32,755 nucleotides of DNA, taken from the IMG/VR virus record IMGVR_UViG_3300006641_000019, positions 1 through 32,755 of that record. One strand, written 5' to 3'. Shown piece by piece: positions 1 through 32,755 of the stretch. The notes below the pieces were generated by a model. It was not told the DNA's origin. It saw only the letters and a list, made by a program, of their open reading frames with translations, and did no database searches. Within the stretch, counting starts at the first letter, position 1. Each line of letters starts with the position of its first letter. The translations under genes and the position numbers were made by a program. Source of the DNA: a virus.

Positions 1-80
1 TTGCAGCCATAACATTTTTTGCAAACACTGGTAAAAGTGTTCCTGCTGGTACAGTCAGTGAAACAGCCGCTGAATCATCG
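1..80. repeat. 80-bp terminal direct repeat, left copy
   Basis: These 80 bases are identical to the last 80 of the window. The overlap lies inside one continuous reading frame (spike base gene), so joining the ends restores a complete gene. This supports a circular map of 32,675 bp. It may be an assembly overlap from a circularly permuted genome rather than a biological terminal repeat. Confidence 0.97.
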
Positions 81-223
81 ACGCATTTCAGGCTTACAAC
101 ACCTGCGCCACCAACCCACAAAGCTCTACAGCCAGTAAGGTCAGTGGAGTCAGAAGGCGTGACAGCAGCAACACGACGAGCTGAAAAAAGAGCAGTTGGG
201 TTTGAAGGTGTAAAATCTGGCAT
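1..223 (-). CDS. Spike base protein (RCAP_Rcc01079-like), 5' part, split by window edge
   Basis: The ATG is at 221-223 and the frame is open to base 1. It continues at 32675 and stops at 32644, giving an 84-residue protein. Visible features are the N-terminal MPDFTPSNPTALFSARR, then AVTPSDSTDL, CRALWVGGAG, LTVPAGTLLPVFAKNV and the end TATLIVALY. This pattern (AVTPSD..DL, RALWVG, VPAG.LPV, TATxIVALx) is what I recall of the small phage family called spike base protein, RCAP_Rcc01079 family, known from Rhodobacter gene-transfer-agent-like and phage loci. In that family the protein is tied to a tail or baseplate spike; here it sits between capsid-side genes and a LamG protein. The family call is from memory of the pattern. 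Confidence 0.75.
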   Translation of the reverse strand, partial: MPDFTPSNPTALFSARRVAAVTPSDSTDLTGCRALWVGGAGVVSLKCVDDSAAVSLTVPAGTLLPVFAKNVMAA

Positions 224-238
224 AAATCATCAATAAAG

Positions 239-264
239 TTGGGAAGCTAAACAAGCCTTCCCAA
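239..264 (-). terminator. Terminator-like hairpin after the 269-574 gene
   Basis: TTGGGAAG at 239-246 pairs with CTTCCCAA at 257-264. On the minus strand the stem follows the stop codon at 269 by a few bases and is followed by CTTTATTG, a weak T tract. It may only partly stop transcription between the capsid-side genes and the spike base gene. Confidence 0.5.
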
Positions 265-268
265 TAAG

Positions 269-574
269 TTATACAGCTTTTGTAAACTTGAGGTAGTAAA
301 AAGACACACCATTACTAACCACAACAAAGCAGTTAGTGTCTGTGTCAGCATCTTTAACTACGCCTACAAATCCAGTACCAACAGCAGCAGGAGTACCAAA
401 AGAGGTAGTCAGCTCTGCGGCTGTAGGAGTTGTATCGTTTACGTTGTTGATTGCTTGCTTGGTACGAACACCAGCAGCAGTAGCGTTTACGACAGCAGAA
501 TTAACTCCATCGCAAATCTGTACAGCTTGCTCGGGTGGCAAACCAAGTCCAATAAGGTTTGTAACTGTTGGCAT
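269..574 (-). CDS. Small structural-type phage protein, function unknown
   Basis: A 101-residue protein, acidic and Thr/Ala/Val-rich. It starts MPTVTNLIGLGLPPEQAVQIC, with a helix-forming middle and a beta-rich end (GFVGVVKD, NCFVVVSNGVSFYYLKF). The ATG is preceded by GAGGA. It lies between two terminator-like hairpins, after the capsid and decoration-like genes and before the spike base gene. The position and small beta-rich make-up fit a capsid or tail accessory protein such as a head fibre, but no domain is recognised. Confidence 0.7.
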   Translation of the reverse strand: MPTVTNLIGLGLPPEQAVQICDGVNSAVVNATAAGVRTKQAINNVNDTTPTAAELTTSFGTPAAVGTGFVGVVKDADTDTNCFVVVSNGVSFYYLKFTKAV

Positions 575-584
575 ATATTCCTCG

Positions 585-614
585 AAAAAAAGCGGGGTAT
601 TTCTACCCCGCTTT
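585..614 (-). terminator. Strong rho-independent terminator after the capsid/decoration genes
   Basis: A perfect 11-bp stem (589-599 with 604-614, GC-rich core GCGGGG/CCCCGC) has a 4-base loop. On the minus strand it is followed by seven T (plus-strand A run 585-591). It starts 5 bases after the stop at 619. It would end most transcripts of the capsid block and set high capsid and decoration output apart from the tail genes. Confidence 0.92.
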
Positions 615-618
615 AACC

Positions 619-1116
619 TTAGTCAATCGACAAAGTTTTGACGGATTGAAGTTCAGCAGCAGCAGCAGTTGCGCCAACTGTAGTAAGCCCAATCACACCA
701 GGAAGCAGTACAAACGATCCACCAGAAGCATCATCACAGACGCCACCAGTTGCAGTCGTGTATACTGATGACTTTGCTGTGTAGTTGATAAGACGACCTT
801 TAATGCCCTTACCACTTCCACCACCAGCAACTCCACCAACCCAAACCCAAACATATTCGTTTGTATTTGCAGCTACCTGAACTGCTCCAAAGTTACGAAC
901 CTTAGTAGCAGCCTCAGTATTGTCCATCTGTACTACTGTGAAGTCATCTTTTACCGATACAAAATCGTATTGAGTAAGAGCTTCAGCAGCTTTACAGAAA
1001 ATAAATAGACCTTCTGGCGAATGTCCTTGATCACCAAGTTTAGCTGGTAATGAAGGTACAGTAGTCGCATCAAAAGTTCGCTTATAATTCACTCCGAATG
1101 ATCCTGAACCTGACAT
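619..1116 (-). CDS. Probable capsid decoration/head-stabilising protein
   Basis: A 165-residue protein directly downstream of the major capsid gene with a very strong AGGAGG ribosome site, as expected for a capsid component made in high amounts. The sequence is Gly/Ala/Val/Thr-rich and mostly beta: LFIFCKAAEALTQYDFVSV, then VWVWVGGVAGGGSGKGI near residue 90, ending in an Ala-rich stretch and VKTLSID. Short decoration proteins often follow the capsid gene. The call rests on position, size and composition, not on a recognised domain. A strong terminator follows. Confidence 0.6.
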   Translation of the reverse strand: MSGSGSFGVNYKRTFDATTVPSLPAKLGDQGHSPEGLFIFCKAAEALTQYDFVSVKDDFTVVQMDNTEAATKVRNFGAVQVAANTNEYVWVWVGGVAGGGSGKGIKGRLINYTAKSSVYTTATGGVCDDASGGSFVLLPGVIGLTTVGATAAAAELQSVKTLSID

Positions 1117-1135
1117 ATTCTGTTCCTCCTATTCT

Positions 1136-2092
1136 TTAAGCGTAAATAACAGCCTGAAGTGCAGGAGCTGAACAGCAGAGGTTTCCTTCCACAATGATCA
1201 CTGTGAAGAAAGCATCCTGATCAACAGGACGATTCATCTCAGGAGCAAGTGGCTTGAAGTCTGCGCCACGAACCATGTCAAACGACCAATACTTAGTATT
1301 GAGAAGTCGTACAGAGTTTGTCTCAAGCACTGACGATCCGTATCCACCATCGAATACGAAATCACATCCGTCATAGCTCAGTGCACGGAATCCAGCCGTA
1401 GCTTTCTTTGCAGGAAGCTGAATACGCTGAATAGCTGTGAGAGAGCTGTGTAGGAACTTCCAAGCAGTACGATCACAAAGTGCAAGGTCAGGAGTCTCAT
1501 CACCACGAGTGATTTGAGAAATTGCATCCGTTACTTGTTCTTGTATGTTAGAAGCACTGAGGGTTACGTTTACCGCAAGGTTACGAGCCCAAGTGTTGCT
1601 AGTACGGTCGATCTGACCATAAGTTCCTGACGATGGAGAAGTTGAAACTGCCTTTTTAATACCGTCAAACTCAAGTCCACCGCTTCCAGTTCCATCGCCA
1701 CGAAGCGATGTAGATACGGTATTCTTCAGACGGCTGATAGCAGCCTTCATCTTCATCTCAGCGAGATCAAGCAACATAGCTTGATCACGGTTAGCACGAC
1801 GATCACGACCGCTGATAGCTACTGGCTCGTATGCTTGCTTGATAGCGAAGCGAAAAGCAGTTGCATCATCGATTGCATCGAGGTTGAAAGAAGAAAATCC
1901 AGCGTAGAATCCACCTACAGCCGCATCATTGTACATGATTGGCTTACGGAGTTCATATCCACCAGAAAATTTACGAATAAGACCTTGATCATCCAGCGAC
2001 TTTAAAAGCGGATTGTGGTGAAGTACCTCATCAGCGATTGCATCAGACTGGTCAAACAAGGTCGCTACGATTGCTTCCTCAAGATTTGCCAT
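1136..2092 (-). CDS. Major capsid protein (HK97-fold type, inferred)
   Basis: A 318-residue protein that builds the icosahedral head. It follows a scaffold-like gene and precedes a decoration-like gene. The N-terminal half has the helix MANLEEAIVATLFDQSDAIA, the region FYAGFSSFNL and a long positively charged helix (DRRANRDQAMLLDLAEMKMK, about residues 97-116). The C-terminal half carries LALCDRTAWKFL, FVFDGGYG and PVDQDAFFTVIIVEGNL, and ends in a beta strand. This architecture is usual for phage major capsid proteins of about 320 residues. The start is ATG with AAGGA in front, and that site lies in a hairpin arm (2096-2126). Confidence 0.85.
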   Translation of the reverse strand: MANLEEAIVATLFDQSDAIADEVLHHNPLLKSLDDQGLIRKFSGGYELRKPIMYNDAAVGGFYAGFSSFNLDAIDDATAFRFAIKQAYEPVAISGRDRRANRDQAMLLDLAEMKMKAAISRLKNTVSTSLRGDGTGSGGLEFDGIKKAVSTSPSSGTYGQIDRTSNTWARNLAVNVTLSASNIQEQVTDAISQITRGDETPDLALCDRTAWKFLHSSLTAIQRIQLPAKKATAGFRALSYDGCDFVFDGGYGSSVLETNSVRLLNTKYWSFDMVRGADFKPLAPEMNRPVDQDAFFTVIIVEGNLCCSAPALQAVIYA

Positions 2093-2095
2093 TTT

Positions 2096-2126
2096 GTTGT
2101 CCTTAAAGTTTTACTTACAGGACAAC
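2096..2126 (-). promoter_or_regulatory. Hairpin enclosing the capsid gene ribosome binding site
   Basis: GTTGTCCT (2096-2103) is fully complementary to AGGACAAC (2119-2126), with a 15-base loop. On the minus-strand mRNA the arm nearer the ATG contains the AAGGA Shine-Dalgarno site of the capsid gene. The fold could hold back capsid translation until opened by ribosomes or a protein, or could be a processing site. It has no T tract, so it is not a standard terminator. Confidence 0.6.
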
Positions 2127-2136
2127 TAGGCTTGCG

Positions 2137-3210
2137 CTAATCGCCACCAAATCGGCGACGCAAGTTATCCCGTAAATCTTTTGATACTACTCTCGGAGTC
2201 CCACTACCTGCGGAGCCCGAGATTGAGCGAGAAGCGGATTTAGCCTTTTGGACTACCGCTTGTTTTTGATCCATCACCACTTTTGCAGTCATAGCTTGAT
2301 TGAGACTGGAAAAAGTTGGGTTGCCAGCTACTACATAGTTATAGGCAGTTTCTAGTATCTCCTCAGGAGAGCCATACTTACCTGTACTTGTTAGCGCACT
2401 CACGATTGGAGCCATTTCAGCCTCTAACTGCGAAGCTGTTTCTGGATCTCTAAACAGAGGTTTAGCCGACATGAAGGATTCTACAACCCGTTCATTATAG
2501 TAGGCAACGGCAGATTTTTGTTGCTGCTGTTGGTATGCTTGGAACTTCTCATCGGCTATACGTTCAGCCTCCTCTCTGGTAAGGTAGTTTTGCTGTGGCT
2601 GTTGGTATCCCTGCTGCAACGCTTGCTGTTGCTGCTGCGTCAAATCCTCAAGACTAAGACCATAAGAGTCCAACCATTCTAACGCTGTTTGAACTGGGTC
2701 AGCTTTCATAGCTTGGTCCCAGGCAATAGAGCGTTTAGCTATATCACCAAGTGAAATACCCTGCTTTGCATAATCAGCTTCATACTGTTTGATTGTCTCA
2801 AGCACAGGAGACGTTTGTGCCTTCATCTGCTCAATCTCGACCATATGGCGCTGATGGTCGCTTCTAAGCTCGTATGCTCGACGATTCATATACTGCTGTA
2901 GGATATGAGCATTGGCAGGAGTAGGATTGAGAAACGCATCTTTCTCAGCTTTATTCATATCAGCTGGTGGAACTACTGGGATGCGCTCAACCTGCGGTTG
3001 TTCTACCGCCTGAACTTCCTCCTGAACTTCTTCAGTCTCAGGATTATTATGTTCTGGCGCATCGCTAACAACTGCGTCATCTTCTTTCTTAAATTGCTTA
3101 GAAAGAGCTTGTCGAATACTAATCTTTTCTTCTTCATGGTCAGCAACTACCTCAGTATCTTCAGGCGTTAAATCCTGCACTTCTTCTACATTAGTTTGTA
3201 CATTATCCAT
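2137..3210 (-). CDS. Probable head scaffolding protein
   Basis: A 357-residue acidic, Gln/Glu-rich, coiled-coil protein immediately before the major capsid gene, the usual place for a scaffold. The N-terminal 90 residues are highly acidic (EEVQDLTPEDTEVVADHEEE, QEEVQAVEQPQVE). The middle is Gln-rich helix (QQQQQALQQGYQQPQQNYL near residue 195, QAYQQQQQKSAVAYY near 230). The C-terminus is basic (KDLRDNLRRRFGGD), as in scaffolds whose basic tail contacts the capsid protein. No protease motif is visible. The start overlaps the previous gene by 8 bases. Confidence 0.7.
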   Translation of the reverse strand: MDNVQTNVEEVQDLTPEDTEVVADHEEEKISIRQALSKQFKKEDDAVVSDAPEHNNPETEEVQEEVQAVEQPQVERIPVVPPADMNKAEKDAFLNPTPANAHILQQYMNRRAYELRSDHQRHMVEIEQMKAQTSPVLETIKQYEADYAKQGISLGDIAKRSIAWDQAMKADPVQTALEWLDSYGLSLEDLTQQQQQALQQGYQQPQQNYLTREEAERIADEKFQAYQQQQQKSAVAYYNERVVESFMSAKPLFRDPETASQLEAEMAPIVSALTSTGKYGSPEEILETAYNYVVAGNPTFSSLNQAMTAKVVMDQKQAVVQKAKSASRSISGSAGSGTPRVVSKDLRDNLRRRFGGD

Positions 3211-3517
3211 TTAGTCTATCCTTCACTTGTCTCATAAAATTGGACACAATCTTGCGTTCTCGTGACTCAACATCACGATCAGGATTGTAGCCACGCTCAA
3301 ATTCAGTCCCAACCTCAACAGCACCAGCCGCTTTATATGCAGCTCTCAGTTTGCTTTTGCTTGTGTATATCTCTTTAGGATTAAGCGGATTTCTAGTTGG
3401 TGGCATTTCATCATGTATAAAGTTATGTGATGCATTTGCATGTACTCGCACCATCACATCCTCTACTGGAACAACTTTTTGTTGTATTGGACACCATTGA
3501 AATAATTTATATTTCAT
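3203..3517 (-). CDS. Conserved small phage protein, function unknown
   Basis: A 104-residue protein with the motif HNFIHDEMPPTRNPLNPKEI near residue 31, then YTSKSKLRAAYKAAGAVEVG. I recall similar wording (dispensable-looking DE..P..HP..G..Y.SKS..R...KA.G..EVG) from short phage proteins placed before scaffold genes and of unknown role. The N-terminal CPIQQKVVPVED could be half of a metal-binding knuckle, but only one Cys is present. It overlaps the upstream LamG gene by 4 bases and the scaffold gene by 8, so translation is coupled. Confidence 0.75.
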   Translation of the reverse strand: MKYKLFQWCPIQQKVVPVEDVMVRVHANASHNFIHDEMPPTRNPLNPKEIYTSKSKLRAAYKAAGAVEVGTEFERGYNPDRDVESRERKIVSNFMRQVKDRLNG

Positions 3518-4923
3518 AATTCATCCATTGTTGCCAACATTAGCAAGGCTCTTAGTTGTTTGTTCCGTTTAATGTTGTTTTGATATGATTCAACAAGACT
3601 AGCAACTTTTTGCCTTTCATTTAATGACATTTCTTTTGGAATTTCAATTTCAACTGGAACAATTTCATTCTGTTCTAAGTTAAGTTTTATATTGAAAGGT
3701 TGTTTTGGTTCAGGCTGCTTTACTCCTTTTAGTTGCCGTTCTTGTAAGATTTGTGCAGCTACGTTTTCTTCTTCTATTTCCTGTTGAGTGCGTTTTCGTT
3801 TTTTGCGACTTGGTTTATTAAGAATATCAGATTTGTCTGCTGATTCAGCAATTAGTTCGACAGTCGGATTGTAAACCGTTGTCGTAGCAGCAAGGAGGTT
3901 TAGACTGATGTTGACCGCACCTGCTGTAAGTGTTGGCTGATAAACCTGTGTTGTTGCAGGTATCAAATTTAAATTGATGAAGTCGCCGGTAACGATGGTC
4001 GGTTGATAAACATTGGTCGTTGCCGTAATTCTGTTTAGATTTATGTTCGCTGTGGTTGTAATGGTTGGATTGCGAACCGTTGTTGTTGCAGCAATGGCAT
4101 TAAGATTTACGTTAGCTGTAGCAGCTACTGTTGGATTATAAACGGTAGTAGTGGCTGCAATCGTATTGAGAGAGATGTCTTGAGTAAGAGCCAGATTGTA
4201 TTTAGAAACGGTGCTTTCTCGGAAACCAGCACCTCGACCGCAGAGATAAAGAGAGCGTACATCGCTAGCAGTCAACGCTCGATTATATAAACGCACATCA
4301 TCTAAGCAGCCATTGAAGAATGTTCCTATGGCTGCACGAAAAGACGCGCCAATTCCGAACCGTTCCCAGGTTGTGCTTTGATTGCCACCAAGCGTTACCT
4401 GGCTTGCTTCTTCTATTCCGTTAATATACAGCCGAGCGCCAACCGATCCGCTTCCACCAACAACTGCTGCGACGTGAATCCATTTATCCGTGTTTACTGC
4501 TGAAGTGCTGGTAATGTCCCAGTTAACAGTTCCAGCAGCGTTTCTGCATAAAAAGTTAAGTAGTGTGTTGGTTGTGGTACTGGCTCGTATGAATATGGAT
4601 GGGTCGTTTACACCAACGACGCCTCCACCAAAAACCTGTCCAAATCCTGCTGTTGCGGTTTTCATCCAACCGCTGAATGTAAAGCGCCGTCCTCCGAGCG
4701 CATCTCTGAACGTACTGTAGTCTTCGCTGACTACATAGTTATTAGTGCCGTCAAAGTTGAGTGCCCAGCCACCATCAACGACCCAATCCGACGAGCCAGT
4801 AAAACCACTCATCGTACCGTGATTAAGGCAATTTGAACGGTCGATTAGTTGGTTAACGCCAGTAGAGCCAGCCCAAGGCAACCACCAACAAAATAAACCG
4901 TTTTGCGGCGGTCGCCGAGACAT
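3514..4923 (-). CDS. LamG-domain structural protein with five 22-residue repeats
   Basis: 469 residues in three parts. Residues about 20-230 form a LamG/concanavalin-like beta sandwich: LNFDGTNNYV, FTFSGWMKTA, WIHVAAVVGG, ARLYINGIEEAS, GCLDDVRLYNRALTASDV. This is a fold that binds sugars or acts as a trimeric adhesin. Residues 250-358 contain five tandem 22-residue units of the form I.LN.IAATTTVYNPT. Residues 365-469 are charged and helical, starting with KKRKR and rich in E and Q. The protein is probably a surface-exposed head or tail protein that contacts cell polysaccharide. A second LamG gene lies at 31875-32630. The start is an ATG one base beyond the stop of the upstream gene. Confidence 0.75.
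   Translation of the reverse strand: MSRRPPQNGLFCWWLPWAGSTGVNQLIDRSNCLNHGTMSGFTGSSDWVVDGGWALNFDGTNNYVVSEDYSTFRDALGGRRFTFSGWMKTATAGFGQVFGGGVVGVNDPSIFIRASTTTNTLLNFLCRNAAGTVNWDITSTSAVNTDKWIHVAAVVGGSGSVGARLYINGIEEASQVTLGGNQSTTWERFGIGASFRAAIGTFFNGCLDDVRLYNRALTASDVRSLYLCGRGAGFRESTVSKYNLALTQDISLNTIAATTTVYNPTVAATANVNLNAIAATTTVRNPTITTTANINLNRITATTNVYQPTIVTGDFINLNLIPATTQVYQPTLTAGAVNISLNLLAATTTVYNPTVELIAESADKSDILNKPSRKKRKRTQQEIEEENVAAQILQERQLKGVKQPEPKQPFNIKLNLEQNEIVPVEIEIPKEMSLNERQKVASLVESYQNNIKRNKQLRALLMLATMDEL
3850..4176 (-). repeat. Five tandem 66-bp coding repeats (22 residues each)
   Basis: Units begin at residues about 250, 272, 294, 316 and 339 of the LamG protein. Each has the core LN.I.ATT.VY.PT followed by a Thr/Ala linker. 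The last junction carries one extra residue. The strict 22-residue period suggests a repeating beta-structured shaft. Confidence 0.85.
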
Positions 4924-4924
4924 A

Positions 4925-5431
4925 TTATGTCACCGTCTGGAATACAGGTTGTATAGAAATAACATGATCTCCTGATGTAGCGGAAAGAGTTTGCCCTGTA
5001 TTATGAACTACCCAGACAACAAATTTCGTTGGCAAAACACCACCAAAAATCGCTGCAACTGATACACCGGAGAACCAGTATGTAACTCCTGTAGTAGCAT
5101 CAATAACCATCTCTGCTGCAAACCTACAAATTTGATTTTTTTGATTTGCAGAAGTTACGCTTCTATTTGCATCCGAACCAGTGAATTGATCGGGATATGT
5201 AGTGCCATCAGTGATTGCAACTACAAACACTTGAATGGCTCTGTTTGTTGTTGGAGCGACAGTGGTGTTTACCCTTATCTTTCCCGACAACAAATAATCT
5301 AGGTATTTGTTAGTAGTGTTATCAATTTCTGTGGATTGACGACCAGCTAGCAGGTTAGTATCAGATGCTAAACTAGCAAGTGAGATTGTTGCCGTCGTAG
5401 ACGATGGGTAACTAAATTTTACGTCAGCCAT
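4925..5431 (-). CDS. Beta-rich phage structural protein, function unknown
   Basis: A 168-residue protein rich in Thr, Ser and Val with predicted beta strands throughout (AIQVFVVAIT, FVVWVVHNTG, HVISIQPVFQTV). Its ATG has a good AAGGAG site, and it overlaps the upstream gene by 8 bases. It is part of a run of four small genes between the portal and scaffold genes. Composition and context fit a virion surface or head-completion protein; I do not recognise the family. Confidence 0.7.
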   Translation of the reverse strand: MADVKFSYPSSTTATISLASLASDTNLLAGRQSTEIDNTTNKYLDYLLSGKIRVNTTVAPTTNRAIQVFVVAITDGTTYPDQFTGSDANRSVTSANQKNQICRFAAEMVIDATTGVTYWFSGVSVAAIFGGVLPTKFVVWVVHNTGQTLSATSGDHVISIQPVFQTVT

Positions 5432-5870
5432 TGATTCTCCTTGCTGCTTGTACGAGTCCTATACCTAGTTCTCCATAGCCATACATATCGACCCATTTGA
5501 TAGTTACGTTTGCCATATCAGACATCGCATCAGCATCTGCTGCGTCTACAATGTTATATCCAACTAATCCGACCATCATATCCTGAGTGATTGGATCATC
5601 CATATCGACTGTTTGCAATCGGTTCCCTACGTCGTCAATCCAGGCTTTGATATTAAGACACAACCTACGTTCGCCTACGTCTGACGCTGTACATCCTTCT
5701 TCGATAGTAGCGTAGAAACCTTGCTTAATTGCATACGCTTTTAGAGCGCCACAATCGACGGGTTGCCGCACAACTTCAGTTTTGGCATTGATTATATCAG
5801 CAGCGTCTTGGTCGCTTTTGTCCTGATATATCGGCTTTTTCAGCTCATCGCAAAGTGCTGTGTAGTCCAT
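5424..5870 (-). CDS. Conserved phage protein of the 'DYxALxxEL..Y..' type, unknown role
   Basis: A 148-residue mainly helical, acidic protein. It begins MDYTALCDELKKPIYQDKSD followed by QDAADIINAKTE. This N-terminal signature (short helix, Tyr, then repeated Asp/Ala and Asn) is one I recall from many phage genomes in the structural region next to small beta-rich proteins, with no assigned function. Five Cys residues are present without a metal-binding spacing. It lies 4 bases downstream of the previous stop; no clear Shine-Dalgarno site is seen, so translation may be coupled. Confidence 0.75.
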   Translation of the reverse strand: MDYTALCDELKKPIYQDKSDQDAADIINAKTEVVRQPVDCGALKAYAIKQGFYATIEEGCTASDVGERRLCLNIKAWIDDVGNRLQTVDMDDPITQDMMVGLVGYNIVDAADADAMSDMANVTIKWVDMYGYGELGIGLVQAARRING

Positions 5871-5874
5871 AACA

Positions 5875-6300
5875 CTATATAGAGAAAATGCCTGAAGCGT
5901 TGAAGGTTACGGTGATATTACCGCCGTTTGGAGTAACAGGGAGTCCACTTGCGGCAACATCAATGAAACAGATAAGTGGACTTGTTCCTGCTGTTCCTGT
6001 GTCTTTAAAGATGATCAGTGCTTCCACACTGACTCCTGTGACGGAAGTAAAAGTTACATCTGCTGCATCGAATGTACCGCTTGTAACTGACTTTGAGCCG
6101 AGTGTTTGTGCAGTTCCTACCAACGCACTAGAAGCCGAAGTCCAAAACTCATCCGCTGCGTTGTAGGTGTAGGTGCCGGTATCGATGAGCGCAATTTTGA
6201 TTGTGTCATCAATGAGGTCAACGGCGGAGCCTGATGTAATGCCGAGTGTGCCTGGGTTAAGAATTTTCTCTTTGTATTTTGGATAGAGTACGTTTGTCAT
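5875..6300 (-). CDS. Conserved phage structural protein (YPKYKE family), unknown role
   Basis: A 141-residue beta-rich protein: VLYPKYKEKILNPG, then IKIALIDTGTYTYNAADEFW, SVTSGTFDAADVTFTSVTG, ALIIFKDTGTAGTSPLICFI and GLPVTPNGGNITVTFN. This is a widespread pattern in tailed phages, usually just after the portal or near head-completion genes. It is probably a virion component, possibly a capsid or tail decoration. It starts at an ATG one base after the portal stop codon, so the two are translated together. Confidence 0.8.
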   Translation of the reverse strand: MTNVLYPKYKEKILNPGTLGITSGSAVDLIDDTIKIALIDTGTYTYNAADEFWTSASSALVGTAQTLGSKSVTSGTFDAADVTFTSVTGVSVEALIIFKDTGTAGTSPLICFIDVAASGLPVTPNGGNITVTFNASGIFSI

Positions 6301-6301
6301 A

Positions 6302-8929
6302 TTAGTCCATTTCCATACCTAAAACATTGCCTGTATTATCAGTTATAAGTTTCCCTACACGTTTTTCTGGTTCCTCTGTAATCTCAATACCAACTGGATT
6401 ACCTAAATCATCGGTAATGATGGTGCCTCGCTTCTTCTTCTTTTGTTGTTGCTGTGGTGCAATTTGTGTCAATGAAGAATTTTGCGCAACATTCTTTATG
6501 TTGTCCATTGTCATACGGATTTGCTCAAGTTGCTGCTCCTGCTGTAGTCGTCGCTCCTCCATGAGCTTTTCTTGTTGAGCAAGTCGGAATTGTGTCTGTT
6601 GTGCTTCCAACTTCTGAACTTCAAGCAATCCTTGCAGCCTATTATTCTCTGCTGTTATTTCATTCTTTATGCCATCGTTCTGATTCATAGCTTGAACTTT
6701 AAGCATATCAACCTGAACCGAATTGGCTTTTATCTGCAACTCTTGTTGCTTCAACGCCAACTCTTGTTCTGCTACATACTGCTCAAGTTGAGCTTTCTGT
6801 AGCTGGATATTGCCAGCAAGTTGCTCACGTTGCATCTTCATCTGCTGCTCTTGTGCCGCAAGTATATTGCGCTCATGACCATCCTGAGCTTGAATCTGAG
6901 TTGCTTGGATTCGTGCCTGAGCTTCCATTTGAGCAATCTGCATACGAGCTTGCATTTCCTGCATGACAGGGTCTGGAGGAGGTGGTTGTTTAGCTGCCTC
7001 CTCTTTAGCCTTAGCAATCTCACCAATCTGGTTAAGTGCTTTGGTGAAGATACCATCAAGTTCTTTGCCAGACTTGAATCGCTTGATTACGTTCTGGAAT
7101 AACTCAATGCTGAATCCGAGAAGTGGTGGATACTGCTCAATAAGTGACCGCATTTGGTTGAAGAACTCACCAGCGGTAGACATGAGTTGTGCTCCTTCCT
7201 GCTGCTCTTGAGCTTGGTCAATCGCAACCATCGAGTCAGAAGCAATCTTGATTCTGTAGTTTATCTTGTCATCATCTCGTAAGAATCCAAGGATTTGGTC
7301 TTTAACCATAGCAATCTGCTGCTCTGGCGTTGGACCCATTGGCATAGGTGGAGGAGGTGGCATCATCTCCATGCCTGGCTCACTTGGTGGCATACCCTCT
7401 TGCCCCATCTCTGGCATCGGAGGAGGTGGAGGAAGTTCAGGCATTGGCGGTAATACAGCCTCAATCATCCTATCAGCATCGCCAACATCGAAGATTGTCT
7501 CTGGATCAAACTGCTCGCAGATAATGGTTCCAAGTTTAGCGATAGCATCAGATATGAACTTGCAGAACATGTTCTGACGCACAACCAGTCCGAGCGATGA
7601 CCACTGAGACTCTAAGCGATTAGCAGTAGCAGACTTGTATTGCTCGCTTGTTCCACGAAGCAGGTCAGATACTTTCAGTGTTTCGTAAAGCTGCTGCAAT
7701 GCTGATTGCCGTGCTGCTTGAAGTTGCTGCAAAGCATTAACGTATGGCGCAATGTCCATGAACTCAACGCCAGATTGCAAGCCACCACGAGACTTGTAAC
7801 TGGGCCAATTCATTACAGGAACCATCTTTAAATCGCCAATCATAAGCTGCTCAACTTGCAATCCAAGTGAAGCATCATAGAGCGCATTAGTGCGAATGGT
7901 TTGTGTGACTGCGTGGATACGAGTTGTGAGACGCTCAATCTCTAAGATTTGGTCTTTAACGTGTGCATAGTCTGATACTGGAATAACAGAATCTGGATCG
8001 GCACTCTGAGCGATTACAGAGCAAGGATAGAAGCCTTCAAAGTCGATAGGTGGCTCTGACTCGTGGATGATAAACTTCTCAGCAGATTTGTGACCCCAGT
8101 AAACCTTTTCAGTCTCCTCGCACCAAATCTCGTATACTTCTGCCTTGCCTTCATACTTATCAGAGTCTTTGTTCCAGTCTTTAGTTGCCTTGTCTGGAAA
8201 CGAGTCAAAGTGCATCTTGTCGGCAACTTCTACGCCGAATAGTTCCTCTGCTTGTGGTCGTGTAAGATATGCACGACGAGCACGCCATTCTATTTCAGTT
8301 TCGTTTCTAGCATCTGAGCAGAAATAGTCGTTGTATTGAACAACGTCTAAGCAAGCATCATCGCTTTCTTTCTTCTCAATCTTAACCTTAGCTAAGATTA
8401 AGCCTCCTGGACCTTCACGTTGGCTGATAATCTCTTGAGTAAATGGTTGTCCTTGGTCGTCTACTAGCGTTCCATCAGCAGCAGGGAACAACGCAATCTC
8501 CATCTCTTCTTCTTCTATCTCAGCTTCATATCGAGCCCAAAGAACGGCACGACCAGTAAGAAGGAATTGCAAGGCAGAGTTATACCCTACGTTGTCGAAT
8601 GGAAACTCGCAGTCCATAAGGTACTGGATATTGCGCTCAAGGATAACAGCTGATAACTCCTCAAGAGTGCCGCCAGTGCGCTTACGAAGGCTTACTTCTG
8701 CTTTTGGCGTGGAAGAATAATAAGCAGGTAGGAGAGTATTAACACAATACCACCAGACATTAAGTCGTCGCTCAGTATCATTTAGAATCCCCACCTGCTT
8801 CTGTGCGTTATAAACACGGATGGATTCTTCAGCCATTTCAATGAACTTCTTGGAACGCTCCTCTGCACGAGTAATCTCTGTTTTCCAATAAGTAGAGGAG
8901 AACCGTTCAACTAATGGCTTAATCTTCAT
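6302..8929 (-). CDS. Portal protein with long Pro/Met and Gln-rich C-terminal extension
   Basis: An 875-residue dodecameric portal candidate, through which DNA would enter and leave the head. It follows TerL with a 4-base overlap. The N-terminal 500 residues look like a P22-type portal: RRLNVWWYCVNTLLPAYYSS near residue 55, VVQYNDYFCSDARNETEIEW near 195, and the clip/stem region with SYKSRGGLQSGVEFMDIAP and SVLQQLYETL-like helices. A Pro/Met-rich linker follows (about 500-545, PPPPPMPEMG). After that comes a long Gln/Glu coiled coil (about 645-830) and two C-terminal repeats (835-850 and 859-874). It is longer than the 725-residue P22 portal, consistent with a podovirus with a helical barrel. 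Confidence 0.85.
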   Translation of the reverse strand: MKIKPLVERFSSTYWKTEITRAEERSKKFIEMAEESIRVYNAQKQVGILNDTERRLNVWWYCVNTLLPAYYSSTPKAEVSLRKRTGGTLEELSAVILERNIQYLMDCEFPFDNVGYNSALQFLLTGRAVLWARYEAEIEEEEMEIALFPAADGTLVDDQGQPFTQEIISQREGPGGLILAKVKIEKKESDDACLDVVQYNDYFCSDARNETEIEWRARRAYLTRPQAEELFGVEVADKMHFDSFPDKATKDWNKDSDKYEGKAEVYEIWCEETEKVYWGHKSAEKFIIHESEPPIDFEGFYPCSVIAQSADPDSVIPVSDYAHVKDQILEIERLTTRIHAVTQTIRTNALYDASLGLQVEQLMIGDLKMVPVMNWPSYKSRGGLQSGVEFMDIAPYVNALQQLQAARQSALQQLYETLKVSDLLRGTSEQYKSATANRLESQWSSLGLVVRQNMFCKFISDAIAKLGTIICEQFDPETIFDVGDADRMIEAVLPPMPELPPPPPMPEMGQEGMPPSEPGMEMMPPPPPMPMGPTPEQQIAMVKDQILGFLRDDDKINYRIKIASDSMVAIDQAQEQQEGAQLMSTAGEFFNQMRSLIEQYPPLLGFSIELFQNVIKRFKSGKELDGIFTKALNQIGEIAKAKEEAAKQPPPPDPVMQEMQARMQIAQMEAQARIQATQIQAQDGHERNILAAQEQQMKMQREQLAGNIQLQKAQLEQYVAEQELALKQQELQIKANSVQVDMLKVQAMNQNDGIKNEITAENNRLQGLLEVQKLEAQQTQFRLAQQEKLMEERRLQQEQQLEQIRMTMDNIKNVAQNSSLTQIAPQQQQKKKKRGTIITDDLGNPVGIEITEEPEKRVGKLITDNTGNVLGMEMD

Positions 8930-10332
8930 ATTGTAGCTCTACCTCTTTGTGACCGCATTTGTGCTATATATGCCTGTAGCTTAATCACACCTTTGTTGAA
9001 TACTTCCGCTGGCTGTTCCCACTTACTATCAATCAGCCTCTCTTTGCAAAGATAACGTAGTGCGTCAGGCAGATGGTCGTTTCCTTCTGTGTCAACGTCC
9101 TCTGGTCGCCTTTTATCAATCGCTAGACTTGGCAGAGCTTCTAATAGTCCTGGACAGTTGGTGGTAATATACAACAGAGCTGGCTTTGCAACCAACCGTT
9201 GTCTTATCTGCGACCACCCTGATAAACGATCATTGTCGGCTTGCCTGAAGTTTGGATGCTTGTATTTGGCAAACACTGTATGGAATTGGTCGGCAATACT
9301 TGGACCACCTTGGTTATTAAAGATGGATGGATCCGCTGCGGCATGGACGTTCTCGCCAACGGATGCTGCGGCAATACGCTCCGCTTGCGTAACATTGTCG
9401 ATGCCTTTGCCGTGCATTTCTCGATAGATGACCATCGCTCCTTTCGGGTATGGAACCTCATTGCCTCTATCATCCCTTCCAGAACTAACAGCACCCCAGA
9501 CAGCGGCAAAAGGACTGCGAAAACCCCAATCGTAACCAAGATACTTAGCCCAGTGCTTAGGAATGTTAAAAGGCTGGATAATGTGTCGTGAACTAAACTC
9601 TGGAAAGTATGAACCCTCATGAATCTCAAAGTCTCCTTCTAGCCACGCTCGCACCAGCTCAGGACTACCAACCATGTGCAAACGGTTAATATACTCAGGG
9701 TCTTGCGCTAATAGTATTTGGTTATCAGCTATACGGCTTGGAATGTAGATGTAATCAAACGATGAGCCATTAGGTAACTCTTTGGTAAGTATCTTCTTAC
9801 CGTTCGGTGCTGGCTTGATAAACAGCTCTTTGAGCCAATGATGACCAACGCCACCAGGATTAAACGTCAAGATAACCTGCCCACCACCTCTACCTCGCAA
9901 CGCTCCAAAGAGCTTAAAGATAGGACTAGGATTGGCAAAGTTACCAGCCTCCTCAATCGCTGCATGGCTAAGATTCTGTCCTTGGTACTTCTCAGCATCA
10001 GCATCATCGGCTAATGGTCTAAACCGTAACCGTGCACCATTAGGAAACGTAAATTGCTTTTTTTGGTCCTGCCAGTGCGCTCTAAGCGGTAGGTAAATCT
10101 GCTTGGCACGTTCTATCAAGTCATCTGCCTGTGGCAGCTCTTTACGAAAGAATATAGCGTTAAATGACTCACCAAGTTGCTCTTGATTGACAGCAAACTT
10201 ACCCAAGACACCATCAGTCTTACCACCACCACGAGCGCCACCATAGCCTATAAGCGTTATGGGACAAGCAACCAGCATCTCCTGCGGTCCAGGTTGAGGC
10301 GACCAAACGATGCGTTCGGTTACTTCATCCAC
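8926..10332 (-). CDS. terL: Terminase large subunit (packaging ATPase/nuclease)
   Basis: 468 residues, the usual length. The motor pumps DNA into the head using ATP and cuts the concatemer. Visible motifs are the Walker A loop GYGGARGGGKT at residues 29-39, Walker B HAAIEEAG around 123-130 with the catalytic Glu, and the coupling motif LTFNPGG at 155-161. RNase-H-like nuclease aspartates lie in YLGYDWGF (D268), AADPS (D334) and GNDHLPDALRY (D419, D423). The start is GTG at 10330-10332, directly after the stop of the zinc-ribbon gene and with AAAGGA in front. It overlaps the portal gene by 4 bases. Confidence 0.96.
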   Translation of the reverse strand: MDEVTERIVWSPQPGPQEMLVACPITLIGYGGARGGGKTDGVLGKFAVNQEQLGESFNAIFFRKELPQADDLIERAKQIYLPLRAHWQDQKKQFTFPNGARLRFRPLADDADAEKYQGQNLSHAAIEEAGNFANPSPIFKLFGALRGRGGGQVILTFNPGGVGHHWLKELFIKPAPNGKKILTKELPNGSSFDYIYIPSRIADNQILLAQDPEYINRLHMVGSPELVRAWLEGDFEIHEGSYFPEFSSRHIIQPFNIPKHWAKYLGYDWGFRSPFAAVWGAVSSGRDDRGNEVPYPKGAMVIYREMHGKGIDNVTQAERIAAASVGENVHAAADPSIFNNQGGPSIADQFHTVFAKYKHPNFRQADNDRLSGWSQIRQRLVAKPALLYITTNCPGLLEALPSLAIDKRRPEDVDTEGNDHLPDALRYLCKERLIDSKWEQPAEVFNKGVIKLQAYIAQMRSQRGRATI

Positions 10333-10539
10333 CTAAATATCCTTTAAGCTCTGACAATAAACCCAGAAATCTTCCCACGTAGCCATGTTCTGATGTGGCT
10401 CTGACTTATCGCCACACTCGCTACACTCAACCCGCTGATGCTTAGGCATATCCATGTTGAACTCCTCAACAGCACCACAATGAGGGCACTTCCAGAAGTT
10501 GTCGTCAGTTTCATCCTTCATGCGGTGCTCAATTCCCAT
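10333..10539 (-). CDS. Small zinc-ribbon protein between terminase genes
   Basis: A 68-residue protein with two CxxC knuckles, WKCPHC (residues 17-20 region) and VECSEC about 20 residues later, giving a four-Cys zinc ribbon. The rest is acidic and aromatic (ATWEDFWVYCQSL). Its start ATG overlaps the stop of the upstream gene (TAATG) and its stop abuts the GTG of TerL. Position suggests a packaging helper or DNA/protein binder, but no function is established. Confidence 0.75.
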   Translation of the reverse strand: MGIEHRMKDETDDNFWKCPHCGAVEEFNMDMPKHQRVECSECGDKSEPHQNMATWEDFWVYCQSLKDI

Positions 10540-10775
10540 TACTCACCACACCAAAAACGATCATAGTCATCCTTCGTAATCGTATTGCCAAACCGTATAA
10601 ACCTCACGCCACAACGCCTATACCCACAACTAAGCCAATCATTATAACTCGCATACGCACTTACATGGTCGCACTTAGGACAACGGTAATAGTATAGAAT
10701 AGCTATTGGCTTCCTACGGAACCCTGCATCTCTAATAGGATTGCGTTTCAAGGTCGTCTCACAAAAGGAAGGCAC
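10539..10775 (-). CDS. Small Cys-rich zinc-ribbon-like protein
   Basis: The open frame gives 78 residues with YRCPKCDHVSAYASYNDWLS then CGYRRCGVRFIRFG, a CxxC...CxxxxC ribbon (about residues 32-55). The leftmost start is GTG at 10773-10775, but a GAGAG directly touching it is too close to be a good ribosome site; a TTG at residue 9 preceded by GAG is an alternative. It ends WCGE, overlapping the next gene's ATG. It is a paralogue-like partner of the following zinc-ribbon gene, role unknown. Confidence 0.65.
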   Translation of the reverse strand: MPSFCETTLKRNPIRDAGFRRKPIAILYYYRCPKCDHVSAYASYNDWLSCGYRRCGVRFIRFGNTITKDDYDRFWCGE

Positions 10776-10813
10776 TCTCTATCGAGAGTTAAAAACTTAA
10801 CTTGCGCTAAGTT
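10774..10813 (-). other. Two adjacent hairpins in the TerS-zinc ribbon gap
   Basis: ACTCTC (10774-10779) pairs with GAGAGT (10784-10789) over a 4-base loop. AACTTA (10794-10799) pairs with TAAGTT (10808-10813). They sit at the start of the zinc-ribbon gene, and the first hairpin covers its GTG start. The rest of the roughly 160-base gap up to 10934 shows no gene and no clear promoter. Confidence 0.45.
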
Positions 10814-10934
10814 CTTATAGTCAAGCAACGTCTGGAGCTTGTCACTGTTCGTCTTCAGCTATCCAATAAACACATATCACAACTCGAAACAGTAAAAAGG
10901 CTGTCAGTATGTGACCGTTGCACCAAGGACTATA

Positions 10935-11444
10935 CTACTCCTCCTCAGATTCCGTATCGTTTTTAAGATACCTCTGCTCAAATTCTTCACGACTCAACGG
11001 CTTGGCTGACACAACAGCGTTTATAGTCCCAACATGCTCAACAGTATTAGCCTCAGTCCAACCTAACTTACTCTTACCCAAATACATCAACACCTGCGGG
11101 TTACCTGCCATAGCCTGTTCCATCAACCCTCTAGCAACAACCTCCTGCATGCCAGCCTGACCAGCCGCATACTCCTCGCCATACCACTTCGTCAGTTCCT
11201 GCGGACTCAACCTACTAGCTATAGCTACAGCACTCTTACTCAACCCAAGTTTCGCAAGCCTCGTAACCATCGCACTCGTCTCAGCATCCTTCTCATACCG
11301 CTGATTGCTGTAGTCCTTCCTACGAGGTGGATTGATAACAATCGGCTTAGGCTCAATTACTACTTCGCCAATTTTTATAACTTCAGACTCGCTAGAATCG
11401 ACGGCTGGTTTTGAATCGAAATCGGAATCAGTTTCGTGGCTCAT
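10935..11444 (-). CDS. terS: Probable terminase small subunit (DNA recognition)
   Basis: 169 residues. An acidic, disordered N-terminus (about 1-40) is followed by a helical core: TRLAKLGLSKSAVAIASRLS at about residues 65-84 reads as a helix-turn-helix, then ELTKWYGEEYAAGQAGMQEV, and MEQAMAGNPQVLMYLGKSKL, a pattern often seen in small terminases. The C-terminal tail is acidic. It heads the late operon two genes upstream of TerL. Small terminases bind the packaging site and guide TerL. No good Shine-Dalgarno site is seen; an upstream in-frame start is not evident. Confidence 0.75.
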   Translation of the reverse strand: MSHETDSDFDSKPAVDSSESEVIKIGEVVIEPKPIVINPPRRKDYSNQRYEKDAETSAMVTRLAKLGLSKSAVAIASRLSPQELTKWYGEEYAAGQAGMQEVVARGLMEQAMAGNPQVLMYLGKSKLGWTEANTVEHVGTINAVVSAKPLSREEFEQRYLKNDTESEEE

Positions 11445-11447
11445 AGG

Positions 11448-11693
11448 TTAGAACGGTGGTTGGGTTAAAGAAACGGGATTTTTTAGTGGGAGATGGGATG
11501 CCGCCACTACTGCTCGCCGCGCCGCTTTCAAATTCGTTTCCAAAACTGAAATCCTAGTCCATGGCTGGCAAAACCAAGTTAAGCCTCTGAACTGATTTAG
11601 GATTTTGGAAAGAGAACTTTTTTCTGGCGCTGCGGTGGAGGGTAGTCTGCTCATATATATTCTACCGCATGATATACCCCAGTAGTTACGCAT
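11448..11693 (-). CDS. Hypothetical small basic protein at head of late operon
   Basis: An open frame of up to 81 residues ends 3 bases before the TerS start. Neither candidate start (M1, or M14 at 11652-11654 giving MSRLPSTAAPEKSSLSKIL) has a convincing ribosome site. The product is basic and low in acidic residues (NLKAARRAVVAASHLPL), with no domain recognised. It could be a real short gene or simply leader sequence of the late transcript. Confidence 0.4.
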   Translation of the reverse strand: MRNYWGISCGRIYMSRLPSTAAPEKSSLSKILNQFRGLTWFCQPWTRISVLETNLKAARRAVVAASHLPLKNPVSLTQPPF

Positions 11694-11782
11694 AGTTATA
11701 CTTAACTAGTTTTCTACTTCTCGTAAACTAGAAATAGCGTAGTGATACCAAGTAGTTATATATGGATATGTAATAACTACAA
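11694..11782. promoter_or_regulatory. Late-operon control region with two inverted repeats
   Basis: An 89-base AT-rich gap between the repressor gene and the late operon. CTAGTTT (11706-11712) pairs with AAACTAG (11725-11731), and GTAGTTAT (11752-11759) pairs with ATAACTAC (11773-11780). The motif AGTAGTTA occurs here twice and once more at 13922-13929. The palindromes are candidate regulator sites or RNA hairpins. I see no sigma70 promoter good enough to name. Confidence 0.45.
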
Positions 11783-12070
11783 TCACTTAGCTACTTCCTT
11801 GATGAGCTGCCACCAGTCCAAGTCGCTCATACCACTGACACGCTGCAACTCTACCAACTCATCCAGCGAGTATATCCGTTTGTTGCGCTCTCTCTGAACT
11901 ATCGTGTCCTTCGATACGCCTAGCAGAGTGCCCATAACGGTCTGTGTTACGCCGAGTCTCGACCTTAGTAGTTTGTATAAGACACCAACCGTTCGTCGTT
12001 CTCTGCGTATCCTCTGCGCTGTGAGAGGCTTTTTCATCATATCGTATGTTATGATTAGGTTGTTCACCAT
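11783..12070 (-). CDS. Cro/CI-type helix-turn-helix regulator
   Basis: A 95-residue basic protein. Residues about 38-66 read SRLGVTQTVMGTLLGVSKDT then IVQRERNKR, a classic HTH_3 unit (Gln-rich first helix, LLGVS turn, recognition helix). A short helical tail follows (ELVELQRVSG, DWWQLIKEVAK). A start at M11/M12 is also possible. No cleavable C-terminal domain is present. It is divergent from the early operon, whose promoter carries the GTATGATT palindrome, so it is the likely binder of that operator. Its own minus promoter probably uses a TATAAT at 12107-12112. It need not mean lysogeny, since no integrase is present. Confidence 0.85.
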   Translation of the reverse strand: MVNNLIITYDMMKKPLTAQRIRRERRTVGVLYKLLRSRLGVTQTVMGTLLGVSKDTIVQRERNKRIYSLDELVELQRVSGMSDLDWWQLIKEVAK

Positions 12071-12106
12071 TTAAACGTAAACGATCTGAATCGAACATGG
12101 TAGTGG

Positions 12107-12112
12107 ATTATA
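12107..12112 (-). promoter_or_regulatory. Candidate -10 box for the regulator gene
   Basis: On the minus strand the sequence reads TGTATATAAT, a perfect TATAAT with a TG element just upstream, 37 bases before the regulator ATG. No good -35 box is seen, so it would act as an extended -10 promoter. Confidence 0.45.
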
Positions 12113-12252
12113 TACATTGATGCTTATCGTAGCCTTGTCTAAGTGTTCGCTACGCTCACAGTTACTAAGACGAAACGGACCCTCATTTTATTCAAAAGAT
12201 TCTTCACTTTCTTTCAACTATCTCGTTATGTGTAGCCATATTAGCTAGTTGC

Positions 12253-12271
12253 AGGGTTACGCAGTAAGCCA
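12253..12271 (+). repeat. 19-bp control repeat, copy 1
   Basis: AGGGTTACGCAGTAAGCCA is identical to 13848-13866. It lies 27 bases before the operator palindrome of the early promoter. The second copy precedes a related palindrome by a similar distance, so the two form a duplicated control cassette. Confidence 0.85.
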
Positions 12272-12298
12272 GTTAGCTACCGCATAAAAAAGTGAATC

Positions 12299-12323
12299 GT
12301 ATGATTGCATACTGTAATCATAC
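12299..12323. promoter_or_regulatory. Palindromic operator at the early promoter
   Basis: GTATGATT (12299-12306) and AATCATAC (12316-12323) are exact inverted arms with a 9-base spacer. The site covers the -35 box and part of the promoter spacer, so a bound dimer would block RNA polymerase. The HTH protein encoded at 11783-12070 is the likely ligand. Confidence 0.75.
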
Positions 12324-12333
12324 TATGTATACT
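12305..12333 (+). promoter_or_regulatory. Early sigma70 promoter
   Basis: The -35 box TTGCAT (12305-12310) and the -10 box TATACT (12328-12333) are separated by exactly 17 bases. The first early gene starts at 12381. It is the best promoter seen in the window and would drive the plus-strand early operon. Confidence 0.8.
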
Positions 12334-12367
12334 TGGCTTGTGGTTAAGAGATTACCTCTCACCAAAT

Positions 12368-12383
12368 GGAGACTACGACTATG
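12368..12383 (+). repeat. Repeated initiation box GGAGACTACGACTATG, copy 1
   Basis: A Shine-Dalgarno GGAG, a fixed 9-base spacer ACTACGACT and the start ATG. Identical copies start at 12597, 12910 and 13174, and looser versions at 14748 and 17167. Confidence 0.9.
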
Positions 12384-12596
12384 AAACATCGACAATACAG
12401 TGACGACTCAGGCGAGCTGGTTTTTCATGAGTATACAATTTTTACGGGTAGCAAAGAGGCTGCGATTGATGCGGCTACGACAGCACAACCACTGTTCAGC
12501 GAAGGACCAGGACATAAATTCTGTAAGGTTGACAATGTTGCAAAGCTATCGCCGACAGCTTGGTTGGTAACTTTGGTAATTGGTTGGGACGTATAA
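12381..12596 (+). CDS. Early protein 1, unknown (71 aa)
   Basis: First gene of the early operon. The ATG at 12381 is chosen because the GGAG of the repeated box lies 9 bases ahead; the in-frame ATG at 12366 would put this box inside the gene. The protein MKHRQYSDDSGELVFHEYTI continues with EAAIDAATTAQPLF and ends in a hydrophobic strand, LVTLVIGWDV. Its small size, early position and strong initiation signal fit a host-takeover or regulatory protein, but nothing identifies a function. Confidence 0.8.
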   Translation: MKHRQYSDDSGELVFHEYTIFTGSKEAAIDAATTAQPLFSEGPGHKFCKVDNVAKLSPTAWLVTLVIGWDV

Positions 12597-12612
12597 GGAG
12601 ACTACGACTATG
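12597..12612 (+). repeat. Repeated initiation box, copy 2
   Basis: Identical to 12368-12383 and directly following the stop codon of early gene 1. It ends with the ATG of early gene 2. Confidence 0.9.
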
Positions 12613-12903
12613 ACATACAAAGTAACCATTCTGATGAATGCAGAGGCTGTGGCTACCTACTCAGCTTCAACACTCGGCTACGCATACAAGACGGCTAAAG
12701 AGGCTTTGTTCACTTGGGGCTCTGGCGTAGTTGTTGAAATTCACAACGGCAAATACCGTGAAATCTTTGAAGGAACAAACGACAGGCTCAAGTGGTGCGG
12801 TAGGGACGTTGGCAACAGTCATTACTATCGCAGCGAGTCTGGAGAGTTGTGCTGCTTATATATGGGCAGTGGGTCAGACCGTGAGAATTTTGGCTTTAAT
12901 TAA
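12610..12903 (+). CDS. Early protein 2, unknown (97 aa)
   Basis: The start is ATG 12610 in the repeated initiation box; the longer frame to 12580 would overlap the previous gene without a ribosome site. The protein begins MTYKVTILMNAEAVATYSAS and has a YKTAKEALFTWG helix and a C-terminal part rich in Gly, Ser and Tyr with two Cys. The compact alpha/beta pattern has no family I recognise. Confidence 0.8.
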   Translation: MTYKVTILMNAEAVATYSASTLGYAYKTAKEALFTWGSGVVVEIHNGKYREIFEGTNDRLKWCGRDVGNSHYYRSESGELCCLYMGSGSDRENFGFN

Positions 12904-12909
12904 CATCAA

Positions 12910-12925
12910 GGAGACTACGACTATG
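12910..12925 (+). repeat. Repeated initiation box, copy 3
   Basis: Identical to copy 1. Copies 3 and 4 are identical for 22 bases, extending into the first codons (both genes begin MTN). Confidence 0.9.
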
Positions 12926-13174
12926 ACTAATCCAATCACAGAGCAAGAGCTTGAGCGTTGGCGTAATGAGTACAGCAACCACACCAAGCAGACTGTCAAC
13001 ACTAGGCAGTTGCGGAAGAACATGCGGTTACTGAGTAAAGACGAGTTACGGCAACTGTCGCAAGCAAACATTAACCTCATCTCGCAGCTTGCAGAGCAAG
13101 TGCTGTCTGAGAAAGAAGTTAAGAAGAACAAGAAGCATTTAGCAAGTTTACTCAACATTACACTTAATAGTTAG
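12923..13174 (+). CDS. Early protein 3, charged helical (83 aa)
   Basis: The ATG at 12923 lies in the repeated box. The product MTNPITEQELERWRNEYSNH is almost wholly helical and strongly charged, with Lys-rich stretches (KEVKKNKKHLASLL) and leucine spacing that fits a helical bundle or short coiled coil. No domain is recognised. Confidence 0.8.
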   Translation: MTNPITEQELERWRNEYSNHTKQTVNTRQLRKNMRLLSKDELRQLSQANINLISQLAEQVLSEKEVKKNKKHLASLLNITLNS

Positions 13175-13189
13175 GAGACTACGACTATG
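13174..13189 (+). repeat. Repeated initiation box, copy 4
   Basis: Identical to copies 1-3. It starts at the last base of the stop codon of early gene 3. Confidence 0.9.
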
Positions 13190-13366
13190 ACTAATTTGAT
13201 GGATTTACAAAAAGCAATCTATTTGCTGATTGAGCATCGCAATGGATACGCAAGTTATTCACCTGAGCAAGTTTATGAAGCCAAGCGTTGCTTACTTGAA
13301 TCAGGTTACTTTGCGCAATGGTATCAAGACGAGACAGGGCATTGGAGCCTAGAGGTAAGAAAATAA
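13187..13366 (+). CDS. Early protein 4, unknown (59 aa)
   Basis: A short gene found through its initiation box. ATG 13187 to TAA 13366 encodes MTNLMDLQKAIYLLIEHRNG, YASYSPEQVYEAKRCLLESG and YFAQWYQDETGHWSLEVRK. The N-terminal start MTN is shared with the previous gene. Two short helices and an aromatic C-terminus are visible; function unknown. The next gene's AAGGAG site overlaps its stop. Confidence 0.8.
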   Translation: MTNLMDLQKAIYLLIEHRNGYASYSPEQVYEAKRCLLESGYFAQWYQDETGHWSLEVRK

Positions 13367-13376
13367 GGAGACAAAC

Positions 13377-13469
13377 ATGACAATTATCGAACACCTTGGA
13401 CAACTGGCAGTATGCCTAGTGCTATTTGGCACTTGGTACCTCATCCTCGTAGCTTTCTGGAGTTTCTAG
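13377..13469 (+). CDS. Tiny membrane peptide (30 aa)
   Basis: ATG 13377 with AAGGAG 7 bases ahead; stop TAG at 13467. The product MTIIEHLGQLAVCLVLFGTW then YLILVAFWSF is one hydrophobic membrane helix with almost no soluble part. It opens a run of four membrane or exported gene products. Such peptides in phages may act on the inner membrane or on host transporters; the role here is unknown. Confidence 0.7.
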   Translation: MTIIEHLGQLAVCLVLFGTWYLILVAFWSF

Positions 13470-13471
13470 TT

Positions 13472-13843
13472 ATGAAAACAAGTATTCGCCTGATTTTGTA
13501 TACAATACTTGCAATTAGACCAACTATTGCGAGTGCTCAAACTTACAGTGAGTTAATGCAGGAGGTCTTAGCAGAGAAGCAAGGTTACTACGCTGATGTT
13601 GTAGCACCGCAGCCAATAGTTCCAGTTGTACCTGTAGTTCCTGCGTACCCTCGTAACCTGATACCACCAAATCCGTATGGAACGGGTTATAGCATTGTGA
13701 CAACCCAGACAACTCAGCCTAACTATGTCCAGCAGTACCTCGGTATTCGTGGAGCTACGAGCAATGTGACAGTGACAAGCGTAGTACCTAACAATGCTTG
13801 GGGTGCTCCACTTAGACCACCAATCCTGTTCCCGTATCCCTAA
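13472..13843 (+). CDS. Exported Pro/Val-rich protein (123 aa)
   Basis: The start is ATG 13472, whose GGAG lies within the end of the previous gene. The N-terminal MKTSIRLILYTILAIRPTIA followed by SAQTYS is a Sec signal peptide with an Ala-x-Ala cleavage site near residue 22. The mature part has a Pro/Val run (PQPIVPVVPVVPAYP), a Tyr/Gln/Asn middle and LGIRGATSNVTVTSVV, and ends PPILFPYP. It probably lies in the periplasm. Early exported phage proteins are often linked to superinfection exclusion or envelope change, which is inference here. Confidence 0.75.
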   Translation: MKTSIRLILYTILAIRPTIASAQTYSELMQEVLAEKQGYYADVVAPQPIVPVVPVVPAYPRNLIPPNPYGTGYSIVTTQTTQPNYVQQYLGIRGATSNVTVTSVVPNNAWGAPLRPPILFPYP

Positions 13844-13847
13844 GCCA

Positions 13848-13866
13848 AGGGTTACGCAGTAAGCCA
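13848..13866 (+). repeat. 19-bp control repeat, copy 2
   Basis: Identical to 12253-12271 and placed 24 bases before the second palindrome. Confidence 0.85.
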
Positions 13867-13870
13867 ACTT

Positions 13871-13887
13871 TTTCACAATTCGTGAAA
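13871..13887. other. Short palindrome in the second control cassette
   Basis: TTTCAC (13871-13876) and GTGAAA (13882-13887) are separated by 5 bases. The site lies between the 19-bp repeat and the TAGGAT palindrome. It lacks a T tract after it, so it is more likely a protein site than a terminator. Confidence 0.4.
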
Positions 13888-13890
13888 CCG

Positions 13891-13912
13891 TAGGATTGTT
13901 GACTACATCCTA
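13891..13912. promoter_or_regulatory. Second operator-like palindrome with TTGACT box
   Basis: TAGGAT (13891-13896) and ATCCTA (13907-13912) are inverted with a 10-base spacer that contains TTGACT (13899-13904), a near-perfect -35 box. The half-site resembles that of the first operator (CGTATGATTG versus CGTAGGATTG), and GTGAA precedes both. No clear -10 at the right distance is visible, so the promoter itself is less certain than the operator likeness. Confidence 0.55.
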
Positions 13913-13957
13913 TGTACACATAGTAGTTAATTTGTTAAATAGTTAATTGGAGACATT

Positions 13958-14233
13958 ATGAAACGACTAATTCTTGTAGTGACAATAGCAACTTGTAGCG
14001 GCTGTGGAGTTATCTTACCTGACGTAATGCTCGTAGGTACCGAGCAAGGCATCCGTGCTTATAACGATGGGCAGTCTGCGCTCATCGCTCAAAGTAAGAC
14101 CCAAAATAAGAACCAAGAGACTCCGTACTGGTCAAATAGACGAGTGCAATCTGGTTACAGCTTTTGGGACCGTCTTAGCCATGGCTTTATCGCTACTAGC
14201 AAACCACAGGAGGTACCAACCGATGCTCAGTAA
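13958..14233 (+). CDS. Probable lipoprotein (91 aa)
   Basis: The N-terminus MKRLILVVTIATCSGCG is a signal peptide ending in a lipobox-like CSGC with the lipidated Cys at residue 16. GGAG precedes the ATG. The mature part has VMLVGTEQGIRAYNDGQSAL, a Gln/Asn-rich stretch and WDRLSHGFIATSKPQEVPTD. It is the first gene behind the second control cassette. An outer- or inner-membrane anchored phage lipoprotein expressed early could block reinfection, but this is not shown by the sequence. Confidence 0.75.
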   Translation: MKRLILVVTIATCSGCGVILPDVMLVGTEQGIRAYNDGQSALIAQSKTQNKNQETPYWSNRRVQSGYSFWDRLSHGFIATSKPQEVPTDAQ

Positions 14234-14456
14234 ATCACTAACATGGTTCCTCACTACGTCTACAATCGTAGGCGTACCCGTGACAATCGCCATACTGCTA
14301 ATCGGCATCGAGCGTTCAATACATACGCTCACATGCGAGACTGCAAGATATGGCTGTAACAGAAGTTTTACCCAGTCAGTAGACTACATTGCCGAACAGG
14401 TCGATGAGGATACTGATGTAGTAATAACACCAAAAAAGAGTAAATTTACGAAGTAA
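14223..14456 (+). CDS. Small membrane protein with one N-terminal helix (77 aa)
   Basis: ATG 14223 is chosen because a strong AGGAGG (14208-14213) precedes it; it overlaps the lipoprotein gene by 11 bases in another frame. One membrane segment is seen (LTTSTIVGVPVTIAILLIGI, residues about 10-29), followed by a short domain with two Cys (HTLTCETARYGCNRSF) that could form a disulfide in the periplasm. A charged tail ends KKSKFTK. The tight coupling to the lipoprotein resembles paired envelope proteins, but it does not look like a standard Rz/Rz1 pair. Confidence 0.7.
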   Translation: MLSKSLTWFLTTSTIVGVPVTIAILLIGIERSIHTLTCETARYGCNRSFTQSVDYIAEQVDEDTDVVITPKKSKFTK

Positions 14457-14472
14457 ATTAAGGAGATAAACC

Positions 14473-14739
14473 ATGACTAAAATAACAGAGAAAGCGATGG
14501 AGTTTTTCTATCGTGATGATGAAGCAAGCAAGATGCTAAATGCGTTGCTAGAGGACGGCAAACCATGTCGTGTCATTGCTGCGGCTCTTGAGGAGTACAT
14601 GAACCAACTTAATAGGTTTGAACTAATGGGAATATACCATCAGCTTCAAGTTCATGTAGTGGATGCTACGGACTGGGATGAGGTAGCAAACCGAGCACTA
14701 TGTGATTGGTACGGCGCTCACTCAGACAATAACTGCTAA
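14473..14739 (+). CDS. Early helical protein, unknown (88 aa)
   Basis: ATG at 14473 with AAGGAG in front. The acidic helical product MTKITEKAMEFFYRDDEASK continues with LLEDGKPCRVIAAALEEYMN, ELMGIYHQLQVHVVDATDWD and ends ALCDWYGAHSDNNC. It lies just before the ERF gene, which suggests a recombination or host-takeover role, but no family is recognised. Confidence 0.75.
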   Translation: MTKITEKAMEFFYRDDEASKMLNALLEDGKPCRVIAAALEEYMNQLNRFELMGIYHQLQVHVVDATDWDEVANRALCDWYGAHSDNNC

Positions 14740-14760
14740 TAAAACAAGGAGAATAAGACT

Positions 14761-15420
14761 ATGAATGATGCAATTTTTAAGGCGTTTATCGCCGCACAGA
14801 AAGAGTTTGGACCAGCTCTAAAGACCAGCACCAACCCACACTTTAGATCACGCTATGCAGACCTTTCAGCGTGTGTTGAAGCTGTAATCGATGCGCTCAA
14901 TTCTAATGGCTTAGGATTGGTTCAGGTAACTCATCCTTGCGAGTCAGGAGTAAGCGTTGAGACAGTTTTGGTACATGAGTCTGGACAAACCATGACAAGT
15001 GGCGTGTTACATGTACCAGCTTCAAAGCAAGATGCTCAAGGCTATGGGTCAGCACTGACATACGCTCGCAGATATAGCTTAATGGCAATCTGCGGCATTG
15101 CTCCAGAGGATGATGACGGAAACAAGGCGAGCAAACCTATTGAGGTTAAAACTAAAGACATAAAAGTTGAGCGTGTCTCAGTAGTTAATAAGGCAACAGG
15201 AGAAGTAACTGAGGTACTCAATACCACTAAAAAGTCACGGATTGAGAAAACGATCTATGACATCAGGACACTCGCCGAAGAACAGCAACCAGCAGCAGCA
15301 GAATATCTGCGGCAACACAGTTGCGAGTATAGCGAAGCACTCGGAGTCTGGACCTGCCCAATCAGACTTCAACGGCTTCAAAGTTGCGTAGTTGAGAAGG
15401 TGGCTAATGAAAAGGCTTAG
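14761..15420 (+). CDS. erf: ERF-family single-strand annealing recombinase
   Basis: A 219-residue protein that anneals complementary single strands in phage recombination and genome circularisation. The family signature is clear: NPHFRSRYADL (25-35), LNSNGLGLVQVT, QGYGSALTYARRYSL (93-107) and APEDDDGNKA (114-123). The C-terminal 95 residues are a charged tail, as in other ERF proteins. The start carries a variant of the repeated initiation box (GGAGAATAAGACTATGA). No partner 5'-3' exonuclease is next to it; two other nuclease-like genes lie downstream. Confidence 0.95.
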   Translation: MNDAIFKAFIAAQKEFGPALKTSTNPHFRSRYADLSACVEAVIDALNSNGLGLVQVTHPCESGVSVETVLVHESGQTMTSGVLHVPASKQDAQGYGSALTYARRYSLMAICGIAPEDDDGNKASKPIEVKTKDIKVERVSVVNKATGEVTEVLNTTKKSRIEKTIYDIRTLAEEQQPAAAEYLRQHSCEYSEALGVWTCPIRLQRLQSCVVEKVANEKA

Positions 15421-15622
15421 AGTAGAAATACCTAAAAAACCAAAACAATTACGGCGTTATGATGCACCGCGTCCTGGATATAGGCGTTGGACAACTCAAG
15501 TAAAACTAGAATTGTTCAATGATTTCTGCAAAGTAGCAGAGAATGAGGATAAGGTACTGATTGACGCTGTTGAAGAAGCACTTAGTAACTGGACATACCA
15601 TGATGGAGACGTACATGAATAA
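15407..15622 (+). CDS. Small basic protein, unknown (71 aa)
   Basis: ATG 15407 overlaps the end of the ERF gene by 14 bases and has GAAGG upstream. The first 30 residues are very basic (MKRLRVEIPKKPKQLRRYDA, RPGYRRWT) and could bind DNA or RNA. The rest is an acidic helix (FNDFCKVAENEDKVLIDAVE). It may be a nucleic-acid binding accessory to ERF; nothing more specific can be said. Confidence 0.7.
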   Translation: MKRLRVEIPKKPKQLRRYDAPRPGYRRWTTQVKLELFNDFCKVAENEDKVLIDAVEEALSNWTYHDGDVHE

Positions 15623-15860
15623 GCATATCGCATTAGAAGCTCTAGGATACGTTTTAAGCAAAGATAGATACCTTGGTGATGGTCGGATAGCCATGAGGGA
15701 AAAGAAAGCCTACACGGCTGGCGTAGAGGCTATAAAAGGCATATTGGCTAATAGACTGGATAGACTTCTGTGGAAAGCTGAAAAGAGTAACACAGACTAC
15801 GACCGTGCTAGGCTAGATGGCGCACTGTGGTTGTATGAGGTTTTAGAGGACGAAGAATAA
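15615..15860 (+). CDS. Small helical protein, unknown (81 aa)
   Basis: ATG 15615 with GGAG at 15605-15608, overlapping the previous gene by 8 bases. It reads MNKHIALEALGYVLSKDRYL, then AMREKKAYTAGVEAIKGILA and the acidic end ALWLYEVLEDEE. It is fully helical and charged. The stop is 5 bases before the tRNA gene, so gene and tRNA are on the same transcript. Confidence 0.7.
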   Translation: MNKHIALEALGYVLSKDRYLGDGRIAMREKKAYTAGVEAIKGILANRLDRLLWKAEKSNTDYDRARLDGALWLYEVLEDEE

Positions 15861-15865
15861 CAAAC

Positions 15866-15941
15866 TGGCTAGTAGTTCAGTTGGTAGAACAGACGGCTGT
15901 TAACCGTCATGTCGTAGGTTCGAGTCCTACCTAGCCAGCCA
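15866..15941 (+). tRNA. tRNA-Asn (GTT), CCA encoded
   Basis: The cloverleaf is complete. The acceptor stem TGGCTAG/CTAGCCA is perfect, the D stem is GTTC/GAAC, the anticodon stem GACGG/CCGTC holds loop CTGTTAA (anticodon GTT), and the T arm is GTAGG-TTCGAGT-CCTAC. The discriminator base is G, as in bacterial tRNA-Asn, and CCA is at 15939-15941. It is 73 bases plus CCA. It probably supplements host Asn decoding or replaces a tRNA cleaved by host defence (inference). Confidence 0.97.
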
Positions 15942-16007
15942 AAAAAATACCCTGCATTAAACTCAGGTCGTATGGCACATCCATGCCATTCCGAATTTAG
16001 TGCAGGG
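15941..16007 (-). terminator. Terminator for the initiator gene transcript, long branched stem
   Basis: Arms 15950-15964 and 15993-16007 pair over 15 positions with only G-T wobbles or a mismatch. Inside, ATGGCA (15972-15977) pairs with TGCCAT (15984-15989). On the minus strand the stem is followed by TA and seven T (plus A run 15941-15947). It lies 70 bases beyond the stop of the initiator gene. Confidence 0.8.
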
Positions 16008-16076
16008 TCAAACCTCGATGACTAGTCGAAGTTTCTTGGAGACATGGAAAGACCATGACTCAGCTAAGGTACCATC
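16008..16076. other. Two further hairpins between tRNA and initiator gene
   Basis: AAACCTCGA (16010-16018) pairs with TCGAAGTTT (16026-16034) with one mismatch and a 7-base loop. CATGG (16043-16047) pairs with CCATG (16053-16057), extended by GAG/CTC and CTT/AAG across a mismatch and bulges. Together with the adjacent terminator stem, nearly all of 15950-16068 can fold. This could be a small RNA on the minus strand ending at the terminator, or a structured 3' untranslated region. Confidence 0.55.
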
Positions 16077-16553
16077 TCAAAACCGCTTCTTCAATCCGAA
16101 CCTCTCAGCAGCTTCATTAACTTTATCTAAGTTTGGTTTTGGTTGTTCTCTTTGTAATTTATCTTTGTAGTTGGATCTTTGTATATGGATCTTTGTATTG
16201 GTTCTTTTTGACCCAGGTTGTTGGTTCAATTTGACCCCCCCACTGGTCCAATTTGACCCAGGTAGGCGGTCATTTTGACCCAGGTTAGGCACTGTTTTTA
16301 GTGTCCGTTTCATGCCTCGATAGCTAATTTCTAGGTATCCTAAATCAACAAGAGTTTTGATTACTCTCCTAACCGTTGACTCGCTCATCCCAAGTTCTGC
16401 AGATATGTGCGCTCGACTCGCAAAGCATGACAATCCTTGCGCTTCAAATTCAGAAACATAGGCAAGTAGAACAGCCTCATCTCTGCCTACTGTTTTTGAT
16501 ATGCGTTTGTTGACCTTGAAAAAAAGGTCATCGTCTGATAATTTATTTTTCAT
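16077..16553 (-). CDS. Winged-helix replication initiator (lambda O-like) containing the origin
   Basis: 158 residues. The N-terminal 80 residues are a HTH_36-type winged helix: AYVSEFEAQGLSCFASRAHI, SAELGMSESTVRRVIKTLVD (recognition helix about 57-70) and LGYLEISYRG (wing). Residues about 89-135 are a polar linker whose DNA carries the iterons and AT-rich repeats. The short C-terminus is helical and charged (NLDKVNEAAERFGLKKRF) and may contact the host helicase machinery. In lambda, the O gene has this same plan and O binds its own iterons. The start is ATG 16553 with AAAGGA 12 bases ahead. No helicase loader gene follows it. The function is inferred from domain plus DNA layout. Confidence 0.8.
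   Translation of the reverse strand: MKNKLSDDDLFFKVNKRISKTVGRDEAVLLAYVSEFEAQGLSCFASRAHISAELGMSESTVRRVIKTLVDLGYLEISYRGMKRTLKTVPNLGQNDRLPGSNWTSGGVKLNQQPGSKRTNTKIHIQRSNYKDKLQREQPKPNLDKVNEAAERFGLKKRF
16149..16204. repeat. AT-rich direct repeats (candidate DNA unwinding element)
   Basis: TCTTTGTA starts at 16149, 16162, 16176 and 16190, spaced 13, 14 and 14 bases. The two inner-right copies extend to GGATCTTTGTAT, which resembles the GATCTnTTnTTTT 13-mers of bacterial oriC. The period is not a multiple of 3 in the coding frame, so the repeat is kept at DNA level, not for the protein. Confidence 0.8.
16208..16286. other. ori: Iteron array, candidate origin of replication
   Basis: TTTGACCCAGGT occurs exactly at 16208, 16253 and 16275, with a partial copy (TTTGACCC) at 16231. 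Start-to-start spacing is 23, 22 and 22 bases, about two helix turns, so an initiator would bind one face. GGTTCAA or GGTCCAA follows inside two of the units. The array sits beside the AT-rich repeats and inside the winged-helix initiator gene, matching lambda ori (four iterons in gene O next to an AT-rich block). Confidence 0.85.
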
Positions 16554-16585
16554 AGAGGAACAATTCCTTTAGCACCATTCAAAAG

Positions 16586-16620
16586 CCACTCATTCCCGCC
16601 AAGGTATCGAGTGGTTTTTT
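16586..16620 (+). terminator. Rho-independent terminator, probably bidirectional
   Basis: CCACTC (16586-16591) pairs with GAGTGG (16609-16614) and six T follow (16615-16620); the A run at 16581-16584 gives a weaker T tract on the minus strand. It separates the excisionase-like gene from the initiator gene and would stop plus-strand early transcripts that pass through the origin. Confidence 0.75.
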
Positions 16621-16814
16621 CATTCCTTGTTTCTATTCTTCAGCCATTCTTCAACTTCACTTAACTTGAAACGTCTGGACTTTCTAATCCGTAACATCGG
16701 CATGCCCTGACGAATCAGTATTTCAATCATTGGTCTTCCTACCTTGAAATGTTCGATCACTTTGTGTAAGTCGACATAAGGTTCTAATTGTTTTGTATTG
16801 TCTTCCATAGTCAT
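16620..16814 (-). CDS. Excisionase/AlpA-like helix-turn-helix protein
   Basis: 64 residues, a size and form typical of the MerR-like HTH_17 family: VDLHKVIEHFKVGRPMIEIL (first helices), RQGMPMLRIRKSRRFKLSEV (wing and hydrophobic core), then EEWLKNRNKE. Such proteins bind and bend DNA as excisionases or act as small regulators. No integrase is present, so a role in control of the neighbouring origin or initiator gene is more likely. A start at the internal ATG (16808) is equally possible. Confidence 0.8.
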   Translation of the reverse strand: MTMEDNTKQLEPYVDLHKVIEHFKVGRPMIEILIRQGMPMLRIRKSRRFKLSEVEEWLKNRNKE

Positions 16815-16856
16815 GGATGATATGAACTTCCTGTTTAATAATCAATGAGGAATTAC

Positions 16857-17159
16857 ATGGCACGACCATTACAAACATGGAAAAACAAGGGTATCGACAT
16901 AGCCGCATGGAGTACCAAGAACGGCGGTATATCGTTCACCATTCGCAAGACGTATAAACCAAAAGATGCAAACGAGTGGCAGGAAACTAAGACGTTCTTC
17001 CCAAACGACCTAGCTGTTCTCGCTGATCTCATCAAGCAAGCTACAACCTGGGCACACGAGGAGTTTGGCGAACCTGTACCACAGATTGATACACGTCCTC
17101 CGCATCCCAAGGTCGCCGCTATCGTGAAAGAGATTGTAGAGGATGACATACCCTTTTAG
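16857..17159 (+). CDS. Putative single-stranded DNA binding protein with SSB-type acidic tip
   Basis: 100 residues from ATG 16857 (GAGG 6 bases ahead). The body has strands and a helix: TKNGGISFTIRKTY, ETKTFFPNDLAVLADLIKQA. A Pro-rich linker (DTRPPHPK) leads to the end IVEDDIPF. The last residues match the conserved SSB C-terminal tip (DDDIPF), which in bacteria recruits PriA, RecO, RecQ and other repair proteins. The body is not a recognisable OB fold; a PC4-like fold is possible. It sits between the origin and nuclease genes. The SSB role is inferred from tip and context. Confidence 0.65.
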   Translation: MARPLQTWKNKGIDIAAWSTKNGGISFTIRKTYKPKDANEWQETKTFFPNDLAVLADLIKQATTWAHEEFGEPVPQIDTRPPHPKVAAIVKEIVEDDIPF

Positions 17160-17176
17160 CTTACTTGGAGACGACT

Positions 17177-17653
17177 ATGAGACTAGACCATGGAGAGGCA
17201 TTTACAGCCGCTATAGCAGGGTTACAGCGGCAATTTAGAGCCATTCAGCGCAATGCTACCGACAACCAAGGCGATATAACCAGAGACGAATTTGCCACTA
17301 ATATCCACGGCGCTATAGCAGAAGCGACAGTAGCAAAGGCACTAGGCTTGTACTGCAATATGAGCAGTTCAGACCGTGCTGTAGCTGACGTTGGGCACAA
17401 TATCGAGGTGAGAAGCAGCACCAATCCAAAGGCACTGATGCCAATACGCCACCGAGATAAGGATGATGCCAAATACTACTTTGTGGTTGGCATATATCCC
17501 AATCTTAAAATCATCGGCTGGCGTTGGGGTAGAGACTGCAAGCAAGATAGGTACTTGGTAGATAGAGACAAGGCAGGTAATAAATTGGAAAGACCATATT
17601 GGGCAGTACCGCAATCAGACCTAAACCCTGAGCTTATCGAGGTGGTACTATGA
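17177..17653 (+). CDS. PD-(D/E)XK-like putative nuclease family protein
   Basis: 158 residues from ATG 17177, chosen for the GGAG and shortened initiation box in front (an in-frame TTG at 17165 is less likely). Motifs are HGAIAEATVAKALGL (E49), AVADVGHNIEVRSS (D71, E77-x-R79) and the phage-family ending RPYWAVPQSDLNP. The layout Glu...Asp...Glu-x-Lys/Arg fits the PD-(D/E)XK fold, though the usual Lys is Arg here. I recall related phage proteins with the same ending, of unproven activity. It may process DNA ends during recombination. Confidence 0.65.
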   Translation: MRLDHGEAFTAAIAGLQRQFRAIQRNATDNQGDITRDEFATNIHGAIAEATVAKALGLYCNMSSSDRAVADVGHNIEVRSSTNPKALMPIRHRDKDDAKYYFVVGIYPNLKIIGWRWGRDCKQDRYLVDRDKAGNKLERPYWAVPQSDLNPELIEVVL

Positions 17654-17892
17654 AGATTTACAGTCTCCACACTATCACTGACGGCAAGTGGCAAGTTCGT
17701 CTAACTATCCGAGAGAACGATGATTTTAAGCACCGTTACGAGTCTAGACCAGACCTTCGTGCTCTGGTTGATACTTTCTATGACTCGCCTCCAGAGGAAC
17801 TAGCACGGATTATTTTAGAGAATGTACTGTCATGCGAGTCAGTCGAGGTATCTCTGATGTGTGGTCCTGGCATTTACATGGAGCGCACATGA
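17650..17892 (+). CDS. Small protein, unknown (80 aa)
   Basis: ATGA overlap with the nuclease-like gene and GAGG upstream show coupled translation. The product MKIYSLHTITDGKWQVRLTI has two beta strands, then a helix (LRALVDTFYDSPPEELARII) and a strand (VEVSLMCGPGIYM). No family recognised. Confidence 0.75.
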   Translation: MKIYSLHTITDGKWQVRLTIRENDDFKHRYESRPDLRALVDTFYDSPPEELARIILENVLSCESVEVSLMCGPGIYMERT

Positions 17893-18080
17893 GAAAGTCA
17901 GCAGAGGAACTAGCTAAAGAGTACGTTGACTCGCTACCACTAGGGCAATACGGCAAAGAGTTTGACGCCTTTATCGCTGGCTTTATAGCGTGCTTAGAAA
18001 ATTGGAAATGGTATGACAAAGGTGAATCTAGACGAGACGATACAGAAGCGGTTTCCAGCCTCGATGTTCCCAAGCGTTGA
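17889..18080 (+). CDS. Small helical protein, unknown (63 aa)
   Basis: ATG 17889 with GGAG at 17880 and a 4-base overlap with the previous stop. It encodes MRKSAEELAKEYVDSLPLGQ, FDAFIAGFIACLENWKWYDK and a charged tail. It is an acidic helical product of unknown role. Confidence 0.7.
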   Translation: MRKSAEELAKEYVDSLPLGQYGKEFDAFIAGFIACLENWKWYDKGESRRDDTEAVSSLDVPKR

Positions 18081-18237
18081 CGAGCAAACAATGGTTCAGC
18101 TTTACCGTGCGTATAGCTGTGGTTTTAAAGAAGGCTACGGACTCTCGCATCCTGCTGTTATAATCGACATGGGTAATAAGCCAACCTTAGGAGAACTATT
18201 ACATGCCGCTGAACAAAAAAGGTCTCAAGATTCGTAG
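18013..18237 (+). CDS. Small protein, unknown (74 aa), start uncertain
   Basis: The frame opens at 18013, overlapping the previous gene by 68 bases, more than usual. A later ATG at 18064 (MFPSVDEQTMVQLYRAYSCG) would cut the overlap to 17 bases but lacks a good ribosome site. The C-terminal part, FKEGYGLSHPAVIIDMGNKP then LGELLHAAEQKR, overlaps the next gene by 35 bases. Confidence 0.6.
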   Translation: MTKVNLDETIQKRFPASMFPSVDEQTMVQLYRAYSCGFKEGYGLSHPAVIIDMGNKPTLGELLHAAEQKRSQDS

Positions 18238-18340
18238 CGCAATGGAAAAGTTTTACGGCAAGAAGAAAGGTGACGAAATCTTTTACGCTTCCGAAAACAA
18301 AGGCACCATCAAAGGCGTAACTAAGAAGAAGAAAAAGTAA
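18203..18340 (+). CDS. Conserved short phage protein, MPLNKKG family (45 aa)
   Basis: ATG 18203 with AGGAG at 18189-18193; stop TAA 18338. It reads MPLNKKGLKIRSAMEKFYGK, then KGDEIFYASENKGTIKGV and a poly-Lys end. This matches a short, very basic protein found in many tailed phages (MPLNKKGKKI...YGKKKG..VFYAS.NKGTI.GV), of unknown function. It is too short for most gene finders. It is followed at once by the next gene, whose ATG shares the last A of the stop. Confidence 0.85.
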   Translation: MPLNKKGLKIRSAMEKFYGKKKGDEIFYASENKGTIKGVTKKKKK

Positions 18341-18603
18341 TGCCACAGGAAAGCAACATTCGCAAAAGTCTTGAACGACAAGTAAGCCTGAACAGACCTT
18401 TTCGTACTCCTGGCGAACGGAAAAAGTTTGCTGTGTACGTTAAGAATGAGAAGGGCAACGTAATTAAGGTGCGTTTTGGCGATCCAGAAATGAAGATTCG
18501 CAAAAACGAACCAGCTCGCCGCAAAAGTTTTAGAGCACGACACAACTGCGACAGTCCTGGACCAAAAACAAAGGCTAGGTATTGGTCGTGCAGAAATTGG
18601 TAA
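18340..18603 (+). CDS. Conserved basic phage protein with SFRARHNCD...RYWSC motif
   Basis: 87 residues, strongly basic. A beta-rich part (KKFAVYVKNEKGNVIKVRFG) leads to GDPEMKIRKNEPARRKSFRA, RHNCDSPGPKTKARYWSCRN and a final W. I recall this C-terminal signature from many phages, both as a stand-alone protein and fused to structural or protease proteins, usually next to the MPLNKKG protein as here. The conserved Cys/His/Trp hints at a small metal or nucleic-acid binding fold; role unknown. Confidence 0.85.
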   Translation: MPQESNIRKSLERQVSLNRPFRTPGERKKFAVYVKNEKGNVIKVRFGDPEMKIRKNEPARRKSFRARHNCDSPGPKTKARYWSCRNW

Positions 18604-18983
18604 TGAGACAGAAACGACCGCTGCGGCGACCAGAGGAACAAGAACAAACGGCGTTTTTCGATTATTGTAGAGCTATGGCGCATGTTCATAGTGGCTATGC
18701 TTTGGCGTTTGCCATTCCAAACGAGCGTAAAGCCTCTATACAGCGCCGTGTTGCAATGAAACGAGCAGGTCTTACTAAAGGTGTACCTGACATTTGCGTG
18801 CCTGTAGGCAATGATAAATTCAATGCCTTGTATATTGAAATGAAGGTTAAGCCCAACCGTGCTAGTCCAGAACAGATGGACATACTCCGCAAGTTAAACG
18901 CTGTAGGTAACTACGCTGTGATTTGCTGGTCGGCTGATGATGCAATCGAAATCATAACTAAGTACATCAATAATCAGTTATGA
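18603..18983 (+). CDS. VRR-NUC domain endonuclease
   Basis: 126 residues from ATG 18603 (overlapping the previous stop; upstream TTG/GTG starts are possible but unsupported). It is a minimal VRR-NUC protein of the PD-(D/E)XK superfamily: RRPEEQEQTAFFDYCR with the first Glu (12-15), FAIPNERKAS (37-45), GLTKGVPDICVP with the catalytic Asp 63, and YIEMKVK with Glu 79 and Lys 81. The conserved Gln 91 follows. Phage versions cut branched DNA such as Holliday junctions, which is useful for resolving replication intermediates before packaging. Confidence 0.93.
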   Translation: MRQKRPLRRPEEQEQTAFFDYCRAMAHVHSGYALAFAIPNERKASIQRRVAMKRAGLTKGVPDICVPVGNDKFNALYIEMKVKPNRASPEQMDILRKLNAVGNYAVICWSADDAIEIITKYINNQL

Positions 18984-19459
18984 AGCACGACATGGGAAAC
19001 ACAGAACAAGAAAAGGAATACCATGAAGTGCCAGAACGCAATCTTTGGTTTGCAGTCATTGAGCGAGCGTTAAAAGATTACTGCTACTTCTTTGATAGAC
19101 TTATCAACCCAGGCTCAACGCATCTCGTATACTCAGACGGTCTAAATCATAAAGACCAGTTTCAACTCAAAGCTATATACGAGTTTAACCGCCTACGTTG
19201 GTTTCTATTTGAGAAAGAGCCAGCAGAGTTCAACCTAGCCTACCTTGCTGATCAACTATACGAGGATGGAGACGGTGCCGCTGCAAGCATCCGTAAGGAA
19301 GCTATTCGGCAATTCAAAACTCACTTTGATGAAGCAGAGCGTCGTGGGCAATTCATGAAGATAATACACTACATCAAAGAGAATACTGGCGTAGCGTACT
19401 CAGAAGCAGCGGATAAGGTAAGCCCGTTACGCACCAAGCGATACAGGCTTAGTCGCTAG
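18980..19459 (+). CDS. Phage protein, last early gene, unknown (159 aa)
   Basis: The ATGA overlap with the VRR-NUC gene shows coupling; an alternative start is M5. It is a helical, aromatic-rich protein: ERNLWFAVIERALKDYCYFF, then FNRLRWFLFEKEPAEFNLAY and AIRQFKTHFDEAERRGQF. It ends basic. The late position in an early operon would suit a late-gene activator or antiterminator, but no such motif is visible. Its TAG stop shares bases with the stop of the convergent holin-like gene (CTAG at 19456-19459). Confidence 0.75.
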   Translation: MKHDMGNTEQEKEYHEVPERNLWFAVIERALKDYCYFFDRLINPGSTHLVYSDGLNHKDQFQLKAIYEFNRLRWFLFEKEPAEFNLAYLADQLYEDGDGAAASIRKEAIRQFKTHFDEAERRGQFMKIIHYIKENTGVAYSEAADKVSPLRTKRYRLSR

Positions 19460-19641
19460 CGTTTCTTCTTATCCTTGAGTGACCACACTTGTGACACGCC
19501 ATAAAGCACAGCACCACCTACCACTGGCTCTGCTGCTGCTGCAAGGTTATGTGCATCAGCCTCAGACACGCCAATGGTAAGCAAGCTACCAGCGGCAAGC
19601 GTTAGTAAATGTCTGATTATCGAAAATATAACAAGTTCCAT
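19456..19641 (-). CDS. Holin-like protein (Pam3-gp28 type)
   Basis: 61 residues with two hydrophobic segments: IFSIIRHLLTLAAGSLLTIG (about 5-24) and AEPVVGGAVLYGVSQVW (about 37-53), then a Lys-rich tail (SLKDKKKR). The RHLLT.AAG...L...G pattern and GG..LYG..Q resemble the small holin family named after phage Pam3 gp28. It would form holes in the inner membrane at lysis. It is last in the late operon and overlaps the upstream exported protein gene. Confidence 0.75.
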   Translation of the reverse strand: MELVIFSIIRHLLTLAAGSLLTIGVSEADAHNLAAAAEPVVGGAVLYGVSQVWSLKDKKKR

Positions 19642-20414
19642 GCGATTCTTCCTGCTTTAGCGTATGTATAAATAGAATGTCTGCAATCACGCTTACTTGG
19701 ATATTGCCATGGTCCAACATTGCAATTCATCCATGCTGACCAATAAAACCTTACATCACATTGCCTAGTCTTTGCGGCAAAGCGTTTTAAGTCAAGGATA
19801 GAGTTAGCCTCCGTGCCATCCATATCAGCTATGCACGGTTTCCTAAGAGTAGGATTAGTTCCATGTCGCTCACAGACGGTACCTCGTAAACAGGACGCTT
19901 TGAGAGGATTATCGACAATGACACAGCTAGGCAAAGTAGCAGATACAGCACTAACGAGAGCTTTTCTAGCATGTCCATTCAAGTCACACTCCAGACAAGG
20001 CGAGACGTAACAAGTTAGCGGACCTTTTGACTGCTCAATCCGCTGCTTTAATCGTAAGGCTAATACGTCTAGCCGCTTTCTTAATCGTGACTCTGGTATC
20101 TTTGCTGCTCTATTGGCTGAGACTATCGTGTATCCATAGAACACATCATGTCTCTGGCATCGCTTGTTTCTAAGACACGGACCATTGACTAAATGCACTC
20201 GTATGGTCTTACGTTTCTTTTGTCTCAAGATTGTATCAACACACTCACAACGCTTGCCAAACGAATCTTCAAGCCAACCAACTGTTATAGGCTTGCCATG
20301 CCATGTAGCAAGAGTTTTATCGCAGTTCCAAGTGCTGTTGCAGAGTCCTATGTAACTCACGCCTTGAGCTTGTGCAGAGGCTATAAATGCCAACAGCACA
20401 ATGAGCACTCTCAT
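19617..20414 (-). CDS. Sec-exported Cys-rich protein in the lysis block, putative hydrolase
   Basis: 265 residues. MRVLIVLLAFIASAQAQG is a signal peptide with an Ala-x-Ala site. The mature protein has 16 Cys in all, pointing to disulfides in an oxidising compartment. Strand-like segments with nearby acidic residues recur: RVHLVNGPCL, TCYVSPCLECDL, CVIVDNPLKA, CIADMDGTEAN and RFYWSAWMNCN. This is reminiscent of a TIM-barrel glycosidase, but that is only an impression. It is flanked by a holin-like gene and a membrane coiled-coil gene, where an endolysin is expected. A Sec-exported cell-wall hydrolase is a reasonable guess, not shown. Confidence 0.6.
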   Translation of the reverse strand: MRVLIVLLAFIASAQAQGVSYIGLCNSTWNCDKTLATWHGKPITVGWLEDSFGKRCECVDTILRQKKRKTIRVHLVNGPCLRNKRCQRHDVFYGYTIVSANRAAKIPESRLRKRLDVLALRLKQRIEQSKGPLTCYVSPCLECDLNGHARKALVSAVSATLPSCVIVDNPLKASCLRGTVCERHGTNPTLRKPCIADMDGTEANSILDLKRFAAKTRQCDVRFYWSAWMNCNVGPWQYPSKRDCRHSIYTYAKAGRIAWNLLYFR

Positions 20415-20653
20415 TTTTCTAGTATCCTATCAATCTTCTGCTCGATACGCTCCAAGCGGTCCTTGATACTACTAACCTCATGCTGCATCACTTCAACGTG
20501 CATAGTAAGCTGATATTTGCTTTGCTCTAACTCTTTAAGCGAGTTCTTTACTTGTCTGTAATCCATGCCAACCAGCGATATAACAACGCCAATCACGCCT
20601 TTAATTAGCAGGTCAATCCAATACCTAAGCTGTGTAACATCACCTTCCGTCAC
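20411..20653 (-). CDS. Membrane-anchored coiled-coil protein, holin/spanin-like position
   Basis: 80 residues. There is one membrane helix near the start (WIDLLIKGVIGVVISLVG, about 12-29), followed by an unbroken coiled coil (VKNSLKELEQSKYQLTMHVE, EVSSIKDRLERIEQKIDRIL). This resembles XhlA-like or i-spanin-like lysis proteins in form. It overlaps the DUF5675 gene by 14 bases and the exported protein gene by 4, so the lysis block is translated as a unit. Confidence 0.7.
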   Translation of the reverse strand: MTEGDVTQLRYWIDLLIKGVIGVVISLVGMDYRQVKNSLKELEQSKYQLTMHVEVMQHEVSSIKDRLERIEQKIDRILEK

Positions 20654-21038
20654 AGATTTCTAGCTCCGCTTCACTATACGTATTCATAGCAGTCATGAAA
20701 TTAGCGAGAGCTGCACGGCTAGAAAGAATCGCCGTTTCTGTGCCTATCGTTCCGTACATAAGACCAAGCAAAATACATCCGTGCGTATCCTCTTTGGTGT
20801 TACCAGCATGAATAAGTATCTGGCTACGTCCTGGGACATCCATTACTTGGAATACTCGTCCAAACTTAGGCGAGTTATGAATCTTAATCTTGTACTTGCC
20901 AGCAGGAATACAACTTTGCTGCGGCTCGTTATCAAACCAACGGTCCTCAAGCGTAACAAACATAGGACGAGCATCAAGGCATAACACGCCAAGCATGGCA
21001 TCTTTATACTCTGATACTCGTACTAATTTGAGCTTCAT
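20640..21038 (-). CDS. DUF5675-family protein, possible murein-active enzyme
   Basis: 132 residues. The DUF5675 pattern is visible: LVRVSEYKDAMLGVL, FVTLEDRW, CIPAGKYKIKIHNSPKFGRV, FQVMDVPGRSQILIHAGNT (H77) and EDTHGCILLG (H86, C88). The family lies in phage lysis or tail-end regions and has no proven role. The HxGN...HGC arrangement is similar to the catalytic pattern of L,D-transpeptidase-like enzymes. It overlaps the tail fibre gene by 4 bases. Confidence 0.8.
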   Translation of the reverse strand: MKLKLVRVSEYKDAMLGVLCLDARPMFVTLEDRWFDNEPQQSCIPAGKYKIKIHNSPKFGRVFQVMDVPGRSQILIHAGNTKEDTHGCILLGLMYGTIGTETAILSSRAALANFMTAMNTYSEAELEICDGR

Positions 21039-22459
21039 GCTTCTAGTGCCAAGACACGAGCTTCAAGAGCTTCAACTTTGGCGTTTAGTTCTTTAATTGC
21101 AGCGGTCAGAATTGGCGTAATCTTGCCGTAGTCAACTCCTTGGTATTTAGGTTGTCCGTTTTCGTCAATATCATCTTTTATGCCGGAAACAGCGTGAGGA
21201 AAGACTTCTGCGACTTCATGGGCGATAAAGCCTTCGGATGATTCAGAGCTGTCAATCCAATCGAATGAAACGGGCTTTAGCTGCAACGTCCTTTGCAATC
21301 CGTCGGCTATCGGTGCTACGTTTTCCTTTAATCTATAATCAGACGAGGTATTATAATTTACAGCGTTCGTGGTCGTAACTCGTGTAACAGATCCGCAAAT
21401 TCCATTTGTTGAGTTTCTAAAAACTGCGAAGGTAGTACCGCTGGTGTCGTTGTTGTCTCTGATGCCAAGACCATTTTGAGTCGCATCATACGCAAGGCAC
21501 ATTCTATCTGCGCTAAAATTGGTGGTAGTATTTACGAATAGAAAACCTCCGGCAGTAATTCGCATCCGTTCGCTAGCGGTGCCTGCGCCATCTGCTGTTG
21601 TAGCAAAGGTAATACGTCCAGGCATATCATTTGAAGCGCCAGGAGTTCCGTCACACCATCCAGCAACGTATGCGGCTTCCGTAAATCCTGTCCCGTTCGC
21701 ACCGGAAAAACGTAAAACGCCTAAAATATCTCCGCTTTGCACAATGGTATTAGTGCCAACAGTAGCACCACGAGATTTTGCAAAATCTATTTGAGTTCCT
21801 CCGGTATCAGCACTAAATCTAGTAATTTGACAGCGAGTAGCTGTACCAGCTACCTCAAAGTCATAAGTCGGCGCAGTAGTCCCAATACCTACACGATTGT
21901 TAGTGCGATCTACAAACAATGGAGCTTCTGCAATGTTTGTAATTTGGAAGTTAGTTCCATCATAAACAACACTAACCATGTCGTTGGCTTTAAACTCATT
22001 ACCAGCAAGTGCAGTTCCCTGACGCTGCATAGTTGTTGCAGCAGTTCCATCAATCTTTAATGTAGCTGCGGCACCGTTAGCTGCGTTAGCTTTAAACACA
22101 TATTGAGCACCAGTTGTAAGAGCTGTAATGGTTGGCGTAGCTGTTACAGTAAATGCTGTGGATGTTCCACCAGTAGTACCAAGATATGAAGATGTATTGT
22201 CTTGTACTTGAGCTACAGTAGCAGCATCATTTCTAGCTGTTCCAGCACCAACATTAGTTATGCGATTAGCACCAAGATTAAGATTACCAGTAGCAGCGTT
22301 AGAACCATCTTTGTTCAAGCATTGGTTAATACCATTTTGGAAGTCATCGTCCTGCGTGTCGTGGCGTCCTGCTTCAATGCCGATACCTAGCGAAGCATCG
22401 CCAGTCCAACCGTTAGTGCCGTAGTTTCCTTTGCGGTATGTTCCACCTGACCAGCCCAT
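21035..22459 (-). CDS. Tail fibre with C-terminal S74 intramolecular chaperone
   Basis: 474 residues. The N-terminus (MGWSGGTYRKGNYGTNGWTG) is Gly/Tyr-rich and probably attaches to the tail. The shaft is Thr/Ala/Gly-rich with GNLNLGANRITNVGAGT and VDRTNNRVGIGTTAPTYDFE, the collagen-like or pyocin-knob style seen in fibres. The C-terminal 103 residues are a peptidase S74 domain: SSDYRLKENV with the autocleavage Ser 373 and Lys 378, then GFIAHEVAEVFP and a coiled-coil end (KELNAKVEALEARVLALEA). This chaperone trimerises the fibre and cuts itself off. It is the likely host receptor binding protein. Confidence 0.93.
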   Translation of the reverse strand: MGWSGGTYRKGNYGTNGWTGDASLGIGIEAGRHDTQDDDFQNGINQCLNKDGSNAATGNLNLGANRITNVGAGTARNDAATVAQVQDNTSSYLGTTGGTSTAFTVTATPTITALTTGAQYVFKANAANGAAATLKIDGTAATTMQRQGTALAGNEFKANDMVSVVYDGTNFQITNIAEAPLFVDRTNNRVGIGTTAPTYDFEVAGTATRCQITRFSADTGGTQIDFAKSRGATVGTNTIVQSGDILGVLRFSGANGTGFTEAAYVAGWCDGTPGASNDMPGRITFATTADGAGTASERMRITAGGFLFVNTTTNFSADRMCLAYDATQNGLGIRDNNDTSGTTFAVFRNSTNGICGSVTRVTTTNAVNYNTSSDYRLKENVAPIADGLQRTLQLKPVSFDWIDSSESSEGFIAHEVAEVFPHAVSGIKDDIDENGQPKYQGVDYGKITPILTAAIKELNAKVEALEARVLALEA

Positions 22460-22466
22460 AAATCAC

Positions 22467-24746
22467 CTATGCTTTACCCAATACAGACTTTATATTTACG
22501 CCTAACTCTTGAGGATCAAGATTTAAAGCATTTACAATATCACCAACCGTAAACTTTTGCTTAGAACCGTACTTTGCTAAAACTTTGTCTAGTTTTGATT
22601 GACCAACAGCATCTGCAATTTTAGCTAAATCATAATCATCATACTTTGACAGATTCTTATCTGTCGTGGTTCTAACTATATCACTTTCTGCAACCGTATT
22701 ATTTGAATACTCGTTACGCTTTGTGATTACTTTGCTTACATATTTCCTAGTCTCTGCTGGAACGTATGCTACTTCTAAAATGTTTTCCCAAGTTGGTTTC
22801 AATCCTTCTTTCTGCGTTCTAGCAATAGCTCGTTGCAGATTACCTGGACCCCAATTATATGCTGCCAATGCTAGTTTCTCATCGCCAAACTTATCCATCA
22901 TTTGATTGATATAGCGTGTGCCACCTTCAATGTTCTGCACTGGATCTGTTGGGTCTACGCCAAGTGATTTAGCAGTCGCTGGCATTAACTGCATCAAGCC
23001 AGTAGCTCCTTTCTTGCTTTTAGCTTGAGGCTTACCAGCAGATTCAGTCTGAATAATAGCTTTGATAAGCGGAGGTTGATTGCCGATCAAATCACTGATG
23101 TTTTGTTTTTCAGGAACAACAACTTGCCTACCAAGCGTACCAAGTAGTTTTTCAACTTCATCAGCAGTAAATGTTGGGGTTGGTTCTTTTGGAACTTCAA
23201 CTAACTTGCCACTTGTAGTTAGTTCTAACTTTGTTTCAGAAGGCTTAATGTAAGGCGTAGCAAGTTGAGCAAATGTTCTGCCAGTACCACCTTCAGTAAG
23301 AGCATATCCAAGTTTAGATGCTATCTGCTGAACTGCTGGATCCTCCATGATTGTAGCAAGATAGTTTTTGCCAGCTTGTGAGCGTCCAGCTTGCATCAAT
23401 GCGCCAGCAAGCGCAGGAACAACATTACCGCTTTGAGTGCTCATTTGTGCAAGGGTACCAGCACCACCAGATGTTCTAGCCTGTCCAGCAATATCCTCCA
23501 TCACATTACCAGACAAAACTTTTCCAGCTTTGCCAAGGAACGCAGTTGATAAATCAGCAGCATCGCCAAATTGTTTGTTAAGTGTTTTGACAGTTTGTAG
23601 AGCTTCTTCTGGAACTTTGCCAAGTTTAGCCAATATTCCAAGTCTATTCTCTATCTCCTCTCGCAAATCTTGTCTGATTGCTTTTTGTACTGTTGGAGTG
23701 AGAGGACTCTGATCCCAAGCATAGTTAAGACCAGTTTTTGCTTTTTGCAAATCAAGCAAACTACCACCTTCCTCAAACTGAGAAATGATAGCATCTCGCT
23801 CTTTCGTTATTAGCTTTTGCGCTTCTTCCTTCGCAGTACCACCAAGATTAGAAAGGTACTTGTTTACATTCTTCATTTGGAAATCTGCAAATGGGTCTGC
23901 AAGTTTATTTGCATCCTCAAGTACAGTTCCAAGTTCGGCACCAAGTGTACGCTTATAAACCTCGATGTTTGCAGCATTAGTCAAAACATCTGCTTCGGGA
24001 TTTATAAGACCTTTGCTCTCCAAAGACTTTAATGTTTGAACAACTGGAATCTTTTCCGCTGATGGAATACCAGCTTTCTTAGCTACATACTCTTTGATGT
24101 TTCTGCTTACATCCGCAGGACTAAGATTATACGCAGATAGTTTCATTCTATCAGCTTCGGTGCCAAGTCTAGTTAAAAATCTGCCACCTACATTTGAAAC
24201 AACTGAGCCAGCAGTTCCAAGTGCGCCAGTAAGTAATCCAGTTGAAATCCGTGAATCTCCTTCGCCAGCTCCATATCCAGCTACAAATGCTTGTGATGGG
24301 ACACTAGAAACAAGAGCTTGAACTACTTTACCACCAGGGACACTAACAGCTTTTTCAACAACAGGCTGAACGAGTTTTCCAACAGTGCTAGTAGCAGTTC
24401 CAGTTTTGCCAACTTGTCCGATAGCTCCAAGAGGATTAAGAACTAATCCACTCGCAATAGGTAATGCAGTTGAAACTACTGGCGATGATGCAGAAAACGC
24501 TTTGTTTTGAGCAGCTATATCAGCCAACTCTTGCTCATAAGAGCGACCAGAAAACAATGAAGCAACTTTAGCCTCTGCCTCATCTGCAAGATTAAATGTT
24601 GGTCCTGCTAAATAAGAACGAGCATAGCCAAGCACCTTATCAAGCGTTGGTCCATAAGATGTAGGAGCAACTGTAGGAGTAACAGGCTTTCCAAGTGCCG
24701 CTAACGATGCTTCAATATCCGCTGCTTGATTATTTGGATCCGCCAT
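22467..24746 (-). CDS. Internal virion (ejection) protein with SLT transglycosylase domain
   Basis: 759 residues. A soluble lytic transglycosylase domain lies at about 558-677: PPLIKAIIQTESAG with the catalytic Glu 568, GATGLMQLMPATAKSLGV, NIEGGTRYINQMM and LALAAYNWGPGNLQRAI. It cleaves peptidoglycan. The N-terminal 550 residues are helical with Ala/Gly-rich hydrophobic stretches (ALPIASGLVLNPLGAIGQVG, GLLTGALGTAGSVVSNVG), as in ejected proteins that line a channel. In T7, gp16 has the same activity. It is placed beside two other internal-type proteins. AGGA precedes the ATG. Confidence 0.88.
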   Translation of the reverse strand: MADPNNQAADIEASLAALGKPVTPTVAPTSYGPTLDKVLGYARSYLAGPTFNLADEAEAKVASLFSGRSYEQELADIAAQNKAFSASSPVVSTALPIASGLVLNPLGAIGQVGKTGTATSTVGKLVQPVVEKAVSVPGGKVVQALVSSVPSQAFVAGYGAGEGDSRISTGLLTGALGTAGSVVSNVGGRFLTRLGTEADRMKLSAYNLSPADVSRNIKEYVAKKAGIPSAEKIPVVQTLKSLESKGLINPEADVLTNAANIEVYKRTLGAELGTVLEDANKLADPFADFQMKNVNKYLSNLGGTAKEEAQKLITKERDAIISQFEEGGSLLDLQKAKTGLNYAWDQSPLTPTVQKAIRQDLREEIENRLGILAKLGKVPEEALQTVKTLNKQFGDAADLSTAFLGKAGKVLSGNVMEDIAGQARTSGGAGTLAQMSTQSGNVVPALAGALMQAGRSQAGKNYLATIMEDPAVQQIASKLGYALTEGGTGRTFAQLATPYIKPSETKLELTTSGKLVEVPKEPTPTFTADEVEKLLGTLGRQVVVPEKQNISDLIGNQPPLIKAIIQTESAGKPQAKSKKGATGLMQLMPATAKSLGVDPTDPVQNIEGGTRYINQMMDKFGDEKLALAAYNWGPGNLQRAIARTQKEGLKPTWENILEVAYVPAETRKYVSKVITKRNEYSNNTVAESDIVRTTTDKNLSKYDDYDLAKIADAVGQSKLDKVLAKYGSKQKFTVGDIVNALNLDPQELGVNIKSVLGKA

Positions 24747-25914
24747 ATTTTAAATTCCTGTAATCGTTTGCCAGCTTATCAAGCTCTTGGTTTTCTTGCA
24801 GAGTAAGATTGTCTTTGCCTTTTGCGCTTAATTGACTCAGCCTAGTAGCTATTTCATTTAACTTTGATTGATCCATTCCTGTAGCTTGCGCTGGTGGAGT
24901 AGTTGTTCCTGCTGTTGTCTTGCCTGTGCTTGTTTGCTTTTTAGATAGTGAATTGATTACTTCTTCAAATGTTGGAGCATCACCAAGATATGAAATAGGA
25001 TGCTTACCTAGTCCACGATCTTTAGCTAAGTTGTCATAGAAGGCTTTTGTATCATTATATGAATTAGCTTGAGCCTCATACGAGCGTTGAGCTATTCGCA
25101 AAATTCCTTCTCTTACCTCAGTTCCTAGTCCACCTTCGCCATTAACTGCTTTTTGTAAAGCTCCTTTCCATTGTTCTGGAATACTTTGGCTGCTCATGAT
25201 TGCAGCTTGTTCACCTTCTCGTACTGCCATTCCTGGTTCAATCAACTGAACAGCTCGACGCACAAGTTCTTGAGTAGCAACAGCGGAGGGATCCTTAACA
25301 GCTTGTCCAACTACAGCAGCAGCATTTTTAACTAAACTAAAGTTTTTAACCTCTGGAAGTGCGTTAAACTGGCTGCGAATCTTGTCATATTCTTCAGCTT
25401 TCTTTGTTGTTAAAAATCCGTCTCCTGATGTACCCGTACCACCAAACAAACTTTCCTTACCAGTTGGAATCAATCCTTGCTCGATGCCTTTAAGCATCAA
25501 CTGTTGATTAAACTGTTGTTCATTTGCTTTAGCTGCAAGTTCATTCTGTAAAAGAATAGGATTAATATCAGTCAATCGACTAAGCACATTAGTTGGCGTA
25601 TCTTGCTGTTCTAATGCTTTTAGGAATGTTGCTCGCTCTGCTGCTGGCTTTGCAATCAACTGCGTAGCTAAGTCTGATGCCTGAATTGATTCTTCTGTAG
25701 CTTGCTTCTTAGCTTGATAGCCAAGCAATCCAGAAAGCAACGCTTGACCAAGTGCAATGCCAAAGTTAGCACCAGGCTTACCGTAAGGATTATACAGCGA
25801 TGGAGCAGCTTGAGTTAGACCAAGTAATGCTATGCCGTAAGGATTTTCAGCGCCAGTAATACGCAATCCGCTAAGGGCATTTCCAAGAGTAGTAGGTGTT
25901 GTTGCATCTGCCAT
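24730..25914 (-). CDS. Putative internal virion/ejection protein
   Basis: 394 residues, helical. The N-terminus has the hydrophobic Gly/Ala segment GIALGQALLSGLLGYQAKKQ (about 50-69), followed by long helices (AIMSSQSIPEQWKGALQKAV) and a Thr/Lys-rich linker near 325. It ends in a charged helix (LDKLANDYRNLKYGGSK). Overlap by 17 bases with the transglycosylase gene and composition suit a partner in the ejection complex. No catalytic motif is seen. Confidence 0.65.
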   Translation of the reverse strand: MADATTPTTLGNALSGLRITGAENPYGIALLGLTQAAPSLYNPYGKPGANFGIALGQALLSGLLGYQAKKQATEESIQASDLATQLIAKPAAERATFLKALEQQDTPTNVLSRLTDINPILLQNELAAKANEQQFNQQLMLKGIEQGLIPTGKESLFGGTGTSGDGFLTTKKAEEYDKIRSQFNALPEVKNFSLVKNAAAVVGQAVKDPSAVATQELVRRAVQLIEPGMAVREGEQAAIMSSQSIPEQWKGALQKAVNGEGGLGTEVREGILRIAQRSYEAQANSYNDTKAFYDNLAKDRGLGKHPISYLGDAPTFEEVINSLSKKQTSTGKTTAGTTTPPAQATGMDQSKLNEIATRLSQLSAKGKDNLTLQENQELDKLANDYRNLKYGGSK

Positions 25915-25922
25915 TGTAAATC

Positions 25923-26888
25923 CTATTTTAACAACTGATTTGTTACGCCAACACCTATGCCAGTTCCAATACCTTGAGCTGCACTACTCCAAGGATTTGG
26001 TCGTGGTTGTTGTCCATATTGTCCCATAGCTTGCGCCGCTGCTGCATCTCGCATTGCGTCTGCTTGAATTTGTGCTGCTCTTATAGAAGCTCCACCACCA
26101 GCTTTAGCCATACGCTCTTGAGCTTGACGATTTAACTCAGCTTGTTGTGCCTCTGTTCTAGCTGCAAATCCTAACTTCCAAGGCTCAGAACCAAGTTGTC
26201 CAATCTGAAATGGCAACATGCGACCAGCTACATTTTGTGTAAATCCTTGCTGTTGATACTCAGCACCTTGCGTAAATGCTTGGCTCATAGCGTTCTGCCT
26301 AGCAGCGTTTTGCGAATCATTAAGCATCTTCATTTGAGCTTGATACGCACCACTATTAGGATCTATTCCTTGCTCTGCCATGCGCTGACGAAGTTCCATC
26401 TGCTGTCGCTGAAACTCTGGACCCATTGTACGTTCAAACTGACCCATTACGTTCTGACGAGCTGACTCAAGTTGGCTTGAAAAATCTGGCATACCTTGTG
26501 CAAGGCGTTGCTGTTCTTGTGCCCAAGCCTCATTCAAATAAGCACCGTAATCAGTTCCCATTTCTTGAGCTTGCTGTTCTGGTGTAAGACCTCTAAATGC
26601 CGCTTCAGGAGTTCCAGGAGTAGCACCAGGCGTTCCACGCTGCTGATACTTGTTGATAGCGGTATTGATACGGTTAGTATTGTATCCGAGCTGCTTACCA
26701 GTTCGATTGATAGTAGCAATCGCCGCAGTATGCTCAGGAGAACCAACCATTAAGCTACCAAGATTGCGAACTGTAGAAAGATAAGTTTCTCTAGCTTGAG
26801 TCTTAGCCGCAGTTGGATCAACCTTTGGCTTGCTAGGAGTCTTAGTTAATGCGCCACCTGCTGGTTTAGTAGTCTTTTTAGCTGCCAT
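25923..26888 (-). CDS. Gln/Ala-rich internal virion protein, putative
   Basis: 321 residues from ATG 26888, one base after the stop of the upstream gene (a start at 26903 is possible but would overlap it). A Lys/Ala/Thr-rich N-terminus is followed by a long Gln/Met/Arg helical region (FQRQQMELRQRMAEQGIDPN, ELNRQAQERMAKAGGGASI) and a Gly-rich end (GIGTGIGVGVTNQLL) that may insert in membranes. Probable role in DNA ejection. Confidence 0.65.
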   Translation of the reverse strand: MAAKKTTKPAGGALTKTPSKPKVDPTAAKTQARETYLSTVRNLGSLMVGSPEHTAAIATINRTGKQLGYNTNRINTAINKYQQRGTPGATPGTPEAAFRGLTPEQQAQEMGTDYGAYLNEAWAQEQQRLAQGMPDFSSQLESARQNVMGQFERTMGPEFQRQQMELRQRMAEQGIDPNSGAYQAQMKMLNDSQNAARQNAMSQAFTQGAEYQQQGFTQNVAGRMLPFQIGQLGSEPWKLGFAARTEAQQAELNRQAQERMAKAGGGASIRAAQIQADAMRDAAAAQAMGQYGQQPRPNPWSSAAQGIGTGIGVGVTNQLLK

Positions 26889-26889
26889 A

Positions 26890-28518
26890 TTATACCTGTC
26901 CACCTAAATCATAACGTACTTCAAAGCCAATAAATTGGCATGGTGAATTTTTAATGCTTCCACCAAATCGAATAGCCGCACAATGTCCCTGCCCTGCTGT
27001 TGCAAAACGGTCAAAGATATAATCAATATCTGCTGACCATGGTTGATAATATGCTGCAACTGTTATCGGTGGGACTGCTGGATCGCCAGGTACTCTATAT
27101 GGAGTATATGCAGCTCCATTGCTTCCCCATTGAGAACCCCAAGCTGTAAATAGACTAATAGGTGTAGTAACTGAAGTAACAACCGCTTGTCGTTTAAAGT
27201 CCGTATCCAAGCCAAGGTTAAGCGTTAATCCTCGCTTTGCCTTCATTAGTGGTCGTATATCTTTGAAGGCTTTATAGTTGCCTCTACTGCCATAAAACGA
27301 AAACGCACACCGAGCTTGAAACGCTATAGACTCACCAGTACCAGTGCCAACTACAGCATCAGCATAACCAGTCTCACCTTGATAAATCTTGCCAGTATTT
27401 GAGCCATAAAAAGGCAAGTTATTGTACTTGCAAGAAGCAATACTGTGCTCTGTTGAATACAATGAAAACTGCGTCCATGCTTTGCTATCAATGCTATAAA
27501 CAAGAAGGGTTGTAGTTGATGTTGAATCTGGCAAGGTAACGTACACTCGTCGTCCCGCTGGATAGAAAAACCCATTCCACATCTCACTCAAAGCAACTTG
27601 TGTTGCATACTGAGTAATCAATGGATTTATTTTATAGCTAACTACATTCAATGCTTGTTCTGGGTCTGTTTGAAACAATGCGGATACAGGGACAATACCT
27701 TGTTGAGTAATTATCCAAACATCTTGATTAACACGAATAAATGCTTTTGCTCCAAGCGGCTTTCCTATAATGAAATGTGCTACAAGCGACCAGTTTGGAT
27801 CATCCGGTGAATATCCAGAGTAAAGAACTATTTCTCCTTCGCTGGATACAGCCATAAACAAATCTTGCGATGTCTGAGCTGTCTGATTTGTATAACTGTT
27901 AGTAAAAAGAAGATAACCACCACGACGAAAGATGCCACTAAAGTCGTATGATTTGAGAGTAGAAGAAGCACCAACAAAAGTTGCGTTTTCTGTGGCGTGA
28001 TACCACATCAACATTGAATTCTTTTCAACAAAGTATAGCCGCAAGCGATAAGAAGATACGTTGCAAAGTTTTGCCAAACCACCAGAAGGACCACCACCAG
28101 CATTTATATCTGCTGCTACTCCTGTTCCTGTATAAACTTGTGGAACATCCAATCCGCTGTTGTTAGCAACATAAAAGTTTCCACGGAACATCTCCTTGTT
28201 CCATGCACCAGAATTATAACCTCCAACCTTGCTGATATTAGTTACAGTGCCAGTGCTATTGATTGAATATAGCTTTGTACTTTGTGCTGCGATTAGTTGA
28301 GCTGTTCCATCTTGCAATGGATATTCGTGCATGAATTGAACAGGTGATGCAGTTCCTAAATCAGCAAATTGTTTATATCCAAGACGTACTGTTGGAGCAC
28401 CAGCGCCAGGAAAGATATTTACAAGTTCCAATGCACTTGTTGGCTCCATGTTATCAATAGGAGTCACCAAGTCCAACCCATTGGATGGTGGTGGCATTGT
28501 ATAACCTTGGAGCGCCAT
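26890..28518 (-). CDS. Tail hub / packaged-DNA stabilisation protein (P22 gp10-like), putative
   Basis: 542 residues, beta-rich through its length, consistent with a beta-propeller. It begins MALQGYTMPPPSNGLDLVTP followed by IDNMEPTSALELVNIFPGAG and GYKQFADLG. This opening (Pro-rich leader, 'D.MEP..AL.L.N..P......R.GY..F') is common in podovirus tail proteins of the P22 gp10 / tail hub kind. Inner repeats such as YSGYSPDDPNWSLVA and VYSIDSKAWTQFSLYS look like propeller blades. It would plug and gate the portal after packaging. Confidence 0.7.
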   Translation of the reverse strand: MALQGYTMPPPSNGLDLVTPIDNMEPTSALELVNIFPGAGAPTVRLGYKQFADLGTASPVQFMHEYPLQDGTAQLIAAQSTKLYSINSTGTVTNISKVGGYNSGAWNKEMFRGNFYVANNSGLDVPQVYTGTGVAADINAGGGPSGGLAKLCNVSSYRLRLYFVEKNSMLMWYHATENATFVGASSTLKSYDFSGIFRRGGYLLFTNSYTNQTAQTSQDLFMAVSSEGEIVLYSGYSPDDPNWSLVAHFIIGKPLGAKAFIRVNQDVWIITQQGIVPVSALFQTDPEQALNVVSYKINPLITQYATQVALSEMWNGFFYPAGRRVYVTLPDSTSTTTLLVYSIDSKAWTQFSLYSTEHSIASCKYNNLPFYGSNTGKIYQGETGYADAVVGTGTGESIAFQARCAFSFYGSRGNYKAFKDIRPLMKAKRGLTLNLGLDTDFKRQAVVTSVTTPISLFTAWGSQWGSNGAAYTPYRVPGDPAVPPITVAAYYQPWSADIDYIFDRFATAGQGHCAAIRFGGSIKNSPCQFIGFEVRYDLGGQV

Positions 28519-28520
28519 TA

Positions 28521-29111
28521 TTAAATGTTTCCTCTATAAAATGGAGACTGTGGCATCATTGTTTGTTGTTGTAACTGTTGTTGGTTGTCAGAAAACTGTT
28601 GGTTTTGCAGCATTGCTGGACCTTTGCCAAGACCAGCTATTCCTTGTCCAAATCCATTTTGGAAATAATTGAAATTTTCATTTTGCATTGGGAATTGCAT
28701 GGACGCTGGTTGATTATACATTCCAGTAAGCTCATTAAAATTAGGAGTGCCGCCAGTGTAATACATAGCCTGTTCATCTTGTGGTAACGGTGCTGGTGGT
28801 CGGAATGTTGGTTGTTGTGGCTGCTGTCCAGGCATAGCTTGGAATGGAGGTTGTGGTCGTTGCTGTGGCTGTGGTCGCTGTTGTGGTCGTTGACCAGGCA
28901 AAGCACCACCAGATGAATTAACAAGCTGACCTTGTTGATTGCGATATACGCCAGGAGATAGACGTTGCAATCCTTTATTTTGTCCAATTCCTTGTGCTAT
29001 TCCAGCCATAATACCACTTGGTGGTGGCTTGCCTACTGGCAATGATGTTACTCGTCCACCTCGTGGCGCTGCTGCTAATGCTCCTTTCAATGCTGTTCCT
29101 TTTGCTGCCAT
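28521..29111 (-). CDS. Pro/Gln-rich low-complexity protein, putative virion component
   Basis: 196 residues from ATG 29111, chosen for AAGGA 7 bases upstream. The centre is a Pro/Gln-rich stretch (GQRPQQRPQPQQRPQPP near residue 75); the end has NQQFSDNQQQLQQQT and FYRGNI. An intrinsically disordered protein between the tail hub and a membrane-active internal protein. It may be a flexible internal or tail component; no family recognised. Confidence 0.65.
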   Translation of the reverse strand: MAAKGTALKGALAAAPRGGRVTSLPVGKPPPSGIMAGIAQGIGQNKGLQRLSPGVYRNQQGQLVNSSGGALPGQRPQQRPQPQQRPQPPFQAMPGQQPQQPTFRPPAPLPQDEQAMYYTGGTPNFNELTGMYNQPASMQFPMQNENFNYFQNGFGQGIAGLGKGPAMLQNQQFSDNQQQLQQQTMMPQSPFYRGNI

Positions 29112-29118
29112 ATAGTCC

Positions 29119-30300
29119 TTATTTTTTCTTTGCAAATTTTCTTAAAACATCTCCGATTGATTCTTTTCCTGGTTTTGCTTGAGGCGGTATTTGCACTTGT
29201 GGTGGGTTTGGTGCTGGAGGTCGCACTTGTGGACCAGGCATCCCTGGTGCAGTTTGACCTGCTTGTTGGGCAAAGGTTGATCGACTAAGCATAGCGTTTA
29301 TGTTAGCAAGAACATCTTTTTCAGACTTTGCGTTTGACGTCACTGCATTTACAAGCATACCAGTGTACTGCTCTGGTTTTACTTTGCCATCGACATCTTT
29401 ATAAATGTTGCGAATCATTGGATCGATTTGCCCTACAGCAAAATTTGCTAAAGGATTTGAAAAGTCTACATCCCAAGCATTTCTGCTAGTTTTGCCATCG
29501 ATGTTTTTACCTACGTTTTGATATTTAGTTTTGCCATCAAGCCCTACGTTGAATGTAGATCCATCAGCCAGTGTCACATTGTATTTGTCATCAGCAACTC
29601 CGGTCTCTTTTAACAATCCTCGGAAATCATCACGAAGTAGTTGAGCGTCTGACTTGCCAGTGGTCATCATTTTGCCAATGGAACGTTTGCCCATTAAGTT
29701 TAATGCCATATTTGGCAAAAACCCTGTAGTTACATTGACGCCCTGATTTATCCAGTCGGCTCTATCGCCCCGACCACGGAGGATGTCTTTCATTCCAGAT
29801 TCCCACATGGTGCTTGCCATTCCAACGGCAAGTGCTACTGGAAGCGCCGCAGACGCCGCTGTGCTTAATCCTGCTGAACTAGCAGCTCCCGTTCCAGCTC
29901 CCGCTGCTCCTGCTGTCCCTGCACCTGCGGCACCAGCCGTTCCCGCACCTGCACCAGTTGCGCCACCTAGAGCACCTGCACCACCTAGCGCAGTTGGCAT
30001 GGCTGTTGCTCCTGCTGTTCCTGCCCCGCTACCAAATAATCCAGCTACATTTGGAAATCCTGCCATTGCTTCTCTAGCAACTAACAAACCTCCGATAGTT
30101 CCACCTGTTTGTGCTAATGCTGCATTTTGCTCTGCTGATGCTTGTTCTTCAGCTCTTTGTTGTGGAGTCTTTGGAGGTCCAAAACTAGCTTGAACAGCAT
30201 TATACGCTTCCCAAGGACGAAATCCTTGAGATGTAAGAGTATTGTAATAATCTTGCGCGTTCATACCTCTAGCTGGTGGTGGTGGTTTTTGCATTGCCAT
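29119..30300 (-). CDS. Gly/Ala-rich membrane-active internal protein, putative
   Basis: 393 residues from ATG 30300 (30312 is possible). It starts MAMQKPPPPARGMNAQDYYN. A long Gly/Ala/Thr stretch at about 75-155 contains tandem GAGTAGAA units, and is followed by the hydrophobic AASAALPVALAVGMASTMWE. The middle has VTLADGSTFNVGLDGKTKYQ, a short sugar- or calcium-loop-like motif, and the C-terminus is Pro-rich then basic (LRKFAKKK). Likely ejected with the DNA to cross the envelope; inference from composition. Confidence 0.65.
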   Translation of the reverse strand: MAMQKPPPPARGMNAQDYYNTLTSQGFRPWEAYNAVQASFGPPKTPQQRAEEQASAEQNAALAQTGGTIGGLLVAREAMAGFPNVAGLFGSGAGTAGATAMPTALGGAGALGGATGAGAGTAGAAGAGTAGAAGAGTGAASSAGLSTAASAALPVALAVGMASTMWESGMKDILRGRGDRADWINQGVNVTTGFLPNMALNLMGKRSIGKMMTTGKSDAQLLRDDFRGLLKETGVADDKYNVTLADGSTFNVGLDGKTKYQNVGKNIDGKTSRNAWDVDFSNPLANFAVGQIDPMIRNIYKDVDGKVKPEQYTGMLVNAVTSNAKSEKDVLANINAMLSRSTFAQQAGQTAPGMPGPQVRPPAPNPPQVQIPPQAKPGKESIGDVLRKFAKKK

Positions 30301-30302
30301 AA

Positions 30303-31166
30303 TTAAGTCCATGTTCCAAATACTGCGGTGCCAGCACGAGCAAACAGTTCTGCTCTAGTATGACCACCAGCATAAATAATTTTACTAACTTGTTGCCGTG
30401 AGTAATCCTCATTCATCTGAACAAGGTATCGAGGTTGCACTGTACTAAGTCCATGAATCTCAGCAAATCGCTCAAGCATACCCTGCTCAAGTGTTTTTTG
30501 ATTAAATACTGTTTCATCACTATCAGCTAAGAAATCACTGTATGCGCCATTGTAATACGTCCAAGTAACTCCACCATCAGAAACAGAACCGCTTGTGTGA
30601 GTTGGAGGAGTAGCACCAGAAGTACCGCCAGCAGTAGTCTGGTAGTAGTTGCCATTGTAAAACGTATACGCATTAGAAGCGTATGCAGTTGAAGCTGCCC
30701 ATATTGCAGGACGTACACAACGATCAGCAATATATTCAAAGATAATTACATTACCGTTCTGTGATGCTGTAGGAGTTGGAGAAATTAACAGCTCATTATT
30801 GGTAAGACCACGAATCTGAAAGCGTTGATATACAGTCGTATTAAGACCATATCCACGAATTTCAGCATACTCTTGCGGAGACATTGGACCGAGAATCCTC
30901 CAACGTGTTGATGAATTCCAAAACGTCTCATAGTGATACCAAGAAAACGCTGATGGTAAGGCATACGTTGCTTGCCCTGCCACCAGCGTTATCGATGCAG
31001 ATGCGTACATCTTAGACCAGGGAAACGCATCAGCAATTTCCCTGTTTATACGCTGTGCAATGACGCGCAGTTGCTTAGTAGTTGTTTCAGTCGAATTAGT
31101 CACACCGCTTTCAACAGTGTATCCTGCTTCGTTTGCTACGTTTTGAACTGCGGTTGCTAAACTCAT
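30303..31166 (-). CDS. Head-to-tail adaptor / tail tubular-type structural protein
   Basis: 287 residues. The helical N-terminus (QLRVIAQRINREIADAFPWS) leads to beta-rich ITLVAGQATYALPSAFSWYH and YETFWNSSTRWRILGPMSPQ then EYAEIRGYGLNTTVYQRFQI, a pattern common in environmental podovirus adaptor-like proteins. An inserted module near 165-210 (YYQTTAGGTSGATPPTHTSG, GGVTWTYY) is a small motif often seen in surface proteins. Helical C-terminus (MLERFAEIHGLSTVQPRYLV). It probably joins the portal to the tail hub. Overlap by 4 bases with the upstream gene. Confidence 0.75.
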   Translation of the reverse strand: MSLATAVQNVANEAGYTVESGVTNSTETTTKQLRVIAQRINREIADAFPWSKMYASASITLVAGQATYALPSAFSWYHYETFWNSSTRWRILGPMSPQEYAEIRGYGLNTTVYQRFQIRGLTNNELLISPTPTASQNGNVIIFEYIADRCVRPAIWAASTAYASNAYTFYNGNYYQTTAGGTSGATPPTHTSGSVSDGGVTWTYYNGAYSDFLADSDETVFNQKTLEQGMLERFAEIHGLSTVQPRYLVQMNEDYSRQQVSKIIYAGGHTRAELFARAGTAVFGTWT

Positions 31167-31864
31167 ACTTTTCTTGGTCGTCCTCTACGCTTTGGAGCTT
31201 CAGGAACTACTTCTTCCTCAAACTCATCTTGGCTACCTTCTTCAACCGACTCATCAACCTCGATAGAACGGATCACCTCCTTTCGATGTGAACGAAGGTC
31301 AGTGCCTTCGTTACCTTCTACTCGTTGCAGTAACAACTCTACCTGTTCTTCTAATTTAGCTGTTCTCTTTTGCTCACGCTCAAGCTGCTGTTTAAGAGCA
31401 ACTACGTTGAATTGAGTCGAATTAGCTGCTTCCAACCAATCCTTAGCCATCTTGATAAATCGTCCAGTTGGTCCAAGACGCCGCTTAATCTCATCATGAG
31501 CTTCTGCAAGTTGCTCAACAGTCTTGAATCCAAGATGCTGCAACTCACGAAGCGTAGAACCGTTCATCAATGTCCACTCAGCAAGTGGCGTTCCGCTTAC
31601 TACAACCTCACTACCAGCCTTAAATGCAGCATATAGCTCTGGGTAATCAGCTACGTCTTGTGGCTCAATTTTACGAACAGTCTCATCACCACCTGGATAT
31701 TGAATAGAGATAGAAGGAATCTCATCAAAAATTGCTCGTCCAGCGACAAGCGATTTCTCCTTATTTTCATTATATGCATTGAAAAAACGAACATTAGCGC
31801 CATGAAATCTTTTTTTAGGCTGCATCTGTCCATTCATTAAAGTGTTCCAGTCAATCTGTGCCAT
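31163..31864 (-). CDS. Virion-associated protein with coiled coil and AT-hook-like tail
   Basis: 233 residues. The N-terminal half is compact alpha/beta (KKRFHGANVRFFNAYNENKE, SISIQYPGGDETVRKI). A coiled coil follows (FNVVALKQQLEREQKRTAKL then EEQVELLLQRVEGN, about 150-185). The acidic linker ends in PKRRGRPRKV, an AT-hook-like RGRP core that could bind minor-groove DNA. AGGA precedes the ATG. It lies between the LamG and adaptor genes; perhaps a virion protein touching DNA. Confidence 0.65.
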   Translation of the reverse strand: MAQIDWNTLMNGQMQPKKRFHGANVRFFNAYNENKEKSLVAGRAIFDEIPSISIQYPGGDETVRKIEPQDVADYPELYAAFKAGSEVVVSGTPLAEWTLMNGSTLRELQHLGFKTVEQLAEAHDEIKRRLGPTGRFIKMAKDWLEAANSTQFNVVALKQQLEREQKRTAKLEEQVELLLQRVEGNEGTDLRSHRKEVIRSIEVDESVEEGSQDEFEEEVVPEAPKRRGRPRKV

Positions 31865-31874
31865 GTTTCTTATC

Positions 31875-32630
31875 CTATGTGTTCCATTTGGCAGACAAAT
31901 AGTTTTCTACCAAACTCACATTATCTGTAGACAAGATTGAATTATATATCAGAATTTCGCAAATCATGCCTTGAAAGTAAGTTCCTGGATCTCGACCCAC
32001 ATATTCTGTCGCAGCAGAACCTAAACCAAATCCGGTTGCGCTAGCATTGCTTGCAACTTGTGTTTTATTGACTCTCAGTTTGCCTCCACCTGTTCCTACA
32101 GTGACGGTTACTGTAGATTGATTGGTCATTGTTGCATTGCCAAAAAAGTCTAAAACGGTCCCTGCTGCATTTCGACAAACTACATACGCATTTGTTGTGA
32201 CCATTCCGATTGACAATCCTGTACCACCTACGATCAATCCTTGCGCTCTATTCTCAAAGCCATAGGTGCCCGTCCGAGTCGGCTTTGCCACCATAAAATA
32301 TGTAAAATTGGCTAATGGTGTTACATTTGTTGCGAAGTTTAAAAACTCAGTTGTACCGTTGAATTGCAATGCTGGTAGTCCATTAACGCCATTTGCTGCA
32401 CTTCGCCACTTCGGACCAGTTCCACCGCTGTTAACTAAATTCTTATTGTTTGTAGATCGATCAGTAGCGGTATAAACCGTAGTATTATCGGTCGTAATTA
32501 AATTACCGCCTGAATCTTTAATGCCGTTATCAGCAGAAATCCATGAAAGAAGTCCAGTGATGCTTTTTGGATCAAAGGCTGTTTTGCCTCGTCCTACCGT
32601 AATAGCGACACCACCAACGCCTATAAGCAT
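31875..32630 (-). CDS. LamG/concanavalin-like structural protein
   Basis: 251 residues from ATG 32630, chosen because AGGA lies 6 bases ahead and the stop of the spike base gene is 13 bases upstream. A short N-terminal hydrophobic stretch (MLIGVGGVAITVGRG) is followed by a LamG-type fold: LLSWISADNGIKDSGGN, LPALQFNGTTEFLNFA, FTYFMVAKPTRTG, GGGKLRVNKTQVASN, YFQGMICEILIYNSIL then a final helix ENYLSAKWNT. These beta sandwiches bind carbohydrate or form trimers in phage tails and capsids. It shares the fold, but not the repeats, of the protein at 3514-4923. Confidence 0.78.
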   Translation of the reverse strand: MLIGVGGVAITVGRGKTAFDPKSITGLLSWISADNGIKDSGGNLITTDNTTVYTATDRSTNNKNLVNSGGTGPKWRSAANGVNGLPALQFNGTTEFLNFATNVTPLANFTYFMVAKPTRTGTYGFENRAQGLIVGGTGLSIGMVTTNAYVVCRNAAGTVLDFFGNATMTNQSTVTVTVGTGGGKLRVNKTQVASNASATGFGLGSAATEYVGRDPGTYFQGMICEILIYNSILSTDNVSLVENYLSAKWNT

Positions 32631-32643
32631 GGCAAATCCTAAT

Positions 32644-32755
32644 TTAGTACAGTGCCACAATAAGTGTAGCAGTTGTTGCAGCCATAACATTTTTTGCAAA
32701 CACTGGTAAAAGTGTTCCTGCTGGTACAGTCAGTGAAACAGCCGCTGAATCATCG
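32644..32755 (-). CDS. Spike base protein (RCAP_Rcc01079-like), 3' part
   Basis: This is the same gene as the minus-strand frame at 1-223, entering from the right window edge. It encodes the last residues, ending in AATTATLIVALY, with stop TAA at 32644-32646. The stop is 13 bases before the ATG of the downstream LamG gene, whose AGGA ribosome site lies in that gap, so the two are probably co-translated. Confidence 0.8.
   Translation of the reverse strand, partial: DDSAAVSLTVPAGTLLPVFAKNVMAATTATLIVALY
32676..32755. repeat. 80-bp terminal direct repeat, right copy
   Basis: Exact copy of bases 1-80. The base before it (32675) is the natural upstream neighbour of base 1 in the closed molecule. 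Confidence 0.97.

Follow-up and report, generated by a model that had tools for sequence, protein, structure and literature searches.

A likely lambda-O-type replication origin within the gene of a compact winged-helix initiator, exchanged as a cassette among uncultivated phages

Where would a phage start its replication when its putative initiator is a protein of 158 residues, whose own gene carries two sets of phased repeats? The question is raised by the virus record IMGVR_UViG_3300006641_000019 of IMG/VR, analysed over its whole length of 32,755 bp (the window). The record has an exact direct terminal repeat of 80 bp (positions 1-80 and 32676-32755), which makes it a complete circular genome of about 32,675 bp. 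The phage group is known here from uncultivated-virus contigs alone, several of which are fragments. The portal protein (6302-8929, minus strand) is 21-30% identical to portals in phage records (Mx8, Mx9, Bradyrhizobium, Stenotrophomonas BUCT555), and it revealed no close cultured relative among the phage records of the collection.

The coordinates of the locus are given in Table 1. The open reading frame described by the first-pass annotation is real and lies on the minus strand. Its product matches Pfam HTH_36 (PF13730) with an E-value of 6.9e-7 (29.4 bits, above the curated cut-off of 25) and the PHROG families of replication initiation (1.8e-9) and O-like proteins (3e-8); DnaD-like families are also matched, through the winged helix. 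An AlphaFold2 (AF2) model, built from three sequences, predicts three helices (residues 24-38, 47-54 and 58-71) followed by two strands (74-79 and 82-87), and gives no confident structure past the winged helix, over about 70 residues to the end of the protein. The top Foldseek matches of the winged-helix domain are generic winged helices (E about 0.01). A tblastn search of 50,697 phage records gave no match, and a protein search in genome_contigs found no relative. The protein had been called a new initiator; the family matches place it, as a short and divergent member, in the known winged-helix/O-like superfamily.

Table 1. Features of the initiator locus and its surroundings (positions in the window)
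Feature	Position	Strand	Remarks
ERF annealing protein/recombinase	14761-15420		replication neighbourhood
Conserved 80-aa gene adjoining the tRNA	15618..15860	+	probe for further cassettes
tRNA-Asn(GTT)	15866..15941	+	marks the right-hand side of the cassette
Probable intrinsic terminator of the initiator transcript	15942..16008	-	long stem then T run; inverted repeat I1; fold z -5.1
3' hairpin 2	16010..16034	-	constant loop CTAGTC; both sides of 6/9 pairs changed in at least one relative
3' hairpin 1	16039..16061	-	GAG-T-CATGG..CCATG-T-CTC; covariation counts
Initiator gene	16077..16553	-	158 aa; winged helix, disordered linker, short conserved tail; ORF, Pfam, PHROG, AF2
C-terminal peptide NEAAERFGLKKRF	16080..16118	-	13 residues; common to initiators with different DNA-binding domains
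Presumed unwinding element	16149..16197	-	four TACAAAGA, at 16190, 16176, 16162 and 16149
Iteron 4 GGGTCAAAAAGAACC	16200..16214	-
Iteron 3 GGGTCAAATTGAACC	16223..16237	-	previously described as partial; core intact, upstream ACCT replaced
Iteron 2 GGGTCAAATTGGACC	16245..16259	-
Iteron 1 GGGTCAAAATGACCG	16267..16281	-
Winged-helix DNA-binding domain	16293..16484	-	residues 24-87; recognition helix about residues 56-71; AF2
64-aa HTH_17-like gene	16620..16814	-	upstream of the initiator, same direction; conserved flank
Divergent SSB-like protein	16857..17159	+	SSB-type C-terminus (..DDIPF), tail kept in relatives
159-aa protein	18980-19459	+	conserved in 14 related loci; last gene of the plus-strand early block

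The repeats lie between the DNA-binding domain and the tail, as the first-pass annotation had it. Over the whole 32,755 bp, TTTGACCC occurs solely at 16207, 16230, 16252 and 16274 on the plus strand, plus one inverted copy at 16005, and the longer TTTGACCCAGGT is found at 16207, 16252 and 16274. The four iterons and their spacing of 22-23 bp are thus real, and the positions first quoted for them were one base too high. The adjoining AT-rich repeats, TCTTTGTA, were located at 16149, 16162, 16176 and 16190, 13-14 bp apart as reported, with a stray copy at 6269. On the gene strand the spacings are 22, 22 and 23 for the iterons, or about two helical turns, and 14, 14 and 13 for the AT-rich repeats. 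On this coding strand the AT-rich repeats follow the iterons directly, the first of them beginning 17 bp after iteron 4 begins. The iteron dyad GGTC-AAAAT-GACC is clear in iteron 1 and imperfect in the other three. The inverted copy at 16005 was considered as a fifth iteron and discarded: it shares bases with the terminator stem, and relatives do not retain it as an iteron.

The repeats are held at the DNA level, as had been argued from their periods. Indeed, the copies of GGGTCAAA lie in frames 2, 0, 1 and 0 and those of TACAAAGA in frames 2, 1, 0 and 1, so that all three reading frames are used. The real gene contains two different 8-mers in four copies each, whereas none of 20,000 synonymous recodings drawn with the phage codon usage has any 8-mer in four copies (the maximum is three copies, in 174 of them). 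Two other proposals did not survive. The likeness of some AT-rich repeats to oriC 13-mers is at chance level, GATCTNTTNTTTT with up to three mismatches giving 129 matches against 134.8 expected, and the GC skew, for which a turn near 16.2 kb had been predicted, tracks gene orientation and marks no origin. A triplet of TACAAAGA was also tried as a general signature of initiators; it was found at 94 loci of bacterial genomes, where almost every match is to unrelated tandem or low-complexity sequence, and was dropped as a signature on its own.

Homologues of the initiator are encoded by the related loci L021 (L005 is identical over the initiator) and L004. The L021 protein is 56% identical to that of the window, and its iterons, GGGATCGGAATCC, keep the same 22-22-23 spacing. 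In L004 the iterons are GGGGGCANAATTAAACC, and the three copies closest to the AT array are 23 bp apart. Both loci retain four TACAAAGA at 13-14 bp. Between the window and L021, the DNA of the AT array is 93-96% identical (93% over aligned codons), compared to about 57% in the DNA-binding domain, and this array is the best conserved DNA within the initiator gene; the iteron stretch is the least alike segment (41%). Where the residue is identical, the codon is identical as well in 15 of 16 cases in the AT array, and in 18 of 49 in the DNA-binding domain (Fisher p 8e-5). It therefore appears that the sequence of the iterons changes quickly, while their phase and the unwinding repeats do not, which is the outcome that the first-pass annotation had proposed to look for in relatives.

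Repeats bound by a small DNA-binding protein might also be intragenic operators, through which the winged-helix protein would regulate its own gene, with replication starting elsewhere. A small repressor would indeed look much the same, a winged helix that has a disordered tail and lacks a catalytic domain, and the nearest PDB folds are repressors such as CzrA and DtxR. However, the sequence matches of the protein are to replication initiators, four phased iterons next to four phased AT-rich repeats are the anatomy of an origin, and the AT array is conserved above the rest of the gene. The sites are also away from the gene start, being in the 3' half, and the genes searched include no second recognisable initiator. 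Autoregulation is therefore very unlikely to explain the repeats.

The strongest evidence for an origin is that of relatives, and includes the same locus in other phages. This locus was searched for at the DNA level with the conserved stretch that follows the stop codon, then at the protein level with the product of the adjoining 80-aa gene. Both probes lead to the same place, between the SSB-like gene and tRNA-Asn, where the initiator is replaced: the related phages carry differing winged-helix initiators, nearly all with iterons and AT-rich repeats of their own. The flanks of the window and L128 (the SSB-like gene, the 64-aa gene, the tail codons, the 3' hairpins and the tRNA) are 78-100% identical in most 50-bp segments, against 32-54% over 16151-16600, which covers the binding domain, the iterons and the AT array. 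The L128 cassette has the iteron ACGCCAAATTGGCAT and AT repeats TACCAATA; the latter are also found in L130 (a partial gene), with the iteron GCGGCCAAAATGGCC. L131 and L142 combine GTGCTCAAAATGAGCAG with TACCTAGAT, L132 and L144 combine GTGTCCAAAGTGGACAG with TACCTAGAT, and L139 and L146 have the iteron GATCTGTATCAA with AGATC-type repeats. In L129, two iterons stand at the extreme end of the gene, and no AT array could be recognised.

The initiator frames of L132 (3917-4249) and L144 stop at 110 aa, at the first iteron, and the other iterons, the AT array and the tail-coding DNA are kept past the stop codon; truncation and frameshifting are candidate explanations. These two loci also have a second winged-helix-like protein, encoded by a 141-aa ORF just upstream of the initiator, and the L144 record has two HTH_36 matches at the initiator locus.

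The recognition helix (residues 56-71) and the iteron covary. The binding domains of L139 and L146 are 66% identical, share 13 of 16 helix residues and have the same iteron; likewise, L131 and L142 share 14 of 16 helix residues and the iteron. L131 and L132, whose domains are 83% identical, share 12 of 16 helix residues and have different iterons, the change being from TYI to PYR in the helix and from GCTC to GTCC in the half-site. The window and L021 share 8 of 16 helix residues and their iterons differ. Near-identical helices with identical iterons are the pattern that would be expected of matched initiator-site pairs, in a sample that is small and not phylogenetically independent.

The main replication could instead depend on recombination, by means of the ERF recombinase and the SSB-like protein, or start from an unrecognised origin, the intragenic origin being secondary. 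The replication neighbourhood contains ERF and a VRR nuclease (both assigned by Pfam/PHROG families). The presence of ERF is consistent with this mode, and so are L137 and L138, in which the initiator and the 64-aa gene are absent beside tRNA-Asn. These phages would have another mode of replication, or an initiator elsewhere; their records, however, are partial. Most relatives have an intact cassette that is constrained at the DNA level, and the swaps to new cassettes that are internally matched argue for continuing use, which makes a secondary role very unlikely. Beside the tRNA-Asn of L137 and L138, C-rich repeats and a TTCTTTGTA-like remnant persist.

A partition or incompatibility site, similar to a centromere and bound by the winged-helix protein, is the least probable reading, and an extremely remote one. 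Iteron arrays bound by small DNA-binding proteins do also act as centromeres, and the AspA-DNA and pNOB8 centromere-binding proteins are among the weak fold matches; on the other hand, no ParA-like gene was found among the early genes searched, and the AT-rich repeats would be left without explanation.

Assuming an origin, the helicase has to be loaded. No lambda P-type loader had been seen in the sequence, and a profile search of the complete genome for a helicase or a lambda-P or DnaC/IstB-type loader (profiles PF06992, PF01695 and PF03796) likewise found none, although a loader from an unknown family could escape such a search. Neither helicase nor IstB was found by profile search in two relatives of 33-34 kb. 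The 159-aa protein at 18980 was considered as a hidden loader and has no significant family match. The helicase would thus be loaded through the tail of the initiator or by a host factor.

This tail is itself conserved. The peptide NEAAxRFGLKKRF, or a close form of it, ends the proteins of the window, L021, L128, L130, L139 and L146, and many pairs that share it have binding domains which are just about 30-40% identical. Its codons vary synonymously (TTC/TTT, GGA/GGT, TTG/CTT, AAG/AAA), which indicates that the peptide is conserved, not the DNA alone. It is missing from L131/L142 and L004 and is therefore not universal. The peptide may recruit the replisome. A tentative extension, which we consider somewhat less probable than its contrary, is that this one portable peptide docks several divergent DNA-binding domains on the same replication machinery of the host or phage SSB. 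It would thereby stand in for both the loader and the C-terminal domain of O, and the cassette exchanged as one unit would comprise binding domain, iterons and unwinding repeats.

The SSB-like protein is conserved across the group and belongs to no Pfam or PHROG family. It is read as an SSB because of its C-terminal DDIPF tail, which is of the bacterial SSB type; its fold model is mediocre (pLDDT 69) and has no significant fold match. On the other side of the initiator gene, two conserved hairpins follow the stop codon and precede the terminator. Over both (16010-16061), 8 of 17 pairs are changed on both sides, compared to 1.7 expected in shuffles and 0-4 when the pairing is slid. Homologues of the hairpins occur in L021, L128-L131, L137-L139, L142, L144 and L146, thus even in two loci that have no initiator gene (L137 and L138). 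Rfam matched the tRNA alone in this region, with no match for the hairpins. They may form a structured RNA or, as single-strand DNA, an element of the origin.

The layout is that of lambda O and ori-lambda (PMC3349717, PMC6022878, PMC7466680). Lambda O (NC_001416) also has an N-terminal DNA-binding domain and, in the linker, four iterons with hyphenated dyads, annotated 20-24 bp apart, after which comes an AT-rich stretch with a purine-rich coding strand (...ACAAAAGACACTATTACAAAAGAA...). The lambda-O-style reading of the first-pass annotation fits everything that was tested, including lambda itself, with the same order of parts. The differences are also clear. Lambda O has about 300 aa, a C-terminal domain that contacts P, and the P loader as a neighbour, whereas the present protein has 158 aa, a tail of 70 residues and no P; the AT stretch of lambda has no regular four-fold repeat, unlike the array of this phage. 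The locus would work like the lambda ori but is no O/P module, since it has neither the C-terminal domain nor the loader. In summary, it is very probably a lambda-O-type intragenic origin in a compact initiator devoid of O C-terminal domain and detectable loader, exchanged as a single cassette.

Other systems share parts of this organization. In the PLE satellites of Vibrio cholerae, the DNA-binding part of RepA covaries with the origin, its C-terminal part is conserved, and replicon modules are swapped by recombination (PMC8263062). The PLE ori is intergenic, apart from repA, and belongs to a satellite; here, in a phage, site and gene are one unit, so that one pair of crossovers exchanges both. 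The plasmid origin RK2 oriV, with its initiator TrfA, has iterons and an unwinding element with four 13-mers, of which the winged-helix Rep binds one strand specifically (PMC4081077). The four direct AT-rich repeats beside the iterons resemble it, but the Rep of RK2 has two winged-helix domains and its sequences are different. Several annotated phage initiators also have linker repeats 20-25 bp apart: those of Staphylococcus fPfSau02 and E. coli mEp460_ev081 are GGTCAAAATG, 22-23 bp apart, and in mEp460_ev081 and L014 the linker repeats are followed by ACAGAGA or TACAAAGA repeats. These HTH/DnaD-type initiators (fPfSau02, mEp460_ev081, L014) are longer, about 250-350 aa, with a C-terminal region, and two Gram-positive examples of the type have a helicase gene nearby. 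The literature searched offers precedents in lambda, Stx-phage, RK2 and PLE, and none of its papers recognisably concerns this phage group.

The following model, of a self-contained phage replicon, can be proposed. The 158-aa protein would bind the four iterons of its own gene, probably as dimers, each iteron being a hyphenated dyad with half-sites GGTC and GACC around an A-rich centre. The complex would strain and open the four adjacent TACAAAGA, one strand of which would probably be held sequence-specifically, as by plasmid Rep proteins, and host replication proteins would then be recruited. Since no phage loader is detected, this recruitment would probably occur via NEAAxRFGLKKRF and/or the DDIPF tail of the SSB-like protein. 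Homologous exchange would take place at the flanks, in the 64-aa gene upstream and in the tail codons, the 3' hairpins and the tRNA downstream; as site and protein are one gene, it would swap the replication specificity in one step.

The phages of this group provide natural matched sets. In L131/L132, nearly identical proteins differ in both helix and iteron; in L139/L146 the proteins diverge more, their helices are similar and the iteron is shared; and a number of binding domains terminate in one short peptide. Both the specificity code and the putative docking peptide are testable in fragments of about 500 bp. The locus therefore bears on how winged-helix initiators read iterons, and on the way in which a minimal phage initiator recruits the helicase when it has no loader.
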